Shown here: one piece after another, positions 1-59,178 of the stretch
Layout of the letters: every line of letters starts with the position of its first letter
Numbering within the stretch: position 1 is the stretch's first letter
Assembly (NCBI GenBank): GCA_020721325.1
Contig: DYNA01000005.1
Coordinates: 1 to 59,178, forward strand
Origin: Paludibacter propionicigenes
GTDB taxonomy: Bacteria > Bacteroidota > Bacteroidia > Bacteroidales > JAIFNL01
DNA: 59,178 nt
Direction: 5' to 3'
Translations under genes and position numbers: made by a program
The notes under the pieces: generated by a model
What the model was told of the DNA's origin: nothing
What the model saw: only the letters and a program-made list of their open reading frames with translations
Databases searched by the model: none

Positions 1-160
1 CAAAATTTCAAAGAACAATAAAAAAAGTGTTGATTATTTATATTTCACTACTTAGCAAATATAACAACTGCAAGTTACAAAAAAAAATTTAATATCCAAT
101 TTTTTTTGAAAAAATAAAAATATTTAGGTAAAAATAATTTATTATTTCTTCATTTAATAA

Positions 161-625
161 TTATTCTTCTAATAAATCTTGCTGATTACCAAGTTTTTTT
201 AGCAACATATTTCTAAATTTCTTTTCTGCCGAATAAAGTTTTACCACCTTTTTTATTGGTAAAATTTTTTTAAATTTTTCATGGTATTCTACTTGCAATT
301 GAGCATCTTGCAACTGATTGGTTAAAAATTCATTAGCCAACTCATCTAACTCTTTGTCGCTTAAATTATCGGCATCGTTTATTTTCTTTAAGGCTTTATT
401 TGCAGCCGCATGATATTTTAATCTTTTGGCATCAAACTCGTTGTAAACAGGCCAAAATTGCTGCGCTTCGTTTGGAGTTAAAGCCAAATGCTGCGTAATA
501 AAGGCTATTTTTTGAGCTTGCAAACGCTCGCGCGTAGGACGTTGAGCATCAGGATTTTGACCAAAACCTTCCAATGTTAATACAAATAAGCAGAAAAAAA
601 CGATATATGCAGTAAAATTTCTCAT
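161..625 (-). CDS. Spy/LTxxQ-like periplasmic protein of an ECF sigma operon
   Basis: A 154-residue protein with a Sec signal peptide (about residues 1-23, ending FGQ) followed by an all-helical, charged domain. The segment at 49-59 (LTPNEAQQFWP) and the later helix at about 120-138 resemble the Spy/CpxP-like proteins that Bacteroidota often encode beside ECF sigma genes, usually annotated as sensor of ECF-type sigma factor. It is the last gene of a minus-strand set after a sigma factor (1147-1695) and a single-pass membrane protein (653-1108). The 27-nt gap to the preceding gene supports cotranscription. A periplasmic stress-sensing or chaperone role is inferred from family and context. No enzymatic motif is visible. 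Confidence 0.75.
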   Translation of the reverse strand: MRNFTAYIVFFCLFVLTLEGFGQNPDAQRPTRERLQAQKIAFITQHLALTPNEAQQFWPVYNEFDAKRLKYHAAANKALKKINDADNLSDKELDELANEFLTNQLQDAQLQVEYHEKFKKILPIKKVVKLYSAEKKFRNMLLKKLGNQQDLLEE

Positions 626-652
626 AAAAAAAATTATTTAACTATAAAAAAA

Positions 653-1108
653 TTAATATTCAATTATATCTAATTCCGAAATATTTTCTTCTAATAAATA
701 ATCTATAATAGCCTCTTTATCAGCTATTTCAGGCAATACTTCCTCATTAATTTCAGTCTCCTCCATTTCTTCTTGCGAAATAATGTCAATTATTTCATTT
801 TCCGTTATGCTTTCCAACTCATAGTTTTCAATATCAATAGTATTTTTAACTTGCTCATTTTCAATATTTTGACTAATATTATTATCCAAATAAGCAAAAG
901 TAATTGTTTTCCAAATGGTAAAAATAAGCGCAAAACCGGCTGCCAACATTAAATAAGGTTTAGCTTTTTGAAATACCGAAATATTTTTTGATTGCTCTGA
1001 AATTTTATATTGAACTCTCGCTTCCAAATCATCAAAATATTTTTCAGGTATATCAAACGGATTAGCCTGATTTTTAAGACTTTCCAATATATTTTCTTCG
1101 TTTTTCAT
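653..1108 (-). CDS. Single-pass membrane protein, candidate anti-sigma factor
   Basis: A 151-residue protein with an N-terminal cytoplasmic stretch, one membrane segment (about 52-74) and a very acidic C-terminal half rich in Glu, Ile and Asn. The N-terminal motif NPFDIPEKYFDDLEARV (17-33) is typical of small membrane proteins placed directly after ECF sigma genes in Bacteroidota. Position between the sigma factor and a Spy-like periplasmic protein suggests that it sequesters the sigma factor and transmits an envelope signal. No classical zinc-binding anti-sigma (ZAS) motif is seen, so the anti-sigma role is inferred from context only. Confidence 0.65.
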   Translation of the reverse strand: MKNEENILESLKNQANPFDIPEKYFDDLEARVQYKISEQSKNISVFQKAKPYLMLAAGFALIFTIWKTITFAYLDNNISQNIENEQVKNTIDIENYELESITENEIIDIISQEEMEETEINEEVLPEIADKEAIIDYLLEENISELDIIEY

Positions 1109-1146
1109 AACTTTTTATTTATTAGACTCTTTTTTTAGAAAAAGGT

Positions 1147-1695
1147 TTAATTTCTTTTTAAAAATTCTTCAATTTTTTTAGTTGCTAAATGAAAACTTGC
1201 CTTTAATGCTCCAACCGAAGTTTCGAGAATTTCAGACATTTCTTCATATTTCATTTCATCAAAATATTTCATATTGAATACGATACGCTGTTTTTCAGGT
1301 AAAGTAAGCAAGGCTTTTTGTAATTTTAATTGCATTTCGTCACCTGAAAAGTACGCATCGCTTTCCAAGTTATTTTTTAAATACTCCTCCACTGTTGAAA
1401 ACGAAATCATTAATTTCCTCTTTTTTGCTTTTAAGAAAGAAAGAGATTCATTGGTTGCAATTTTAAGAATCCATGTAAGTAACTTAGAATCACCACGAAA
1501 ATCAGCCAATGATTTCCATATTTTAACAAAAACATTTTGAACCACATCGTCGGCATCGTCGTGCGAAAGAACTATTTTTCGCACATGCCAATAAATCGGT
1601 TTTTGAAACTTTTTAACCAACTCTCCAAAAGCAAACTCTTTTTTTGAAGCTTGCTTAAACATTTCAAGTATCTCTATATCAGATATTTCACTCAT
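1147..1695 (-). CDS. ECF-family RNA polymerase sigma factor
   Basis: Sigma-70 region 2 spans about residues 24-92 (hallmark DDADDVVQNVFVKIWKSL), and region 4 with its helix-turn-helix spans about 122-177 (LPEKQRIVFNMKYFDEMKYEEMSEIL). There is no region 1 or 3, which is the ECF architecture at normal length. The ATG at 1695 is preferred over an in-frame TTG one codon upstream. It is the first gene of a three-gene minus-strand operon with a candidate anti-sigma and a periplasmic Spy-like protein. A candidate housekeeping-type promoter lies upstream (1730-1764). The regulon cannot be deduced from this window. Confidence 0.93.
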   Translation of the reverse strand: MSEISDIEILEMFKQASKKEFAFGELVKKFQKPIYWHVRKIVLSHDDADDVVQNVFVKIWKSLADFRGDSKLLTWILKIATNESLSFLKAKKRKLMISFSTVEEYLKNNLESDAYFSGDEMQLKLQKALLTLPEKQRIVFNMKYFDEMKYEEMSEILETSVGALKASFHLATKKIEEFLKRN

Positions 1696-1729
1696 CAATT
1701 AACATTCGTAAAATTCTTTTTTTATTTTC

Positions 1730-1764
1730 CAAAATTATACTAAATTTAACGAATAAAATACAAA
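1730..1764 (-). promoter_or_regulatory. Candidate promoter of the ECF sigma operon
   Basis: Read on the minus strand, TAATTTTG (1737-1730) fits the Bacteroidota -7 box TAnnTTTG. A TTTG (1764-1761) lies 23 nt further upstream as a possible -33 box, at the long end of the accepted spacing. It sits 35 nt before the sigma start codon. This is a sequence match only. Confidence 0.4.
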
Positions 1765-1936
1765 TAAATTATTTTTTACAAAAATAAACTTTCTTTTTTA
1801 TTTTTTCAAAAAAAAGATTAATTTTGAATTTCAAAAAAATTAGAAAATATAATGTAATTCAATTTTTTTTTACCTGATTTTTTATTTTTTTGAATTATAT
1901 CATAAAAAAATATGAATTTTATAAAAGTCATCGCAA

Positions 1937-3217
1937 ATGAAAAAAATTATTATAATTAGCTTATTAATTGTAATTTTCAATAAATCAAGCTTTTCGCAAA
2001 CTTCTTTTGACACTTATTTTGAGAATAAAACACTCCGTTTCGATTATTTTATTGGCGGAAATGCAGACACAAGTTTTATTTTTTTTAAAGAATTTAAAGA
2101 AGAACCCTTCTGGGGAGGCTCGAAAAAAAACTTAATTGATACGTTTAATATAGGTGAATATCAATTACTTGTCTTCGATTCACTTTCTAACGAATTGCTC
2201 TATTCGCGCGGTTATTCCAATTTATTCAAAGAATGGCAAACTACAGCGGAAGCCCGAAAAATTAATAAAACTTATTCGGAAACCGTAATTTTTCCTTTTC
2301 CTAAAAAGAGTGTTCGGTTGGAATTGCAAGAAAGACTTAAAAATCAGAAATTCAGATTGTTATATAAAATTTTTATTAATCCGAACAACTATTTTATTTC
2401 AAAAGAAAGAGTTTACAACTTTCCTACCAAGCAAATTTCAGGAAAATTTCCATCTCATCAAAGCCTTGATATTGCTCTGATTCCCGAAGGATACACCAAA
2501 AATGAAATGGAAAAATTCAGGCAAGATGCCAAGCGTTTCATGCAATATACTTTTGAAGTTCAGCCATTTACAAAATACAAAGACCACATCAATTTCACAA
2601 TCATCGAAGCTCCATCGGAACAATCGGGTAGCGATATTCCGGGTGAAAGCATCTGGCGTAAAACACTGATAAACAGTCATTTTTACACTTTTGACATTGA
2701 GCGTTATTTAACATCGCCCGACATTCACACCATAAGAAATGTAGCTGCTTGCACGGCATACGACCAGATTTTTATTCTTGTAAACACTTCAAAATATGGC
2801 GGAAGCGGCATTTTTAACTCCTATAATATCTGCGCATCTGACCATGCACAATCGCGCGAAGTTTTTACTCACGAATTCGGGCATGGGTTTGCAGCTCTTG
2901 CCGATGAATATTTCGATTCGGAAGTAGCTTATGAAAATATGTACGATTTTTCAGTTGAAATTTATAATAAAAATATAACAACTTTAGTAGAATTTCATAA
3001 AAAATGGAAAGACATGCTCGAAAAAGATACTCCAATTCCTACTCCTAATTCTTACATGTATAGAGATAAAATAGGTGTTTTTGAAGGTGGTGGTTACGTA
3101 ACAAAAAGAATTTATCGTCCGGTTTGGGATTGTAAAATGCGCTCAAACAATAAAAATGAATTTTGTCCGGTTTGTCAAAGAGCCATTGAACAATTATTAA
3201 AATTTTACACAGAGTAA
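1937..3217 (+). CDS. Secreted M64-family metallopeptidase
   Basis: A 426-residue protein with a Sec signal (about 1-20). An N-terminal beta-rich region (about 25-165) resembles the peptidase M64 N-terminal domain. The catalytic domain follows, with zinc-binding HEFGH at 312-316 and the family continuation GFAALADEY (317-325). The M64 family includes IgA-cleaving peptidases from Clostridium, but in Bacteroidota most members are of unknown substrate. Four cysteines in the last 60 residues could form disulfides in the envelope. The gene stands alone on the plus strand, divergent from the ECF sigma operon, with 55 nt before lnt. Enzyme class is confident; the substrate is unknown. Confidence 0.88.
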   Translation: MKKIIIISLLIVIFNKSSFSQTSFDTYFENKTLRFDYFIGGNADTSFIFFKEFKEEPFWGGSKKNLIDTFNIGEYQLLVFDSLSNELLYSRGYSNLFKEWQTTAEARKINKTYSETVIFPFPKKSVRLELQERLKNQKFRLLYKIFINPNNYFISKERVYNFPTKQISGKFPSHQSLDIALIPEGYTKNEMEKFRQDAKRFMQYTFEVQPFTKYKDHINFTIIEAPSEQSGSDIPGESIWRKTLINSHFYTFDIERYLTSPDIHTIRNVAACTAYDQIFILVNTSKYGGSGIFNSYNICASDHAQSREVFTHEFGHGFAALADEYFDSEVAYENMYDFSVEIYNKNITTLVEFHKKWKDMLEKDTPIPTPNSYMYRDKIGVFEGGGYVTKRIYRPVWDCKMRSNNKNEFCPVCQRAIEQLLKFYTE

Positions 3218-3244
3218 TTTTTTATAAAGATAAAAAAATATAAT

Positions 3245-3252
3245 TATTTTTG
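3245..3252 (+). promoter_or_regulatory. Candidate -7 box for lnt
   Basis: TATTTTTG matches TAnnTTTG exactly and lies 20 nt before the lnt start codon. No clear TTG-type -33 box is found at the expected distance, so read-through from the M64 gene is also possible. Confidence 0.35.
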
Positions 3253-3271
3253 CAATTTTAAATTTAATATT

Positions 3272-4879
3272 TTGAAAAAAAATTTAATTTTATCATTCGT
3301 TACAGGTATTTTACTAACCTTACCTTTTGTTAGCAATTTTTCGGGATTCATTTTATTTTTGGGCTTTTTGCCTCTTTTCATTATCGAAAAACATTATTTT
3401 GAGCGAAAAAATGAATACAAACCCATTGTTTTTTTCAATTTCGCCTACTTAGCATTTGCTTTTTGGAATTTATTCTCACTCTGGTGGACAATAAATTCGG
3501 CATGGTTCTCTATTTTACCTCCGGTTTTGCTCAATTCGTTCTTTATGGCACTTGTTTTTCTCATTTTTCACATTGCACATCGAAATTTATCCGAAAAATT
3601 TGCATTTTCAACCCTTGTTTTCTTCTGGTTGGCTTTTGAATATATTCATTTCAATTGGTTTTTAGCTTTTCCATGGTTAAATTTAGGGAATGGATTGGCG
3701 AATGATTTACAAACGATTCAATGGTATGAATATACTGGTATTTTAGGAGGAAGTTTTTGGATTTTATTAGTTAATATACTTATTTTCAGAATGTTTAGGT
3801 TGTATCTAAAATATAAAACACCAAAGGCTTTCCTATTGGAAATCGTGTTTTTAATCGCGCTAATAACTCTTCCTATTTATTTTTCAAAAAATATTATAAA
3901 AAAATATAAGGCGAAACAAAGTTTTATCCAAGTTGCTATTATTCAGCCCAATATAGATTCTTATACTGAAAAATACAATCCTCAACTTCAAATTGCCAAT
4001 TTTAATAAAATTTTAAATCAAATAAATAGCATTTCTAATAAAAAGGTTGATTTTATTATACTTCCCGAAACCAGCATTTCCCGCAACTTAGAAATAATTT
4101 GGCAAAATGATTTTAAAAAAAGTAAAACCTTGTCAAAAATCAAAGATATACTTAAACAAATGCCCCAAACGCATATCGTTTTGGGTGCAAATACATTTAA
4201 AGTTTCCCCGCAAAAACAGCAAACAGCTACCATTCGTTACGATAAAAGCTTAAATGTTTATTATGAGGCTTTTAGCTCTGCTTTGCAAATCCATTCGGGC
4301 AATCAAACTCAAGTTTACAACAAATCGCAATTTGTTTTGGGTGTAGAAAAAATGCCATTTGCTAATATTTTTCCTTGGCTCGACAATTTAATGGTCGATT
4401 TTGGAGGAATTGTTGGCAGCTTAGCTTCTGATAATGAACGAAAAACATTCACAAACAATCAAAACAAAGCTAAAATTGGCGTTCCCATTTGCTATGAAAC
4501 TTTGTTTGGAGAATTTATCACTGATTTTGTTAAAAATGATGCTAATGTGCTGTTTATCATTACAAACGATGGCTGGTGGGGCGATACGCCGGGTTACCGA
4601 CAACATGCTAAACTCTCGCAACTGCGTGCCATCGAAAACCGCCGAAGCATTGCAAGAGCTGCAAATACGGGTATTTCAGCCATTATTAATCCTTTGGGTG
4701 AAATTGAAAAAGATATAAAATACAACAAACAAGGAACTTTGGAAGGAAAAATTTCACTAAATTCCGAGAAAACTTTTTACGCAAAAAATGGAGATTTAAT
4801 TGGTCGCATTGCTTTATTTTTTGCCGGTTTATTTTTAATTTACTTGTTTGTTCAATTAAAAACTAAAAAACCAAATTAA
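3272..4879 (+). CDS. lnt: Apolipoprotein N-acyltransferase
   Basis: Transfers a third acyl chain from phospholipid to the N-terminal cysteine of lipoproteins in the inner membrane. The 535-residue chain has about six N-terminal membrane segments (roughly 5-210), a nitrilase-like (carbon-nitrogen hydrolase) domain (about 218-500) and a last membrane helix near 512-528. The triad is visible: Glu266 in LPETSIS, Lys351 in YNKSQF and Cys407 in VPICYE. The start is TTG at 3272, which aligns with the first hydrophobic segment; no better ATG is present. It is followed 12 nt later by a DUF6122 gene. Predicted lipoproteins elsewhere in the window are possible substrates. Confidence 0.95.
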   Translation: MKKNLILSFVTGILLTLPFVSNFSGFILFLGFLPLFIIEKHYFERKNEYKPIVFFNFAYLAFAFWNLFSLWWTINSAWFSILPPVLLNSFFMALVFLIFHIAHRNLSEKFAFSTLVFFWLAFEYIHFNWFLAFPWLNLGNGLANDLQTIQWYEYTGILGGSFWILLVNILIFRMFRLYLKYKTPKAFLLEIVFLIALITLPIYFSKNIIKKYKAKQSFIQVAIIQPNIDSYTEKYNPQLQIANFNKILNQINSISNKKVDFIILPETSISRNLEIIWQNDFKKSKTLSKIKDILKQMPQTHIVLGANTFKVSPQKQQTATIRYDKSLNVYYEAFSSALQIHSGNQTQVYNKSQFVLGVEKMPFANIFPWLDNLMVDFGGIVGSLASDNERKTFTNNQNKAKIGVPICYETLFGEFITDFVKNDANVLFIITNDGWWGDTPGYRQHAKLSQLRAIENRRSIARAANTGISAIINPLGEIEKDIKYNKQGTLEGKISLNSEKTFYAKNGDLIGRIALFFAGLFLIYLFVQLKTKKPN

Positions 4880-4891
4880 TTTTATACAAAA

Positions 4892-5194
4892 ATGCAATTT
4901 TTTGTTCATTACTTTTTGCATTTGGGCTTTCCGGGCATAGTGGCATATTTATTTTATAAAGAAAGCTGGAAAAAAGTTTGGCTCATGTTTTTATCAACTA
5001 TGCTCATTGATTTAGACCATTTATTGGCTACACCTATTTTTCAAGCCGACAGGTGCAGCATCAATTTTCACCCTTTGCACACTTATTGGGCTATTTCAAT
5101 TTACATTTTTTTTCTTTTTTTCAAAAAAAGCCGTATCTTTGCCATTGGTTTAATCATGCACATTGCAACCGATTGGCAAGATTGCTTATGGTAG
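4892..5194 (+). CDS. DUF6122 small membrane protein
   Basis: A 100-residue, mostly hydrophobic protein with about three membrane segments. Conserved polar positions sit in or near the membrane: HYFLH, DLDHLLATPIF, NFHPLHTYWA and HIATDWQD. This His/Asp pattern is characteristic of DUF6122, known mainly from Bacteroidota and of unknown function. The spaced His and Asp residues suggest metal or lipid binding, which is inference. It lies 12 nt after lnt and about 100 nt before a phosphatase-like gene, so it may belong to an envelope operon. Confidence 0.8.
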   Translation: MQFFVHYFLHLGFPGIVAYLFYKESWKKVWLMFLSTMLIDLDHLLATPIFQADRCSINFHPLHTYWAISIYIFFLFFKKSRIFAIGLIMHIATDWQDCLW

Positions 5195-5298
5195 CATTCA
5201 TTTTAAATTATTATCAGTGCCATTTTTTTTGTAAACCATATTTAGAAATCTGTAATACGTTATAAATAAAATTCTATAAATTTATAATTTTTATCAAA

Positions 5299-6960
5299 AT
5301 GTATTTTAAAAATATAAAAAAATATTATCTATTTTTAATTATTTTTAGTGTTTTATTTTTTTCATGCATAAAAATTTTTGCACAAGGAACGATAAAACCC
5401 TATCGCCCGAAATTAATCATTGGAATTGTTGTTGAACAAATGCGATACGACTACATTGAGCGATATTGGGAAAAGTACGAAAGTGGTGGCTTTAAAAAGC
5501 TTTACAATGGTGGAATGATTTGTAATCAAGCTCATTACAACCATCTTTTTGTGCAAGCCGGCGTTAGTCATGCCACTATTTCGACCGGAAGTACACCTTC
5601 AGTTCACGGAATTATAGGTACTAATTGGTATGATGTGAAAAAAAATTCTCAGGTATATTGTGTGCAAGACGAAAAACCTTTTACAATGGGAAGCGATTCT
5701 TATGAGGGCAGACGCTCGGCTCAATATTTAGAATCAACAACCTTTGCCGAAGAACTCTTACTTTCTACTTCAAAAAAATCGAAGGCAATAAGTATTTCGG
5801 TATCCGACTATGCTTCTATTCTTTCCATTGGAAATTTAGGAACAGCTTTTTGGTTTGACGAAAGAGCCGGTGCATGGATAACAAATTCTAATTACGTGTC
5901 CGAATTACCCAAATGGGTTACGGATTTTAACAACGAATTTTTACCCGATTTGTATCTGACAAAAACTTGGAATACCATTTTACCTATTGAAAAATATACT
6001 GAAAGTCAAGCTGATGACAGCAAATTGGAGCAAGGTTTCTTAAATGAATACAAAACTTTTCCTTACGAATTGAGCCGACTGAACAAACAAATGCGCGAAT
6101 ATTCGCTGCTGAAAATGACACCTTTTAGCAATCTTTTAACCAAAGATTTCGCCATCAAAGCCATTCAATCGGAAAATTTAGGCAAAGATGATTATACCGA
6201 TTTACTTTTACTGAATTTCTCGGCAACGCATGAAATCGGTAAACTTTTCGGACCCGAATCAATTGAAGTAGAAGATGCTTTTTTACGTTTAGACCGCGAT
6301 TTAGCTCATTTGATTATGTTTTTAGATAGTTTTGTAGGCAACGAAAATTACCTGATTTATTTTACTTCAAGCCATGGAAGTCAATATTCAACGGCTTACT
6401 TGGAAGAGATGAAAATGCCTACCGGTTTTTTTAATCAAGGAACTGCTATCTCACTGTTAAAAGCCTATTTGCGTAATAAATTCGGAAACGATGCTTGGGT
6501 TCTCTCCTACTCTAACCAACAATTTTATTTTGATAGAAGGCTTATTGAGAATAAAAAAATGTCGTATTCTACCATAGAAAAAGAATCCATTGAATTATTA
6601 AAAGAATTTACCGGAGTAGCAAATGTAGTTGGGGCAAGTAACTTGCAAGACAACGATTTGAATAAATATCCGTTTAATTTTATTCAAAATTCCTATTATT
6701 ATGGTCGTTCGGGTGATATTTTAATTAATCTTTTGCCAAATTGGTCTGAAAATGTGAAAGATAGAACATACAATTCTTTTTATAGTTACAATGCCCATGT
6801 TCCGCTCATTTGGTATGGTTGGAAAATAACTCCGCAAATTATTAATCGAAAAATAGAAATGACAGACATTGCTCCCACCATTTCTACTTTACTCAATGTA
6901 GCAATGCCTTCAGGGGCAACGGGAAAACCGATTGAAGAATTTGAGAAAATAATGCGGTAA
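5299..6960 (+). CDS. PafA-like alkaline phosphatase superfamily protein, probably catalytically dead
   Basis: A 553-residue exported protein (signal about 1-29) with the overall fold of the PafA-type alkaline phosphatases of Bacteroidota. Residues 38-112 and the C-terminal HVPLIWYG block (500-507) align readily. The catalytic positions, compared with PafA from memory, are replaced: first metal ligand Asp is Glu46, the Thr nucleophile is Ala87, the Lys and Arg pair is Ser169 and Tyr171, the Asp/His zinc ligands are His311 and Lys315, and the Asp of the DHG motif is Ser358. His359 and His500 remain. The frame is intact, so this looks like a conserved pseudoenzyme with a binding or scaffold role, not decay. 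A lipobox-like FFSC at 20-23 makes a lipoprotein possible but less likely. Confidence 0.85.
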   Translation: MYFKNIKKYYLFLIIFSVLFFSCIKIFAQGTIKPYRPKLIIGIVVEQMRYDYIERYWEKYESGGFKKLYNGGMICNQAHYNHLFVQAGVSHATISTGSTPSVHGIIGTNWYDVKKNSQVYCVQDEKPFTMGSDSYEGRRSAQYLESTTFAEELLLSTSKKSKAISISVSDYASILSIGNLGTAFWFDERAGAWITNSNYVSELPKWVTDFNNEFLPDLYLTKTWNTILPIEKYTESQADDSKLEQGFLNEYKTFPYELSRLNKQMREYSLLKMTPFSNLLTKDFAIKAIQSENLGKDDYTDLLLLNFSATHEIGKLFGPESIEVEDAFLRLDRDLAHLIMFLDSFVGNENYLIYFTSSHGSQYSTAYLEEMKMPTGFFNQGTAISLLKAYLRNKFGNDAWVLSYSNQQFYFDRRLIENKKMSYSTIEKESIELLKEFTGVANVVGASNLQDNDLNKYPFNFIQNSYYYGRSGDILINLLPNWSENVKDRTYNSFYSYNAHVPLIWYGWKITPQIINRKIEMTDIAPTISTLLNVAMPSGATGKPIEEFEKIMR

Positions 6961-7110
6961 TAAAAATAAAATAGCTTACAGCAAAATTTTTAATAAAATA
7001 TTATTGTTTTTAAAATTAATTTTATTACTAAAATACAACATAATTTATAAATATACTTTAAAACGGTTATAATTCGAGCTTTTATTTTCACGTAAGTGCC
7101 TTGTAATTAA

Positions 7111-7143
7111 AACTTTGCCAAAGTTTCGAACTTTGGCAAAGTT
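7111..7143. repeat. Dispersed palindrome, copy 1
   Basis: AACTTTGCCAAAGTT (7111-7125), a three-base TCG loop and the exact inverse AACTTTGGCAAAGTT (7129-7143). Related hairpins occur at 24985-25018 and 38498-38533. The flank upstream (ATACTTTAAAACGGTTAT near 7053) resembles the flank of copy 3 (near 38476), so the repeat may be larger than the hairpin. It lies between the phosphatase-like gene and gltX. Confidence 0.8.
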
Positions 7144-7163
7144 ACCGCTTGAAGTATAAATTT

Positions 7164-7200
7164 AACAATGTAACAATTTAGCAGTGTAACAATTTAATAT
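7164..7200. repeat. Short tandem repeat upstream of gltX
   Basis: Two or more imperfect units of about 15-16 nt with the core GTAACAATTTA lie just before the gltX start codon at 7209. An inverted, closely similar array lies at about 44552-44585 before the radical SAM gene, and a related one lies at 48726-48752 before the ftsB-like gene. Confidence 0.6.
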
Positions 7201-7208
7201 AACATAAA

Positions 7209-8717
7209 ATGAAAAAAGTAAGAGTACGATTTGCCCCAAGTCCAACGGGTCCATTGCACATAGGCGGCGTGAGAACTGCCCTTTTTAATTATTTGTTTGC
7301 AAAAAAACATGGAGGCGATTTTATTTTGAGAATTGAAGACACCGACCAAAAGCGATACGTGGAAGGTGCTGAAAATTACATAGTTGAAGCGTTTGAATGG
7401 TGCGGTTTGCCTTTTGACGAAAGTATAAAAGTAGGCGGAAAATACGGACCTTACCGACAATCGGAGCGCAAAGAAATCTACCTCAAATACATACACCAAT
7501 TGGTGGAACTCGGACACGCTTATTATGCTTTTGACAGTGCCGAAGAGCTTGAAAATATGAGAGTTAGACTGCAAGAAGCCAAATCGGACATTCAACATTA
7601 CAACGCCATAACGCGGGGCGAAATGAAAAATTCTTTTACACTTACAGAACAAGAAGTAAAACAGAAAATAGCTGAAGGTGAATATGTTATACGTTTTAAC
7701 ATGCCAAGCGACGAGATACTGACTATTCATGACATCATCAGAGGTGAAATGACGGTGAATACCAAGCTTTTAGACGACAAAGTGCTGTTTAAATCAGACG
7801 GAATGCCCACCTACCATTTTGCCAACATAGTTGATGACCATTTGATGGAAATTTCGCACGTAATACGCGGCGAAGAGTGGCTGCCGTCGATGCCTTTGCA
7901 CGTTTTGCTGTATCGCAGTTTTGGTTGGGAAGCCCCGCAATTTGCTCATTTACCGCTCATTCTCAAACCCAAAGGCAACGGAAAACTCAGCAAACGCGAT
8001 GGCGACCAAATGGGATTTCCGGTTTTCCCTACCCAATGGAAAACGCCCGAAGGCGAAATTTATTCCGGCTACCGCGAAGACGGATATTTGCCCGATGCTT
8101 TTATAAATATGTTGGCAGTTTTGGGCTGGAACGCAGGAACAGAACAAGAAATTTTTACCATGCCCGAACTCATCGAAGCCTTTTCGCTCGAAAAAATCGG
8201 AAAATCCGGCTCTAAATTCGACCCCGAAAAAACAAAATGGTTCAATCATCAATATTTAACTCGCAAATCCGATGACGAATTGGCTAAACTTTTTATGCCG
8301 GTTTTGCAACAAAAAAATATAACGGTTTCGCACGAATACGTAAAAAAAATAATGGGACAAATCAAAGAACGCGCTCATTTTATCAACGATTTTTGGGAAC
8401 TTTCCGAATATTTTTTCATTGCACCCACCGTTTACGACGAAAAAATGGTAAAAAAGAACTGGAAAGAAGGAACAGCCGAAAAAATAACCGAACTTTTGAA
8501 TTTGTTGCAAAATTTGAGCGATTTTTCAGCTCATCATTTAGAAAATGAAATCAAAAATTTTGTTACCGAAAAAGAATACGGATTAGGTCTGATTATGAAT
8601 GCCTTACGCTTACTAATCGTTGGACAAGCAAAAGGAGCAAGTTTGTTTGAAATTATGGAAATTATCGGACAAAACGAAACCGTTTTAAGAATTAAAAACG
8701 GATTAGAAAAATTATAA
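7209..8717 (+). CDS. gltX: Glutamyl-tRNA synthetase
   Basis: Charges tRNA-Glu with glutamate in the cytoplasm. The 502-residue chain is of normal class I length. The HIGH-type signature is HIGG at 17-20 within PSPTGPLHIGG. The KMSKS-type signature is KLSKR at 259-263. The Rossmann catalytic domain spans about 1-320, with an anticodon-binding helical domain after it. The ATG start is preceded by short tandem repeats in the leader. An 18-bp hairpin terminator follows (8742-8793). Confidence 0.97.
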   Translation: MKKVRVRFAPSPTGPLHIGGVRTALFNYLFAKKHGGDFILRIEDTDQKRYVEGAENYIVEAFEWCGLPFDESIKVGGKYGPYRQSERKEIYLKYIHQLVELGHAYYAFDSAEELENMRVRLQEAKSDIQHYNAITRGEMKNSFTLTEQEVKQKIAEGEYVIRFNMPSDEILTIHDIIRGEMTVNTKLLDDKVLFKSDGMPTYHFANIVDDHLMEISHVIRGEEWLPSMPLHVLLYRSFGWEAPQFAHLPLILKPKGNGKLSKRDGDQMGFPVFPTQWKTPEGEIYSGYREDGYLPDAFINMLAVLGWNAGTEQEIFTMPELIEAFSLEKIGKSGSKFDPEKTKWFNHQYLTRKSDDELAKLFMPVLQQKNITVSHEYVKKIMGQIKERAHFINDFWELSEYFFIAPTVYDEKMVKKNWKEGTAEKITELLNLLQNLSDFSAHHLENEIKNFVTEKEYGLGLIMNALRLLIVGQAKGASLFEIMEIIGQNETVLRIKNGLEKL

Positions 8718-8741
8718 AATATCGGATTTTTAAATAATTTA

Positions 8742-8793
8742 TAGCGTTAAAAAAATATAAAGTATTAAAAAAAACTATATTTTTTTAACGCTA
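8742..8793. terminator. Bidirectional terminator between gltX and the SUMF1-like gene
   Basis: Perfect 18-bp arms: TAGCGTTAAAAAAATATA (8742-8759) and its exact inverse (8776-8793) around a 16-nt loop. A/T runs on both sides would serve both converging genes. Confidence 0.8.
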
Positions 8794-8834
8794 CCTAAAA
8801 CATCTTTTTAAAACAAAAACAAACCAACCATTTT

Positions 8835-9683
8835 TTAGAATAAACTGAAAACCAAACGAAAACCAACATTATCGGCTTGGTAAAAAGGTGTTGCGTAATC
8901 GCGAAAAACAATTCGACAGTTCGCTTCGTCAGCATTCCAAGCTCCTCCTCTATAAACTCGATAAAAACCTTTTCCCAAATTTATTGGATTTTTAAACTCC
9001 GATATTTTATTAATATTCTCAAAACCAATATGTTTATCCCAACACCATTCCCACACACTTCCACTCATATCGAAAATACCCAAAACATTAGGCAATTTCA
9101 AACCGACCGGCTTCGGTTCACCCGAAGCATTTTCGTAGTGCCAAGCCACTTCATCGATTTGGTTGCTACCCGAAAATTTTGTCTGAGAATTTTTAATTCC
9201 ACCGTTGGCGGCAAATTCCCATTCAGCCTCCGTGGGCAATCGAAAACCCAAAACATCAGTTATTTTTTGCGTCTTTTCACCATTTGAAGACAATAAATCA
9301 TAATCCAAATCACAAATTTCTGGCAATTTAACTATTTCATTTAATTTTTTGCAAAAAGCCACCGCATCAAGCCATGAAACATATTCTACCGGATTATTTT
9401 TTCCCTCAAAACTGCTTGGGTTTGCATCTTCTATTTTTATACTCCCTTTTTTATTTTTCGCTACCGCGCGGTACAAAAGCTGAGTAGTCTGAAATTGAGC
9501 TATATAAAAGCTCGAAATTTCCTTTTCCACCTCTCCGCCAAGCATAAATTTTCCACTTTCCACCAAAATAAGTTTAAAGGAAGGAATGCCTTGCTGTGCC
9601 TTAAACGTCAAATTACCTTGTATATCTTGATTAAAAAACCGCAAAAGATGCGCAAATCCTTTACTTTGGAAGTCAAGAAGCAT
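8835..9683 (-). CDS. SUMF1/formylglycine-generating-enzyme-like protein, no catalytic cysteine pair
   Basis: A 282-residue protein with no signal peptide. The SUMF1/FGE-sulfatase fold is recognisable from the segment FMLGGEV (about 47) through the blocks NPVEYVSWLDAVAFCKKL, FRLPTEAEWEFAA, GSVWEWCWD and YRGGAWNADE to NVGFRLVF at the end. True formylglycine-generating enzymes have two active-site cysteines near the RGGSY block. Here the region reads RGGAWNADEANCR, so conversion of cysteine to formylglycine is unlikely. Related cytoplasmic proteins act as binding or effector domains. The first 35 residues have no match I recognise. No sulfatase gene is nearby. A candidate -7 box lies on the minus strand at 9756-9763. 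Confidence 0.8.
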   Translation of the reverse strand: MLLDFQSKGFAHLLRFFNQDIQGNLTFKAQQGIPSFKLILVESGKFMLGGEVEKEISSFYIAQFQTTQLLYRAVAKNKKGSIKIEDANPSSFEGKNNPVEYVSWLDAVAFCKKLNEIVKLPEICDLDYDLLSSNGEKTQKITDVLGFRLPTEAEWEFAANGGIKNSQTKFSGSNQIDEVAWHYENASGEPKPVGLKLPNVLGIFDMSGSVWEWCWDKHIGFENINKISEFKNPINLGKGFYRVYRGGAWNADEANCRIVFRDYATPFYQADNVGFRLVFSLF

Positions 9684-10074
9684 AAAATATTCAATTAATT
9701 TATCAAACGATACAACAATTTTCTAAATTATCGTTGAAAATCAATATTTTACAATCAAACATAATCTATTGATAATCAAGAATAAACAAAATATTTGTTT
9801 TTTTTAAAATTTACAAAACAAATTTTAATTTTATAAAAAAAATATAAAAATTTTCACTAAAAATAGAAACAAATATTTCAAAAAAATAAAATAACATCAA
9901 ATAAAAATTTATATTTCAATTCATCAAAAAAAAAACATTTGTAAATTTATATCAAAAAAAACTTTTATAAAAAATTAACATTGTTTTTTTTAAAAGAAAA
10001 AAGTATAAATAATTAATTTTCAGATAAATAAAAAGATTACATACAAGTAAAAAAAATTAAATACAAAAGGCTTG

Positions 10075-10105
10075 TTGCTAAAATAAAAAAGAATATTTAC
10101 TTTTG
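10075..10105 (+). promoter_or_regulatory. Promoter of rpsO
   Basis: TTG at 10075-10077, a 20-nt spacer and TACTTTTG at 10098-10105 match the Bacteroidota -33/-7 consensus with optimal spacing. Transcription would start near 10111, giving a leader of about 75 nt. Confidence 0.7.
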
Positions 10106-10138
10106 CAGCCAATTTATTAGAAATATTCATTTAATACG

Positions 10139-10165
10139 AAACCGTTATTCAACGCAATGCGGTTT
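10139..10165 (+). promoter_or_regulatory. Hairpin in the rpsO leader, candidate S15 autoregulatory site
   Basis: AAACCG (10139-10144) and CGGTTT (10160-10165) pair around a 15-nt loop, 21 nt before the rpsO start codon. S15 is known to repress its own mRNA through varied leader structures in several bacteria. Assigning that role here is inference. Confidence 0.35.
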
Positions 10166-10186
10166 GGTTTAACACGTTAAAAAAAT

Positions 10187-10456
10187 ATGTATTTAACAAC
10201 AGAAAAAAAACAAGAATTTTTTGCTACTTACGGCAAATCAAAAGAAGACACCGGTTCAGCCGAAGGTCAAATAGCTTTGTTCTCCTTTCGTATCAACCAC
10301 TTAACGGAACATTTGCAACGCAACAAAAAAGATTTCGGCACTCAAAGAGCTTTGTTAAAATTAGTTGGTAAAAGAAGAAAACTTCTCAATTACCTAATGA
10401 AAATTGACATTGAGCGTTATCGTGCCATTATCAAACATTTGAATATCCGTAAGTAA
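10187..10456 (+). CDS. rpsO: Small ribosomal subunit protein S15
   Basis: An 89-residue protein of exactly family length. It carries the conserved S15 core: GSAEGQIALFSFRINHLTEHL (about 24-44) and the RRKLLNYLMKID block (65-76). It binds 16S rRNA and helps assemble the 30S platform. It has its own promoter (10075-10105) and is followed by a stem with a T-rich tail, so it seems separately transcribed from pnp although the rpsO-pnp order matches that of many bacteria. Confidence 0.97.
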   Translation: MYLTTEKKQEFFATYGKSKEDTGSAEGQIALFSFRINHLTEHLQRNKKDFGTQRALLKLVGKRRKLLNYLMKIDIERYRAIIKHLNIRK

Positions 10457-10508
10457 TTCTTAAATTTTATTCTTTTTTAAAAAAAAATTAAGAATCTGTT
10501 TTTTTTAG
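10456..10508 (+). terminator. Terminator of rpsO
   Basis: ATTCTTAAATTTT (from 10456) pairs with AAAATTAAGAAT (ending 10495), with one bulged A, and is followed by CTGTTTTTTTT. This is an intrinsic terminator directly after the stop codon. Confidence 0.6.
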
Positions 10509-10596
10509 AAAGTTTAATTTTTGAAAATAAAAAAATAAATTTTGATAACGTATAGTAAGTTTTTTATATAAATAATTGAATTTAAGTATAAAAAAT

Positions 10597-10760
10597 AATT
10601 GCCTTTTTTATTAAAAGCAAAAAAATAATACAAACAATTAATTATTATAAAAATGCATTACTTTTAAAAATATTTTATTCTTTTTACGCTATCAGATTAT
10701 ACTATTTCAAAAAAAGAATTTTCAAAAACATAAAAAAGGCAATTGTTAAAATTGCCTTTT
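10597..10760 (+). promoter_or_regulatory. Candidate attenuator in the pnp leader
   Basis: A terminator-like hairpin is formed by AAAAGGCAATT (10734-10744) and AATTGCCTTTT (10750-10760), followed by a T-rich stretch. The left arm, extended to 14 nt (10731-10744), is also perfectly complementary to AATTGCCTTTTTTA at 10597-10610. The two pairings exclude each other, the layout expected of an antiterminator and terminator pair. The promoter of pnp is not clear. Regulation is inferred from structure only. Confidence 0.4.
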
Positions 10761-10892
10761 ATTTTATCTATTTTTTTCAAAAAAAAAAATTAGAAAACGA
10801 AAAAAGAATACCCAAATAGTAGCTGCAAAGAGTTCATTTTGAATACATAGAAGATTCAAGCCCTTAGCAGCCCGAATACTAAAAACTATAAC

Positions 10893-13184
10893 ATGTACAA
10901 AGAATTTATCAAAGAAATTCAATTAGCAGATGGACGAACCATTACTATTGAAACGGGCAAATTAGCCAAACAAGCCGATGGCGCAGTAGTTGTAAGAATG
11001 GGCAAAACCATGGTTTTTGCAGCCGTTACTTCAGCAAAAGACGTTAAAGAAAACGTCGATTTTATGCCACTTTCGGTTGATTATCAAGAAAAATACTATG
11101 CCGTAGGACGTTTTCCGGGTGGTTTTGTAAAAAGAGAAGGACGTCCGGGTGATAACGAAATTTTAGTTTCTCGCCTTGTTGATAGAGTTTTGCGTCCGCT
11201 TTTCCCCAGCGATTTTCACGCCGAAACGTTTGTAAACATTTACCTGCTCTCAGCAGACGGCGTGGACATGCCCGATGCTTTAGCCGGAATAGCGGCTTCG
11301 GCTGCCCTCACCCTTTCCGATATTCCTTTTAACGGACCAATTGGCGAAGTGCGTGTAGCCCGCGTAAATGGTGAGTTTGTTATCAACCCTACTTATCAGC
11401 AAATGGAAAATGCCGATATTGACATTATGGTTGGCGCAACTGCCGAAAACATAATGATGGTTGAAGGCGAAATGCTCGAAGTTTCGGAAACAGAAATGCT
11501 CGATGCCTTGAAAAAAGCACACGAAGCCATTAAAATTACTTGTCAAGCACAAGTAGAGTTGGCTCAAGAAATGGGCAAAACCAAAAAAAGAGAATACTGC
11601 CACGAAACGCACAATGAAGAATTAAAACAAAAGATTTACGATTATTGCTACAATAAAATGTATGTAGTTGCAAAATCGGCTTTTTCAAAACAAGAGCGTT
11701 CCGATGCGTTTTCAAATTTAAAAGACGAATTTAAAGCTGTTTACGGCGAAGAAAATATAGACGATAATACCAAAGTACTTATCGACAGATATTATCACGA
11801 CATTTACAAAGATGCCGTAAGAAAAATGATTATCGATGACAAACAACGTCTCGATGGCAGAAAAACCGATGAAATTCGTCCTATTTGGTGTGAAGTGGAC
11901 TATTTGCCCGCAGCACACGGTTCGGCAATTTTCACTCGCGGTGAAACACAATCACTTACAGCCGTAACTTTGGGGTCGAAAAAAGAAGAAAAAGTAGTCG
12001 ATGATGCCATTATGCAAAGTCGCGAAAAATTTGTTTTGCACTACAATTTTCCTCCATTTTCAACCGGCGATGCACGCGCCAGCCGCGGCACAGGCAGACG
12101 CGAAATCGGACACGGAAACTTGGCTTTCAGAGCTTTGAAAAACATGATTCCAGACGACAATCCTTATACCATTCGCATTGTTTCCGAAATCTTAGAATCA
12201 AACGGTTCTTCTTCAATGGCAACCGTTTGCGCCGGAACTTTGGCTTTGATGGATACCGGCATACAAATGAAAAAACCGGTTTCGGGAATTGCTATGGGTT
12301 TGATAACCGATAATAAAAATTTTACGGTATTATCAGACATTTTAGGAGATGAAGACCACTTAGGCGACATGGACTTTAAAGTTACCGGCACCAAAGACGG
12401 CATCACTGCTTGCCAAATGGACATCAAAGTTGATGGTTTATCGTATGAAATTCTCCAGCAAGCCCTCGAACAAGCCCGCATTGGCAGATTGCATATTTTG
12501 GATAAAATTTTAGAAACCATAGCCGAGCCACGCGCCGATTACAAACCTCATGCTCCTCGCATTGAGCAATTTAGAGTTCCAAAAGATACCATTGGTGCCA
12601 TCATTGGACCGGGTGGAAAAATTATTCAACAAATTCAGGAACAAACCGGAACAGAAATCAATATTGACGAAGAAAACGGTTACGGAATTGTTTCAATTTT
12701 AGCTCCAAATGCCGAAAGCATCGAAAAAGCAACACGTTGGGTAAAAGGAATTATTTCTGTACCCGAAGTTGGTGAAGTTTACGAAGGTAAAGTTGTAGAA
12801 ATCACTTCTTTTGGTGCATTTGTAGAAATCCTTCCGGGAAAAAGCGGATTGCTTCACATTTCGGAAATCGAATGGAGACGTTTAGCCACAGTTGAAGAAG
12901 TTTTAAAAGAAGGCGAAATACTTGAAGTAAAATTGATTGAAATCGATTCTAAAACAGGAAAATTAAGGCTTTCGCGCAAAGCTCTTTTGCCACGCCCCGA
13001 AGGAATGCCCGAAGAAAGAGAACGCAGAAGTTTTGATAGAAACGACCGCAACGATAGAAACGACCGCAATGACCGAAGAGACGACAGAAGAGACGACCGT
13101 CACAGAAACGACCGAAGAGACGACCGTGGCAGTCGCGACCGCGATAGAGGCAGCGATAGAGGCGATTTTAGAAACAGACGATAA
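10893..13184 (+). CDS. pnp: Polynucleotide phosphorylase
   Basis: A 3'-5' phosphorolytic exoribonuclease of the RNA degradation machinery. The 763-residue chain shows two RNase PH domains, an all-alpha linker, a KH domain ([19 protein letters not shown]) and an S1 domain ([19 protein letters not shown]). The core ends near residue 710, the usual family length. A C-terminal tail (about 711-763) follows, made almost only of Arg, Asp, Asn and Gly in RND and RDD repeats. Such tails are known on Bacteroidota PNPases and probably bind RNA, which is inference. A leader of about 380 nt with mutually exclusive hairpins precedes it. Confidence 0.97.
13029..13181 (+). repeat. Low-complexity repeat coding for the Arg/Asp tail of PNPase
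   Basis: Imperfect repeats of 9-12 nt (units such as AACGACCGC and GACGACAGAAGA) encode tandem RND/RDD residues at the end of pnp. The frame stays open. Unit number is likely to vary between strains. Confidence 0.75.
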
Positions 13185-13371
13185 TTAATTGATTTAAAAA
13201 AAATTATCGTGCAATCAGTAACATAGAATGTTTTATACTTTTTTTAATAAAAAATTATTTAAAAAATAAAAAAAGATATTTTTAAGATTTTTTTTCATAT
13301 AAAAAAGTATAAAATATTTTATTTGAATAAAAAAAATAAACGGGAAAATTTAATTCTTAAAATCTTACAAT

Positions 13372-14037
13372 ATGAGATATTTAATAATTTCTCTCATTTT
13401 ATTCACAACAATAAAAATGAACGGACAAAATAATTTAAGCAACGAACTCGACAGTGTAAGTTATGCTTTGGGTATTAATATTGGTAGTTCTTTGAAACAA
13501 CAAGGTTTAGAGAAAGTAAATGCCGAAATTTTTGCCAAAGCAATAAACGACGTTTACAAAGGTGAAAATGCCAAAATGACTTTTGAACAATCAAACGCAT
13601 TTTTGCAAGAATACTTTCAAGGCTTAGCAAGCAAAAAATTGAACGCTAATGCCGAAGCTGGAAAGAAATTTTTAGCCGAAAATGCTAAAAAAGAAGGCGT
13701 TGTTACGCTTCCAAGTGGTTTGCAATACATCGTTTTAAAAGAAGGCAAAGGCATTAAACCCACAGCAAACGACGAAGTTACAACCCACTATCACGGAACG
13801 CTCATTGACGGAACTGTATTTGACAGCTCGGTAGAACGCGGCGAACCGGCTACTTTTGGCGTAAGCCAAGTAATTAAAGGCTGGACAGAAGCTTTGCAAT
13901 TAATGAACGAAGGCTCAAAATGGCGTTTGTTTATTCCTTCAAATTTAGCTTACGGTGAACGCGGAGCAGGCGGAAGCATTGGACCAAATACCACATTAAT
14001 TTTTGAAGTAGAATTAATCAAAGTTATAAAAAAATAA
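13372..14037 (+). CDS. Exported FKBP-type peptidyl-prolyl isomerase
   Basis: A 221-residue protein with a Sec signal (about 1-18). A helical FkpA/Mip-like dimerisation domain (about 22-105, starting NELDSVSYALGINIGSSL) precedes a C-terminal FKBP domain (about 115-221, with VTTHYHGTLIDGTVFDSS and LAYGERGAGGSIGPNTTLIF). It acts as a periplasmic folding helper. A paralogue with a lipobox follows 45 nt downstream and shares both domains, so this is a tandem duplication with different localisation. Confidence 0.93.
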   Translation: MRYLIISLILFTTIKMNGQNNLSNELDSVSYALGINIGSSLKQQGLEKVNAEIFAKAINDVYKGENAKMTFEQSNAFLQEYFQGLASKKLNANAEAGKKFLAENAKKEGVVTLPSGLQYIVLKEGKGIKPTANDEVTTHYHGTLIDGTVFDSSVERGEPATFGVSQVIKGWTEALQLMNEGSKWRLFIPSNLAYGERGAGGSIGPNTTLIFEVELIKVIKK

Positions 14038-14082
14038 AATAAAAAATAATAACAAAACAAACAATTTTTTTAATTTAATAAA

Positions 14083-14799
14083 ATGAATAAACTATTTTTA
14101 TTTGCATTTGGCTTATTTTTTTTAGCAATTGCATCATGTAATTCAGGTTCTGATAACGTAAAATTAGAAAGCAAATTAGACTCAGCCAGTTATGCTTTGG
14201 GTGTAAGTATTGGCTCAAACCTTGAACGTTCGGGTATGACCGAAATTAATGGCGAAGTTTTTATTGCCGCTCTGAAAAAAGCGTTGGCAAAAGACTCAAA
14301 CTTGCTCATCAACGATGAAAACGCAAACATTATTTTACAAAAATTTTTCCAAGATATTCAAGTTGAAAAAGGCAAAAAAACCCTTGAAGAAGGCGAAAAA
14401 TGGTTGAAAGAAAATGCTAAAAAAGAAGGTGTAGTTACCACTGCAAGCGGTTTGCAATATAAAATTTTGACAGAAGGAACTGGCGCGAAACCTTTAGCAA
14501 CTGACAAAGTTTCAGTACATTACCACGGTACACTTATTGACGGTACTGTTTTCGACAGTTCAGTAGAACGCGGTCAACCCGTTGAATTTACTGTTAGTGG
14601 TGTTATTCCGGGCTGGACTGAGGCATTGCTTTTAATGCCAATTGGCTCAAAATGGGAGATTTACATTCCTGCAAGTTTAGGTTACGGCGAACGTGGTGCG
14701 GGTGGTGTAATTCCCGGAAATGCGACTTTAATTTTCCAAGTAGAATTATTAAGCATTGTACCTGTTGTGGAAGAAAAACCGGAAAATGGTAAAAAATAA
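14083..14799 (+). CDS. FKBP-type peptidyl-prolyl isomerase, lipoprotein
   Basis: A 238-residue FkpA/Mip-like protein with a lipobox (IASC, Cys19), so probably anchored in a membrane. Domain order equals that of the preceding gene: helical N-terminal domain (about 27-110) and FKBP domain (about 125-230, VSVHYHGTLIDGTVFDSS, LGYGERGAGGVIPGNATLIF). A short charged tail ends the protein. It is likely cotranscribed with its paralogue. A strong hairpin terminator lies about 110 nt downstream. Confidence 0.93.
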   Translation: MNKLFLFAFGLFFLAIASCNSGSDNVKLESKLDSASYALGVSIGSNLERSGMTEINGEVFIAALKKALAKDSNLLINDENANIILQKFFQDIQVEKGKKTLEEGEKWLKENAKKEGVVTTASGLQYKILTEGTGAKPLATDKVSVHYHGTLIDGTVFDSSVERGQPVEFTVSGVIPGWTEALLLMPIGSKWEIYIPASLGYGERGAGGVIPGNATLIFQVELLSIVPVVEEKPENGKK

Positions 14800-14907
14800 T
14801 TTTGGTAATTGAGCATTTTTATCATTCTCAATACAAAAAATATAATTTATAAAAATCAAATACTGATTTTTTTATAATAAATACCGTAAAATGAATTGCA
14901 TTAAATC

Positions 14908-14960
14908 AAGAAAATGATTAATTGATTTTTCGATTAATCATTTTCTTATTTTCTTTTTTT
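14908..14960 (+). terminator. Terminator after the FKBP pair
   Basis: AAGAAAATGATTAAT (14908-14922) and its exact inverse (14933-14947) form a stem that can extend to 18 bp with one G-T pair and a TTTT loop, followed by ATTTTCTTTTTTTT. This is a strong intrinsic terminator, only 36 nt before the cyclophilin gene. Confidence 0.75.
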
Positions 14961-14995
14961 TGACAAAAAAAATAAAAAAAATACGTTTTGAAAAA

Positions 14996-15427
14996 ATGAA
15001 AGCAGAAATAATAACATCGAAGGGTACAATGCTGGTAGAATTGTACGCTAAAGAAACTCCCGGAACAGTAGAAAACTTTGTAAAGCTCTCAAAAAAAGGC
15101 TTTTACGATGGATTAACTTTTCATAGAGTAATACCAAATTTTGTAGTTCAAGGTGGTTGCCCACAAGGCACGGGCGTAGGTGGACCGGGCTACTCAATCA
15201 AATGCGAAACCAATGCCGAAAAACAATATCACGAACGCGGAGTACTTTCTATGGCTCATGCCGGAAAAGATACCGGAGGCTCGCAATTTTTCATTTGCCA
15301 CAATCGTCAAAATACGGCTCACTTAGATGGCGTTCATACAGCTTTTGGCAAAGTTTACGAAGGTTTGGAGATAGTTGATGCCATTAAACAAGGTGATAAA
15401 ATTGAAAAAATTACTATTTTAGAATAA
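14996..15427 (+). CDS. Cytoplasmic cyclophilin-type peptidyl-prolyl isomerase
   Basis: A 143-residue single-domain cyclophilin. Typical blocks are visible: [27 protein letters not shown] and [15 protein letters not shown]. The ATG at 14996 begins the standard [10 protein letters not shown] start; an upstream in-frame TTG would add 12 residues inside terminator sequence and is unlikely. There is no signal peptide, so it acts in the cytoplasm. It is the third isomerase gene in a row after two exported FKBPs. Confidence 0.94.
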
Positions 15428-15471
15428 AATAATTTGGTATTATCGAAAACCGTAATAAAAAAACCTAAGCT

Positions 15472-15855
15472 ATGAATTTTGAAATTTCAGGGAAATTAAT
15501 TGAAATTTACAAAGAGCAAAAAGTAAGCGAACGATTTACTAAACGTGAATTTATATTGGAAGTTCCCGATAATAATTTTACACAATTGCTTAAATTTCAA
15601 TTGGTTCAAGACAAAACAGATTTAATAAATCCGTACAAAATAGGTGAAACTGTAAATGTTCATTTCAACATTAAAGGCAGTAAATGGAAAGATAGTTATT
15701 TTGTAAATTTAGACGCTTGGCGCATTAGTCGCAAAGGAGCTACTTCTGAAAACAGTCAAAAATCGAATCAAAGTGATTTTATACCGCCAAGTCCGCCTGA
15801 GTTTACCGATTATGGCAACGTTCCGCCTCCAAGCGAAGACGATATGCCCTTTTAA
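15472..15855 (+). CDS. DUF3127 protein with an SSB-like acidic tip
   Basis: A 127-residue protein. Residues 1-95 match DUF3127, a small beta-rich (OB-fold-like) family of Bacteroidota (SGKLIEIYKEQKVSERFTKREF, NVHFNIKGSKWKDSYFVNL). A disordered linker rich in Ser, Pro and Gln follows, and the chain ends in EDDMPF. This ending resembles the tip of bacterial single-stranded-DNA-binding proteins (DDDIPF type), which recruits partner enzymes. A nucleic-acid-binding role is inferred. A clear terminator follows. Confidence 0.85.
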   Translation: MNFEISGKLIEIYKEQKVSERFTKREFILEVPDNNFTQLLKFQLVQDKTDLINPYKIGETVNVHFNIKGSKWKDSYFVNLDAWRISRKGATSENSQKSNQSDFIPPSPPEFTDYGNVPPPSEDDMPF

Positions 15856-15867
15856 CGTTTTTTTTTT

Positions 15868-15901
15868 AAAAGCCGAAAAATTTAAAATTTTTTCGGCTTT
15901 T
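15868..15901. terminator. Bidirectional terminator between the DUF3127 and SDR genes
   Basis: AAAAGCCGAAAAA (15868-15880) pairs with TTTTTCGGCTTTT (15889-15901), flanked by T and A runs on both sides, between two convergent genes. Confidence 0.85.
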
Positions 15902-15913
15902 TTTGGTTTTGAT

Positions 15914-16672
15914 TTATTCTCTATGAGTGTGGGAAGAATTAGCTTGTGCGGTTGGCATAATTAAAATATCGTTGATGTTTACATGTGCCGGACGCGTAAT
16001 TGCAAATTCAATAGCATCGGCTATGTCATTGGCAAACAATGGAGTAAGTCCAGCGTAAACATTTTTGGCTCTTTCTTTATCGCCATGAAATCGTACTTCT
16101 GAAAATTCGGTTTCAACCATACCCGGACTAATGGAAGTAACTTTAATTCCGTAAGGCAATAAATCAATTCGCATAGCTTTTGTAAGCGAGTCAACTGCGT
16201 GTTTAGTAGCACAATACACATTTCCTTTGAGGTAAGTTTCTTTACCTGCAATTGAACTAATGTTCACAATATGTCCTTTTTTTCTATTTACCATAAGCGG
16301 CATAATTTGTCTCGACACATACAAAAGCCCTTTTATATTGGTATCTATCATGGTTTCCCAATCGTCAATATCGCCTTGATGTATAAAATCCAAGCCCGAA
16401 GCTAATCCGGCATTATTAACTAAAACATCAATTTTCTCCCACTTTTGAGGTAACTCGGAAAGTATTTTTTGAGTTTCCATTCGATTTCGAACATCAAAAT
16501 TTAAAGATAAAACTTCTATTTTAAATTCATTAATCAGTTCATTTTCAAAGGCTAATAACCTTTCACTACGTCTTCCGGTAAGTATCAAATTGTAGCCATT
16601 TTTTGCTAACATTTTGGCGGTTGCCATTCCAATTCCGGCTGTTGCGCCAGTTACCATTGCTATTTTATTCAT
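15914..16672 (-). CDS. Short-chain dehydrogenase/reductase, YdfG-like
   Basis: A 252-residue classical SDR. It has the nucleotide motif TGATAGIG (8-15), NNAG (86-89), catalytic Ser140, Tyr153 and Lys157 (YCATK). Basic residues after the second beta strand (TGRRSER, 32-38) indicate preference for NADP. Overall it resembles the YdfG group that oxidises serine and 3-hydroxy acids, so NADP-dependent 3-hydroxy-acid or serine dehydrogenase activity is the best guess. It stands alone, convergent with the DUF3127 gene. Confidence 0.88.
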   Translation of the reverse strand: MNKIAMVTGATAGIGMATAKMLAKNGYNLILTGRRSERLLAFENELINEFKIEVLSLNFDVRNRMETQKILSELPQKWEKIDVLVNNAGLASGLDFIHQGDIDDWETMIDTNIKGLLYVSRQIMPLMVNRKKGHIVNISSIAGKETYLKGNVYCATKHAVDSLTKAMRIDLLPYGIKVTSISPGMVETEFSEVRFHGDKERAKNVYAGLTPLFANDIADAIEFAITRPAHVNINDILIMPTAQANSSHTHRE

Positions 16673-16871
16673 AAATGCAAATTTTAATTTTTTTGTAAAA
16701 AAAATATTTCTTATGCAAATGTAACAAGCTTTTTTATAAAACAGAAAAAAATAAAAATAAATGGTTAAAAATTTTTATTTGTCATTTTTTTTATATATCT
16801 TTCGTTTTAAAAAATATTGAATTTACGCTTTCGATGTATTTGAATGGTTGAAATTTGAAAAAATAAAATGA

Positions 16872-18800
16872 ATGAAAAAAGGAATATTTTTTATATTTTT
16901 AATTAATTTATTATCAAATATTTACGCTCAGAATTATCCGAAAATTGATAGTCTTGAGAAATTATTGACAGTGATTAATGAAGTAAAAACTGATGAAAAC
17001 GAAAAAGATGAGGTTTTAAAACAGCTTTACTCTGAATATAGATATACAAATTCGCAAAAAGCTCTAAATGTAACAATTGAGGGTTTAAAATGGGCTGAAA
17101 TACAAAAAAATGATTTTAATATCTATTTTTGGTATTATGAAATGGGTAATGTGTATAGAGAACAAAGAATTTACCATTTATCGTTAAAAGCTTATGCGAA
17201 AGCCATTAAAAAATTGAAAAAACAAAATTTAAACCATGCCAACATTGGCTGGCTTTTGATTGAAGTGGGAAATGTTTATTACGCTTTGGAAGATTTTAAA
17301 AAGGCTGAAGATATTTATAATGAAGCCATTAGCTATTTTGAACTAAATAACGACGAGAATGGAATAAGTGTTGCGACCAGCAATTTAGGGCTAACTTTTG
17401 ATAAACTGAAAAAACACGATAAAGCACTTTTGTATTACCAAAAAGCCTGTGAATTAAATATTTCTGAAGAAAAATATGTTGGATTGGCGTTGAATTATTC
17501 AAATATCGGATTAAATTTTTCTTTTAAAAACCGATTTGATAGTGCAAATATCTACTTTAAAAAAAGTATTTTTGTAATAAAAAAACACGATTCTACGAGA
17601 TTTGAAATTGAAATCTGGAATAAAATAGCTTTTTCCTATATTTTACAATCTTTTTTTGATAGTGCCATAGTTGTACTAAATAATTCTATTTCAATAGCTA
17701 ACAAAAATGTTTCAAAAAAAGAAAAAGCTCTTTTGTATCAACTTTTAGCCAAAGCTTATGCCGAAAAAAAAGATTTCCCGAATGCTATAAAAAGTATAAA
17801 TGAAAGTTTTAAATTAGATAACTACATGGTAATGAACTCGTTTAGAATAATGCCTTACCGCGAAGCCTCACTTTATTACGAGCAGATAGGCGATATGAAA
17901 ACAGCTCTTGAAATGCTCAAGACCCATGTTCGTTTGCACGAAGAGATTTATAATGAAAATGTTTGGGAAACCACTTATTTATTTGAAAAAGAGCGAAATA
18001 AAACAGAAAAAGAATTGCTCATCAAAGATTTAAGAATTAGCAAAGGGCAAGAAAAATTTATGAAATTACAGATTTTTATTGCCTTACTTTTTATTTTTTT
18101 AATGGCTGTTTTTATTGTTCTTATCATAAAACGAAATAAAATAAAACACCGTGTTAATGAACTTTTACAAGAAAAAAACCGAATTATTAACGAACGTAAT
18201 TATGAATTGACCCTTAAAAATAAAAAAATTTCTGACCAAAATATTGAATTAAACTTCAAGCAAGAACAGATTAAACGAATGCTTGATAAATATGAAAAAA
18301 ATATTAATGATACTCATTTATTGCCAAGTGAAAAAAATGAGGAAAAATTTTTAACAGATAGAAATAAATACTCCCTAAACAATCAAATTAGAGAAGTAAT
18401 TTTACTTTATGATAAAAAAATTCAAACTAAAAGTATTGAAATGATTACCGATTTCAAAATTGAAGCTATTTTTCATTGCAACAATGAAGAAATGATTTCG
18501 GTTTGGTCAAATATTATTGAAAATGCAATCAATGCAATTGAGTATTCGGGTAAAATAACCATTTCACTCAATCAAAATGAACACGATTTTATTGTTAAAT
18601 TTCGCGACAATGGCTGTGGAATAGATAACTCGGAATATAATAATATTTTTAAACCATTTGTTACTTACTCTCAAAACGCTGAAAATAAAGGCTTAGGACT
18701 TTATATTGCAAAAAAAATCATCAACAAACACAATGGGGCGATTGGAGTTGAATCTGAAAAAGGAGTTTTTACTGAATTTACAATCATTTTACCAAAATAA
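16872..18800 (+). CDS. TPR-containing sensor histidine-kinase-like protein without a visible H box
   Basis: A 642-residue protein. Signal peptide about 1-19, a sensor region of TPR repeats (about 70-360), one membrane helix (about 401-420), a coiled coil (about 423-480) and a C-terminal HATPase_c domain (about 525-642). The ATP-binding boxes are intact: NIIENAINAI (about 547), DNGCGID (about 579) and GLGLYIAKKI (about 607). The stretch before the ATPase, where a HisKA helix with a phospho-accepting His should lie, has no H-E/D-x-R/K motif; the only His there is in NDTHLLPSEK. It may phosphorylate in trans, use an atypical site, or work without phosphorylation. No response regulator is adjacent. 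Confidence 0.85.
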   Translation: MKKGIFFIFLINLLSNIYAQNYPKIDSLEKLLTVINEVKTDENEKDEVLKQLYSEYRYTNSQKALNVTIEGLKWAEIQKNDFNIYFWYYEMGNVYREQRIYHLSLKAYAKAIKKLKKQNLNHANIGWLLIEVGNVYYALEDFKKAEDIYNEAISYFELNNDENGISVATSNLGLTFDKLKKHDKALLYYQKACELNISEEKYVGLALNYSNIGLNFSFKNRFDSANIYFKKSIFVIKKHDSTRFEIEIWNKIAFSYILQSFFDSAIVVLNNSISIANKNVSKKEKALLYQLLAKAYAEKKDFPNAIKSINESFKLDNYMVMNSFRIMPYREASLYYEQIGDMKTALEMLKTHVRLHEEIYNENVWETTYLFEKERNKTEKELLIKDLRISKGQEKFMKLQIFIALLFIFLMAVFIVLIIKRNKIKHRVNELLQEKNRIINERNYELTLKNKKISDQNIELNFKQEQIKRMLDKYEKNINDTHLLPSEKNEEKFLTDRNKYSLNNQIREVILLYDKKIQTKSIEMITDFKIEAIFHCNNEEMISVWSNIIENAINAIEYSGKITISLNQNEHDFIVKFRDNGCGIDNSEYNNIFKPFVTYSQNAENKGLGLYIAKKIINKHNGAIGVESEKGVFTEFTIILPK

Positions 18801-18879
18801 ATAAAATGAATATTCTTTTTATAATAAAAAAAAATGGCAAATTGAAATAAAAAAAGATATAAATATTTAAAAGCTCAGT

Positions 18880-19962
18880 TTATATCACTCGTTTTTTGTA
18901 ATGCCAAGAATCACCCCACTCATTATAACCTACCGAATCGCCGGCTAAATGAATACGTGCTTCGAGGCAATGGCTGCAATCATCGGCACTTTCGTCTATG
19001 CACGGTTTGTTTTCATACAATAAATAATTACTTCGATTTTCCGTTGGCGTTATATTGGGCATGATAATATTTGCGCCCACTTTCAATGCCTTTTCGCGCC
19101 CAGCTTTATCAATGGCTTGCAGAGCAGTTGCCGCAGCTATGTTGATGTCTTTCATTATAATTCGCAACAAGGCTATCATTTTAAGCGTCAAATTAAAACG
19201 CTCTACTTGCGGAAGTAATTGATTTTGAAAACGATAAAGTGGTGTTTGCGAATGCTCTACATAAGGTCCCATACCAACCATATCAATACCGAAATTTTTA
19301 AAAAACAACAAATCATCTGCCAAATGCTCCACCGTTTGAAAGGGTAAACCAATCATAACACCACTTCCGGTCTGATAACCAATATCTTGCAAATCGTACA
19401 AAGCTTTCATGCGCGTTTCAAACAAATGCCGTTCATTTTTTGGGTGAATCTGCTCAAAAAGCTCTCTATTTGAGGACTCTATGCGCAACAAATAACGATG
19501 CGCTCCGGCATCGAACCACTCTTGATAAACCTCTCGACTTTGTTCGCCCAAAGAAATTGTAATTCCTATTTCATTGTTGGTTACTTTTTTGCTTTCGCGC
19601 AAAAGATTTGTTATTCGTTTCACAAACGCTTTGTCTTGGCGTTCACCGGATTGAAAAACTACCGAAGCATAATTATTTTCATAAGCATATTTTACAGCAT
19701 ATAAAACGGATTCATCACTCAAATCATAACGAACTGTATTTGAATTACTTGCACGAATACCACAATAATAACAATCTTTTATACATTTGTTGGAAAATTC
19801 TACTAAACCCCTATAATAAACTTTGTTACCTACATATTTTGTTTTTATTTCCGCCGCTTTTGCATAAATTTTATTCCTATCAATAATATCAGTTTGCAAT
19901 AATTGAATCAAATCTTGGCGTGAAAAATGCTCTTGCTGCAATAAATCTTCAATATTTTTCAT
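18880..19962 (-). CDS. hydE: [FeFe]-hydrogenase maturation radical SAM protein HydE
   Basis: A radical SAM enzyme that helps build the diiron subcluster of the hydrogenase H-cluster. In the 360-residue chain the [4Fe-4S] motif is Cys60, Cys64, Cys67 (CIKDCYYCG), preceded by VYYRGLVEFSN, typical of HydE. A second cysteine set, Cys321, Cys329 and Cys332, matches the auxiliary cluster seen in some HydE proteins. The C-terminal barrel blocks (ANIIMPNITP) also fit. hydF, hydG and the hydrogenase are not in this window, so the maturation genes are scattered in this genome or lie elsewhere. It is convergent with the TPR kinase. Confidence 0.92.
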   Translation of the reverse strand: MKNIEDLLQQEHFSRQDLIQLLQTDIIDRNKIYAKAAEIKTKYVGNKVYYRGLVEFSNKCIKDCYYCGIRASNSNTVRYDLSDESVLYAVKYAYENNYASVVFQSGERQDKAFVKRITNLLRESKKVTNNEIGITISLGEQSREVYQEWFDAGAHRYLLRIESSNRELFEQIHPKNERHLFETRMKALYDLQDIGYQTGSGVMIGLPFQTVEHLADDLLFFKNFGIDMVGMGPYVEHSQTPLYRFQNQLLPQVERFNLTLKMIALLRIIMKDINIAAATALQAIDKAGREKALKVGANIIMPNITPTENRSNYLLYENKPCIDESADDCSHCLEARIHLAGDSVGYNEWGDSWHYKKRVI

Positions 19963-20112
19963 TCCTTTTTTTTGTATCTTTTTGTATAAAAAAAAATTAT
20001 TTTTATTTATAAAACATTGTAATCAAACAATATAATACAAATAAAAAACATCTAATCTTTATTTAATTAAAATAGTAAAACCTTTTTTTGTATAAAATAT
20101 TACAATAAAAAA

Positions 20113-20490
20113 TTATAACTTGGTATCAATCCACGCCTTAGCCTCTTCTAAGTTGCTAAAAACTTTGGTTTCGATAACTCTTTTGGTAAAATTCATATAC
20201 AAATTAGCAAAGCCCGATTGAATTCTTGAATTAACAATAATTGCCACAGCCTTTACATTTGTGCTGTCTTGCGCAGCAAAATGCGCTCTCGCACTGGTTG
20301 ATAAAAATAACAAATTTCGAGCATCAATTACATTTCCATGTGACGTGGAACCAATCAAATTGGCAATCATTTCTGTAATTTCAATAGCATGTTTTTCTTC
20401 TATGCTAACACCTTTTTTAAATTCTACCAAAACATACTTACCATCTTCAGTAGAAATTGTAGCCCCTTGAGTCTCTTGTTTATTACTCAT
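20113..20490 (-). CDS. STAS/SpoIIAA-like protein
   Basis: A 125-residue soluble protein without a signal peptide. The alternating strands and helices (KYVLVEFKKG, IEEKHAIEITEMIANLI, GNVIDARNLLFLS, VKAVAIIVNS, and the final FSNLEEAKAWI) fit the STAS/SEC14-like SpoIIAA fold found in many Bacteroidota stand-alone proteins. The last motif, VFSNLEEAKAWI, is typical of these proteins. Its role is unknown; a lipid- or nucleotide-binding regulator is possible. It lies after the serpin gene but beyond a terminator. Confidence 0.65.
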   Translation of the reverse strand: MSNKQETQGATISTEDGKYVLVEFKKGVSIEEKHAIEITEMIANLIGSTSHGNVIDARNLLFLSTSARAHFAAQDSTNVKAVAIIVNSRIQSGFANLYMNFTKRVIETKVFSNLEEAKAWIDTKL

Positions 20491-20554
20491 TTTTTTTATA
20501 AATTTTACAAGTTATTATATTTATTTTTTTTGTAAAATTTAGATGTGTCAAAAA

Positions 20555-20593
20555 TTTTATGCTTTTTTGAATTTGCCTCAAAAAAGCATAAAA
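20555..20593 (-). terminator. Terminator after the serpin gene
   Basis: Perfect 16-bp arms TTTTATGCTTTTTTGA (20555-20570) and its inverse (20578-20593) with a 7-nt loop, followed on the minus strand by T-rich sequence. Confidence 0.8.
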
Positions 20594-20624
20594 ATAATTT
20601 ATCCAATTAAAATACCTGAAAATT

Positions 20625-21815
20625 TTATGGTTTTACAACTTTACCCATAAAAAGTATTGACTTATTTTGATTTTCCATCAAAACAAACATAAACGGACGG
20701 TCGGCTTTAAATTCAACATTGTCAAACTCCTTAGAAACTGACGATTTACGAACCATAATTACGGCTGTAGCTGCCGCCGCTTCTGTTCCCTCTTCGTCTA
20801 TTCCTATCTTGGCTTTGTGAATTACTTTGTCTATTTTTAAATCGTCGCGCGTGCTCATTTGAGTAAAATTGGCATTGTTGGTAAAGGCAATTTTCATACC
20901 CATTGCCGACAAAACCTCACTCATTTCAAACTCCGATTCAAAATCAAATTTAGGTACATTAAGCTCTACCATAGACTCTTTCATTTGATTGTCCCACTTG
21001 CTAAATGTTTTATAATCAAGGGTTTTCTCTAAATTATTAAACCCTGAAATATTTTTTGGAATAAACAAATAAAGCGAAGCCGCCTTGCCTTTGTAAGGTA
21101 TTTCAACTGCCTTAAACAATTCATTTTCAAAATAAGGAAGCTGAGTTTTTGAATACATAAAATCAACTTGTGTAGAATCGGTTTCTGACAAATAAAAAGG
21201 TGCTTCATGAGTCGATTCCTTATTAAAAGCCTTAATCCAACCGCCATAAAAATAAATGGCATTGGTCAAAACCAAACGAGTATTTCCAGAAAGTACACCA
21301 TCGGGAATTAGATTTTTAATTTTACTTTCGGTTTTTTCCTCCACCCATTTGTTAATTTCTTCTTTACATTTCTGAGTTTCATTAATATAGCTCACCAATT
21401 TGAATGGCGCATTAAACTTAGTATCCACCATCTTAATGTACTCTTTATTAAATGGATACGATTTTTCGCCCCACAACGAATTGGCTGAATGCAAAGTAAT
21501 GTTTTCGGTTATAAAACTCGATTGAAGACTTCGGCTAAACTCGGAATAAGAATCAAGCACAACGTCCAAACTATCAGGCAAATAAAGGACTTCTGCCATT
21601 ACTTTTTTGGTTTGAACTTTTGCTCCACAATAAGTCATTGTTAAAGCAGAAGATATACTAAATGGCGAAAATAAGATATTTTTATTTTCATTTGCCACTT
21701 TTTCGTACAAATCAAATCCGAATTGATTTATACTTTTACTATATTTAAAATCAGAATTTTGAGCAAACATGCCTATTCCTAAAAAAATAAAAAGGATTAA
21801 AAAATTTGTTTTCAT
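20625..21815 (-). CDS. Exported serpin (serine-protease inhibitor)
   Basis: A 396-residue full-length serpin with a Sec signal (about 1-18). Serpin blocks are clear: NILFSPFSISSALTMTYCGA, NAIYFYGGW and DRPFMFVLMENQNKSILFMGKV. The reactive-loop hinge, EEGTEAAAAT (341-350), has the small residues needed for loop insertion, so it should be inhibitory. Counting from the hinge as in alpha-1-antitrypsin places P1-P1' at Lys357-Ser358, preceded by Arg356, so trypsin-like or Lys/Arg-specific proteases are the expected targets. A candidate promoter (CAAATATA on the plus strand, 21926-21933) overlaps the start of the divergent DUF554 gene. Confidence 0.95.
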   Translation of the reverse strand: MKTNFLILFIFLGIGMFAQNSDFKYSKSINQFGFDLYEKVANENKNILFSPFSISSALTMTYCGAKVQTKKVMAEVLYLPDSLDVVLDSYSEFSRSLQSSFITENITLHSANSLWGEKSYPFNKEYIKMVDTKFNAPFKLVSYINETQKCKEEINKWVEEKTESKIKNLIPDGVLSGNTRLVLTNAIYFYGGWIKAFNKESTHEAPFYLSETDSTQVDFMYSKTQLPYFENELFKAVEIPYKGKAASLYLFIPKNISGFNNLEKTLDYKTFSKWDNQMKESMVELNVPKFDFESEFEMSEVLSAMGMKIAFTNNANFTQMSTRDDLKIDKVIHKAKIGIDEEGTEAAAATAVIMVRKSSVSKEFDNVEFKADRPFMFVLMENQNKSILFMGKVVKP

Positions 21816-21941
21816 ATCTAAAAATTAAAAAATAAAACGTATAAAAATATTTTTTTAGCCATTTTTTTTTAAATTTGCTTTCGCAAAAAAACTTTTTTTC
21901 CGTTTTTTTTTAAAAAAAGTTTTTACAAATATACAAAAAAA

Positions 21942-22625
21942 ATGTTTGGTACAATAGTAAACGTAATTACGATAATAATTGGTACATCAATTGGTGTTTT
22001 ATTTAAGCGAAAACTTCCGGAAAAAATAATCCATATTATTTTTCAATCACTGGGGTTGTTCACTTTATTTTTTGGAATAGCCATGTCGCTTAAATCAGAA
22101 AATTATTTGGTAATTGTATTCAGTTTGGCATTAGGTGCAATTTTAGGTCAATTAATTGATATTGAGAAACATATCACTAATTTGAGTGAAAAAATAAAAA
22201 AACGAGCAAAAATAGATTCTTCAACTTTCAACGAAGGCTTAATTACGGCATTTTTACTGTTCTGCACCGGACCAATGACCATTTTAGGAGCAATTGACGA
22301 AGGTTTGCGGTCAAATTCTGAACTTTTATTAACAAAAGCCGTTCTTGATGGATTCGCCTCCATAGCTTTGGCTTCGGCTTTAGGAATAGGAGTAGGCGTT
22401 GCAATTATTCCACTCTTTATCTACCAAAGCGCAATAACTTTAGCTGCTATTTTTTTAGGTAATTTTTTACCTGAAAATTTAATTATTGAAATTTCGGCTA
22501 TCGGAGGTATTTTATTAATCGGAATGGCAATAAATATGCTCGAAATTAAAAATATTAAAGTTATCAATATTCTTCCGGCTATCGTTATTATGCCTGTGTT
22601 AAGTTATTTAGTTTCAATATTTTAA
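21942..22625 (+). CDS. DUF554 family membrane protein
   Basis: A 227-residue protein with about six membrane segments and the DUF554 signatures MFGTIVNVITIIIGTSIG at the start and FCTGPMTILGAIDEGL near residue 107. The family is widespread and probably transports a small solute, but no substrate is established. It is divergent from the serpin gene. A palindrome with a T-rich end follows (22702-22723). Confidence 0.9.
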   Translation: MFGTIVNVITIIIGTSIGVLFKRKLPEKIIHIIFQSLGLFTLFFGIAMSLKSENYLVIVFSLALGAILGQLIDIEKHITNLSEKIKKRAKIDSSTFNEGLITAFLLFCTGPMTILGAIDEGLRSNSELLLTKAVLDGFASIALASALGIGVGVAIIPLFIYQSAITLAAIFLGNFLPENLIIEISAIGGILLIGMAINMLEIKNIKVINILPAIVIMPVLSYLVSIF

Positions 22626-23352
22626 AAATACACCTTTTTAGATAATTATTTTTTAACACAATAAAATTATGATTGCGGTAAACAATTATAATTACTTCCC
22701 GAAATAACTAAATTTGGTTATTTTTAAGTTTTTCTATTCTATTTTTTTATCAAAATTAAAAAAAACTTATCTATAACTATTTTTTATACCTAAATTTTTA
22801 TCAAATTAAGCAATAATATTTTTACTAAATTTAAAAACTTTCGATAATTTCTAAAAAATGTTCAATTTTTATAGCATTTTCAAGAAATAATATTTTCTAA
22901 TTTTATCGCATATTATACTGTTTCTGTAATCGGAAAACGAATTTTAATCAAACATTTTTTTAGTAAATTTTAATAAAAATACAATATAAAAGTTCATTAA
23001 AAAATAAAATAATTTTTACCAACTTAATTAAAAAAAATCCCGTTTTCATATAAAACTAATCCAATGAAATAAAGATAATTCAATATTTTAATTAAAAATA
23101 AATTAGAAAATCAGAATTAAAATTTTTCGCTTGAAAAAAAAACAAATAAATAAAAAAAAAGGTATTTTTTTTAAAACTTAAAATTTATTCCCACCATTAT
23201 TCGCTTTTTTGGTTTCATTTTTGTAATTTTGTTTTTTGAATTTTATACTGATGATATAATTATTCCCAAAAAAACAAAAGCAGAATTTATTATTCTGTAA
23301 GAACTTTATTTTCAGTTGTTTAAAAAAAATGTAACCTTTAAATTCTAAAAAT
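22626..23352. other. Long AT-rich intergenic region
   Basis: About 730 bases without a supported gene. A near-perfect palindrome at 22702-22723 (AAATAAC...GTTATTT, with one G-T pair) followed by T-rich sequence is a likely terminator of the DUF554 gene. TAATTTTG at 23224-23231 fits a -7 box and might serve the PD40-OmpA gene through a 120-nt leader, but no -33 box is well placed. The rest is A/T-rich sequence in which I see nothing. Confidence 0.5.
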
Positions 23353-24963
23353 ATGAAAAAAATCTTTTTTTTAACTCTATTTGCTTTTACCCTATTTTTT
23401 GCAAAAGCACAAAATATAAATTTAATTGAAAACGCTAAAAATGGCTACGTTAAAGAAAATTTAGGAGACTCGGTCAATTCTTCTGCCGGCGAACTTTTAC
23501 CAGTCATTTCAGCCGATGGGAAAAAACTCATTTTTTGTCGCAACGGACACGCAGAAAATACGACTGGTTTTGACGAAGATATTTGGATAAGTAACTGGAA
23601 TGAAAAAGGTTACTGGGAAAAAGCCATTAATTTCGGAAAACCGGTAAACAACGATTCCAACAACTCGGTTTTCGGTTTTTCGCCCGATGGCAATTCCATT
23701 TTTGTAATGGGCGAATACAACGATGACGGCTCGCACAAAACCGGCGGAATTTCAACCAGTTCAGCCACATCGCAAGGCTGGAGTGTGCCACAAGCACTCA
23801 AAGTTGATGAGTATTACAACGATAGCCACTTTGCTAATTATTGCCTTTCTCCCTCTCAAAATGTAATCATTATGGCTTTGCAACGTTCTGAAAGTGTGGG
23901 ATTAAGCGACCTTTGGGTAAGTTTTAGAGAAGAAGACTTCAAATGGACAAAACCACTAAATATGGGCAATATAATCAATTCTACTTTGCACGAAGCCAGT
24001 CCGTTTTTAGCTGCCGATAATAAAACCTTGTATTTTGCTTCCAATGGTCATGCCGGTTACGGCTCGTTTGACCTCTTCGTTACCAAGCGTTTAGACGACA
24101 CGTGGACAAATTGGTCAACGCCTCAAAATTTAGGTCCCGAAATTAATACCGCAAAATTAGAAGCCTTTTATACCATTCCTGCTGCCGGCGATTATGCCTA
24201 TTTAGTTTCGGAAGACAATGCCGTTGGTGGAACGGATATTTTCAAAATCAAATTACCACAATCTGCCAAACCAGACCCTGTAATATTAGTGTTTGGGAAG
24301 GTTTCATACCGCGATGGTACACCCATTAATGCCAATATTCTTTACCAAGAAGAAGGTTCGACTGAAAAAGGTATTGCAACTTCAAACCCAACAACAGGTG
24401 ATTATAAAATCGTACTTTTGAGTGGTAAAAAATACCAAATTACTTTTACGGGCGAAACCATTGTGGACAAAACAGAAAAAATTGATGCTACAAAATATAC
24501 CGAATATACCGAAATTGAGAAAAATTACATTGTTGATAGAAAAACAAGCTCTACCACAGCTAATTACACACCCACAAATACGACCAATTCGACAGGAACA
24601 AACGATGATGGAAACGACAAAACTTCTGAAAAATATTCTCCAAAATCGGTTTATTTCGATTACAATGTATATGAACTTTCTGCCAAAGCGAAAGCCGAAT
24701 TAGAAAAACTTAGCGCAGCTATGCTCAAAGATAAAACCCTGAAAATCAGAATACAAGGACATACAGACAGCAAAGGCGATAATGAACCCAACAATATGCT
24801 TTCGCAAAATCGATGCAACTCGGTTCAAAAATTTTTGATTGAAAAAGGCATTGAAGCTTCAAGAATTTCCGTGCTTACTTTTGGCGAAGACAAACCCGTT
24901 CAAAGCAACGACTCCGAAAAAGGAAGAGCTTTAAACAGACGCGTTGAAATTAGTTTTGAATAA
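23353..24963 (+). CDS. PD40 beta-propeller / OmpA-domain outer-membrane protein
   Basis: A 536-residue exported protein (signal about 1-19). Several PD40 blades fill about 45-300 (AGELLPVISADGKKLIFCR, VFGFSPDGNSIF, EASPFLAADNKTLYFAS). A carboxypeptidase-regulatory-like domain (about 312-375) and a Thr/Asn-rich linker come next, then an OmpA peptidoglycan-binding domain (about 432-536, IRIQGHTDSKGDNEPN, GRALNRRVEISF). The order resembles PorE of the type IX secretion system, minus its TPR part. It may tie an outer-membrane complex to peptidoglycan. No other T9SS gene is in the window, so that link is unproven. Confidence 0.88.
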   Translation: MKKIFFLTLFAFTLFFAKAQNINLIENAKNGYVKENLGDSVNSSAGELLPVISADGKKLIFCRNGHAENTTGFDEDIWISNWNEKGYWEKAINFGKPVNNDSNNSVFGFSPDGNSIFVMGEYNDDGSHKTGGISTSSATSQGWSVPQALKVDEYYNDSHFANYCLSPSQNVIIMALQRSESVGLSDLWVSFREEDFKWTKPLNMGNIINSTLHEASPFLAADNKTLYFASNGHAGYGSFDLFVTKRLDDTWTNWSTPQNLGPEINTAKLEAFYTIPAAGDYAYLVSEDNAVGGTDIFKIKLPQSAKPDPVILVFGKVSYRDGTPINANILYQEEGSTEKGIATSNPTTGDYKIVLLSGKKYQITFTGETIVDKTEKIDATKYTEYTEIEKNYIVDRKTSSTTANYTPTNTTNSTGTNDDGNDKTSEKYSPKSVYFDYNVYELSAKAKAELEKLSAAMLKDKTLKIRIQGHTDSKGDNEPNNMLSQNRCNSVQKFLIEKGIEASRISVLTFGEDKPVQSNDSEKGRALNRRVEISFE

Positions 24964-24984
24964 ATAAAAGGCGGTCTAAAAACT

Positions 24985-25018
24985 CAACTTTGCCAAAGTT
25001 AATGCTTTGGCAAAGTTG
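24985..25018. repeat. Dispersed palindrome, copy 2
   Basis: CAACTTTGCCAAAG (24985-24998) and its exact inverse (25005-25018) around TTAATG. Core sequence equals that of copy 1 (7111-7143). It lies just after the PD40-OmpA stop codon and could act as its terminator. Confidence 0.8.
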
Positions 25019-25091
25019 ATAATCAGATATTTACAATAAGTTTTATGCAATCTTTTTTTTAATAAAAACATTTATCCTAATAAATTTTACC

Positions 25092-25844
25092 ATGAAAAAA
25101 ACATTTTTATTCTTCGTTTTTCTTTTCAGTTCTTACCATTTTTTTGCACAGCAAGGAGTGAGTTTCGATAGAGAAGAATTTAATTTTCGTCATATTTTAC
25201 GCGATGGAGGTGAAGTAAAATACCGATTTAATTTTAAAAACCAAACCGGTTTTTTATTACTAATAACGAAAGTTTATACCGATTGTACTTTTTTTAGCCT
25301 CGATTGGTTAAAAACCTCCATAGAACGCGAGGGCAAAGGGTATGTGGAAGTTAGAGTAAATCCATCAGGGCGTTTAGGTGAATTTACCGAAAAAATTATC
25401 GTTTATACCTCTGCAAATCAAGCAGCTCCAACCGTGCTTACCGTTACCGGAAATATTTCAGATAAAATACCAGAACCCAAAATCGAAGAATTTATAGAAC
25501 ATTTTGGCGTTTTGGCAGAAAATATTTCAGAAAGAAATAAAAAATTTTATATTTTTGCCGAAAGTCTTGCCGACTATATAATGAAAAAAGGAAAAGTTGT
25601 TCTTCAAATCGAAAGCAGCATGTCGCCCATGCCGCAAGCGGGCTACAGCAAGCAAATTGCTCAAAAACGTGCAGACGATTTGCAATCGGAAATTGTTAAA
25701 GCCATTGGAACTTACGATTTGGACTCGAATAGCATTGTTTTTGAAAAAGCGAACATTATTACGCAAGGTCCTGCTTATTCAAAAAAAACGCAAGGCTCTT
25801 CAGAAAGCTCTAAATATCAATATGTTAAAATTCTAAAAAAATAA
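25092..25844 (+). CDS. Exported DUF1573-like protein with a degenerate OmpA-like end
   Basis: A 250-residue protein with a Sec signal (about 1-19). The first half (about 22-125) is an Ig-like DUF1573-type domain (FDREEFNFRHILRDGGEVKYRFNFKN). The second half (about 150-250) follows an OmpA-like pattern (KVVLQIESSMSPMPQAGYSKQIAQKRADDLQ), with a divergent version of the usual peptidoglycan-binding motif. The stop codon overlaps the ATG of the next gene (TAATG), so translation is coupled. It probably forms an envelope unit with the preceding PD40-OmpA protein and the following esterase fusion. Confidence 0.7.
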   Translation: MKKTFLFFVFLFSSYHFFAQQGVSFDREEFNFRHILRDGGEVKYRFNFKNQTGFLLLITKVYTDCTFFSLDWLKTSIEREGKGYVEVRVNPSGRLGEFTEKIIVYTSANQAAPTVLTVTGNISDKIPEPKIEEFIEHFGVLAENISERNKKFYIFAESLADYIMKKGKVVLQIESSMSPMPQAGYSKQIAQKRADDLQSEIVKAIGTYDLDSNSIVFEKANIITQGPAYSKKTQGSSESSKYQYVKILKK

Positions 25845-27475
25845 TGAAAACCGTTCTAATTCAATTACTTTTTTGCATTTCAATTGTTTCGCAAGCCCAA
25901 GAGTTTGTAAACATACAAGTTACAGTTCCAAACGCAACAGATGAAGTTTATATTGTTGGAAATCAAGATAATCTGGGCAATTGGCAACCCGACAAAATAA
26001 AAATGAACAAAACATCTGACTTTGAACGTGAAATCAAAGTCCAATTAAATTTTCCGGTAGAATTCAAATTTACCCGTGGCTCATGGGAAACCGAAGGCAT
26101 TGTGAAAAAAATTGAAAATGGGGAAAACATCAAAATAACTTCTCCTGAAAATAAAGTTTTCAGGTATAATATCAAACATTGGATAGATACCGATTTAAAA
26201 GAAGACGAAATTTTATCGGTTTTTGAAATTAAAACCATAAAATCGGAATTTTTAAACGATAATTACCGTATAAAAATTCATTTACCAACCAACTACAATG
26301 AAAATCAAAAATATCCGGTTATTTATTTTACTGATTGCAATTACCAGCCCAATTTTGAAATAGCCCTTCAATACACCAAACAATTAAGCGATTTCGATGC
26401 CATTCCGAAAAGTATTTTGGTAGGAATAGAACAAAAAAATAGAAACCAAGAACTTGATGTTTTCTTTACAAAAAACGGTGAAAATTTCAAAAATTATATT
26501 TTCAACGAAGTTGTTCCTTTTATAAATAAAAATTATCAAACATCGGGTTTTAACACATTAATAGGACATTCAAACGGTGCTACTTTCAACCATTTACTTA
26601 TGATTCAAGACAATAACCCTTTTCAAGGATTTATAAGTATCAGCGAAAATTTATTTGAAAACCAGTTACAAGAAACGGAAAGATGGCTAAAAAAATATAA
26701 TAAAAACCGAAAATTGTATTATTTTATTGCAAGTGGAACATACGATTCGCCTGACAGAATAAAATCGGGTAATCAATTGGAAAATGTCTTTAAAAACCTA
26801 AATAACAGCAACATTCTTTTTGAAAATAAAATGTATCAAGCCGACCATAATAGTTTGGTTGCCAAATCATTACTTGATGGTTTGATGTTTATTTTTCAAG
26901 ATTACAGAAACTTAACGGCTTACGAAAACGGAGAAATTTTTATAAAAAATTATACCAATGATATGTTACAAAGTTATGGTATAAAATCAGAAATTTCATA
27001 TATTGAAGTAGATTATTTTATTTCGCCCATTTTAGATAAAAAAGACGCTTTTCTTTTAGAAAATTTTATACAAATATGTGAAACAAATAATATTAATGCC
27101 GGAAATTCACTTGACAAAGCCAACATGTTTTATTTTATCGAAGAGTATGAAAAAAGCCTTTTTTACTGGAATTTAACGGTTGAAAAATTTGAAAACATTG
27201 AACCTTTAGTGTTTTATTACAATTTTGAAAAAGCCATTGAAGCATTTTTAAAATTAAAAAAAACTACCGAAGCATTAACTTTCTTAGAAAAAGCAAAAAA
27301 TAAAATACCTGCTTTTTTTCTTGAATTTTCCTATTTTTCTGCCAAAGTAGCTATAGAAAATAATTTGAATAAAAAAACGGCAAATCAGAATCTAAATTTT
27401 TGTTTTGAAAATTTTAAAGAAAATCTTTTTTTTACAAAAAAAGAACTCAATGAACTAAAATTAAAATTGAAATAA
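25844..27475 (+). CDS. CBM20-like / esterase / helical-repeat fusion, exported
   Basis: A 543-residue protein with a Sec signal (about 1-18). A CBM20-like starch-binding domain (about 20-110, VYIVGNQDNLGNWQPDKIKM) is followed by an alpha/beta-hydrolase of the putative esterase group (about 130-355). Its nucleophile is Ser243 in GHSNG; His335 (QADHNSLV) and a nearby Asp such as Asp301 could complete the triad. The last 140 residues look helical, TPR-like (EALTFLEKAKNKIPAFF). CBM20-esterase pairs occur in Bacteroidota, where they may trim acyl groups from glycans. The start codon overlaps the previous stop, which indicates coupling. The substrate is unknown. Confidence 0.8.
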   Translation: MKTVLIQLLFCISIVSQAQEFVNIQVTVPNATDEVYIVGNQDNLGNWQPDKIKMNKTSDFEREIKVQLNFPVEFKFTRGSWETEGIVKKIENGENIKITSPENKVFRYNIKHWIDTDLKEDEILSVFEIKTIKSEFLNDNYRIKIHLPTNYNENQKYPVIYFTDCNYQPNFEIALQYTKQLSDFDAIPKSILVGIEQKNRNQELDVFFTKNGENFKNYIFNEVVPFINKNYQTSGFNTLIGHSNGATFNHLLMIQDNNPFQGFISISENLFENQLQETERWLKKYNKNRKLYYFIASGTYDSPDRIKSGNQLENVFKNLNNSNILFENKMYQADHNSLVAKSLLDGLMFIFQDYRNLTAYENGEIFIKNYTNDMLQSYGIKSEISYIEVDYFISPILDKKDAFLLENFIQICETNNINAGNSLDKANMFYFIEEYEKSLFYWNLTVEKFENIEPLVFYYNFEKAIEAFLKLKKTTEALTFLEKAKNKIPAFFLEFSYFSAKVAIENNLNKKTANQNLNFCFENFKENLFFTKKELNELKLKLK

Positions 27476-27544
27476 TTAAAATTTCTTGGTAATTTTATAA
27501 AAAATCAGCTTTACAGAAAAATAATAAAATATAAAAATAAAAAA

Positions 27545-28441
27545 ATGACTCAAAATACAAAAAAATTTATCTTACAAAATGAAAATATCCTTGTAAATGT
27601 TAAATCATTAGGAGCTGAAATAATTCGTTTAAAAAGTAAAAACATCGAGTATTTATGGAATGCAAACTCTGAATATTGGAACAGACACGCTCCTGTGCTT
27701 TTTCCAATTGTAGGCAAACTAATTGATAATGAATATTTTTATAACCAAAAATCATATCATTTGGGACAACACGGTTTTGCACGCGACTACGAATTTGAAG
27801 TCATTGAGCAAAGCGAAACATCAATTACTTTTGAGCTTAAATCGAATATGCAAACACTTGAAAATTACCCTTTTGAGTTTGTTTTGCACATTAAATATAC
27901 TTTGCTGGAAAACCAAGTAAAAACAGAATATCGGGTTCAAAATCCTTCACACTCCGCCGATTTGTATTTTTCTATCGGAGCGCATCCGGCTTTTAACTGT
28001 CCGTTTGAAGAAAACCAACAACGATCTGAATATCAATTAGTTTTTGACAATGACCAAACTCCCGAATCACTCGATAAAGATGCCGGAATAGCCTTGAATG
28101 AAACGTATCCGGTTTTTAAAGAAAAAGGCTTTTTAACTGTAAATGATGATATTTTCGACAAAGATGCCCTTATTTTTGACCCAAATCCATTTTCAGAAGT
28201 AACTTTTATGCATCAACCGACTCAAAAGAAATACCTGAAAATTAAATTTCAAAATTTTCCTTTTCTTGGAATTTGGTCTTCTAAAAAATCTTCCAAAATT
28301 TCGCCTTTCGTTTGCATTGAACCTTGGCACGGAATTGCCGATTTTTCAAATCATACAAAAGAGTTTACACAAAAAAAAGGAATCATAAAGCTTTCTCCGT
28401 CAATGATTTTTGAATGTAATTTTGATATAGAAATAGTATAA
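27545..28441 (+). CDS. Aldose 1-epimerase family protein (LacX-like)
   Basis: A 298-residue protein of the galactose-mutarotase superfamily, closest in pattern to the LacX group. Visible markers: GAEIIRLKSKNIEYLW, APVLFPIVGKL, GQHGFARDYEFE (candidate substrate His), the IGAHPAFNCPF block with the likely acid His and CIEPWHGIADF with the likely catalytic Glu. It interconverts anomers of a free sugar in the cytoplasm; no signal peptide is present. It stands between the CBM20 esterase fusion and a dipeptidase with short gaps, so cotranscription is possible. Confidence 0.9.
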   Translation: MTQNTKKFILQNENILVNVKSLGAEIIRLKSKNIEYLWNANSEYWNRHAPVLFPIVGKLIDNEYFYNQKSYHLGQHGFARDYEFEVIEQSETSITFELKSNMQTLENYPFEFVLHIKYTLLENQVKTEYRVQNPSHSADLYFSIGAHPAFNCPFEENQQRSEYQLVFDNDQTPESLDKDAGIALNETYPVFKEKGFLTVNDDIFDKDALIFDPNPFSEVTFMHQPTQKKYLKIKFQNFPFLGIWSSKKSSKISPFVCIEPWHGIADFSNHTKEFTQKKGIIKLSPSMIFECNFDIEIV

Positions 28442-28464
28442 TTTTTTAAAACTTTTAATTTTAA

Positions 28465-29718
28465 ATGCAAAACCGAAGAAATTTCTTAAAAGCCTCAATA
28501 TTAATTAGTTCTGGCTTAATGTTTTTCCCTTTTTCCTTTGCAAAAGAAAATTTACTTTCGCAAAAAGATAAAATAAAACAAAAAGCTCAAGCCATTCATA
28601 AGCGAATTTTTAAACTCGACTCGCATTGCGACACGCCTTTGCGACTGATTGACAAGACTTTCGACATCAATCAAAGACACGATGCCGTAAAAGAACACTC
28701 GTGCGTGGACTTTCCGCGCATGAAAGAAGGCGACATGAACGCCATGTTTTGGGCGGTTTTTGTAGGGCAAGGAAACAGAGATGAAGCTGGTAATGAAGCT
28801 GTTAAACAAAAAGCCAGTCAAATTTTCGATGCCATACACCAAACCGTACAAAACAACAGCGGCAAGGCGCAAATAGCTTACGATTATTTGGACGGTGTGA
28901 AAATAGCTAAAAAAAGCAAACACGCCATTTACATTGGCATAGAAAACGGCTATGCCATTGGAAAAGATTTGAATTTGATAGAAGAATTTTACAAAAAAGG
29001 AGCGCGATACATTACGCTTTGCCACAGCTCAAACAACGATATTTGCGACTCATCGACCGACAAAAACGGCACAGAACACAATGGAGTGAGCGAATTTGGC
29101 AAAAAAGTAATTGCCGAAATGAACCGATTGGGCATTTTAATTGACGTTTCGCACATTTCTGACAAGTCATTTTTCGATGTTATCGAATTTTCAAACAAGC
29201 CGGTTGTGGCTTCGCACTCCTGCGCTCGCGCCTTGTGCGACCACCCGCGAAATATGACTGACGAAATGATTAAGAAATTAGCTGAAAATGAAGGTGTTAT
29301 ACAGATGTGCATTTTGAGCGATTATGTAAAAAAATCGCCCGAAAACAAAGAACGAGACGAAGCCAAACAAAAAGTGAGAGAAAAATACAACTATTTTAAA
29401 AACCTCACCGAAGAGCAAATGAAAGAAGCAAACGCCGATTGGTACGCCATAGACGAAAAGTTTCCTCCCAATTTAGCAACGGTTTCCGATGTAGTAAACC
29501 ACATTGACCATATTGTTAAATTAGTGGGTATCAATCATATAGGAATAGGAACGGACTTTGACGGCGGTGGCGGAGTAGCCGATTGCCGCGATGTGAGCCA
29601 GATAGGAAATATAACCGAAGAATTAGTGCGAAGGGGTTATTCCGAGCGTGATATTCGTAAAATTTGGGGTGAAAATTTTTTACGTGTAATGAAAAAAAAT
29701 TCATTCAAAAAAGTATAA
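28465..29718 (+). CDS. Tat-exported membrane dipeptidase (M19)
   Basis: A 417-residue M19 peptidase. The N-terminus RRNFLK (4-9) followed by a hydrophobic stretch is a twin-arginine signal, so the enzyme is exported folded with its metals. Ligand positions are present: His54 and Asp56 (LDSHCDTP), Glu160 (GIENGYAIG), His230 (IDVSHIS) and His251 (ASHSC), with IGTDFDGG near the end. The family hydrolyses dipeptides, including D-amino-acid-containing ones. It lies 24 nt after the epimerase gene. A terminator follows immediately. Confidence 0.94.
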   Translation: MQNRRNFLKASILISSGLMFFPFSFAKENLLSQKDKIKQKAQAIHKRIFKLDSHCDTPLRLIDKTFDINQRHDAVKEHSCVDFPRMKEGDMNAMFWAVFVGQGNRDEAGNEAVKQKASQIFDAIHQTVQNNSGKAQIAYDYLDGVKIAKKSKHAIYIGIENGYAIGKDLNLIEEFYKKGARYITLCHSSNNDICDSSTDKNGTEHNGVSEFGKKVIAEMNRLGILIDVSHISDKSFFDVIEFSNKPVVASHSCARALCDHPRNMTDEMIKKLAENEGVIQMCILSDYVKKSPENKERDEAKQKVREKYNYFKNLTEEQMKEANADWYAIDEKFPPNLATVSDVVNHIDHIVKLVGINHIGIGTDFDGGGGVADCRDVSQIGNITEELVRRGYSERDIRKIWGENFLRVMKKNSFKKV

Positions 29719-29749
29719 AAAAAAAGCGGTTGTTTTTACCGCTTTTTTT
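29719..29749. terminator. Bidirectional terminator between convergent genes
   Basis: AAAAAAAGCGGT (29719-29730) and ACCGCTTTTTTT (29738-29749) pair perfectly around TGTTTTT. It serves the dipeptidase gene and the convergent lipoprotein gene. Confidence 0.88.
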
Positions 29750-29770
29750 ATTTCAATAATTTTATATAAA

Positions 29771-30145
29771 TTACTGTTCTTTATTCATATCAACTTTCCA
29801 ATCACCATCAACTTTTACCAAGTTAATTTTTTCTTCTTTACCATCGGCAGTGTAATGACAAACGGCTTTATCGCCATCAACTTCACATTTACCCATTTCA
29901 AAGTCTGGCATTTTGTCGGGTTCAGCGACTTCACCGTTTTCTTTAGCCATTTTTGCCATACTTTCTATCAAAGTAAGCATACTTTTGGTTTTTTCGGTAC
30001 TCAATTCTTTCGCTTTTTCGTAATCTTGCTTACCTAAAGCTTTCAAAAAATCTTCAGCTACTCCTTTAGGGTCGTCACTCGAACCACACGAAGCCATGAA
30101 AATAACTGTCAATAATACAGCAAGAGTTTTTAAGATATTTTTCAT
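29771..30145 (-). CDS. DUF4878-like small lipoprotein
   Basis: A 124-residue protein with a lipobox (MASC, Cys20). The mature part begins PKGVAEDFLKALGKQDYEKAKEL and ends INLVKVDGDWKVDM, the layout of DUF4878 and NTF2-like lipoproteins common in Bacteroidota. Function is unknown; the small cone-shaped fold suggests ligand binding. It is encoded alone, convergent with the dipeptidase gene. Confidence 0.8.
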   Translation of the reverse strand: MKNILKTLAVLLTVIFMASCGSSDDPKGVAEDFLKALGKQDYEKAKELSTEKTKSMLTLIESMAKMAKENGEVAEPDKMPDFEMGKCEVDGDKAVCHYTADGKEEKINLVKVDGDWKVDMNKEQ

Positions 30146-30337
30146 TGATTTTAATATTTTTAAAAAGTTACTTGGTATAAAAAAGAACGTTTTTTTTTTA
30201 CATTCATTTTTTATTTAGTAATTTTTTTGTTAATAAAAATTTATTTTTCAAAGTGTAAAATTACATCTTTTTTATGAAATTTCAATTAATTTTAAAGAAA
30301 AAATATTCTTTTTGTAAAAAAAATGTTTTAAACACCT

Positions 30338-30862
30338 TTAAATCTTTGATTTACGCATTTTTTTGAGAAGCATTTTGCCGCGAGAATTGAATCCAACCGA
30401 ATTTTTAGGTAATTCTTGCTCAATGGCTTCAATTAATTCGGTTTTTAGCTCCGGAATCAACTCCGAAACATTAAAAAGTACTTGCATGGCATACACTTTC
30501 AGGGCAACCGGCTCGGTAGTTGAGTATAAATAGTCAAAACCGTGATGCACCAAAGCACCCAAAAGTTCTTCATTATCAGGCAAATGCCTTGTAAGCACTC
30601 TGCAAAGACTTCGTTTGGTTTTGCTGCATTTAACGTCAATCAAATTTTGAGTTATTTCATTGACATAAGCATTTCCCATTTCGGGAAAATTTTCGCAAAC
30701 CATGTCAATTACGCGGGCTGCGCGCGAAGCTTTCATATCTTTCGCCGTTCGAGTTATTTGCAGTATTTCCTCAAAATATTGGGCATTCGTACCTACTGCT
30801 TGGGCTATGGTTTCTATCATCAAGCGGCGGCTATCGTGGCTCAATGCGACTATAAAATCCAT
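30338..30862 (-). CDS. HEAT-like helical repeat protein of unknown function
   Basis: A 174-residue soluble protein from the ATG at 30862; an in-frame TTG 27 nt upstream is less likely. It appears entirely helical with repeated amphipathic helices (VALSHDSRRLMIETIAQAV, ASRAARVIDMVCENFPEM, PVALKVYAMQVLFNVSELI), the pattern of HEAT or ARM repeats. No catalytic motif is visible. I do not recognise a named family; a protein-binding scaffold is the most that can be said. Confidence 0.7.
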   Translation of the reverse strand: MDFIVALSHDSRRLMIETIAQAVGTNAQYFEEILQITRTAKDMKASRAARVIDMVCENFPEMGNAYVNEITQNLIDVKCSKTKRSLCRVLTRHLPDNEELLGALVHHGFDYLYSTTEPVALKVYAMQVLFNVSELIPELKTELIEAIEQELPKNSVGFNSRGKMLLKKMRKSKI

Positions 30863-31023
30863 GTTTAGTTTTTTTAAAAAAAAGGTCAAATTAATAATAA
30901 TAAAAAAAATATTCCTACAAAAAGAGTTTGTTTGTTATACCTTTCAATATTTAAGGTTTTCACTTGAATATTTTAATAATAATCTGATTATAAGTTAAAT
31001 ATGATTTATTTATAAAAAATATT

Positions 31024-32427
31024 TCAAAGGATTACAAACAATTTGAACGGCAAAAATACAGTTTCTGTTTCAAATATCGGTTCGTTAATTTTTGTTGAAA
31101 CAACTATTCCATAACGAAAATCTATTTTACTTGCCGTAATTTGTTGTTTCGTTTTTTTATTTAATCCAACTTCTAAAATAATTGGTTTTGAATTAGTTGA
31201 AATAATAAAATCAGGATTTTTACTTTTTGTAAAACTTGAAAATGAAAGCAACGAATTATCAAAAAAACGTTTCAAATACATGACTACAATGTCTTCATAA
31301 AGTTTTGCAAGATGCTCATTTTCAAGTTTATTTATAAATTGCAACAATAAAGCCAAACGAATAGACGGCGACATGAAAAATGCTTTTTTCATTTTGTTTA
31401 TTTTGCTGTCAATTCCGCCAAACGGATGCAAAACCGTTAGCATTTCGGCTTTTGCCAAAATATCAATGATTGAGTTTATTTCTTCTTGCGAAATGCCAAT
31501 ACTTTGACTAAGCGATTGAATATTAATTTCATCGGAAACAGCCAAACGCAATAAAAGTTTTTTTGTATTTTCGGTGTCAATTTCTGTACTCAAAATTGGA
31601 ATATCCTCATAAACAACACGATGATACAAAGTATCAATTTCTTTTAAAATATAATTTACGTCTTCGTAAAGCGTAAAGCGCGCTATGTTGTGGTATTTTA
31701 TGTAATTATCGAGCAGCAAATCAGCGTTTTCTATTTTTTTATAATAATCGTCTATTTGCGTTTTTAATGGTAACAAATTCTGTTTTAAATCGTCAATATT
31801 TTTTGAAAAAAATAAAACGGCTTTTAGTTTTTCTTTTAATTCTGTTTTATTATCAAGTTTTATGTTTTTTGTGATAGAAATATATTCGGTAAAATGAAGC
31901 GGTAATGTGTGCAAAATGAGCATACGAGTAGCCAAATCAGCGGTAGTTTGCAGCAACAAAGCCGAACTTCCGGTGGCTACAATATACGAAAATCGCATAT
32001 TTTCGTATATGATTTTCAATGCAGTACTCCATTTTTTATCAAAATGCACTTCATCAAAAAGCAAAACATTTTTTGACGTTAAAAATTCGGCTTTGTGGTT
32101 TTCAATGTATAAAAACAAATCTAAAACACTGTAACCGAGTGTTACAATTTTTTCAATATCAAAGAAATAGACGTTTTCAACGTTTTGATTTTTTGCATAA
32201 TCGGCAATTTGCCAAAGCAAAGTAGTTTTGCCCGTCCCTCGCAAACCCGACAAGCCCAACATTCGCGGCTCTGTTGCTTTTGCAAAAAATGAGGTAAAAC
32301 ATTTTTGTAAATCGGCAAAAATATCTCGCGGCTCGTATTTATGTTTCAAAATGATGTGATAAATATTTGCCTCTATTTTTTGCCTGCTTACTTTCGATTT
32401 TTCAAATATATCTTTTAGTTCGAGCAT
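31024..32427 (-). CDS. AAA family ATPase with a C-terminal nuclease-like domain
   Basis: From the ATG at 32427 the product is about 467 residues (positions here count from an in-frame TTG three codons earlier). Walker A is GLRGTGKT (64-71) and Walker B is VLLFDEV (124-130), within an archaeal-type AAA_14 ATPase domain. A winged-helix region lies at about 290-340. The C-terminus has Asp409, Glu422 and Lys427 in NPDFII...ILEVGLNKK, the spacing of a PD-(D/E)xK nuclease fold. Such proteins (often with DUF4143) are common accessory genes of unclear function, perhaps in defence or mobile-element maintenance. The upstream gene ends 1 nt before the ATG. Confidence 0.8.
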   Translation of the reverse strand: MLELKDIFEKSKVSRQKIEANIYHIILKHKYEPRDIFADLQKCFTSFFAKATEPRMLGLSGLRGTGKTTLLWQIADYAKNQNVENVYFFDIEKIVTLGYSVLDLFLYIENHKAEFLTSKNVLLFDEVHFDKKWSTALKIIYENMRFSYIVATGSSALLLQTTADLATRMLILHTLPLHFTEYISITKNIKLDNKTELKEKLKAVLFFSKNIDDLKQNLLPLKTQIDDYYKKIENADLLLDNYIKYHNIARFTLYEDVNYILKEIDTLYHRVVYEDIPILSTEIDTENTKKLLLRLAVSDEINIQSLSQSIGISQEEINSIIDILAKAEMLTVLHPFGGIDSKINKMKKAFFMSPSIRLALLLQFINKLENEHLAKLYEDIVVMYLKRFFDNSLLSFSSFTKSKNPDFIISTNSKPIILEVGLNKKTKQQITASKIDFRYGIVVSTKINEPIFETETVFLPFKLFVIL

Positions 32428-32428
32428 T

Positions 32429-33127
32429 TTAATCAATTATTAATTCTTCTTCGGTTATATTATTTCTTTTTACCGCTTCTTCCCATCCCGGCACATCATA
32501 AGGATTGCCTCCGGCTTTTAAAATTAACTTTGCATTTTTTATTAGTTCTGCTCTTGTTTGATTCTTTTTATCAAGCATTTTTTGAAATTCAATTTTGGCT
32601 TCTAACAGCGTAAAATCTGAACCTGAAATAAATAAAGTCCAATATTCGTTATAATTTTCTGAAAATACAAAGTATTCGTATTTAACATCTTCCGGTATTA
32701 AAATAATTTTTGCGGCTTTATCAAATTCGGCTTGTGCGTTTTCTTTTTTAACAATTCCTTTTGGAATATCGTAAATAATTGTTTTCGCGGCATTTACGTT
32801 TGGTAGGTAAAGTTTAGAATTATTTACAAATTGTTGAGTTGCGGAAAAGTGTTTAATTGTAGGAATTGCCATATCTGCATTGTATAACCACCAATCAATA
32901 AGATAATTAAACAACAAATCTTTGTCATTTCGCGCAAGCGTAGAGTTTTGAATTTCTAAACATGTATTTACGAAACCTTTAAAAGTAAAAGTTCCTTTTT
33001 TTGAAATAAGTGAGTCGTTGTAAACCACGAAATCCCCTGACAAATCAAAATCCAATAAGTTTTGCTTATTTTGTGCAAAACCGTTTAGCGAAAATGCTAA
33101 AAAGGTAAAAAGTAATATTTTTTTCAT
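32429..33127 (-). CDS. Exported hypothetical protein
   Basis: A 232-residue protein with a clear Sec signal (about 1-18, ending GFAQ). The mature part is mixed alpha/beta with no domain I recognise; TIKHFSATQQFVNN and the tail GGNPYDVPGWEEAVKRNNITEEE are the most distinctive stretches. It sits immediately before the AAA ATPase gene with almost no gap, so the two are probably cotranscribed even though one product is exported and the other cytoplasmic. A -7-like box (CAAATATA on the plus strand) lies at 33230-33237. Confidence 0.7.
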   Translation of the reverse strand: MKKILLFTFLAFSLNGFAQNKQNLLDFDLSGDFVVYNDSLISKKGTFTFKGFVNTCLEIQNSTLARNDKDLLFNYLIDWWLYNADMAIPTIKHFSATQQFVNNSKLYLPNVNAAKTIIYDIPKGIVKKENAQAEFDKAAKIILIPEDVKYEYFVFSENYNEYWTLFISGSDFTLLEAKIEFQKMLDKKNQTRAELIKNAKLILKAGGNPYDVPGWEEAVKRNNITEEELIID

Positions 33128-33403
33128 GTTTTTTTATTGTTTTAACCTATTTTTGTAGTACATAGCTATTTGTTTTAAACGTTTTTTTTTAATCTTATAA
33201 AGTTTTCAGTGAAAATCTGTTTTATTTTACAAATATAAAAATTAATTTTCAAAAAACAGATTAAAACCTTACAAAAATAATTCGTGCGTTCGTTACAAAA
33301 AAATACACAAAGAAAAATTTATGTAAAAACAATGATAACTTTTTATAAAAATACCAAATTTATTTTTTTTCAAAGTTGCCATTGTTTTATACAAAATAAA
33401 AAA

Positions 33404-34213
33404 TTAATCTGCCAAAACCTGCTCGCGTGGAATGTTGTACGGATTGTTGCGCTTAAATTGCGAATTGATGTGGCGTTGATATACTTTATTGTTCTCTAAA
33501 CCAGCTATTTCGCCTCTTAAAATTTGTTTCAAAATGGCATCTACTTCGGCATAAGTGCTTACACCAATTTGGTCTAAATCGGAATTGGTAATACCCAAAC
33601 CATCGGTGGGAGTAGCTGAAACACAAGCCATTAAAGCATCGGCAGCTTGGCTGCTTTCCATTTCGGAAGCTAAATATTTTGCCATTTCGTAAACTTCCAT
33701 TTTCCACAAATTTTGAATCATTCCGTAATCGCCCACATCGCCGTGAAGTGTCCAAAAACCAAGCATTAGCTCGGTGTAATTGTCGGTAGAAAGCACCATT
33801 CCTTTGTATTTCGATGCCAATTCATACAAATAAATCATGCGTGTGCGAGCTTTCACATTGCCCAATCGCAAACGGTAATTGAACGATGTATGGTCTTCAT
33901 TTTCAAAGTCTTCCATAACCATTTTTTCCAAAGCATAAAAAGCATCGGAAAGGTCGATGTACTTATGATTGTGTGCAAAATATTTACCAATGGCATTGGC
34001 TCGCTCGTATTCTTCGGGCTTGTTCGTTACTATGGTTATCGAACGGCTAATTAGCTCAATACCAAGCTCATCGCACACAGGTTTTGCCAAAACGGTACAA
34101 AGCGCGCTGTCAATTCCGCCCGATTGCCCGATGATAAGACTTTGTAATTGAGCATTTTGCACATACGTTTTCAAAATGCTCCGTATATTTTCTACGGCTT
34201 TTTTGTAATTCAT
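33404..34213 (-). CDS. nadE: NAD(+) synthetase
   Basis: Makes NAD from deamido-NAD, ATP and ammonia. The 269-residue chain is of the short, ammonia-dependent form without a glutaminase domain. The N-type ATP pyrophosphatase loop is SGGIDS at 31-36. Other matches are ARTRMIYLYELASKYKGMVLSTDNYTE-type blocks and the GDVGDYGMI segment. It is encoded alone, opposite to the porin gene. Confidence 0.93.
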   Translation of the reverse strand: MNYKKAVENIRSILKTYVQNAQLQSLIIGQSGGIDSALCTVLAKPVCDELGIELISRSITIVTNKPEEYERANAIGKYFAHNHKYIDLSDAFYALEKMVMEDFENEDHTSFNYRLRLGNVKARTRMIYLYELASKYKGMVLSTDNYTELMLGFWTLHGDVGDYGMIQNLWKMEVYEMAKYLASEMESSQAADALMACVSATPTDGLGITNSDLDQIGVSTYAEVDAILKQILRGEIAGLENNKVYQRHINSQFKRNNPYNIPREQVLAD

Positions 34214-34411
34214 TTTTTATTTTTTTAAAAGTTAAAAGTACTTAAATTTATACGTTTTTTTGAATTTAAAATTTATTTTTGAAAAAAAAAAACTTAAATA
34301 ATTTTTTGATATTCAATATTTTATATTTTTTGAATTTGAAAAAATAAAAATAAAATAAAAACAAAATTAAAAGAAAATATTTAAGAAATTCAATAAATTG
34401 AAGTGAATCAT

Positions 34412-34419
34412 TATCTTTG
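34412..34419 (+). promoter_or_regulatory. Candidate -7 box of the porin gene
   Basis: TATCTTTG matches TAnnTTTG exactly, about 70 nt before the porin start codon. No TTG stands at the ideal -33 distance; a TTG at 34398-34400 is too close. Confidence 0.4.
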
Positions 34420-34489
34420 CACTGTCAATTGAAAAATACAAATTTAAGAATAGTTTTTTTGTATTTGAAATTTAGTAGATTAAATTTTT

Positions 34490-36556
34490 ATGAAATATTT
34501 TTTAATAGCCATTCTTTTTTTCATTCAACTGTCTGTGTCAGCGCAAAATAGGCAAGCCAGAGGCGAATTTGGCGGAGATGTAAACAGTGGTTTTTCGGGG
34601 CAAGAAAACGACCCGTCGGATACTACAAAAAAAACAAAAGAACGCTTAATTACCGGAAGAATTAGCGGTGATACCATTCCGAGTTTTATAGAAAGTTGGA
34701 TTTTTCAAGATGAACTTTTAAACAACAAATCGGTAGAAGTTGATACTTTCATCACCGATTTTCATGTTTTCGACAAGCTTTTTAAGAACAATCTATCGGC
34801 TTCACGGCTCTCAAACATAGCTTTACCGTATAAATCGCATCATTTTTTTAATTTTAATGATAAAAATGAGTATTTTTTTGAAAATTATTTATCCGATTAC
34901 TTGTTTACTAACGAAAAAGCAGCTTTTTACTCTACAAATTTACCTTTTACTTCAATTTTTCACTCTGCCAGCACCAAACAAGTCAATGAACAGAGCCTTG
35001 AATTGATACATACGCAAAATATTTCGACAAAATGGAACGTCGGTTTTCGATACGATGTAACCAATGCGAAAGGACAAATGACTAACAACACTTCAATTAT
35101 CAATTCGGGCGTTGTGTGGACAAGTTATTTTAGTCCAAAATACAACTTACAAACCAATTTTGTAATGAATAAAGTCATAATTGAACAAAATGGAGGCATA
35201 AATGACGAGTTTTTTGTAGCAAATGCCGAAATTGACCCCGTAAAATTGAGTGTAGCCAACACAAAATTGGCTAATTGGAGCTTAATGTTGCACCAAAAAT
35301 ACAAAATTGGCTTTAATAAAGTGAAAAAAGACAGCATTTTGACTGCTCAAAAGACCGATTCTGTGGTTTTCGATACCATTTTTGTTCCATTGATGTCATT
35401 TAACCATACCTTAAAATTAAAACATGCCAGCCGAGTTTACAACGATGAAAAAGATATGACCAGCGATTTTTATCCTTCGTACCAACAAGCTACTTTCACC
35501 TACGATTCAACTTTTTACAGCTTGCTTGAAAACACTTTTCAAGTGCAATTCAATGAAAATCAGCAAGCTAAATTCAAATTTAGAGCCAGAGCCTTTATAA
35601 AAAATCAAATAATAAAACAAGCGTCAAGTTGGGGAGGAAGTTTACCCGAAGGTTCAATTTTACACCCCAATTTTTTGTCGCGTCCGACAAGTTTTGATTA
35701 CGTCAACACCAGCATTGGCGGTGCTTTGTTCGATTTTTCGGCAAAAAAATGGGACTGGTTTGCTGCCGGAGAACTTTATACAATCGGTCGAAAAAGTGGC
35801 GATATTCTTTTAAACGGAAGTTTGGAGCGAATTTTTATCACAAAAAATGATTCTATTGTAGTTTCTTTGTCTGGAAATTACAGTCAATCAACACCATTTT
35901 ACCGCTACGAATATTTTTATTCCAATCATTACAATTGGCAAAATCAATTTAAAAAAGAAGGTAGATTAAACGGAAATTTTGAGGTAAAATTTAAAAAATA
36001 CAAACTCTATGCACGGCTTCAAATAGCAAATTTGGAAAATTATATTTATTTCGGAAAAGAAGCAACGCCTGTGCAAAACACTCAAAATATGCAAGTTATC
36101 TCAATTGATTTGAACAAAACTTTTGAATTTGGAAAATTTTTCTGGTCAAATGCAATAAATTATCAATTGATTTCGGACAAAACCATTTTACAAATCCCTG
36201 ATTTTATTTACAAAACGCAGCTTTTCGGTTCATTTATATTATTTAAAAAAGCTCTGAAATTAGAAACCGGAGTAGAAATGGAATTTACAAGTGCCTATCA
36301 ATTACCTGCTTACAATCCGGCATTGGGTATTTTTTATCAAAACTCGGTACCACACCCCTCCGTTTTAGGCAACGAAGGCGGTAATTTTCCAATGTTTTCA
36401 TTTTATGCCAATTTTAAAGTAAAAAAAGTTTTGGCTTTTATCAATTTCAGAAATCTTAATACGCTCTTGGATTTTTCTCATACATATACAACTTATTCAT
36501 ATCCAACGGAAAAGATGACTTTCCATTGGGGAGTTCTTTGGCGTTTTTATGATTAA
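34490..36556 (+). CDS. Putative porin (Porin_10 family)
   Basis: A 688-residue outer-membrane protein with a Sec signal (about 1-18). After a linker with a Thr/Lys-rich part, the chain becomes a long series of amphipathic beta strands rich in aromatic residues, ending in a short strand with aromatic residues (FHWGVLWRFYD), as in a beta barrel. The pattern fits the Bacteroidota Porin_10 family. Substrate is unknown. It is encoded alone, divergent from nadE, with a glycosyltransferase 78 nt downstream. Confidence 0.85.
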   Translation: MKYFLIAILFFIQLSVSAQNRQARGEFGGDVNSGFSGQENDPSDTTKKTKERLITGRISGDTIPSFIESWIFQDELLNNKSVEVDTFITDFHVFDKLFKNNLSASRLSNIALPYKSHHFFNFNDKNEYFFENYLSDYLFTNEKAAFYSTNLPFTSIFHSASTKQVNEQSLELIHTQNISTKWNVGFRYDVTNAKGQMTNNTSIINSGVVWTSYFSPKYNLQTNFVMNKVIIEQNGGINDEFFVANAEIDPVKLSVANTKLANWSLMLHQKYKIGFNKVKKDSILTAQKTDSVVFDTIFVPLMSFNHTLKLKHASRVYNDEKDMTSDFYPSYQQATFTYDSTFYSLLENTFQVQFNENQQAKFKFRARAFIKNQIIKQASSWGGSLPEGSILHPNFLSRPTSFDYVNTSIGGALFDFSAKKWDWFAAGELYTIGRKSGDILLNGSLERIFITKNDSIVVSLSGNYSQSTPFYRYEYFYSNHYNWQNQFKKEGRLNGNFEVKFKKYKLYARLQIANLENYIYFGKEATPVQNTQNMQVISIDLNKTFEFGKFFWSNAINYQLISDKTILQIPDFIYKTQLFGSFILFKKALKLETGVEMEFTSAYQLPAYNPALGIFYQNSVPHPSVLGNEGGNFPMFSFYANFKVKKVLAFINFRNLNTLLDFSHTYTTYSYPTEKMTFHWGVLWRFYD

Positions 36557-36634
36557 AAAAAAGAATATTTAAGTTCTGTTTTTTTTTATAAAAAATTAAA
36601 AGAAAAATTCTAAAAAAAGCTAAAAAAATAAAAC

Positions 36635-37573
36635 ATGAATATATCAATTGTAATTTCATTGCTCAACGAAGCCGAGTCGTTGCCCGAACTCATTACTTGG
36701 ATAGAGAAAGTAATGCAGGAAAATAATTTTACTTACGAAATCATTTTGGTAGATGATGGCAGTAGAGATGCCTCTTGGTCTGTAATTCAAGCACATAGAG
36801 CTAAAAACTCAGCCGTAAAAGGCATCAAATTTAGACGCAATTATGGCAAGTCGGCAGCCATTTATGTGGGCTTTGAAGCCGCGCAAGGCGATGTAGTCAT
36901 TACGATGGACGCTGATTTACAAGACAGTCCCGAAGAAATACCGGAGCTTTATAAAATGATAACCCAGCAAGATTTTGATTTGGTTTCGGGTTGGAAAAAA
37001 AAGCGTTACGACCCTGTTTTTACAAAAAATATTCCGAGTAAACTTTTCAATTGGGCTGCACGCAAGGCGAGCGGATTGAAACTTCACGATTTTAACTGCG
37101 GTTTGAAAGCATATAAAAATAATGTGGTAAAAACCATAGAAGTTTACGGCGAAATGCACCGTTGGATTCCGGTTTTGGCTGTTCGTGCGGGTTTCAATAA
37201 AATAGGTGAAAAAGTAGTTGTTCATCAAAAACGAAAATACGGAAATACTAAATTTGGAATAGACCGATTTATCAATGGATTTCTCGATTTGCTTTCCATT
37301 GTGGTTATATCTAAATTCGCAAAACGCCCGATGCACTTTTTCGGGCTTTGGGGTTCACTGAGTTTTTTATTTGGATTTTTTATTTTGCTGTATTTAACCA
37401 TTGCAAAATTTGTTTTTCTCGAATACAAAATGACAGAAAGACCGCTTTTCTTTTTAGGACTTTTGGCAATTATTTTTGGAACACAATTGTTTATAACCGG
37501 TTTTTTAGCCGAATTTATTTCACGCAGTTCGCACGAGCGCAATAAATATCAGATAGAGCAAATTATTTCATAA
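36635..37573 (+). CDS. Family 2 glycosyltransferase, GtrB/DPM1-like
   Basis: A 312-residue membrane glycosyltransferase. GT-A domain about 1-225: SIVISLLNEAESLPEL, LVDDGSRDAS and the metal-binding DAD in TMDADLQDSPEE. Two membrane helices near 237-300 anchor it. The arrangement is that of enzymes that load a sugar onto undecaprenyl or dolichyl phosphate (GtrB, ArnC, DPM1). The sugar is not predictable. The next gene starts 7 nt after the stop codon, so the two form an operon. Confidence 0.92.
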   Translation: MNISIVISLLNEAESLPELITWIEKVMQENNFTYEIILVDDGSRDASWSVIQAHRAKNSAVKGIKFRRNYGKSAAIYVGFEAAQGDVVITMDADLQDSPEEIPELYKMITQQDFDLVSGWKKKRYDPVFTKNIPSKLFNWAARKASGLKLHDFNCGLKAYKNNVVKTIEVYGEMHRWIPVLAVRAGFNKIGEKVVVHQKRKYGNTKFGIDRFINGFLDLLSIVVISKFAKRPMHFFGLWGSLSFLFGFFILLYLTIAKFVFLEYKMTERPLFFLGLLAIIFGTQLFITGFLAEFISRSSHERNKYQIEQIIS

Positions 37574-37579
37574 TTTTTC

Positions 37580-38398
37580 ATGAAAAAATTTATTGTTTTT
37601 TTTTTATTTTTCACTCATTATCAATTGTTTTGTCAAACTATAAAATGGGTAGAAATTGACAATAAAATAAATTATTCCAAGACCGAAAATCAAAATGGAA
37701 ATGCTATTTTAATGGCTTTCGGCGGCTGGACTGCTCATAAAAATTGGGTTTCGGTTTGGACTGAAAATCTTTTTAAAAATGTAGGTAATGATTTGAAAAT
37801 TAAGTATTTATTTGCAGTAAGCGGACCAAAAAACTCTTTATACAAAGACCGTGAAATAAATACCAAACAATTAGCCGAAAAAACTTTTGAGATATTAAAA
37901 TACCAAAAAAATTATAAAAAAAATAAGTTAATTGTGGTTGCCCATTCGAGTGGAGCTTATGTAGCTCACGAATTTTTTCAGTTTCTGTTTTCGATGGATA
38001 GTTTGAATGAATTTTCAAATTTGAAAAACCGAATTATTTATTTTAATCTCGATGGTGGAACGGGTGTGAGCGATTTTGAATGGACACAAATAGAAAATCT
38101 TAAAATACACTTATTTAAAGCCATTTACGGTGTTTATGCGTTTGATGAACAAAGTCAAATTTCTTCGCCCAATAAAGATGAAATGCTTGAAATCGGTAAA
38201 ATGGATGCAAATTGTTTTTCACTGGAAATAGCTTTTGAAAACTCAGAATGCCTTAATAAATGGTGCGTTCATGAAACTTTAATCATTGAAAAACCTCACA
38301 ATATTCATACTTTTGACCTCGAAAAAGATTATAGGCTCTTCTCAAACGACCGCAAAGTTTGTACAAAATATTTTCGGGTATTAAAATCAAAAAAATAA
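37580..38398 (+). CDS. Exported alpha/beta-hydrolase-like protein
   Basis: A 272-residue protein with a Sec signal (about 1-19, LFCQ end). The segment NKLIVVAHSSGAYVAHEF has the nucleophile elbow of alpha/beta hydrolases (H-S-S-G, with Ala in place of the first Gly), and the C-terminal HNIHTFD may hold the catalytic His. The preceding GGWTAHKNW stretch fits an oxyanion region. Substrate is unknown. It follows the glycosyltransferase within a few nucleotides, which suggests a joint role in envelope glycan metabolism; that is inference. Confidence 0.7.
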   Translation: MKKFIVFFLFFTHYQLFCQTIKWVEIDNKINYSKTENQNGNAILMAFGGWTAHKNWVSVWTENLFKNVGNDLKIKYLFAVSGPKNSLYKDREINTKQLAEKTFEILKYQKNYKKNKLIVVAHSSGAYVAHEFFQFLFSMDSLNEFSNLKNRIIYFNLDGGTGVSDFEWTQIENLKIHLFKAIYGVYAFDEQSQISSPNKDEMLEIGKMDANCFSLEIAFENSECLNKWCVHETLIIEKPHNIHTFDLEKDYRLFSNDRKVCTKYFRVLKSKK

Positions 38399-38469
38399 TT
38401 GAAAGAAAATATACATAACATCTTATCATTCTGTTTTTTAACGAATTGATACGATACTTTCCGATTTTT

Positions 38470-38541
38470 GTAACTATACTTTAAACGATTTATCTTTTAA
38501 CTTTTCCAAAGTTCTAAAGCTTTGGAAAAGTTATAGTTACA
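38470..38541. repeat. Dispersed palindrome, copy 3, with outer arms
   Basis: TAACTTTTCCAAAG (38498-38511) and its exact inverse (38520-38533) form a 14-bp hairpin that differs from copies 1 and 2 at matched positions in both arms, keeping pairing. Outer arms GTAACTATA (near 38471) and TATAGTTAC (near 38532) can pair instead. It lies between two convergent genes and may double as a terminator. Confidence 0.75.
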
Positions 38542-38610
38542 TTATAATAAAAATCAAAACTAAAATCTTTGCTCGATTTATTTGTTCTAATTTTTTTTAA
38601 AATGTAAACA

Positions 38611-40203
38611 CTAATAATAAATAGTTTTTCTTAAAAAACTCATTACCAATGATTTGCCTGTTGGTTTCTTAAGCTTTTGCAAGGCTTTGTATGGCTGAAT
38701 AAGTTTTCCGGTAGCAGCGGTATTTTGAGTTTCCATTCCAGTTTCGCTAAGCAATTCAAAAGCTTCTTGTGTAGTGAGGTCGGGATTGAATGCCTTTAAT
38801 ATACCCAAAATGCTTGCTACATAAGGAGTTGCCATCGAAGTACCACTCAATTTTTCATATTGGTTTTTGGGTACGGTAGAATAAATATTTACACCCGGAG
38901 CTGAAAGTTTGTACTCCATTTCATTTACCAAATTTGAAAAAGTAGCTTTGTTTAATTTTTCATCAACCGCTGCTACGGTAATAACGTTTTTACAAGCTGC
39001 CGGAACGTGAAATTTAGCGTTTTCGTTGCTATTTCCGGCGGCTACTACTACAATTGCCCCTTTGTAATTGGCGTATTCAATGGCTTTATTATAAGCAATT
39101 TGCGACAAATCAGTTGATTTTCCACCCAGCGACATTGAAATAACATCTGCACCTTGGTCTGCTGCCAAAAGAATGCCATCAATGATAGCCTCTTGCGTTC
39201 CTCTACCTTTCGGCAAAACAGTGATTGATGTAATCGAAGTAAGGGAATTGTTTAAATTCAGTGATGCAATTCCAATTTTATTGTTTGATACTGCGCAAGC
39301 TATTCCGGCACAATGCGTTCCGTGTTTTTGAGTGTCGGAGTCGTATTTTGCCGAAAGGCTAATATAATTATCTTTTAAATCTTCGTGTCGGCTATCCACT
39401 CCGGTATCAAGAATAAAAATTCTGGCTTTTTTTTGCGGACTTTTTTTCTTTATTTGAGTAGCAAAATTATCAATGTCCATATATTTGAAAGCCCACAATT
39501 CGAGTACATAAAGGTCGTTGAGTGAGCGACAAGTAAATTTATCGCCTTGTGATTGTGCAAGAACGTTAATCGGTTCAATTTCAATGGTTTCGTTGTACTC
39601 TACCCAAACTGCAATCTTAGAATCATCGAGTATTTTTTTAACCTTTGATGCCTCAATACTGTCTTTCAAATTAATAGTAAAACAATTGTCAAGTGTTGTA
39701 TTTGCCGAATCTTTTAAATGAGGAAATGCCGGAATAATTTCAGGATTGAAATCTTTTAAAAGCAATTTAAGCTGTTCCATTTGCTCTAAATTATATAATT
39801 CAAAAAGCAATTCAGCAGATGGTTCAAAAACAAACTCGGTTTTTTCTTTTGGTAAAATATTGGGCAATTTTCCATTTTTATAATACAAATATCCAAAAAC
39901 GACTGCCAAAACAGCCACTAATACGCCCGATACAATTTTAAACCGAAAAAATAATTCCCAAAATTTAAAAAATAAGGTAAAAATTGCTAAATCGCGTAAA
40001 AACCAAACTATCATAAACCATTCGATGGGATAATGGCTAAAAAAAGATGCAAAATAAACAAGAGCCGATAAAAATAGTATTATATTTAATATCTTTATTT
40101 TCAATTTATTAACATCAAAGATAAACCAAATTGAAAAAAGCAAAAGTAAAGCTAAAAAGCTATACGGATAGAGCGCGCCTATCCAAGCAAGAATTGTATT
40201 CAT
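38611..40203 (-). CDS. Membrane-anchored subtilisin-like serine protease (S8)
   Basis: A 530-residue protein. Three or four membrane helices (about 14-29, 36-54, 60-82, 90-107) come first, then a linker domain (about 120-235) that may be a prodomain-like inhibitor, then an S8 catalytic domain (about 258-510). Triad: Asp266 (ILDTGVD), His294 (KHGTHCAG) and Ser456 (SGTSMATP), with oxyanion Asn391. Subtilases are usually secreted by a cleavable signal; multiple N-terminal helices are unusual and fix the protease to the inner membrane. Its ATG overlaps the stop of an 84-residue upstream gene (ATGA), so translation is coupled. Confidence 0.9.
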   Translation of the reverse strand: MNTILAWIGALYPYSFLALLLLFSIWFIFDVNKLKIKILNIILFLSALVYFASFFSHYPIEWFMIVWFLRDLAIFTLFFKFWELFFRFKIVSGVLVAVLAVVFGYLYYKNGKLPNILPKEKTEFVFEPSAELLFELYNLEQMEQLKLLLKDFNPEIIPAFPHLKDSANTTLDNCFTINLKDSIEASKVKKILDDSKIAVWVEYNETIEIEPINVLAQSQGDKFTCRSLNDLYVLELWAFKYMDIDNFATQIKKKSPQKKARIFILDTGVDSRHEDLKDNYISLSAKYDSDTQKHGTHCAGIACAVSNNKIGIASLNLNNSLTSITSITVLPKGRGTQEAIIDGILLAADQGADVISMSLGGKSTDLSQIAYNKAIEYANYKGAIVVVAAGNSNENAKFHVPAACKNVITVAAVDEKLNKATFSNLVNEMEYKLSAPGVNIYSTVPKNQYEKLSGTSMATPYVASILGILKAFNPDLTTQEAFELLSETGMETQNTAATGKLIQPYKALQKLKKPTGKSLVMSFLRKTIYY

Positions 40204-40454
40204 ATATTTACCTGATTTACAATATTATACTCTATTAATTGAATGTTAATATGGGGCGACATAAAAATAGAAGCTTCTTCCGGTACTATTTGAATGTAAG
40301 CCATTATTTCTAAGCCTTCTTGTTTTAATTCTTCCGGTATATTTTCCACTCTGTACTTTTGGTCATTTTTTTTATCCTTTAAAAACCAAAATGTTGTTTC
40401 TAATGAACTAAAAAATACCTCAGCCTGAATGAATTGATTATTATTTTTTTCCAT
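40200..40454 (-). CDS. Small protein coupled to the membrane subtilase
   Basis: An 84-residue soluble protein with no signal or membrane segment. Predicted beta strands (FIQAEVFFSS, TTFWFLKD, LEIMAYIQIV, INIQLIEYNIV) suggest a small beta domain. I do not recognise a family. Its stop overlaps the start codon of the S8 protease by 4 nt, so the two products are made together; it could be an inhibitor, adaptor or chaperone of the protease. That is inference from position. Confidence 0.65.
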   Translation of the reverse strand: MEKNNNQFIQAEVFFSSLETTFWFLKDKKNDQKYRVENIPEELKQEGLEIMAYIQIVPEEASIFMSPHINIQLIEYNIVNQVNI

Positions 40455-40588
40455 AAAAAAGAAAAAATTAAAAAATTTCTTTGCGAAAATACAAAAAATA
40501 TTTCAAAAATTGCTTTTTTTTTATAAATAATTTCTAAGATATGGAAATTTTCGTATCAATCTATTAACAACCAGTATGTTGAAAATTT

Positions 40589-42208
40589 TTACGCTAAATA
40601 TTTTTCAATTATCATAGAAAAAGTTTCCAGACTTATAGGTTTGGCTATAAAGTCGTTGCAGCCAACAATGGCAGCATGGGCTTTATTTTCTTTAGAGGCA
40701 TACGCCGATTGAACAATAATGGGCAACTCAGGTCGCATTTCTTTAATTCTTTCAGCGGCTTCAAAACCATCTATAATAGGCATTTTCAAATCGAGAAGAA
40801 TCATATCAATGCTCTTATTTTGCTTGCAAATATCAATAGCTTGCTTTCCATTTTCTACCACAATAATTTCATAAGGCATTTTAAATTTTATCTTAAAAAG
40901 TGTTTCTAAATAAAAACTATTTTCTTCTTCATCTTCCACAATTAAAATGGTATAGCATTCTTTTTTAGGCACATCAATTTCTTTCATGGCATCAATTTCT
41001 TCTTGCGAAATAACAGGTTTGTAGGGGAGCGTTACAAAAAAAGTAGCACCTTGACCTTTTTCCGATTTTAAATAAATATCACCGCCCAGCAAAAACGCAT
41101 TTTCGCGTGCTATCGACAAACCTAAGCCCAAACCCCCAATTCTACGTGTTAAACCTTTGTCGGCTTGCGAAAAACGCTCGAATATAATTTGTTGCTGTTC
41201 CTGTGCTATACCTATTCCGGTGTCTTTTACATAAATTTCAATTTTGTCATTTTTGAGCAAACAACCATATTCAACTGACCCTTTTTGTGTAAAACGAAGG
41301 GCATTTTCGAGCAAATTGCCTACAATTCGTTGCAATTTTGGTTTATCGGAAAAAACAATACACTTTTTATTGTTCAGTTCGTTTTTATAAGTTAAATTAA
41401 TGTTTTTTTCTTTGGCTTTGTCAATAAAAAGGGTGTAAAGTTCAATAAATAATTCAAGTAAATTTACCTCTGTTTCTTTAACATCAACTTGTTTTGTACC
41501 TAATTTTGAAATTTCTAAAATATCGTCAATAATTTTCATCAATCGGTAGGTGCTTCGCAAGATGAATCCCAGAAAATTGGTTCGCTCTTTATCGCCTATA
41601 TCGGTGCGTTTGAGCAGATTAGCAAAGCCAATGATGCCATTCATGGGTGTACGAATTTCGTGTGAAATGTTTCTCAAAAATTCGGTTTTTAATTTATCAC
41701 TTTCTTCGGCTTTGGCTTTGGCTTTGATGAGTTCGTCTTCATATTTTTTACGCTGTGTAAAATCGGTTAAAACAGCCACAATGACTTCTTTTCCAAACCA
41801 ATAGGCTTTATTGTGCGAAATATGAACGAACAGTCTTTTTTTTGTTTCAAATTGTCTGATTTCTATTTCAATTGAAAATTTTTTTCCTTGTAAAACTTCT
41901 TCCCAAATGGATAATAATTCGCTCAAATGTATATCTTTAGTATAAAAATCGACTATTTGTGTATCATTTTCAAGTGTTTTACCGATGTTAAACATTTCAG
42001 CAGCTCTATTGTTTACTGAAAGTATTTTGCCAAAACGGTTGTGAATGACAATGCCATCGCTGGTATTGTCGAAAATAGTTTGCAAATTGGTATTAACAGC
42101 TTCTAATTCAGCTATTTTCTCTTGCAATTCGGGATAATAACTTTTTTTAAGTGTGTCTTCGTTTTCACTTATTTTTTTTTCATTTTCGTTTTGCAAATTT
42201 TTTTCCAT
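40589..42208 (-). CDS. Hybrid sensor histidine kinase with PAS and receiver domains
   Basis: About 539 residues from the ATG at 42208 (MEKNLQNE); an upstream in-frame start would add 21 residues of unlikely sequence. A coiled coil leads into a PAS domain (about 40-155), a HisKA helix with phospho-accepting His183 (NISHEIRTPMNG), HATPase_c (NLLENALRF, KDTGIGIA, GGLGLGLSIA) and a C-terminal receiver (about 420-539, LIVEDEEEN, MILLDLKMPIIDG, and the Lys in DFIAKPI). No membrane segment is seen, so it should sense a cytoplasmic signal. No target regulator is adjacent. Confidence 0.93.
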   Translation of the reverse strand: MEKNLQNENEKKISENEDTLKKSYYPELQEKIAELEAVNTNLQTIFDNTSDGIVIHNRFGKILSVNNRAAEMFNIGKTLENDTQIVDFYTKDIHLSELLSIWEEVLQGKKFSIEIEIRQFETKKRLFVHISHNKAYWFGKEVIVAVLTDFTQRKKYEDELIKAKAKAEESDKLKTEFLRNISHEIRTPMNGIIGFANLLKRTDIGDKERTNFLGFILRSTYRLMKIIDDILEISKLGTKQVDVKETEVNLLELFIELYTLFIDKAKEKNINLTYKNELNNKKCIVFSDKPKLQRIVGNLLENALRFTQKGSVEYGCLLKNDKIEIYVKDTGIGIAQEQQQIIFERFSQADKGLTRRIGGLGLGLSIARENAFLLGGDIYLKSEKGQGATFFVTLPYKPVISQEEIDAMKEIDVPKKECYTILIVEDEEENSFYLETLFKIKFKMPYEIIVVENGKQAIDICKQNKSIDMILLDLKMPIIDGFEAAERIKEMRPELPIIVQSAYASKENKAHAAIVGCNDFIAKPISLETFSMIIEKYLA

Positions 42209-42586
42209 TTTCTTAAAAAAATAAATTTTAAGGTTTTTGAAGTTTTTGTTCGTTAAAAAAAATAAATACACGTTGCCAATTTTTTAATTATCGAATATTA
42301 TATTATCAAATAACTGAATATAAAGTATTTGTAAAATTTGAAATTTACTGAATACAATTGGCTAAGCATTGAGTTAAAATTATTTTTTAAAATCGTTTTT
42401 ATTTTTTTTTGTAAAAATATAATAATCAGATGATTAATTAATAAAAGATTTTGTACTTTTGAATCGAATTTTCTTTTTTTTTGATATAGTAAAAGTAAAA
42501 ATTAAATTTTTATTTTGCAAATATAAAATAAAAAAAGCGAAATTTATTTAATAAATTTCGCTTTTTTATATTTTTTTGTAAAAAAA
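42209..42586. other. Intergenic region between the hybrid kinase and typA
   Basis: Apart from the typA terminator (42531-42567), the region holds TACTTTTG on the plus strand (42454-42461), an exact -7 match without a -33 box. A plus-strand transcript from it would run about 100 nt and end at the hairpin. The rest is A/T-rich with no other signal. Confidence 0.4.
42531..42567. terminator. Terminator of typA
   Basis: AAAAAAGCGAAATTTATT (42531-42548) and its exact inverse (42550-42567) form an 18-bp stem. A runs and T runs at both ends make it usable in both directions. Confidence 0.88.
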
Positions 42587-44389
42587 TTAAACGGATTTTG
42601 TTTTTCTTCTGCGTTCGTTTTCGTCTAAATAAATTTTGCGCAAGCGAATGTTATTGGGTGTAACTTCCACATATTCATCGGCTTGTATGTATTCCAACGC
42701 TTCTTCGAGCGAAAATTTAATGGGCGGTACAAGACGCACTTTGTCGTCTGAACCGGAAGCTCTAATGTTGGTTAATTTTTTACTTTTCGTAACATTCACT
42801 ACCATATCGTCGGCGCGTGTATTTTCGCCAATTACTTGTCCGGCGTAAACTTCTTCTTGCGGGTCGATAAAAAATTTGCCTCTATCTTGCAGTTTATCAA
42901 TGGAATAAGCAAAAGCTGTTCCGGTTTCCATTGCTATGAGCGAACCAACATTTCTTTTTTCAATATCGCCTTTGTAGGCTTGAAATTCAATGAAACGATG
43001 CGAAATGATGGCTTCGCCGGCGGTGGCAGTTAAAAGATTGGTTCTTAGACCGATAATGCCACGTGAAGGGATTAAAAATTGCAAAATTATGCGGTCGCCT
43101 TTGGTTACCATGCTTTGCATTTCGCCTCGCCGTTTGGTAATCATGTCAATGGCTTTGCCCGAAAACTCTTCGGCTACATCTATGGTCATTTCTTCTATCG
43201 GTTCGCTTTTTACGCCTTCTATTTCTTTTATAATTACTTGAGGCTGACCTACTTGAAGTTCATAACCTTCGCGGCGCATAGTTTCAATTAAAATGGACAA
43301 GTGCAATACGCCTCGCCCAAAAACATTGTACGTGTCGGCTGTTCCGGTGGTTTCAACGCGAAGAGCCAAGTTTTTCTCCAATTCTTTGTAAAGTCTTGTT
43401 TTTAAGTGGTTTGAGGTTACATATTTACCGTCTTGCCCGTAAAAAGGCGAGTCGTTGATGGTAAAAAGCATGCTCATTGTGGGTTCGTCGATGGAAATGG
43501 TTGGCAAAGCTTCCGGATTTTCGGAATCGGCTATCGTGTCGCCAATGTCAAATCCTTCAATTCCAACTAAAGCGCAAATTTCGCCCGATTTTACGTTTTC
43601 TACTTTCATTTTTTGAAAACCCTCGTAAACCAAAATTTCTTTAATTCGGCTTTTTTTCCGAGTGCCATCGCGTTTGATGAGTGTAATATTTTGATTAACA
43701 GACAGTTCACCGCGTTTAAGTCGTCCAATGGCTATTCTACCTACATAAGTTGAATAATCGAGCGATGTTATGAGCATTTGTGGCGTTCCTTCTTCAAATT
43801 TAGGAGCCGGAATATGCTCAATGATGGTGTCTAAAAGTGGCACTATATCAGTGGTTTCTTTACGCCAATCGTGCGACATCCAGCCGTTTTTCGATGAGCC
43901 GTAAATGGTCGGAAAATTCATTTGGTCTTCGGTAGCACCCAAAGCGTACATGAGGTCAAAAACTTGTTCTTGCACTTCGTCGGGGCGACAGTTTTGTTTG
44001 TCCACCTTGTTGATAACTACTATGGGCTTCAAACCCAGCTCAATAGCTTTTGAAAGCACAAAGCGCGTTTGAGGCATTGTACCTTCAAAGGCATCAACCA
44101 AAAGCAAAACACCGTCAGCCATGTTTAAAACACGTTCTACTTCGCCTCCAAAGTCGGCGTGTCCGGGCGTGTCGATGATGTTTATTTTTGTACCTTTGTA
44201 ATTTACCGAAACATTTTTTGCAAGAATAGTTATTCCGCGTTCACGTTCTAAGTCATTGTTATCGAGAATAAGTTCACCGGGTTTTTCGTGGTCTTTGAAT
44301 AAATTTCCAAGTAAAAGCATTTTATCTACCAGAGTTGTTTTTCCGTGGTCAACGTGAGCTATTATTGCAATGTTTCTAATATTTTGCAT
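42587..44389 (-). CDS. typA: Ribosome-associated translational GTPase TypA/BipA
   Basis: A 600-residue translational GTPase of family length. G motifs: [10 protein letters not shown] (about 11-20), [17 protein letters not shown] and NKVD. EF-G-like domains II, III and V and a BipA-specific C-terminal domain follow ([16 protein letters not shown]; tail lysine/arginine-rich). It acts in ribosome assembly and stress adaptation. A -7-like box (CAAAATTA on the plus strand, 44444-44451) lies upstream. It is transcribed alone and ends at an 18-bp terminator. Confidence 0.97.
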
Positions 44390-44551
44390 GTTTTAATTTT
44401 TAATTTCTATCTAAATTCTTCTTTTTTCTTTTAAAAAAACATGCAAAATTAATTCTTTTTCTGATTTTTAATCTATTATTTTAAATTAAAACTTCTTAAA
44501 AAAACAAAAATGATTTTTAAATATTTCATAATCAAATAATTATGATTTTTA

Positions 44552-44590
44552 ATTTGTTAAATTGTTACATTATTAAATTGTTACGTTTTG
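44552..44590. repeat. Short tandem repeat upstream of the radical SAM gene
   Basis: Imperfect 15-nt units with the core AAATTGTTAC, closely matching in inverted orientation the units before gltX (7164-7200). Placed about 80 nt before the start codon. Confidence 0.6.
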
Positions 44591-44667
44591 GTAAACAAAA
44601 TTTTTAACATTTACATAATAAAAAAAAATCTATCTTGCAGCCTAATTTTTTTTTATTTATTTATACG

Positions 44668-46860
44668 ATGAATACAAAAATACTTTTAATAACTCCACCT
44701 TATACTCAGCTCAATACGCCTTATCCGGCAACGGCTTATTTAAAAGGTTTTTTAAATACTCAAAATATAATTTCCAGACAATCCGATTTGGGAATGGAAA
44801 CCATTTTGAAAATTTTTTGTAAAGAAAACATAAAAAAAATATTTGAGCAAGGAAATCAAAAAAATACAAATCTTTCGCTCAATGCCCAAAGAATATTGGC
44901 TTTGCAGAATAAATACCTACAAACGATAGAACCTGTAATTGATTTTTTACAAAATAAAAACCCAAATATAGCTTATTTAATTCTCAACGAAGAATATTTG
45001 CCCGAAGCCTCTCGTTTTGAGCAACTTGAAGAAACGGAAAGCCTATTCGGAACAATGGGCATACACGACAAAGCGCGATATTTGGCAACTCTTTATCTCG
45101 AAGATTTATCCGATTTTATCATTGAAACCATCGAACCCGATTTTGGCTTTAGCCGATATGCCGAGCATTTGGGGCTTTCGGCAAATACGTTTGATTTATT
45201 GCAAGCTCGTTTAAATCAACCACTTGCTTTTACCGAAGAAATAATGATTGAATTACTCGATGAGAAAATTAAAGATTTTTCACCCACTTTAATCGGAATG
45301 AGCATTCCCTTTCCGGGAAATCTTTTGGGAGCTTTGCGTTGCGGGGAGTGGATTAAAAAGCATTATTCTCAAATAAAAATTGTTTTTGGAGGCGGATTTG
45401 TCAATACCGAATTGAGAGATTTAACCGATACAAAAATTTTTGATTACACCGATTTTATTACACTCGACGATGGCGAAATGCCTATTTTACAAATTATTAA
45501 ACACGTAGAAGGAAAAATTGAAAAAAATGAATTGGTACGAACTTTTGTTTTAGAAAACGGAAAAATATTTTTTTGTAATTCAAAAAAAACAGATATAAAA
45601 CAATCCGAAATCGGCACTCCCGATTATTCCGATTTTGAATTAAAAAAATTTCTTTCCGTCATCGAAATTGCCAATCCCATGCACCGATTGTGGAACGACG
45701 GACGTTGGAACAAACTCACTTTTGCACACGGCTGCTACTGGGCGCAGTGCAGTTTTTGCGACACCACACTCGATTACATCAAACGCTACGAACCCAACAC
45801 AGTGCAAATTTTGTGCGACCGTGTGGAAAAAATCATCGCGCAAACGGGCGAAAACGGTTTTCATTTTGTAGATGAAGCCGCTCCACCTTCGCTTATGCGG
45901 GCTTTTGCGCTCGAAGTGCTTAAAAGACAGCTCAATATCGTTTGGTGGACAAACGTGCGCTTTGAGCGAAATTTTACAGCCGATTTGTGCCAACTACTCA
46001 AACATTCGGGTTGTGTAGCCGTTTCGGGTGGTTTAGAAGTGGCTTCAGACAGAATTTTAAAATTGATAAACAAAGGGGTTGATATAGAACAAGTTGCAAA
46101 AGTAACTGAAAATTTTACTCGCGCCGGAATTATGGTTCATGCTTATTTAATGTACGGTTTTCCGAGCCAAACAGCTCAAGAAACCATCGACTCGCTCGAT
46201 GTGGTTCGACAACTTTTCAAAGCCGGAATTGTGCAATCGGCTTACTGGCACAAGTTTACAATGACCAAACACAGTGCAATCGGTCAAAATCCGTCCCAGT
46301 TTGGCGTTATAGCTTTAAAAAATGAAAATTCGCCCTTTGCCAACAACGATTTGCCCCACACCGACCCCAACGGTTGCAATCACGATTTATACTCCGAAGG
46401 CTTGCGCAAAGCTTTATTCAATTACATGCACGGCATCGGCTTCGATGTTCCCATTCACGTTTGGTTCGATTTTCAAACGCCGGTGAGTCAAATTCCAAAC
46501 CGTAGAATTGAAAAAGCTTTAAAAAACCAAAGCACTGAAAATGAAACAAATAAACGTATCGTTTGGCTCGGAAATCAACCCGTTTTGCGATTTTATACCA
46601 AACTGAAAAAAGGAAAACCCACCGAAATGGCTGAACTTGTCATTCACAACACCAAAGAAGATATTGTGCTGAATATCAACCAAAAAAATGCTCTTTTCAT
46701 AAAAAACTTGTTGGAAAAAACCTCCGTTTTTTTAAACGAAAAAATAACATTTCAAAACTTAAAAGAATTATTTGAACAAGATGATTTGGGTGAATTTGAA
46801 ATGTTTTGGGAAGGAATAGCAATGACTCGATTAAAAGAAGGTGGCTTGTTGCAACTTTAA
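44668..46860 (+). CDS. B12-binding-domain radical SAM protein
   Basis: About 730 residues from the ATG at 44668; an upstream in-frame TTG would add 11 residues. An N-terminal cobalamin-binding-like domain (ILLITPPYTQLNTPYPATAYLKG, with a long insert up to about 300) precedes a radical SAM domain. The cluster cysteines are Cys356, Cys361 and Cys364, spaced C-x4-C-x2-C, a variant of the canonical C-x3-C-x2-C. Members with this form are known among uncharacterised radical SAM proteins. A C-terminal extension (about 560-730) has no family I recognise. The reaction is unknown; methylation or rearrangement is typical for B12 radical SAM enzymes. Confidence 0.87.
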   Translation: MNTKILLITPPYTQLNTPYPATAYLKGFLNTQNIISRQSDLGMETILKIFCKENIKKIFEQGNQKNTNLSLNAQRILALQNKYLQTIEPVIDFLQNKNPNIAYLILNEEYLPEASRFEQLEETESLFGTMGIHDKARYLATLYLEDLSDFIIETIEPDFGFSRYAEHLGLSANTFDLLQARLNQPLAFTEEIMIELLDEKIKDFSPTLIGMSIPFPGNLLGALRCGEWIKKHYSQIKIVFGGGFVNTELRDLTDTKIFDYTDFITLDDGEMPILQIIKHVEGKIEKNELVRTFVLENGKIFFCNSKKTDIKQSEIGTPDYSDFELKKFLSVIEIANPMHRLWNDGRWNKLTFAHGCYWAQCSFCDTTLDYIKRYEPNTVQILCDRVEKIIAQTGENGFHFVDEAAPPSLMRAFALEVLKRQLNIVWWTNVRFERNFTADLCQLLKHSGCVAVSGGLEVASDRILKLINKGVDIEQVAKVTENFTRAGIMVHAYLMYGFPSQTAQETIDSLDVVRQLFKAGIVQSAYWHKFTMTKHSAIGQNPSQFGVIALKNENSPFANNDLPHTDPNGCNHDLYSEGLRKALFNYMHGIGFDVPIHVWFDFQTPVSQIPNRRIEKALKNQSTENETNKRIVWLGNQPVLRFYTKLKKGKPTEMAELVIHNTKEDIVLNINQKNALFIKNLLEKTSVFLNEKITFQNLKELFEQDDLGEFEMFWEGIAMTRLKEGGLLQL

Positions 46861-47205
46861 TCAATCAATTTGTAGTGAACTTAAATTCAATATGATACAA
46901 AAAAAACATTGAAATTTAAATTTCTTTAAAATCAATAACTCTTTGTAACATTTTGTTAATGAGTTATTTATACATAATCAAATGATTTTCATAAAAAAAA
47001 CAATTGATGTGCTAATTATCAATTAGTTAGCAATGGGTTTGCCTTTTAAAAAAAAACAAAAATAAATTTTAAAATCACTTTTAAAAAAAAAATAAAAAAA
47101 AAGTTGCATTCATTTTTTATTATTATTATTTTTGTGCTTTATTTAAACTAAATAAAAATAAGATTTTTTTTTACAAAAATAATTTTTACAAAAAAAATAT
47201 AAAAA
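46861..47205. other. AT-rich intergenic region before mrp
   Basis: 345 bases without a gene. The right part contains the mrp promoter (47104-47134). The remainder is A/T-rich; I see no defined structure in it. Confidence 0.5.
47104..47134 (+). promoter_or_regulatory. Promoter of mrp
   Basis: TTG at 47104-47106, a 20-nt spacer and TATTTTTG at 47127-47134 match the Bacteroidota consensus. The predicted start near 47140 gives a leader of about 65 nt. Confidence 0.65.
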
Positions 47206-48336
47206 ATGGCATTTAGTAAAGAACAAATATTAGAAGCCTTAAAACAAGTCAATTTTCCCGAAAAACAACAAGATATTGTAACGCTCAACATGGTGGAAAA
47301 TATCGAAATTTCGGACGAAAAGATAACATTTAGTCTTGTTTTTCCGCAGTTTAACAATCCGTTTAAAAAAACGATGAAAAAGGCTTGTAAAGAAGCCATA
47401 CACAGCCATTTAAGCACCGACATAGAAGTTGATGTTTTGGCTACTTCCAAAGTAAGCGTGGGACGAATAGATGCAAAGCCCGAAGATAAAAAAGTATTAC
47501 CCGGCGTAAAAAATATCATAGCCATTGCCTCCGGCAAGGGCGGCGTGGGTAAATCTACAATGGCTGTCAATTTGGCAATCGGTTTGGCAAAAACCGGTGC
47601 GCGCGTGGGTTTAATCGATGCCGATGTTTACGGTCCTTCGATGCCTAAAATGTTTGGAGTAGAAGGCGAACGTCCGGTTATCAAACGATTTGGCGACAAA
47701 GATTTTATCGAACCCATTGAAAAATACGGAGTTAAAATGCTTTCGATAGGCTTTTTTGTAAAACCCGAAGACGCTTTGATTTGGCGCGGTGCAATGGCTA
47801 CAAGTGCTTTAAATCAGCTTATTAGCGAAGGTTTTTGGGGCGAACTCGATTACATGCTCATCGACCTTCCTCCCGGAACGGGCGACATTCATTTAACTAT
47901 GGTTCAGGCAGTTCCGGTAACAGGAGCCGTTATTGTAAGCACGCCGCAAGATGTAGCCGTAGCCGATGCCATAAAAGGGATTAGTATGTTCAGAGCCAAC
48001 AAGATAGAAGTTCCAATTTTGGGATTGATTGAAAACATGGCTTGGTTTACACCCGAAGAATTGCCGTTGAGTAAATACTATATTTTTGGCAAAAATGGTG
48101 TAAAAGATTTGGCTTTCCGATATGATTTGCCGCTTTTGGGACAAATTCCTTTGGTACAAAGCATTAGAGAAGGCTCGGACGATGGAAAACCTGCCATTTT
48201 GTCGCAAAGCATTATTGCCGAAGAATTTGAAAAACTAACTGAAAATCTTATTCAGCACATTGAAGAGCGAAATTCTAAATTAGCTCCTACGAAAATAGTG
48301 GAAATAACCAATACAACAGGTTGCGGAACGCATTGA
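47206..48336 (+). CDS. mrp: Mrp/NBP35-family iron-sulfur carrier ATPase
   Basis: A 376-residue protein with an N-terminal MIP18/DUF59-like domain (about 1-90) and a deviant Walker A ATPase (GKGGVGKST, about 110-118), with DADVYGPSMPKMFG and DLPPGTGDIHL. It carries or inserts [4Fe-4S] clusters into target proteins. The C-terminus ends in a single Cys before THR-like residues (TTGCGTH). The next gene is NifU-like and starts 29 nt after the stop, so the pair forms an iron-sulfur maturation unit, fitting the radical SAM proteins nearby. Confidence 0.93.
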   Translation: MAFSKEQILEALKQVNFPEKQQDIVTLNMVENIEISDEKITFSLVFPQFNNPFKKTMKKACKEAIHSHLSTDIEVDVLATSKVSVGRIDAKPEDKKVLPGVKNIIAIASGKGGVGKSTMAVNLAIGLAKTGARVGLIDADVYGPSMPKMFGVEGERPVIKRFGDKDFIEPIEKYGVKMLSIGFFVKPEDALIWRGAMATSALNQLISEGFWGELDYMLIDLPPGTGDIHLTMVQAVPVTGAVIVSTPQDVAVADAIKGISMFRANKIEVPILGLIENMAWFTPEELPLSKYYIFGKNGVKDLAFRYDLPLLGQIPLVQSIREGSDDGKPAILSQSIIAEEFEKLTENLIQHIEERNSKLAPTKIVEITNTTGCGTH

Positions 48337-48365
48337 TAACCAATAGATTATATTTTTTTTATAAA

Positions 48366-48605
48366 ATGGAAAACAAACAAGAAATTTACAGAAAAGTAAA
48401 TGTTATCCTCGAACAAATTCGACCTTATTTGCAAGCTGACGGAGGCGATATTAGTTTGGTTGAAATTAACGATAACATGGAGGTTCGTGTTGAATTGTTG
48501 GGTGCTTGCAACGGTTGTCCGCACAAAACCCAAACCATTCATGCAGGAGTTGAGCGCACTTTGAAAACGTATGTGCCTGAAATTTCTCGCGTTGTAGAAG
48601 CTTAA
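48366..48605 (+). CDS. NifU-like iron-sulfur scaffold protein
   Basis: A 79-residue NifU C-terminal-type domain from the ATG at 48366. An in-frame earlier start would overlap the end of mrp and add residues that do not fit the family. The cluster-binding motif is CNGC (GACNGCPHKTQT). Flanking blocks VNVILEQIRPYLQADGGDISLVEI are typical. It binds a transient cluster and passes it to apo-proteins. It is downstream of mrp in the same direction. Confidence 0.93.
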   Translation: MENKQEIYRKVNVILEQIRPYLQADGGDISLVEINDNMEVRVELLGACNGCPHKTQTIHAGVERTLKTYVPEISRVVEA

Positions 48606-48725
48606 TTCTTTGAATAAAAAGTTCTTTGGTTAAATAGTTAAATAATTTTTGTATCGTTTTCAAAAATTTGTTATAAATTTGTTGTTTAAAATCTTTTATA
48701 AATATTTTTATAATAAAAAAAAATT

Positions 48726-48752
48726 AACAATTTAACCATAGAACAATTTAAT
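48726..48752. repeat. Short repeat upstream of the ftsB-like gene
   Basis: Two copies of ACAATTTAA (48728 and 48743 regions), about 15 nt apart, immediately before the start codon. Similar to the repeats before gltX and the radical SAM gene. Confidence 0.45.
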
Positions 48753-48753
48753 A

Positions 48754-49065
48754 ATGAAGATAATAACAAATTTTTTTAATAAATATAGCTATCTAAAAAA
48801 TAAATTTTTGATAGTAACCGTTTTCTTTGTTTTTTGGATACTTATTTTTGATGAAAACAGTCTGATTAGCCAAATAAGCAGTAAAAAACGATTGAAAAAA
48901 CTCAAAGCCGACAAAGAATTTTATTTAGAACGCATCAAAACCGATTCCATTCGTTTAGATGAACTCAAACGGAATAAAAAAAGCTTAGAACGCTTTGCCA
49001 GAGAGAATTACTACATGAAAAATCCCGATGAAGATGTTTATGTAGTTGTAGAAAAAGAAGAATAA
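48754..49065 (+). CDS. Septum formation initiator protein (FtsB/DivIC-like)
   Basis: A 103-residue bitopic membrane protein. One membrane helix (about 17-34), then a coiled coil (about 42-80, ISSKKRLKKLKADKEFYLERI) and the typical ending with LERFARENYYMKNPDEDVYVV. It belongs to the FtsB/DivIC family that joins FtsL and FtsQ in the division complex. miaA follows 58 nt later. Confidence 0.9.
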   Translation: MKIITNFFNKYSYLKNKFLIVTVFFVFWILIFDENSLISQISSKKRLKKLKADKEFYLERIKTDSIRLDELKRNKKSLERFARENYYMKNPDEDVYVVVEKEE

Positions 49066-49123
49066 AGTAAACATAAAAAAAATTCTTTTCTTGATAAAAA
49101 AAGCCAAAAAATTTTAAAATATT

Positions 49124-50050
49124 TTGAACTGTTTAATTGTCATTTTAGGACCTACCGGAATTGGAAAAACAGCTCTTTCGGTAGAAATAGCACAGCATTT
49201 GAACTGCGAAATTATTTCGGCAGATTCGCGACAGATTTATAAAGAATTGCGAATAGGCACTGCCGTACCCGAACCCAATGAATTACAAGCAGTTAAGCAC
49301 CATTTTATAGGCAACAAGTCCATTTTCGATTATTACAATGCCAGCCTTTTTGAAGAAGAAGTTTTAGAAACCATTGAAGTTTTACACAAAGAAAATCCGT
49401 ACATACTTTTAACCGGAGGGTCGGGAATGTACATAGACGCCGTAGTGAAAGGGATTGATTATCTGCCAACTATAGATATGGAGTTGAGAAATGATTTATT
49501 AGAAAAATTTAAAGAATCTGGTATTGATTACCTTCGCCGCCAGTTGAAACTCATCGACCCGGATTATTACAAAATAGTTGATTTGAAAAACCCCAAACGA
49601 ATGCTTAAAGGCTTGGAAGTTACGTTACAAACCGGCATTCCATACTCAAAATTTCGGTTGAACCAAAAAAAAACACGCCCTTTTAGAATTATTCAAATCG
49701 GGTTGGAAATGAATAGAGAAGCTCTTTATCAGCGCATTGAAACGCGAGTGGATAAAATGGTAGCCGATGGTTTAGTGGAAGAAGCGCGTCAGTTTTATGA
49801 ACATAAAAATCTAAATTCTTTAAATACAGTAGGTTACAAAGAATTATTTGCCCATTTCGACGGCGAGTATTCGCTCGAAAAAGCCATAGAACTTATTAAA
49901 AGAAATTCGCGGCATTACGCCAAAAGACAACTTTCGTGGTTCAAACGCGATGAGTCAATTACATGGTTCGAACCTACTGAAAAAGAGAAAATTATAAAAT
50001 ACATTACCTCGCAAATTGCAGAAAAAACACTTGAAACAAATTTTATTTAA
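49124..50050 (+). CDS. miaA: tRNA dimethylallyltransferase
   Basis: Adds a dimethylallyl group to A37 of tRNAs that read UNN codons. The 308-residue chain has a P-loop (GPTGIGKTAL, 8-17), ISADSRQIYKEL, the DPDYYKI region and NTVGYKELFAHFDGEYSLEKAIE. The start is TTG at 49124; no ATG fits before the P-loop. It is downstream of the ftsB-like gene and 69 nt before ppx. Confidence 0.95.
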   Translation: MNCLIVILGPTGIGKTALSVEIAQHLNCEIISADSRQIYKELRIGTAVPEPNELQAVKHHFIGNKSIFDYYNASLFEEEVLETIEVLHKENPYILLTGGSGMYIDAVVKGIDYLPTIDMELRNDLLEKFKESGIDYLRRQLKLIDPDYYKIVDLKNPKRMLKGLEVTLQTGIPYSKFRLNQKKTRPFRIIQIGLEMNREALYQRIETRVDKMVADGLVEEARQFYEHKNLNSLNTVGYKELFAHFDGEYSLEKAIELIKRNSRHYAKRQLSWFKRDESITWFEPTEKEKIIKYITSQIAEKTLETNFI

Positions 50051-50119
50051 TCAATAAATATTAAGAATATCAAATAAATAACTTTGTAAAACGAAGTTAT
50101 TTTTTTAATGTAAAAAAAA

Positions 50120-51046
50120 ATGAAAAAAGAAAGAATTGAAAGCATGGAGGTCTTGCGCTTTGCGGGAATCGACATTGGAACAAATGCTGTTAGACTTCTG
50201 ATAATGAATATAATGCAAGATGGAGAAGAGTTTGTAAAATCAAAAGCTACATTTATTCGTATTCCGTTGCGCTTAGGTTTCGATGCCTTTAAAAAAGGGA
50301 AAATTGGCAAGAAAAAAGCCAAAGAATTAATTAAATCCATGAAGGCTTTCAAACAAATTATGACAGTTTACAAAGTAAGAGCTTTCAGAGCTTGCGCCAC
50401 TTCTGCCATGCGTGAAGCCTCCAACGGAGAACAAATTATTAAAAAAGTTTTCGAGCAAACCGGAATTAAAATAAATCTGATTTCGGGAATAGAAGAAGCT
50501 CGAATTATTTACGGCATCGGCAGTCATACAAAATCGGAAAAAGACCAAAAATTTTTATCTGCCGATTTAGGTGGCGGAAGTTTGGAATTGACCCTTTTTT
50601 CGAATAAAAAAATTATTGCATCGGACTCTTTTAAAATAGGAACAGTCAGATATTTAAACAATTCAGTAGATGAAACCGAACGCCAGAAATTTAAACTCTG
50701 GCTCTCGGAGTTGATTGCAAAACATGGCGTGCCTGCTATCATTGGTTCAGGTGGTAACATAAACAAAATGAGCAAGATAGCTCAAGTAAAGCCCGATGAA
50801 AATCTCAAACGCGAACACATACTCGAAATTTTTAATCTGCTTGAACCGCTTTCCATCAAAGAGCGTATCAAAGCATATCAAATTAACCCCGACCGTGCCG
50901 ATGTAATTGTTCCGGCTGCACAAGTTTTTATCGAATTAATGAACATTACCGGTGCGGAGGAAGTTATTGTTCCAAAAATTGGACTTGCAGATGGAATTAT
51001 CAATCAATTGCACGAAAAATATTTAGCCAAACATAAGAATAAATAA
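50120..51046 (+). CDS. Exopolyphosphatase / pppGpp phosphatase family protein
   Basis: A 308-residue Ppx/GppA protein of the short form. The actin-like phosphate-binding loops are GIDIGTNAVRLLI (about 18-30) and ADLGGGSLEL (about 150-159), with IGSGGNINKM near 212. It hydrolyses polyphosphate or pppGpp; the short form does not allow the two to be told apart. Cotranscription with miaA is possible. Confidence 0.92.
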   Translation: MKKERIESMEVLRFAGIDIGTNAVRLLIMNIMQDGEEFVKSKATFIRIPLRLGFDAFKKGKIGKKKAKELIKSMKAFKQIMTVYKVRAFRACATSAMREASNGEQIIKKVFEQTGIKINLISGIEEARIIYGIGSHTKSEKDQKFLSADLGGGSLELTLFSNKKIIASDSFKIGTVRYLNNSVDETERQKFKLWLSELIAKHGVPAIIGSGGNINKMSKIAQVKPDENLKREHILEIFNLLEPLSIKERIKAYQINPDRADVIVPAAQVFIELMNITGAEEVIVPKIGLADGIINQLHEKYLAKHKNK

Positions 51047-51271
51047 TTGAAAATCACTCTTTTTTAATATTGAAAATCCAATTTTTAATAATCAATTATT
51101 TTAAAATATTTATTTCCATAACGGAAAATTTTCTAAAATAATCGTTTGAAGTTTTGTACCAAATTTCTTTTTTTTAAGAATTTTTTTACAAAAAAAAATC
51201 AAAATTTTATTAAATTAAAAATATGAAAATCAATGATTTGAAATTTTTCAAAATGAAAAAAGCATCAATTA

Positions 51272-51302
51272 TTGTTTTTCAACAAAGAAAAATGTATTTT
51301 TG
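51272..51302 (+). promoter_or_regulatory. Promoter of fabD
   Basis: TTG at 51272-51274, a 20-nt spacer and TATTTTTG at 51295-51302, a full match to the Bacteroidota consensus. The start codon is at 51335, so the leader is short (about 25-30 nt). Confidence 0.7.
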
Positions 51303-51334
51303 CAAAAAAAATTAAAAAAAATAAATAAACAGTA

Positions 51335-52213
51335 ATGAAAGCATATATTTTTCCCGGACAGGGAGCGCAATTTACGGGTATGGGCAAAGATTTGTATGAA
51401 AAATCGGCTCAAGCCAAAGAAATGTTTGAAAAAGCCAATGAAATTTTAGGCTTCAGAATAACCGACATTATGTTTGAAGGTTCTGCCGAAGAACTTAAAC
51501 AAACAAAAGTAACTCAACCGGCAATTTTTTTACATTCGGTTATTCTCACTAAAACTTTGGGCGAAACATTTGAACCAGAGATGGTTGCAGGACATTCATT
51601 GGGTGAGTTTTCGGCTTTGGTAACCGCCGGCGCATTGTCGTTTGAAGATGGTTTGAAATTGGTTTCAAAACGCGCCTTAGCCATGCAAAAAGCTTGCGAA
51701 GTTGAACCATCGACTATGGCTGCCATTTTGGGCATGGAAGATGCTCAGGTTGAGGCTATTTGCGCCGAAATAGACGAAATTGTAGTTCCGGCAAATTACA
51801 ACAGCCCCGGACAATTAGTTATTTCGGGTTCGGTAGCCGGAATTGACATGGCAATAGAAAAATTGCAAGCTGCCGGTGCTAAGCGAGCAATGAAATTGCC
51901 TGTTGGCGGTGCTTTCCACTCTCCTTTGATGCAACCAGCCGCCGCCGAACTCAAAGAAGCCATCGATAATACCGTTTTCTCTAAGCCAGTTTGTCCTATT
52001 TTTCAAAACGTTGATGCTCAGCCAACTACTGACCCAAGCGAAATAAAAGAAAAACTTATTCAGCAACTTACAGCATCGGTTCGTTGGACGCAAACCGTTG
52101 AAAACATGATAGCTGCCGGTGCAACTTCATTTACAGAAATTGGACCCGGAAATGTTCTTCAGGGTTTAGTGAAAAAAGTAGATAGAAAAATGCAAACAAA
52201 TGGTTTTCAATAA
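51335..52213 (+). CDS. fabD: Malonyl-CoA:ACP transacylase
   Basis: Loads malonyl groups onto acyl carrier protein for fatty-acid synthesis. The 292-residue protein has FPGQGAQFTGMGKDL at its start (oxyanion), the nucleophile Ser in GHSLGEFSAL (about 86-95), and a catalytic His in AFHSPLM (about 194). All are intact. It has its own promoter and is followed by an inverted repeat. Confidence 0.96.
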   Translation: MKAYIFPGQGAQFTGMGKDLYEKSAQAKEMFEKANEILGFRITDIMFEGSAEELKQTKVTQPAIFLHSVILTKTLGETFEPEMVAGHSLGEFSALVTAGALSFEDGLKLVSKRALAMQKACEVEPSTMAAILGMEDAQVEAICAEIDEIVVPANYNSPGQLVISGSVAGIDMAIEKLQAAGAKRAMKLPVGGAFHSPLMQPAAAELKEAIDNTVFSKPVCPIFQNVDAQPTTDPSEIKEKLIQQLTASVRWTQTVENMIAAGATSFTEIGPGNVLQGLVKKVDRKMQTNGFQ

Positions 52214-52233
52214 ATTATATTTCCAGTAAAAAA

Positions 52234-52354
52234 TTTGAAAATATAGAAATTTGAAAATGTGAATTATCAAAAATACTTGTTTAAATATACAAATCAATTA
52301 AAATTCTTTGGGATTTTAGAAGCTATTAAATTTTCAAATTTCTACATTTTCATA
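52234..52354. repeat. Inverted pair of 25-nt repeats after fabD
   Basis: The element at 52234-52258 (containing TATAGAAATTTGAAAAT) is inverted, with about three mismatches, at 52330-52354. Each arm itself contains repeated TTTGAAAAT units of about 16 nt. The arms enclose 71 nt of A/T-rich sequence. It may be a terminator of fabD or a small palindromic element. Confidence 0.6.
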
Positions 52355-52394
52355 AAAACTTTTTTAACTTAACTTTTTAAAAAAATATACAAAA

Positions 52395-52712
52395 ATGATA
52401 ATAGTAACAACCGATTACATTACAGGACGCGAAATAGCTCAAACTCTGGGCATTGCACGCGGAAATACGGTACGCGCCCGCAATATAGGTCGCGATTTTC
52501 TTGCCGGATTAAAAAACATTATTGGTGGCGAAATTAGCGAATACTCCAAATTAATGGCACAATCGCGCGAGCAAGCTCTGCAAAGAATGCTCCAACATGC
52601 AGACGATATGGGTGCAGATGCCGTTGTCAATGTACGTTTTTTAACCGCCGAAGTGATGCAAGGTGTTGCAGAAATTTTGGCTTATGGCACTGCCGTAAAA
52701 TTAAAACCCTAA
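52395..52712 (+). CDS. YbjQ/UPF0145 family protein
   Basis: A 105-residue protein matching the YbjQ family from end to end (VTTDYITGREIAQTLGIARGNTVRARN, GEISEYSKLMAQSREQALQRM, MGADAVVNVRF). Older annotation calls it a heavy-metal-binding domain, but function is unproven. Family members form pentameric rings. It is encoded alone with a short spacer to the NUDIX gene. Confidence 0.93.
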   Translation: MIIVTTDYITGREIAQTLGIARGNTVRARNIGRDFLAGLKNIIGGEISEYSKLMAQSREQALQRMLQHADDMGADAVVNVRFLTAEVMQGVAEILAYGTAVKLKP

Positions 52713-52804
52713 TAAGTTTTAAGGTAAAAATTTTGCCACTTTCTTATTAAATAGGTTAGTGGCAATTTACTTGTTCTAACAAAAATATAATAATCAAGTA
52801 ATCA

Positions 52805-53242
52805 ATGGCTTACACTTATGAATATCCGCGTCCGGCTTTGGCAGCCGATTCGATAGTTTTCTTAAAACAGCAAAATGAAACTAAGGTTTTACTCATTCAG
52901 AGAAAAAATGAACCGTATAAAAATTTTTGGGCATTTCCGGGTGGCTTTGTAGAAATGGACGAAGAGATTGCTGATACTGCCAAAAGAGAATTGGAAGAAG
53001 AAACGGGCTTGAAAAATATTGATTTACAAGAGTTTAAAACAATCGGAACGGTTGGACGCGACCCGCGCGGACGAACGATTTCTGTTTTTTATGTAGGCTT
53101 TGCAACTGCCGAAAATTGTCAGGTTACAGCCCAAGATGATGCTGAAAATGTTAAATGGTTTTCAATCAATGAATTACCTAATTTGGCATTTGACCACAAT
53201 GAATTAATGAAATTAGCCATTGAAAAATACCTGAAAATTTAA
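52805..53242 (+). CDS. NUDIX hydrolase
   Basis: A 145-residue protein. The Nudix box starts at about 52 (GGFVEMDEEIADTAKREL followed by EEETGL) and is complete. The PRPALAADSIVFL start and RDPRGRTISVFYVG segment resemble ADP-ribose pyrophosphatase-like proteins and NudF-like forms in Bacteroidota. Substrate could be ADP-ribose or a dihydroneopterin triphosphate; the next gene, folB, starts 2 nt after its stop and makes the second option worth weighing. Confidence 0.88.
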   Translation: MAYTYEYPRPALAADSIVFLKQQNETKVLLIQRKNEPYKNFWAFPGGFVEMDEEIADTAKRELEEETGLKNIDLQEFKTIGTVGRDPRGRTISVFYVGFATAENCQVTAQDDAENVKWFSINELPNLAFDHNELMKLAIEKYLKI

Positions 53243-53244
53243 AA

Positions 53245-53616
53245 ATGAAAATGGGCATAATTGAAATAGAAGGCATGGAATTTTATGCTTTTCACGGGCA
53301 TTTTGAAGAAGAGCGAATTGTGGGAAACCATTTTTTTGTAGATTTAAAAATGGAAGTAGAAACCGAAAAAGCTTCTCAAACCGACAATTTAGAAGATGCC
53401 GTAAATTACCAAACAGCTTACAATCTGATAAAGAGCGAGATGCAAGAAAAATCGTATTTATTGGAGCATGTTGCACAGCGAATTTTGAACCGTTTATTTG
53501 AAAATTTGAATGGGTTAAGCTCTGCTTCTGTAAAAGTGCGCAAAATCAATCCGCCAATGGGCGGTGTGATTAAAAGCGTCAGTGTTACGCTTTCGCAAAA
53601 AGCTAATTTACAATAA
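53245..53616 (+). CDS. folB: Dihydroneopterin aldolase
   Basis: A folate-pathway enzyme that cleaves dihydroneopterin to a hydroxymethyl pterin and glycolaldehyde. The 123-residue protein has IEIEGMEFYAFHGHFEEER (start block), the conserved Tyr in DAVNYQTAYNLI, the LLEHVAQRIL block and the late Lys in VRKINPP. The gene sits 2 nt behind the NUDIX gene, in one operon. It converges on the THEP1 fusion gene with a 24-nt gap. Confidence 0.93.
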   Translation: MKMGIIEIEGMEFYAFHGHFEEERIVGNHFFVDLKMEVETEKASQTDNLEDAVNYQTAYNLIKSEMQEKSYLLEHVAQRILNRLFENLNGLSSASVKVRKINPPMGGVIKSVSVTLSQKANLQ

Positions 53617-53640
53617 TTTATGAAGTTTAATATTCGTGTT

Positions 53641-55350
53641 TTAGACTTTGCCAATCAATTGGTTTAATATTATTTGATTGGCAGTTTGGGTACTTATTTT
53701 TTGTAAATCAATTATTTTATAATTTTTTAACTTCCAAAATTCGATAATTTCTGCTAAAAAAGTATCGCGTACAATCCATAAAAATATAAAATTTTGATAT
53801 TGAAGCAATTCATTTATTTCATTTGCCCAAGCCTTACCGGTAAGTTCTAAATGTCCGATTTCATCTATTATAACTAATTGAATATCAGTATTTTTAACTT
53901 TTCGCAAACTTTCTTTTCCAAATTTAACACCTTGCGGGAAAATAAAAAATTTACCGATTTTTTCATAATCATTTTCTCCACTTTCTCTTAAAAAAATTTC
54001 TGATTTATTTGTTTGAATATCAACAACATCGTAACCAATTCTTTGTTGGTTTTCTACCTGCTTTTGGGTAAAAATACCTCCAATTTTAATACTGTTTTGA
54101 ATAAAAAAAGGAATAATTTGTTTAACGAAAGTAGTTTTACCAGAATCTTTTTTTGAAGTAATAATAAATATTTTCGGTTTAGAGAAATCTTCGGAAAGTT
54201 CTCTAAAACGCATTTCTGCGAAAGCAATCAATTGCGAAACTATTTGCGTAGGATTTTTTATAATTATTTTAAAATCAGGAATATTAGAAATGACTTGCGG
54301 TAAACTTTCCGATGCAATTTCGAGCGCAAAAGGAAGCTTTTTAAAATAAGTTTTTGCAAAAAAAGAGCTAATTTTGGGATTGTACAATTCTGTTCCCAAA
54401 ACAGAAAAACCCAGTATTAAAAGCGTAGCTCTAAAATTCATTTCTATACCTATTAAAAAAGCATCGGTTAAAGTTTTCGACTGCAATTGACTGAATACAA
54501 AGGAAGTAAGCATAGTTAAAGCCACAAAGAAAATCCAAAATTTTGGTCGTAACAATTGCCGCAAAGCGCGTTTGTACTTTAAAATCCATATCAAAACAAT
54601 CAAAACACTTGTTGCAACCCAAATTTTCCAATTCAAGAGCGCAATAGTAAGTAAAGAGCTTATAATGAACAATATATTCAAAAACAACCAACACAAAGAA
54701 TAATCATTTTTTACCGGATTATTATTTTTCTTATCTTGCTTTTCGATAGTTTGTGTTTTAAAGATTAATGGCTGTGAAAGTATTTTCTTTCCGGTTCTAA
54801 TACCTATAATTGCCGAAACAATTCCAAAAAGAGCGTAAATTGAAAACAATGTTAAAATAGGCAACCATAATGTATCAAATTGTAAATTTAATTGTTTTTC
54901 GGTAAATTTCATTATACTTTTATATAACTCAACTATATTAAACCCATAAAAAATTAAAAAGTTTATAATTTTTTGAGCAAAACTCCACGAAATAGCTAAA
55001 ATAGAACCAATTACAAAACCAAAATAGTTTTTTCCCAGAAGTCGGACTGAAAATTCTAACAACAAACTTTCTACAAAAATGGCTATCATTGGTCCAAAAA
55101 TAACGGCACTCGGCGACATGGTTTTCATTATGGCACAAATTAATCCGGCACGCCAAAAAAGCCCTTTTTCTTTCCAAACAAAACTCACCGAAATGAGAAT
55201 TACAACACCAATTGCCGTTAAAATACTTCCTGAAAAAGGAATGCGCAAATTATGCAAAAAACTGCCCAAAACTATTTCTGACGAAGCCCAAACCGTTCCT
55301 ATAATGGCAGATTTAAGCCACTTTTCATCTATTTTTGAAAGTTCATTCAT
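53641..55350 (-). CDS. Single-chain ECF-like membrane transporter fused to a THEP1-type NTPase
   Basis: A 569-residue protein in three parts. Residues 1-190: five or six membrane helices in an ECF S-component-like pattern (SSEIVLGSFLHNLRIPFSG, MSPSAVIFGPMIAIFVESLLLE). Residues 218-390: a second membrane unit with the shape of a CbiQ/EcfT component (GIEMNFRATLLILGFSVLG, KLPFALEIASESLPQVI, then a helical coupling-like stretch). Residues 393-569: a THEP1-type NTPase with Walker A SKKDSGKT (399-406; the usual first Gly is Ser) and Walker B LVIIDEIGHLEL (492-503). I infer one polypeptide that binds, transports and powers uptake. The ATG overlaps the stop of the DUF364 gene by 8 nt, so translation is coupled. 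Confidence 0.75.
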   Translation of the reverse strand: MNELSKIDEKWLKSAIIGTVWASSEIVLGSFLHNLRIPFSGSILTAIGVVILISVSFVWKEKGLFWRAGLICAIMKTMSPSAVIFGPMIAIFVESLLLEFSVRLLGKNYFGFVIGSILAISWSFAQKIINFLIFYGFNIVELYKSIMKFTEKQLNLQFDTLWLPILTLFSIYALFGIVSAIIGIRTGKKILSQPLIFKTQTIEKQDKKNNNPVKNDYSLCWLFLNILFIISSLLTIALLNWKIWVATSVLIVLIWILKYKRALRQLLRPKFWIFFVALTMLTSFVFSQLQSKTLTDAFLIGIEMNFRATLLILGFSVLGTELYNPKISSFFAKTYFKKLPFALEIASESLPQVISNIPDFKIIIKNPTQIVSQLIAFAEMRFRELSEDFSKPKIFIITSKKDSGKTTFVKQIIPFFIQNSIKIGGIFTQKQVENQQRIGYDVVDIQTNKSEIFLRESGENDYEKIGKFFIFPQGVKFGKESLRKVKNTDIQLVIIDEIGHLELTGKAWANEINELLQYQNFIFLWIVRDTFLAEIIEFWKLKNYKIIDLQKISTQTANQIILNQLIGKV

Positions 55351-56152
55351 TGATTATACAAATTTTTTCGGCACCATATTCAAATGTATGATAACCTGCG
55401 CCGCCCTCGCTAATTACTTTAAACATCATTTCGGGCTTGGTTATTTTTACAGCACCAATTATTTTCACATTTTTTTTAAATAAAATATCGGGTATAAAAC
55501 TGCTCGAAGGTCCGGTAACGATGATTTGAGTTTGAGGTTTTATATATTTCAATAAATCATCTAAAGTATTGTTTACCAGAGTTGAACCAGTAATAATTAC
55601 AATATCTGAAATGGGTAAAATTCGATTGTATTCGTTGGCTGGCACAAAATATTTTTTATCTTCCGGCAAAAAAATATTTTCATTAAATTCCAAAACATGC
55701 AATTGGTGATTTGATTTTGAAAGTTTCTGAATGTACGAATGAAATGCGCCCACCATAGTTATCGTTTTGTCTGAAACAGAAGAAATTAAATCGATAGGGT
55801 CGGTATTTGAAAGAATTTTATAATCCGGCCTTTTTAAAAATCGAGACGAAATAGCATTTATAACCGCAACTTGCAAAGTAGTAATAAACTCATTGTTTTT
55901 GGTCGTTTCGAGTAAATCCAATACACGCGAACCAGCCATTTTTCCTGAAGTAAATTCGCCAAAATCCCGCATTTCTTTTTTACAATGTACCTGATTATAA
56001 TTTGGAGTAACCGTACTCGAAATTCCATAACTTTCGTCAGAAAGTTTCACTGCCGTCATAAAAACACCCATGCGCACATCGACAAGATGCAACGACTCGA
56101 TATAGGCTTTGTGCTTGGTTTTTAATAAGTTAATTGTTTCTTGCAATATCAT
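55343..56152 (-). CDS. DUF4213/DUF364 putative heavy-metal-chelation protein
   Basis: A 269-residue soluble protein. The N-terminal DUF4213-like part (about 1-95, VDVRMGVFMTAVKLSDESYGISST) and the C-terminal DUF364 domain (about 115-260, TITMVGAFHSYIQKL, SDIVIITGSTLVNNTLDDLL, VTGPSSSFIPDILFKKNVKIIGAV) match the family proposed, from structures, to chelate heavy metals. It often lies near metal or molybdate transporters in anaerobes. Here it overlaps the THEP1 fusion gene and lies downstream of a TonB receptor. A -7-like box (CAAAATTA on the plus strand, 56207-56214) suggests an additional promoter. Confidence 0.85.
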   Translation of the reverse strand: MILQETINLLKTKHKAYIESLHLVDVRMGVFMTAVKLSDESYGISSTVTPNYNQVHCKKEMRDFGEFTSGKMAGSRVLDLLETTKNNEFITTLQVAVINAISSRFLKRPDYKILSNTDPIDLISSVSDKTITMVGAFHSYIQKLSKSNHQLHVLEFNENIFLPEDKKYFVPANEYNRILPISDIVIITGSTLVNNTLDDLLKYIKPQTQIIVTGPSSSFIPDILFKKNVKIIGAVKITKPEMMFKVISEGGAGYHTFEYGAEKICIINE

Positions 56153-56392
56153 TTGAAACAGTTTGAGTGCGTGAATTTGTAAGTTTTGAAATTTCTAAAA
56201 AAAACACAAAATTACGCATTTTTTACGAAAAAAATAAATGCTTTTTTAATTAATTTGCACTATTTTTCCGCAGTTTAATCTACTTTGTAGGTCTGTTTGT
56301 TGAATTTATAAATGTTTTTCAAAAAAAACAAGTCAGAGAAACGAATTTGGTCATTTTTTTAAAATTCTTTTACGAACAATTTACGCTGTTAA

Positions 56393-58372
56393 TTATTTTT
56401 TTAAATTAAATATTAAGGAAAAATAAAAATTTCTACCTTCTTCGGGATAACCTTCAATTAAGGTATAATTTTTATCAAAAATATTATTTATACCGGCTTG
56501 TATTTTGAAATATTTTGCAAAAATATACGAAATTTGAGTGTTAAAAACTACAAATTCGGGCGAAATAGTTCCATAACTTGTACTAAATCGGTCGGAATTG
56601 TATTCGCTTGAAAAAACAAATTCGATTTTTTTTACCGGAAAATAATCGATGTAAGCAAAAAATTTATGGTTCGGAACATCGGTAAATTCAATATCGGCAT
56701 TGGTAATATTGTTGCGTTCGATGTAAGTATAATTGGCATTGAACATTAAATTTTGCAAAATTTGAAAATAAATAGAAATGTCTGCGCCATAAAATTCAGC
56801 TTTCCCGGTGTTTTGCATTTGGTAAAGCCCCTCTTGTAAATTGTTAACCAATTGTATAGTATTATCAATTTTTGAATAAAAAACGGCTGGTTCTACTATA
56901 AATTTATCATTAATTTTGATTTTTGAAGCCCATTCATAATTCAAAGCTCTTTCCGATTTTAAATCGGGATTTGGAATGGCAATGCCTAATTTGTATGAAT
57001 ATCTGTCTTTCATGGTTGCAAAACGAGTCTTATGCGCTACCGTAAAACTTAAATCTAAGTGATTAGTAAATTGGTAAAAAGCAGCCAATTGAATATTTGT
57101 TGCTGAATTTTTATTTTCGGGATACATTGAAATAACTTCCGAGCTTGAATTGTAATCTTCTGCCTGAATGCTATTTCGCAAATTGTAACTTAATCCGGGA
57201 ATTAATTTTAATTGGTTACCGAGCGAAAAAATATCTTCAACACCAAAAGAAAAAGTATTATCGGCAAAGTGCCTAATCGGTTCACCTTCATTGTTTTCGC
57301 GGTGCAAATCGTATTTATAGTGTCCGGCAATTTTTACCACATTATTTTTAATCAATTCAGTTCCTATTTCAATATTACTACCATAAGAATAATCGTTGTG
57401 ATAGCTTGTAAATGAATAATTTTTATTTTGTGTTGAATAAGAATCGTTATCGAAACTTTTTAAAGTATTTTTAAAATTATCGAAAAAAAATCGGGTTTTT
57501 AAATAACTCTTTTCGGCAATGGTCGTTTTTGAAATAAAATAAACACTTTGTTTGTCCCAAACAGGCCATTGCCAATATCTGATTTTAACCGAAGCATCAT
57601 CACCTAAATAAATTGGATTTCCCTTTTCGCCGTGTTGAAAAACGTAATTAATGGAATATTCATCGGTTGAATTGGGAGTAAAACCTACTTTTACGCTAAT
57701 TTTATCGTCATTTCTGAATGAATTGTCCCTTTTCCAATCCATTTCATTCTTTGTAGTATCAAAATCTCGCGAAATTTTGTAAAAATCTCGATTAAACTTT
57801 GAAAAATGGGCTTGAAAATAGAATTTTCCCCTTTTACTTGCTATATTTGCGCTGGTAGAATAGCCTTTTCCGGTCAAAAGTCCGGCTTTTAAATTTATTT
57901 CGAGCTTTTCAGTGGGTTTGGAACTGATTAAATTAATCGCCCCGCCAATGGTATTTGCGCCAAAAAGTATGGAAGAATAGCCTTTTGAAATCTCTATTTT
58001 CGACAAATCGGAATTGGTAAACCGCGCCAAATCTACGTAACCATCGTAAGGCACGTAAACGGGAATGCCATCTACAAAAACCGGAACACTTCTGAGGTCA
58101 AAACCACGAAGGTAAATTGTACTTTCATTTCTTGCTCCAATGTTTACCAGCGTTGCGGAAGGTAAAATGCTTATTGAATTAGCCACATCTATCGTATTCA
58201 ATTTTTGCATTTCCGATTGTGTTACCGATTTTTCCAAAATGCTTTCTGAAACAACCACTTCACCAAGTTCGTAAACTTTCACGTTATTAAAAGTTGTGTC
58301 GATTGTATTTTGCGCTTTTACTTTTGAAAGAATCAATATAAAAACCAGTAAAAAAAATAAATAGCTTCTCAT
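56393..58372 (-). CDS. TonB-dependent outer-membrane receptor
   Basis: A 659-residue receptor with a Sec signal (about 1-20). A TonB-box-like EVVVSESIL (about 38-46) precedes the plug domain (about 47-170; STIYLRGFDLRSVPVFVDGIPVY, GANTIGGAINL). A 22-strand-type barrel follows, ending in FYFSLIFNLKK. It is short and lacks a SusD partner, as in BtuB- or metallophore-type receptors. Upstream DNA carries ModE-like half-sites. Together with the ModE-like gene and the DUF364 and THEP1 genes this points to uptake of a metal oxyanion or chelate; the ligand is inferred. Confidence 0.9.
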   Translation of the reverse strand: MRSYLFFLLVFILILSKVKAQNTIDTTFNNVKVYELGEVVVSESILEKSVTQSEMQKLNTIDVANSISILPSATLVNIGARNESTIYLRGFDLRSVPVFVDGIPVYVPYDGYVDLARFTNSDLSKIEISKGYSSILFGANTIGGAINLISSKPTEKLEINLKAGLLTGKGYSTSANIASKRGKFYFQAHFSKFNRDFYKISRDFDTTKNEMDWKRDNSFRNDDKISVKVGFTPNSTDEYSINYVFQHGEKGNPIYLGDDASVKIRYWQWPVWDKQSVYFISKTTIAEKSYLKTRFFFDNFKNTLKSFDNDSYSTQNKNYSFTSYHNDYSYGSNIEIGTELIKNNVVKIAGHYKYDLHRENNEGEPIRHFADNTFSFGVEDIFSLGNQLKLIPGLSYNLRNSIQAEDYNSSSEVISMYPENKNSATNIQLAAFYQFTNHLDLSFTVAHKTRFATMKDRYSYKLGIAIPNPDLKSERALNYEWASKIKINDKFIVEPAVFYSKIDNTIQLVNNLQEGLYQMQNTGKAEFYGADISIYFQILQNLMFNANYTYIERNNITNADIEFTDVPNHKFFAYIDYFPVKKIEFVFSSEYNSDRFSTSYGTISPEFVVFNTQISYIFAKYFKIQAGINNIFDKNYTLIEGYPEEGRNFYFSLIFNLKK

Positions 58373-58448
58373 AAATATTTCTTTTTTAAAAAAAAACGTT
58401 ATATACTAAAATGAATAATGACAAACAAAAAAAATATTCATCTTTCTT

Positions 58449-58507
58449 CGTTATGTTGATTAATGAATAACGGTGCAAAATAAAAAATAAAAAAAATAAC
58501 GAACAAA
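58449..58507 (-). promoter_or_regulatory. Receptor promoter with ModE-like operator half-sites
   Basis: Read on the minus strand, TTTG (58507-58504), a 20-nt spacer and TTATTTTG (58483-58476) form a near-consensus promoter. CGTTAT (58449-58454) and ATAACG (58467-58472), 12 nt apart, form an inverted repeat over the predicted start of transcription. Another ATAACG lies in the spacer (58496-58501) and CGTTATATAC lies in the leader (58397-58406). Inverted CGTTAT-type half-sites are characteristic of known ModE operators as I recall them. The arrangement suits repression. Confidence 0.6.
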
Positions 58508-58644
58508 TTTTTTCAAAAAAAATACGATACTTTGTAAAAAAGAAAAGTGTAAATTTATTTCTAAACGTTTACAATTGAAACTTTTATTCTTATGCAATTA
58601 CTTTATAATTAAACCTTTGAAATAAATTATCGTTTATAGTATAA

Positions 58645-58992
58645 CTAAATGTCGTTCAATTTTTTTGTTTGTTCGGTTAAAAAAACTTCAAAATCGGATT
58701 GTAAATTTTTATAGGTAATTAAAATTTTTTCACCAAATTCTGTTATTTGAGCTATTCCGCCTTCTCTCCCACCCCGCTTGAGTATAACTACTTGTTTATT
58801 AGAAGCTTTGTTCATTTTGTCAATGTTAATCCACGCTTGTCGATACGACATTTTCATTTCGGCAGCGGCTTTTCTAAGCGACCCTAACTGTTTAATTCGC
58901 TCTAATAACTCGATTTTACCGTTTCCGATAAATGAATCGTCATTGCAGTTAATCCAAATTCTGCCTACGATTGAAAAATTTTCTTTACACAT
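58645..58992 (-). CDS. Short ModE-like transcriptional regulator
   Basis: A 115-residue winged-helix protein matching the DNA-binding domain of ModE (IELLERIKQLGSLRKAAAEMKMSYRQAWINIDKMN, then the wing LKRGGREGGIAQITEFGEKIL). The C-terminal molybdate-binding (Mop/TOBE) domains of E. coli ModE are absent. Such short forms occur in several phyla. It is upstream of the receptor gene in the same direction, and possible target sites lie just downstream in the intergenic region. Candidate promoter: CAAAAATA on the plus strand at 59115-59122. Confidence 0.85.
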   Translation of the reverse strand: MCKENFSIVGRIWINCNDDSFIGNGKIELLERIKQLGSLRKAAAEMKMSYRQAWINIDKMNKASNKQVVILKRGGREGGIAQITEFGEKILITYKNLQSDFEVFLTEQTKKLNDI

Positions 58993-59178
58993 ATTTTTAA
59001 AATTTTATTTTCTAAGTTATACGAAAAATAAAATGTTATTCTTTGTTTTTCAGCATCTTATCAAATTCCTCACTTTTTACTATTTTTAAAGAATGGAATT
59101 TTTTTATAAAAAGACAAAAATAATATTTGATGGTGATTCAAAAAGTATGATAAAAATCAAATAAAACCAAAATTAATA
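58993..59178. other. Window end, upstream of the ModE-like gene
   Basis: A/T-rich sequence with one candidate minus-strand -7 box (59115-59122) and a possible -33 box 16 nt further (59139-59142). No other feature is seen before the window ends. Confidence 0.35.

Follow-up and report, generated by a model that had tools for sequence, protein, structure and literature searches.

A gene cluster with a membrane-THEP1 fusion protein and predicted ModE-type operators: a candidate salvage system for molybdenum cofactor in Bacteroidales

Gene cluster and operator sites

Four minus-strand open reading frames (ORFs) lie at positions 53641-58992 of a 59,178-nt stretch of DNA from Paludibacter propionicigenes (contig DYNA01000005.1), referred to here as the window. 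They encode a ModE-like helix-turn-helix (HTH) regulator (58645..58992; 115 aa), a TonB-dependent outer membrane receptor (56393..58372; 659 aa), a DUF4213-DUF364 protein (55343..56152; 269 aa), and a fusion of a membrane protein with a THEP1 NTPase (53641..55350; 569 aa), the gene start of which shares 8 nt with the DUF364 gene. These identities and positions had been given in an earlier note made from the sequence alone, and were confirmed by the ORFs and by Pfam and NCBIfam matches.

The regulator matches TIGR00637 (ModE_repress) with an E-value of 6e-22, at 77.5 bits and thus under the curated cut-off of 98.5; only the HTH region matches, and the C-terminal molybdate-binding (MOP/TOBE) domain is absent from the 115-aa protein. 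A predicted ModE-type operator (CGTTATTCATTAATCAACATAACG; 58449..58472, minus strand) is located 77 nt upstream of the receptor start and is the sole match to CGTTAT-N12-ATAACG in the whole window, where 0.04 were expected. It is accompanied by a second copy with one mismatch (CATTATTCATTTTAGTATATAACG; 58397..58420, minus strand). Tandem copies likewise occur at two related loci (L070 and L072), and, beyond the window, several distinct relatives carry the motif ahead of a receptor gene or a DUF364 gene. The half-sites resemble the E. coli ModE site. An Rfam search of the cluster revealed no Moco riboswitch.

The receptor contains a Plug domain over cut-off (PF07715, E 5e-17), while its beta-barrel is matched by full-length NCBIfam models under cut-off only, the best of these being heme, siderophore and B12 receptors. 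In the DUF364 protein both Pfam domains score over cut-off (DUF364, E 6e-40; DUF4213, E 3e-10), and its PDB relatives are 3npg and 3l5o. Structures of this two-domain family were described as enzyme-like, with a pocket predicted for a flavin- or pterin-like ligand, and DUF364 genes elsewhere adjoin tungstate and molybdate transporters (PMC2954201). In contrast to those ABC importers, the partner of DUF364 here is a THEP1-fused membrane protein.

The membrane-THEP1 fusion

The fusion comprises an N-terminal membrane half (aa 1-192; 54775..55350, minus strand), a second membrane half (aa 213-392; 54175..54714, minus strand) and a THEP1 domain (aa 393-569; 53641..54174, minus strand). In the AlphaFold2 model, six long helices are predicted within aa 9-192 (pLDDT 82-87), and in the second half four transmembrane helices are followed by shorter and long helices running into THEP1. 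Across 29-81 relatives, W11, G18, W21, E25, G29, S30, H33, N34, P38, G63, R67, K76, P80, S81, P87, M88 and I91 are invariant in the first half, and R307, E321 and P325 in the second.

At its C-terminus the fusion carries a true THEP1 NTPase. PF03266 (NTPase_1/THEP1) covers aa 395-551 over cut-off (E 3e-22), Walker A (DSGKTT) and Walker B (IDE) motifs are present, with SGKTT and IDE conserved in relatives, and Foldseek matched this fold to human NTPCR (2i3b, E 4e-6) and Aquifex THEP1 (1ye8, E 6e-5). Known members of the family are soluble, single-domain proteins, whereas here the domain forms one chain with a polytopic membrane protein, and in another genome it is fused to MobA; we know of no motor role for THEP1. 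It was also the only match of the whole fusion in Foldseek, and the first 392 residues gave zero matches in Pfam, NCBIfam and PDB sequence searches. Relatives are encoded by 483 stretches of a genome-contig collection, and the single-chain form recurs in many families at 26-62% identity, so the fusion is neither a chance frame nor an assembly artefact. Split forms also occur, in which the membrane part stands alone and THEP1 is a separate gene.

The earlier note had read the membrane part as ECF-like, which is weakly supported. Profile comparison gave a weak but specific similarity of each half to the appropriate component: the N-terminal half to the ECF S component CbiM (score 21.5, reached by 2/200 block-shuffled controls), and the second half to the ECF T component CbiQ (21.3, reached by 0/200, with a weak alignment collinear over 80 columns). 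Crossed comparisons gave nothing, with 173/200 and 181/200 shuffled controls as high. Against this, HHalign probabilities were 1.9% and 2.3%, respectively, PF02361 (EcfT/CbiQ) matched none of 30 family members, and the membrane-only model had no significant Foldseek match (best E 0.05), with no ECF chain among the best 50 matches listed. As the note had also stated, no ABC ATPase lies in the cluster, and no EcfA/CbiO pair is recurrently adjacent at related loci. The order of a six-helix S-like half followed by a T-like half recalls CbiMNQO; however, here both would form one chain, THEP1 takes the place of the CbiO/EcfA ATPase, and the fusion has no Pfam or NCBIfam match to ECF families. The fusion is not classed as an ECF member. 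Cofactor-type substrates are typical of ECF systems.

Molybdenum genes and loss of cofactor synthesis

A neighbourhood survey covered 107 distinct loci of fusion relatives. A DUF364 gene adjoins the fusion in 43 of these, a receptor is nearby in 13 and a relative of the ModE-like regulator in 11, and 33 have at least one molybdenum-linked gene within five genes. Such neighbours include mobA, mocA, xdhC, moeA-mogA and molybdoenzyme operons. One operon (L036) runs receptor, DUF364, fusion, MoeA, MogA in a genome without MoaA and MoaC, and PqqU is the best family of its receptor, under cut-off. MobA and the membrane protein accompany a molybdoenzyme operon at L055 and L053, while at L090 and L091 ModE, XdhC, DUF364 and the fusion adjoin MocA and aldehyde-oxidoreductase accessory genes. 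In addition, one genome encodes a THEP1-MobA fusion (G076) and another has the gene order THEP1-MobA-membrane gene (G041). The molybdenum link claimed in the note was upheld.

The membrane gene was found in 32 of 99 genomes of the order, representing about 97 families. Twelve of the 32 carriers lack both MoaA and MoaC, ten of them MoeA as well, and all 12 encode a molybdoenzyme of PF00384 or PF02738 type. When the count is restricted to MoaC-negative genomes with completeness of 90% or more, 11 have both gene and enzyme, none the gene only, two the enzyme only and 35 neither (Fisher p = 3.5e-9). The gene is thus kept where molybdoenzymes exist without synthesis of molybdenum cofactor (Moco; molybdenum-molybdopterin), the exceptions being G020 and G084, which encode molybdoenzymes but neither MoaC nor the membrane protein. 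This association, like the gene content, the operator and the linkage to molybdenum genes, was read from genome sequences. The one degenerate copy of the membrane gene (7 stops) is in a genome where no molybdoenzyme was found (G049). Pathway state shifts about seven times on the membrane-protein tree, at least six of them by well-supported branches, and losses of the pathway were therefore repeated. All four named isolates have MoaC; the auxotrophs are all outside named isolates and include metagenome-assembled genomes. The remaining 20 of the 32 carriers retain the ability to synthesise Moco, which means that auxotrophy is not a condition for having the system. Of the two exceptions, G020 does encode a receptor, together with THEP1, next to narGHJI.

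The window genome encodes a thiosulfate-reductase-like molybdoenzyme in an operon, plus a member of the xanthine dehydrogenase family, and none of moaA, moaC or moeA was found. One side of the xanthine dehydrogenase locus is collinear with a same-genus genome, and moeA-moaA is missing there from an unbroken contig; relatives from this genus rely on the standard Moco genes. Low-scoring PF00384 matches of about 1230 aa, one of them in the window genome, were not counted as molybdoenzymes because their neighbours and sequence mark them as NuoG-like subunits of NADH-linked complexes. Bacteroidales Moco genes are unusual, with a short MoaA of about 270 aa, and MoaE (PF02391) was dropped as a marker after being detected in only two of six prototroph controls.

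The proposal of the earlier note, that molybdate, tungstate or a chelated metal is imported, in this case by the receptor and the ECF-like protein for the cell's own Moco synthesis, is compatible with the ModE-type regulator and operator, the DUF364 genes beside tungstate and molybdate transporters elsewhere (PMC2954201), the majority of carriers being prototrophs, and the MoeA and MogA of the L036 operon, which perform metal-insertion steps. However, metal alone cannot yield the cofactor in the 12 carriers without MoaA and MoaC, most of which also lack MoeA. Furthermore, a ModA/WtpA-type binding protein is missing in 9 of these 12 and in only 2 of the 20 carriers with MoaC, whereas a metal importer that replaces ModABC should show the reverse pattern. 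The cluster shares service to molybdenum metabolism and ModE-type regulation with ModABC, WtpABC and TupABC, but has no binding protein, ABC permease or ABC ATPase and is kept where Moco synthesis is absent. On these counts the bare-metal substrate was given up, and such an importer is considered unlikely.

A candidate route for cofactor salvage

The recurrence of the cluster in bacteria that have molybdoenzymes but have lost the cofactor-synthesis genes, most of them without a molybdate/tungstate binding protein, points to finished cofactor or molybdopterin as the substrate. The cluster is thus probably a salvage uptake system for Moco or molybdopterin, with a probability of roughly 0.6. Alternatively, the proteins may import nothing and instead form a membrane-bound complex for Moco handling or maturation, as carrier, chaperone, or NTPase aiding dinucleotide formation by MobA or MocA. 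The THEP1-MobA fusion, the THEP1-MobA-membrane gene order and the adjacent XdhC, MobA, MocA and molybdoenzyme operons would suit this; nevertheless, we judge it improbable, given that it leaves unexplained both the retention in genomes without Moco synthesis and the outer membrane receptor and ModE-type operator, and that the membrane part bears a weak likeness to the S and T components of transporters. A system that takes up some other cofactor or a metallophore (e.g., a flavin, another pterin or a metal-siderophore), merely correlated with anaerobic molybdoenzyme lifestyles, agrees with the nearest relatives of the receptor, yet is very unlikely in view of how strictly the gene co-occurs with molybdoenzymes in genomes missing Moco synthesis, and of the operons with MoeA, MogA, MobA, MocA and XdhC. 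There is little to recommend an unrecognised route of Moco synthesis in which DUF364 would be an atypical pterin enzyme: the enzyme-like fold and pterin-sized pocket (PMC2954201), the short MoaA and the MoaE undetected in four of six controls speak for it, but no enzyme of the cluster replaces MoaA radical chemistry, biosynthesis would not be expected to need a receptor or a polytopic membrane protein, and relatives from the genus rely on the standard genes.

For Moco or molybdopterin salvage, we infer transport, substrate, direction, energy source and the role of each protein as follows. The receptor would carry the cofactor across the outer membrane, and the ECF-like S-T pair in one chain would bind it and move it inwards, with invariant E25, H33, N34, R67 and K76 as plausible contacts to the pterin and the negatively charged phosphate and dithiolene. 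The attached THEP1 may either power this step or trap the product, in line with THEP1 links to MobA; since another genome fuses THEP1 to MobA, it is as likely to act in the nucleotide chemistry of the cofactor or in trapping as to be a motor. The DUF364 protein may serve in cofactor reception, protection or re-metallation, after which MobA or MocA, where present, would make the dinucleotide form for the enzymes. Control of the operon would be exerted by the ModE-like repressor at the tandem CGTTAT-N12-ATAACG sites.

Vitamin B12 uptake by BtuB-BtuCDF and PQQ uptake by PqqU likewise salvage a large redox cofactor by way of an outer membrane TonB receptor, but the inner membrane machine and the inferred substrate differ here. 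Exogenous Moco is used by C. elegans, an animal, in dietary uptake, and a 2022 paper stated that such uptake had been neither examined nor observed outside this species (PMC9793310). Our literature searches on THEP1 with ECF transporters and on Moco transporters, auxotrophs or salvage found nothing describing such a system and no demonstration of bacterial uptake of ready-made Moco. The larger claim, a first bacterial Moco or molybdopterin importer driven by a fused THEP1 rather than an ABC ATPase, with widespread Moco-auxotrophic cross-feeding in Bacteroidota, is put forward tentatively and is doubtful as a whole. Counting against salvage are the non-auxotroph carriers (20/32), G020 and G084, the weak ECF likeness and the lack of a known motor role for THEP1. 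Free Moco is also unstable and oxidation-sensitive (PMC9793310), which calls into question what would circulate outside cells.

One undescribed membrane family is tied repeatedly to molybdoenzyme genomes without Moco synthesis, which makes bacterial Moco salvage directly testable. Nearly all cells that depend on Moco have been assumed to synthesise it themselves. If the salvage reading is true, it would explain how bacteria without Moco synthesis oxidise purines and carry out sulfur and nitrate respiration, and would provide candidate functions for two long-unsolved families, THEP1 and DUF364. A THEP1-driven importer would, in turn, be a new kind of energised cofactor transporter.

The cluster and its membrane protein

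The four minus-strand genes reported in the earlier note are real. One encodes a ModE-like HTH protein, one a TonB-dependent receptor and one a DUF4213-DUF364 protein; the fourth (53641-55350) encodes a fusion of 569 residues, of which the last third is a THEP1 NTPase. The fusion and DUF364 genes overlap by 8 nt. The source genome (4.36 Mb) is 91% complete. A FolB-like (dihydroneopterin aldolase) ORF, named by sequence only, is convergent to the fusion (53245-53616, plus strand), probably by coincidence, given that it clusters with no neighbour in related loci.

Searches with the membrane part of the fusion (residues 1-392) found nothing in Pfam, NCBIfam or PDB, even for 30 divergent members. 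A scan of genome contigs identified 483 relatives, with titles almost all from Bacteroidota among the best 80, and the protein is present in 32 of 99 same-order genomes, nearly all of different families. The single-chain form is common, and there are also split forms in which the membrane part stops before THEP1, whose gene adjoins (locus L052) or sits elsewhere. One relative (L060, G049:C80:49370-50444) is decayed: seven stops interrupt its reading frame, and its genome has MoaA, MoaC and MoeA, but no molybdoenzyme was found there. Conservation peaks in the first 100 residues of the fusion (W11, W21, E25, H33, N34, R67, K76, S81 and others), as expected if the N-terminal half (residues 1-192) binds substrate.

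AlphaFold2 predicted six long helices, a four-helix segment and further helices leading to THEP1 (pLDDT averaging 87 over the whole chain and 82 over the membrane part). Foldseek recovered THEP1 (2i3b, 1ye8) for the fusion and nothing significant for the membrane part's model. Profiles were compared with CbiQ and CbiM-like proteins from Bacteroidota loci, the CbiM identity of CbiQ's neighbours being read from sequence. The N-terminal half scored 21.5 against CbiM (reached by 2 of 200 block-shuffled controls) and the C-terminal half (residues 213-392) 21.3 against CbiQ (0 of 200), while the crossed comparisons gave no signal. However, HHalign probabilities were about 2%, and one of ten unrelated membrane families outscored CbiQ with the C-terminal half, over a shorter stretch; the reading as an ECF-like S-T pair is therefore only suggestive. 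The mechanism proposed earlier is partly supported, a single ECF-like chain with THEP1 being plausible. One difference from ECF transporters is the THEP1 NTPase, with no ABC ATPase gene recurrently adjacent to the fusion in related loci.

Retention without cofactor synthesis

MoaA, MoaC, MoeA, molybdate/tungstate binding proteins and molybdoenzymes were scored across the 99 genomes. MoaA and MoeA were each found in 43 of the 45 MoaC-positive genomes, and these markers are therefore reliable in the order. MoaE (PF02391) was unusable, as it was not detected in four of six MoaC-containing prototroph controls. The order's MoaA is short (about 270 residues), with a barely recognisable C-terminal domain (L172:3200-4000, L171:7447-8247), and its molybdopterin synthase may be unusual.

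Twelve carriers of the membrane gene lack both MoaA and MoaC, ten of them also MoeA, and all twelve have a molybdoenzyme. Nine lack a ModA/WtpA-type protein, which is present in 18 of 20 MoaC-positive carriers; the molybdate, tungstate or metal substrate proposed in the earlier note is thus not borne out. MoaC-negative genomes at least 90% complete comprised 11 with gene and enzyme, none with the gene only, two with the enzyme only and 35 with neither (Fisher p = 3.5e-9). On the membrane-protein tree, the Moco-pathway state changes about seven times, at least six of these being forced by well-supported branches, which argues against one ancestral accident. MoaC was also absent from 14 of 50 fusion-carrying genomes in a second, partly overlapping panel with no completeness filter. 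None of the auxotrophic carriers was recognised by name as a cultured organism.

In the window's genome the loss is directly visible: gene order matches that of the same-genus genome G002 over an XDH-family gene and four neighbours to one side, but the moeA-moaA pair that comes after XDH in G002 is missing inside a continuous contig. The genome retains the XDH-family enzyme and a thiosulfate-reductase-like molybdoenzyme operon (L150). Molybdoenzymes occur without MoaC or the membrane gene in two well-assembled genomes (G020, G084), so other routes may exist. In G020 (99% complete; no MoaA, MoaC or MoeA), narGHJI precedes a receptor of the same family and a THEP1 gene that stands alone (L066); this genome possibly uses a different inner-membrane partner. 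The commonest molybdoenzyme locus in Moco-lacking genomes is a conserved operon of psrABC (thiosulfate/polysulfide-reductase-like), a pair of YeeE-like membrane genes and genes for rhodanese-like proteins (L150, L153, L155, L157, L159, L161, L163, L164, L168).

Molybdenum-linked neighbourhoods and operator

The fusion is tied to molybdenum genes, as the earlier note's metal link anticipated: a molybdenum-linked gene (ModE, MobA, MocA, XdhC, XDH-family, PsrA-like, NarG, MoeA or MogA) lies within five genes of it in 33 of 107 distinct loci, against a rough expectation, from such genes per genome, of a few per cent. DUF364 lies equally close in 43 of 107. Hits labelled MoaA in these neighbourhoods probably represent a related radical-SAM gene and are best left out of counts. 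Arrangements include receptor-DUF364-fusion-MoeA-MogA (L036), MobA-membrane protein-thiosulfate-reductase-like operons (L053, L055), THEP1-MobA-membrane gene (L064), and ModE-XdhC-DUF364-fusion opposite MocA and DVU_1553/DVU_1556 aldehyde-oxidoreductase accessory genes (L090; L091 likewise, without ModE). In genome G076, which has no membrane protein, THEP1 and MobA are fused in one ORF (L065:7907-9091) between queA and a psrABC-type molybdoenzyme operon. The queuosine-synthesis gene queA lies directly before THEP1, THEP1-MobA or MobA in several genomes (L063:1614-3438, L065:6711-9091, L164:3-1604).

A CGTTAT-N12-ATAACG palindrome (58449-58472), with half-sites identical to the E. coli ModE half-sites, lies upstream of the receptor gene. 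No other match occurs in the 59 kb (0.04 expected), and a second copy with one mismatch lies 52 nt away. The ModE-like regulator has no molybdate-binding domain. Other loci also carry the palindrome ahead of receptor or DUF364 genes: L036, the single locus L067/L073, L070 and L072 (two copies each), L074, L125 and, with one mismatch, L090. Overall, it was found before 8 of 62 receptor/DUF364 genes versus 5 of 1335 others (p = 1e-8, a few near-duplicate loci being counted twice).

Proposed uptake of Moco or molybdopterin

In place of a metal, the cluster would take up Moco or molybdopterin (probability roughly 0.6), since it is kept with molybdoenzymes in genomes without Moco synthesis and combines a receptor and an ECF-like protein with cofactor-finishing enzymes (MobA or MocA; or MoeA and MogA). 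A metal importer would be useless to cells unable to make the pterin. Genomes keeping only MobA or MocA would need the metallated cofactor, and metal-free molybdopterin could suffice for those keeping MoeA (G021, G032). THEP1 is a possible motor; product trapping or dinucleotide formation is equally plausible, as THEP1 is fused to MobA elsewhere.

The pocket in the DUF364 structure suggests a ligand resembling flavins or pterins (PMC2954201), an independent hint for the Moco or molybdopterin reading. T11SS outer-membrane proteins have been suggested as possible actors in molybdopterin uptake (PMC12282271). Exogenous Moco uptake was described in 2022 as neither examined nor observed beyond C. 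elegans (PMC9793310), and the searchable literature yielded no account of a Moco transporter or Moco auxotroph in bacteria. Many carriers of the membrane gene are prototrophs, for which salvage would spare cost.

Follow-up and report, generated by a model that had tools for sequence, protein, structure and literature searches.

A probable ModE-type operator ahead of a TonB-dependent receptor operon in Paludibacter propionicigenes and its possible link to the acquisition of molybdenum cofactor

Inverted repeats between a gene for a small ModE-like protein and a gene for an outer-membrane receptor raise two questions: which protein binds these repeats, and what do the genes behind them bring into the cell? 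The locus lies in the window, i.e., the whole stretch of DNA analysed here (59,178 nucleotides from Paludibacter propionicigenes). Since the window is the whole of contig C15, sequence beyond modE cannot be read. The best explanation of the whole, which we hold to be rather more probable than its alternatives combined, joins a ModE operator, repression and a cofactor-acquisition operon. The features on which the argument is built are as follows.

58645..58992, minus strand: short ModE-like winged-helix regulator, 115 aa (TIGR00637 match, under its cut-off)
58496..58501, no strand: lone half-site ATAACG with no N12 partner, in the promoter spacer upstream of O1
58476..58483, minus strand: promoter-like box TTATTTTG, with its end 4 nt ahead of O1
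58449..58472, no strand: putative operator O1, CGTTAT-N12-ATAACG, an exact dyad located where transcription of the receptor gene is expected to begin
58397..58420, no strand: putative operator O2, CGTTAT-N12-ATAATG, one mismatch
56393..58372, minus strand: TonB-dependent outer-membrane receptor, 659 aa (PF07715 plug domain, E 4.9e-17)
55343..56152, minus strand: DUF4213-DUF364 protein, 269 aa (PF04016, E 6e-40, above the cut-off; 3npg, 3l5o)
53641..55350, minus strand: TMNTP, a membrane protein with a C-terminal NTPase, 569 aa (predicted fold and PF03266)

The gap between the modE-like gene and the receptor gene (58373-58644) comprises 272 nt with a G+C content of 18%. The half-sites listed in the sequence-only reading, CGTTAT at 58397 and 58449 and ATAACG at 58467 and 58496, are all present, and the 12-nt spacing of the pair at 58449-58472 is confirmed; what had been overlooked is that the half-site at 58397 belongs to a dyad of its own (58397-58420), which carries one mismatch. 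O1 and O2 begin 76 and 24 nt ahead of the receptor ATG, respectively, and their centres are 52 bp apart, approx. five helical turns. The lone half-site at 58496 may be due to chance.

Chance similarity in A/T-rich DNA has to be considered for the dyads as well, as the overall numbers of half-sites and dyads are at control level. In the whole window, the half-site hexamer is found 29 times versus 35.3 expected, i.e., without enrichment; in the organism's own genome, the total for the dyad with up to two mismatches is 103 versus 380 for a reversed-pattern control, which is no excess; and in 23 genomes, exact dyads number 17 versus 14 for the control, so that the totals are equal. Because the hexamer is not enriched across the window, the signal lies in clustering and geometry. 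When the gap was dinucleotide-shuffled 20,000 times, at least four half-sites appeared in a fraction of 0.0003 and an exact N12 dyad in a fraction of 0.0001. The operator reading would also suffer if the motif were equally common elsewhere, which is not the case: one exact copy of CGTTAT-N12-ATAACG, O1, is found in the 4.36-Mb genome (4,361,397 bases in 254 contigs, 91% complete), with 0.38 expected from window composition, and nine places match with at most one mismatch, two of them being O1 and O2. In this genome, it is the placement of the dyad alone that is non-random, and a plain genome-wide count is uninformative. The shuffles, the single exact genomic copy and the conservation, spacing and placement described below lead us to reject chance, which now seems vanishingly improbable.

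Conservation of the motif upstream of orthologous receptors had been proposed as a further check, and it was borne out. Homologues of the regulator are encoded in 118 of the 393 genomes of the order (E <= 1e-10), and the close group comprises 14 genomes including the organism's own (E <= 3.5e-24). A dyad is located between modE and the receptor gene in all nine loci with this arrangement (the window, L051, L052, L053, L055, L056, L058, L062 and L065); it is exact in six, carries one mismatch in two and has N11 spacing in one. Two dyads, as in the window, are found in L172 and in G170 (L051), where both are exact and 59 bp apart. The dyad is also found when the genes are arranged differently: in G002, which lacks the receptor, it precedes DUF364-TMNTP; in G066 and G161, it lies before the receptor while modE stands alone elsewhere; in G021, with modE elsewhere, it lies before DUF364-TMNTP-moeA-mog; and in G161 and G159 (one mismatch in the latter), it lies before TMNTP, away from modE. 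No dyad was found in the stretches read of G253 and G384. Five close modE homologues have no dyad beside them, namely L057, L061, L054 (291 nt from a contig end; the receptor has an exact dyad elsewhere, L116), L059 (receptor and TMNTP are elsewhere, with dyads, L117 and L124) and L060 of G159, in which modE stands apart from the receptor and TMNTP. Two irregularities of gene structure were observed among these loci. The one-mismatch dyad of G159 (L134) overlaps the start of the TMNTP reading frame, whose annotated start may be too early, and the receptor gene in L052 (G163) is split into frames 1313-2137 and 2201-3292 by a frameshift or an assembly error, with the dyad and the other genes intact.

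The spacing between the half-sites is specific, too. A survey of 80 named loci of TMNTP relatives, 1,254,893 bases in all, gave eight exact dyads at N12 (four of these sites, in L174, L175 and L176, belonging to loci already used before), one at N11 and none at any of the 15 other spacings between 4 and 20. A modE gene precedes eight of these nine dyads; in L176, where a longer reading frame hides modE in the gene calls, this was judged from position. The L207 dyad lies elsewhere. Of the 17 exact sites in the 23 genomes, nine precede the receptor gene, two precede DUF364, two lie beside modE in a different gene context and four are found at other places (G002:C271, G065:C17, G132:C26 and G321:C181). 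Moreover, a dyad with one mismatch lies beside modE and before modABC in G132, and a dyad is located near modABC in G065.

The sequence-only reading had also claimed that the layout agrees with known ModE half-sites, and the geometry of the Escherichia coli consensus is indeed identical. In the published consensus ATCGCTATATANNNNNNTATATAACGAT, also written ATCGCTATATA-N6-TATATAACGAT, CGCTAT and ATAACG are exactly 12 nt apart (PMC2700814). The E. coli operators and the sites described here share the outer half-sites CGnTAT...ATAACG and the 12-nt spacing, whereas the inner bases differ, being TTC...GAA in window-type sites (PMC2700814). Molybdenum genes are nearby in both systems; the target here is a TonB receptor operon and not ModABC. 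There is little doubt, judged from sequence, that the dyad or dyads between modE and the receptor gene represent ModE-type operators.

The position of O1 relative to the promoter bears on how such an operator would act. An alignment of 24 sites gives CGTTATTC...ATAACG for the dyad; in most of them, a TATTTTTG-like box lies upstream, with its end 4 nt away from the dyad. Bacteroidota promoters have boxes at -7 and -33, and the -7 box reads TAnnTTTG. In the window, the box TTATTTTG and a TTTG at 58507-58504 on the minus strand, in the -33 position to it, resemble these boxes. As the TATTTTTG-like box fits the Bacteroidota -7 box, transcription would start at the first bases of the dyad; the earlier placement of the pair at 58449-58472 at the transcription start of the predicted promoter agrees with the box 4 nt ahead of it. 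A sigma-70 promoter scan, which does not cover Bacteroidota promoters, gave nothing above shuffles, and a riboswitch search of 52000-59178 gave no match at threshold and one chance-level match (E 0.52). A site over the transcription start favours repression, and it is likely that the ModE-like protein represses the receptor operon. Alternatively, the dyad might be bound by some other regulator and not by the adjacent ModE-like protein, or ModE might be an activator; O1 lies at the expected transcription start, but O2 and the lone half-site are positioned otherwise. Some other regulator would have to account for the association of the dyad with modE and molybdenum genes across families and for its match to the geometry of the ModE consensus, while an activator fits poorly with a site over the transcription start. 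Both variants are therefore quite improbable, and repression by the adjacent protein is the preferred reading.

The regulator itself is a ModE-like, HTH-only protein and not a classical ModE. It matches TIGR00637 with E 6.2e-22 and 77.5 bits, under the cut-off of 98.5, and no match to a TOBE/Mop ligand domain was found in its 115 aa. Its best solved match by sequence is 2ijl (residues 20-107, E 5e-16), a short molybdenum-binding transcriptional repressor of 135 aa from another organism, and residues 21-97 are similar to the winged-helix domain of E. coli ModE (1o7l/1b9m). E. coli ModE has Mop domains, whereas the protein described here is without them. A short ModE-like regulator of Campylobacter jejuni without a metal domain, described by Taveirne in 2009, is said to control metal-oxyanion transport (ABC transporters); unlike in the TonB receptor operon of the window, no receptor reportedly figures among its targets. 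The protein of the window may respond to molybdenum through a small ligand site, through a separate Mop protein or by recognising the cofactor itself.

The operon that would be under this control encodes, in order on the minus strand, the receptor, the DUF364 protein and the 569-residue membrane protein TMNTP, whose frame overlaps that of DUF364 by 8 bases. The receptor has a plug domain together with a barrel, as TonB-dependent receptors do; TonB families cover residues 49-653, below their specific cut-offs, and the nearest solved relatives by sequence are BtuB and CirA. For DUF364, an action on a flavin or pterin derivative has been proposed on structural grounds, and its gene neighbours have been linked to molybdate and tungstate transport (PMC2954201). 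The gap between the receptor and DUF364 genes measures 240 nt in the window (56153-56392) versus 18 nt in G170. A TAATTTTG box is present in this gap, ahead of DUF364, and in the window DUF364 and TMNTP may be transcribed from a separate promoter that is not regulated. Because of the 240-nt gap with a possible box, co-transcription with the receptor gene is likely but not certain in the organism's own genome.

TMNTP appears to be built of three parts: an ECF S-component-like part (residues 6-197), an EcfT-like part (208-392) and a THEP1-like NTPase (393-569). The last part matches PF03266 and, in its modelled fold, 1ye8 (Z 18.6). Residues 1-392, in turn, gave no Pfam or NCBIfam family in 34 members (stray single matches had E >= 0.006), no match to a solved sequence and no sequence similarity to ECF transporters, and their assignment comes from AlphaFold models built from a 34-sequence alignment (mean pLDDT 84.7 for the full length and 81.2 for the core). 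In these models, residues 6-197 resemble the ECF S-component 5edl (Z 12.7, rmsd 3.6, 167 of 197 residues aligned) and the riboflavin S-unit 5kbw_B (TmRibU; Z 9.6), the next unrelated rows scoring 6.2-6.3; this is a resemblance of model fold, and helical folds can reach such Z values by chance. Residues 208-392 match EcfT weakly (4rfs_T, Z 7.4 and 6.6; 4huq_T, Z 6.1). Foldseek found no match to the core at E <= 0.001; since it gave no significant core match, the ECF reading depends on a single aligner and on predicted structures. Its top rows for the core were MFS-type transporters, at E 0.05 or worse, and were taken as noise. Some relatives of TMNTP are without the NTPase or have it as an adjoining gene. 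Two adjoining genes encode the S-T part and the THEP1 NTPase in L154 (5334-7041), L160 (834-3158) and L164 (3733-5368), and their separate encoding in some genomes supports the domain split. Cultured relatives with TMNTP include Prolixibacter denitrificans DSM 27267 and Maribellus luteus. Compared with ECF vitamin transporters, TMNTP has S and T in one chain and, as far as this chain is concerned, a fused THEP1-type NTPase instead of ABC ATPases (the EcfA pair). The ECF S-components described so far mostly carry vitamins, and the Ni/Co ECF systems look different.

What such an operon would import can be approached from the cofactor genes. Searches of the organism's own genome (91% complete) for MoaC, MoeA, MoaE and ModB gave no match, and no MoaA match was credible, the best scoring 37.9 bits versus 241-256 bits in five relatives. 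The same genome has, at G000:C94 (L152), an operon for a molybdopterin oxidoreductase that includes FeS and NrfD subunits and, at G000:C71 (L153), a gene for a xanthine-dehydrogenase-like enzyme. Among the 393 genomes of the order, TMNTP with its core matched is encoded in 123 (G046, G131, G335 and G368, in which the NTPase part alone matched, were dropped from 127), MoaC in 162 and MoeA in 170. MoaC is present in 77 of the 123 TMNTP genomes, so the system is not confined to genomes unable to make the cofactor; it is absent from 46, and 37 of these also lack MoeA. All 46 carry a molybdoenzyme domain (PF01568, PF02738) versus 3 of 34 control genomes, i.e., cofactor-dependent enzymes occur without biosynthesis genes; the Fisher P of 4e-19 is too small because the genomes are related. 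The controls were drawn from the 180 genomes without TMNTP, MoaC and MoeA and left out the MoeA-positive, MoaC-negative genomes without the TMNTP core (G046, G193, G235, G262 and G286). The sample covers one order and many metagenome-assembled genomes; the 46 genomes fall in 25 families, 38 of them are at least 90% and 11 at least 98% complete, and G214 is a single contig. The three positive controls (G041, G084 and G122) have molybdoenzyme domains without MoaC, MoeA and TMNTP, which implies a further cofactor route or genes that escaped detection. The search for MoaE (PF02391) was negative in eight of 12 MoaC-positive genomes (G066, G170, G163, G132, G138, G282, G375 and G179), and MoaE was therefore uninformative and dropped as a marker; molybdopterin synthase may be divergent in this order.

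TMNTP is also linked to molybdoenzymes by position. A molybdoenzyme is encoded within 10 kb of TMNTP in nine of the 46 genomes versus 0.66 expected, and in the named set, 17 of 80 TMNTP loci have a molybdoenzyme neighbour (L202 holds the source of three queries). The order MobA-TMNTP-oxidoreductase-FeS-NrfD is found in G009 and G369, and TMNTP stands beside xanthine-dehydrogenase subunits in G214 and G199. Most TMNTP loci are without the modE-receptor part. It might be argued that TMNTP and DUF364 act at the membrane to insert, protect or repair the cofactor, with the receptor as a passenger for another substrate such as an iron chelate or B12: in most loci, TMNTP adjoins MobA, MocA, XdhC or molybdoenzymes without a receptor, and the sequence of the receptor is closest to BtuB and CirA. 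However, this would leave the pterin source of the MoaC-negative genomes unexplained, the S-T fold resemblance of the model points to import, and the same operator joins the receptor to TMNTP even when they are apart (G066, G161 and G021). We consider such a role unlikely, and it is highly probable that the receptor operon acquires molybdenum in some form.

The main rival to cofactor uptake is an operon with the same operator and regulation that imports molybdate, tungstate or a metal chelate (metallophore) rather than a pterin cofactor. In that case the receptor would handle a chelate in the manner of siderophore receptors, and TMNTP would stand in for ModABC. The regulator is ModE-like, the neighbours of DUF364 have been linked to molybdate and tungstate transport (PMC2954201), and a ModB-type permease scoring above 100 bits is absent from 14 of 15 TMNTP genomes, including the MoaC-positive G066, G170 and G163. 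Because ModB is lacking in these 14, metal import explains the MoaC-positive genomes equally well. Against it, metal alone cannot supply the 46 genomes that have molybdoenzymes without MoaC (37 without MoeA), and the vitamin cargo of most S-components, like the different appearance of Ni/Co ECF systems, argues for another substrate. A genome that has molybdoenzymes without pterin synthesis must obtain the pterin, and a TonB receptor, a vitamin-type S fold and the pterin or flavin proposal for DUF364 together form a coherent uptake route. Import of metal is thus a possible, clearly less probable alternative, and on balance the acquired form is somewhat more likely to be the pterin cofactor or its precursor.

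Under the preferred reading of cofactor uptake, a homodimer of the adjacent short ModE-like protein would bind O1, over the transcription start, and probably O2, and the protein bound at O1 would block RNA polymerase, so that the receptor operon would be repressed when molybdenum, or its cofactor, is sufficient. The TonB receptor would carry the substrate across the outer membrane and the ECF-like S-T membrane protein with its THEP1-type NTPase across the inner membrane, while the DUF364 enzyme would modify the substrate or a chelator. Molybdopterin or the complete molybdenum cofactor would be the most likely substrate. A dedicated uptake system for either, composed of a TonB receptor, a DUF364 enzyme, a one-chain S-T transporter with a THEP1 NTPase and a ModE-like switch without a ligand domain, is a proposal that is about as likely as not. 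MoaC-positive genomes could use the system as a supplement; producers of B12 also import B12. Cobalamin uptake via BtuB/Btu is alike in outline, with a TonB receptor for a cofactor that is regulated by need and is related in sequence to the receptor described here, whereas its regulator and inner-membrane part are different.

It has been reported that several hundred organisms have molybdoenzymes and no complete cofactor pathway, which was left unexplained (Peng et al. 2018, PMC6147048). Most of these 'orphan molybdoprotein' organisms, whose enzymes belong to the DMSOR and XO families, have no known Mo transporters; the authors propose undiscovered biosynthesis or Mo-independent forms, and uptake is absent from the accessible part of the text (PMC6147048). 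The TMNTP-positive, MoaC-negative genomes are like these organisms in having molybdoenzymes without a complete cofactor pathway (PMC6147048). If the uptake reading is true, many Bacteroidota with 'orphan' molybdoenzymes could live without cofactor biosynthesis, and a long-standing gap concerning these enzymes becomes testable. If TMNTP imports a pterin cofactor, the molybdenum cofactor would join B12 as a shared good in anoxic communities. Literature searches in an open-licence library turned up neither a ModE-controlled TonB receptor nor a bacterial molybdopterin transporter, which, with subscription papers and preprints outside its scope, is weak evidence of absence. The operator by itself looks like a ModE-type site similar to known ones, and the cofactor-uptake operon looks so far undescribed; what the operator controls matters more than the operator itself.

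Two of the exact dyads found at other places have molybdenum genes or a receptor gene in their surroundings. The dyad of G132:C26 (L121, 6076-6099) is located approx. 3.8 kb before a moeA-moaA-moaC cluster, and that of G321:C181 (L122, 6159-6182) lies between a gene for a TonB receptor of a different kind and a divergent gene, which makes it a possible further ModE-type target.
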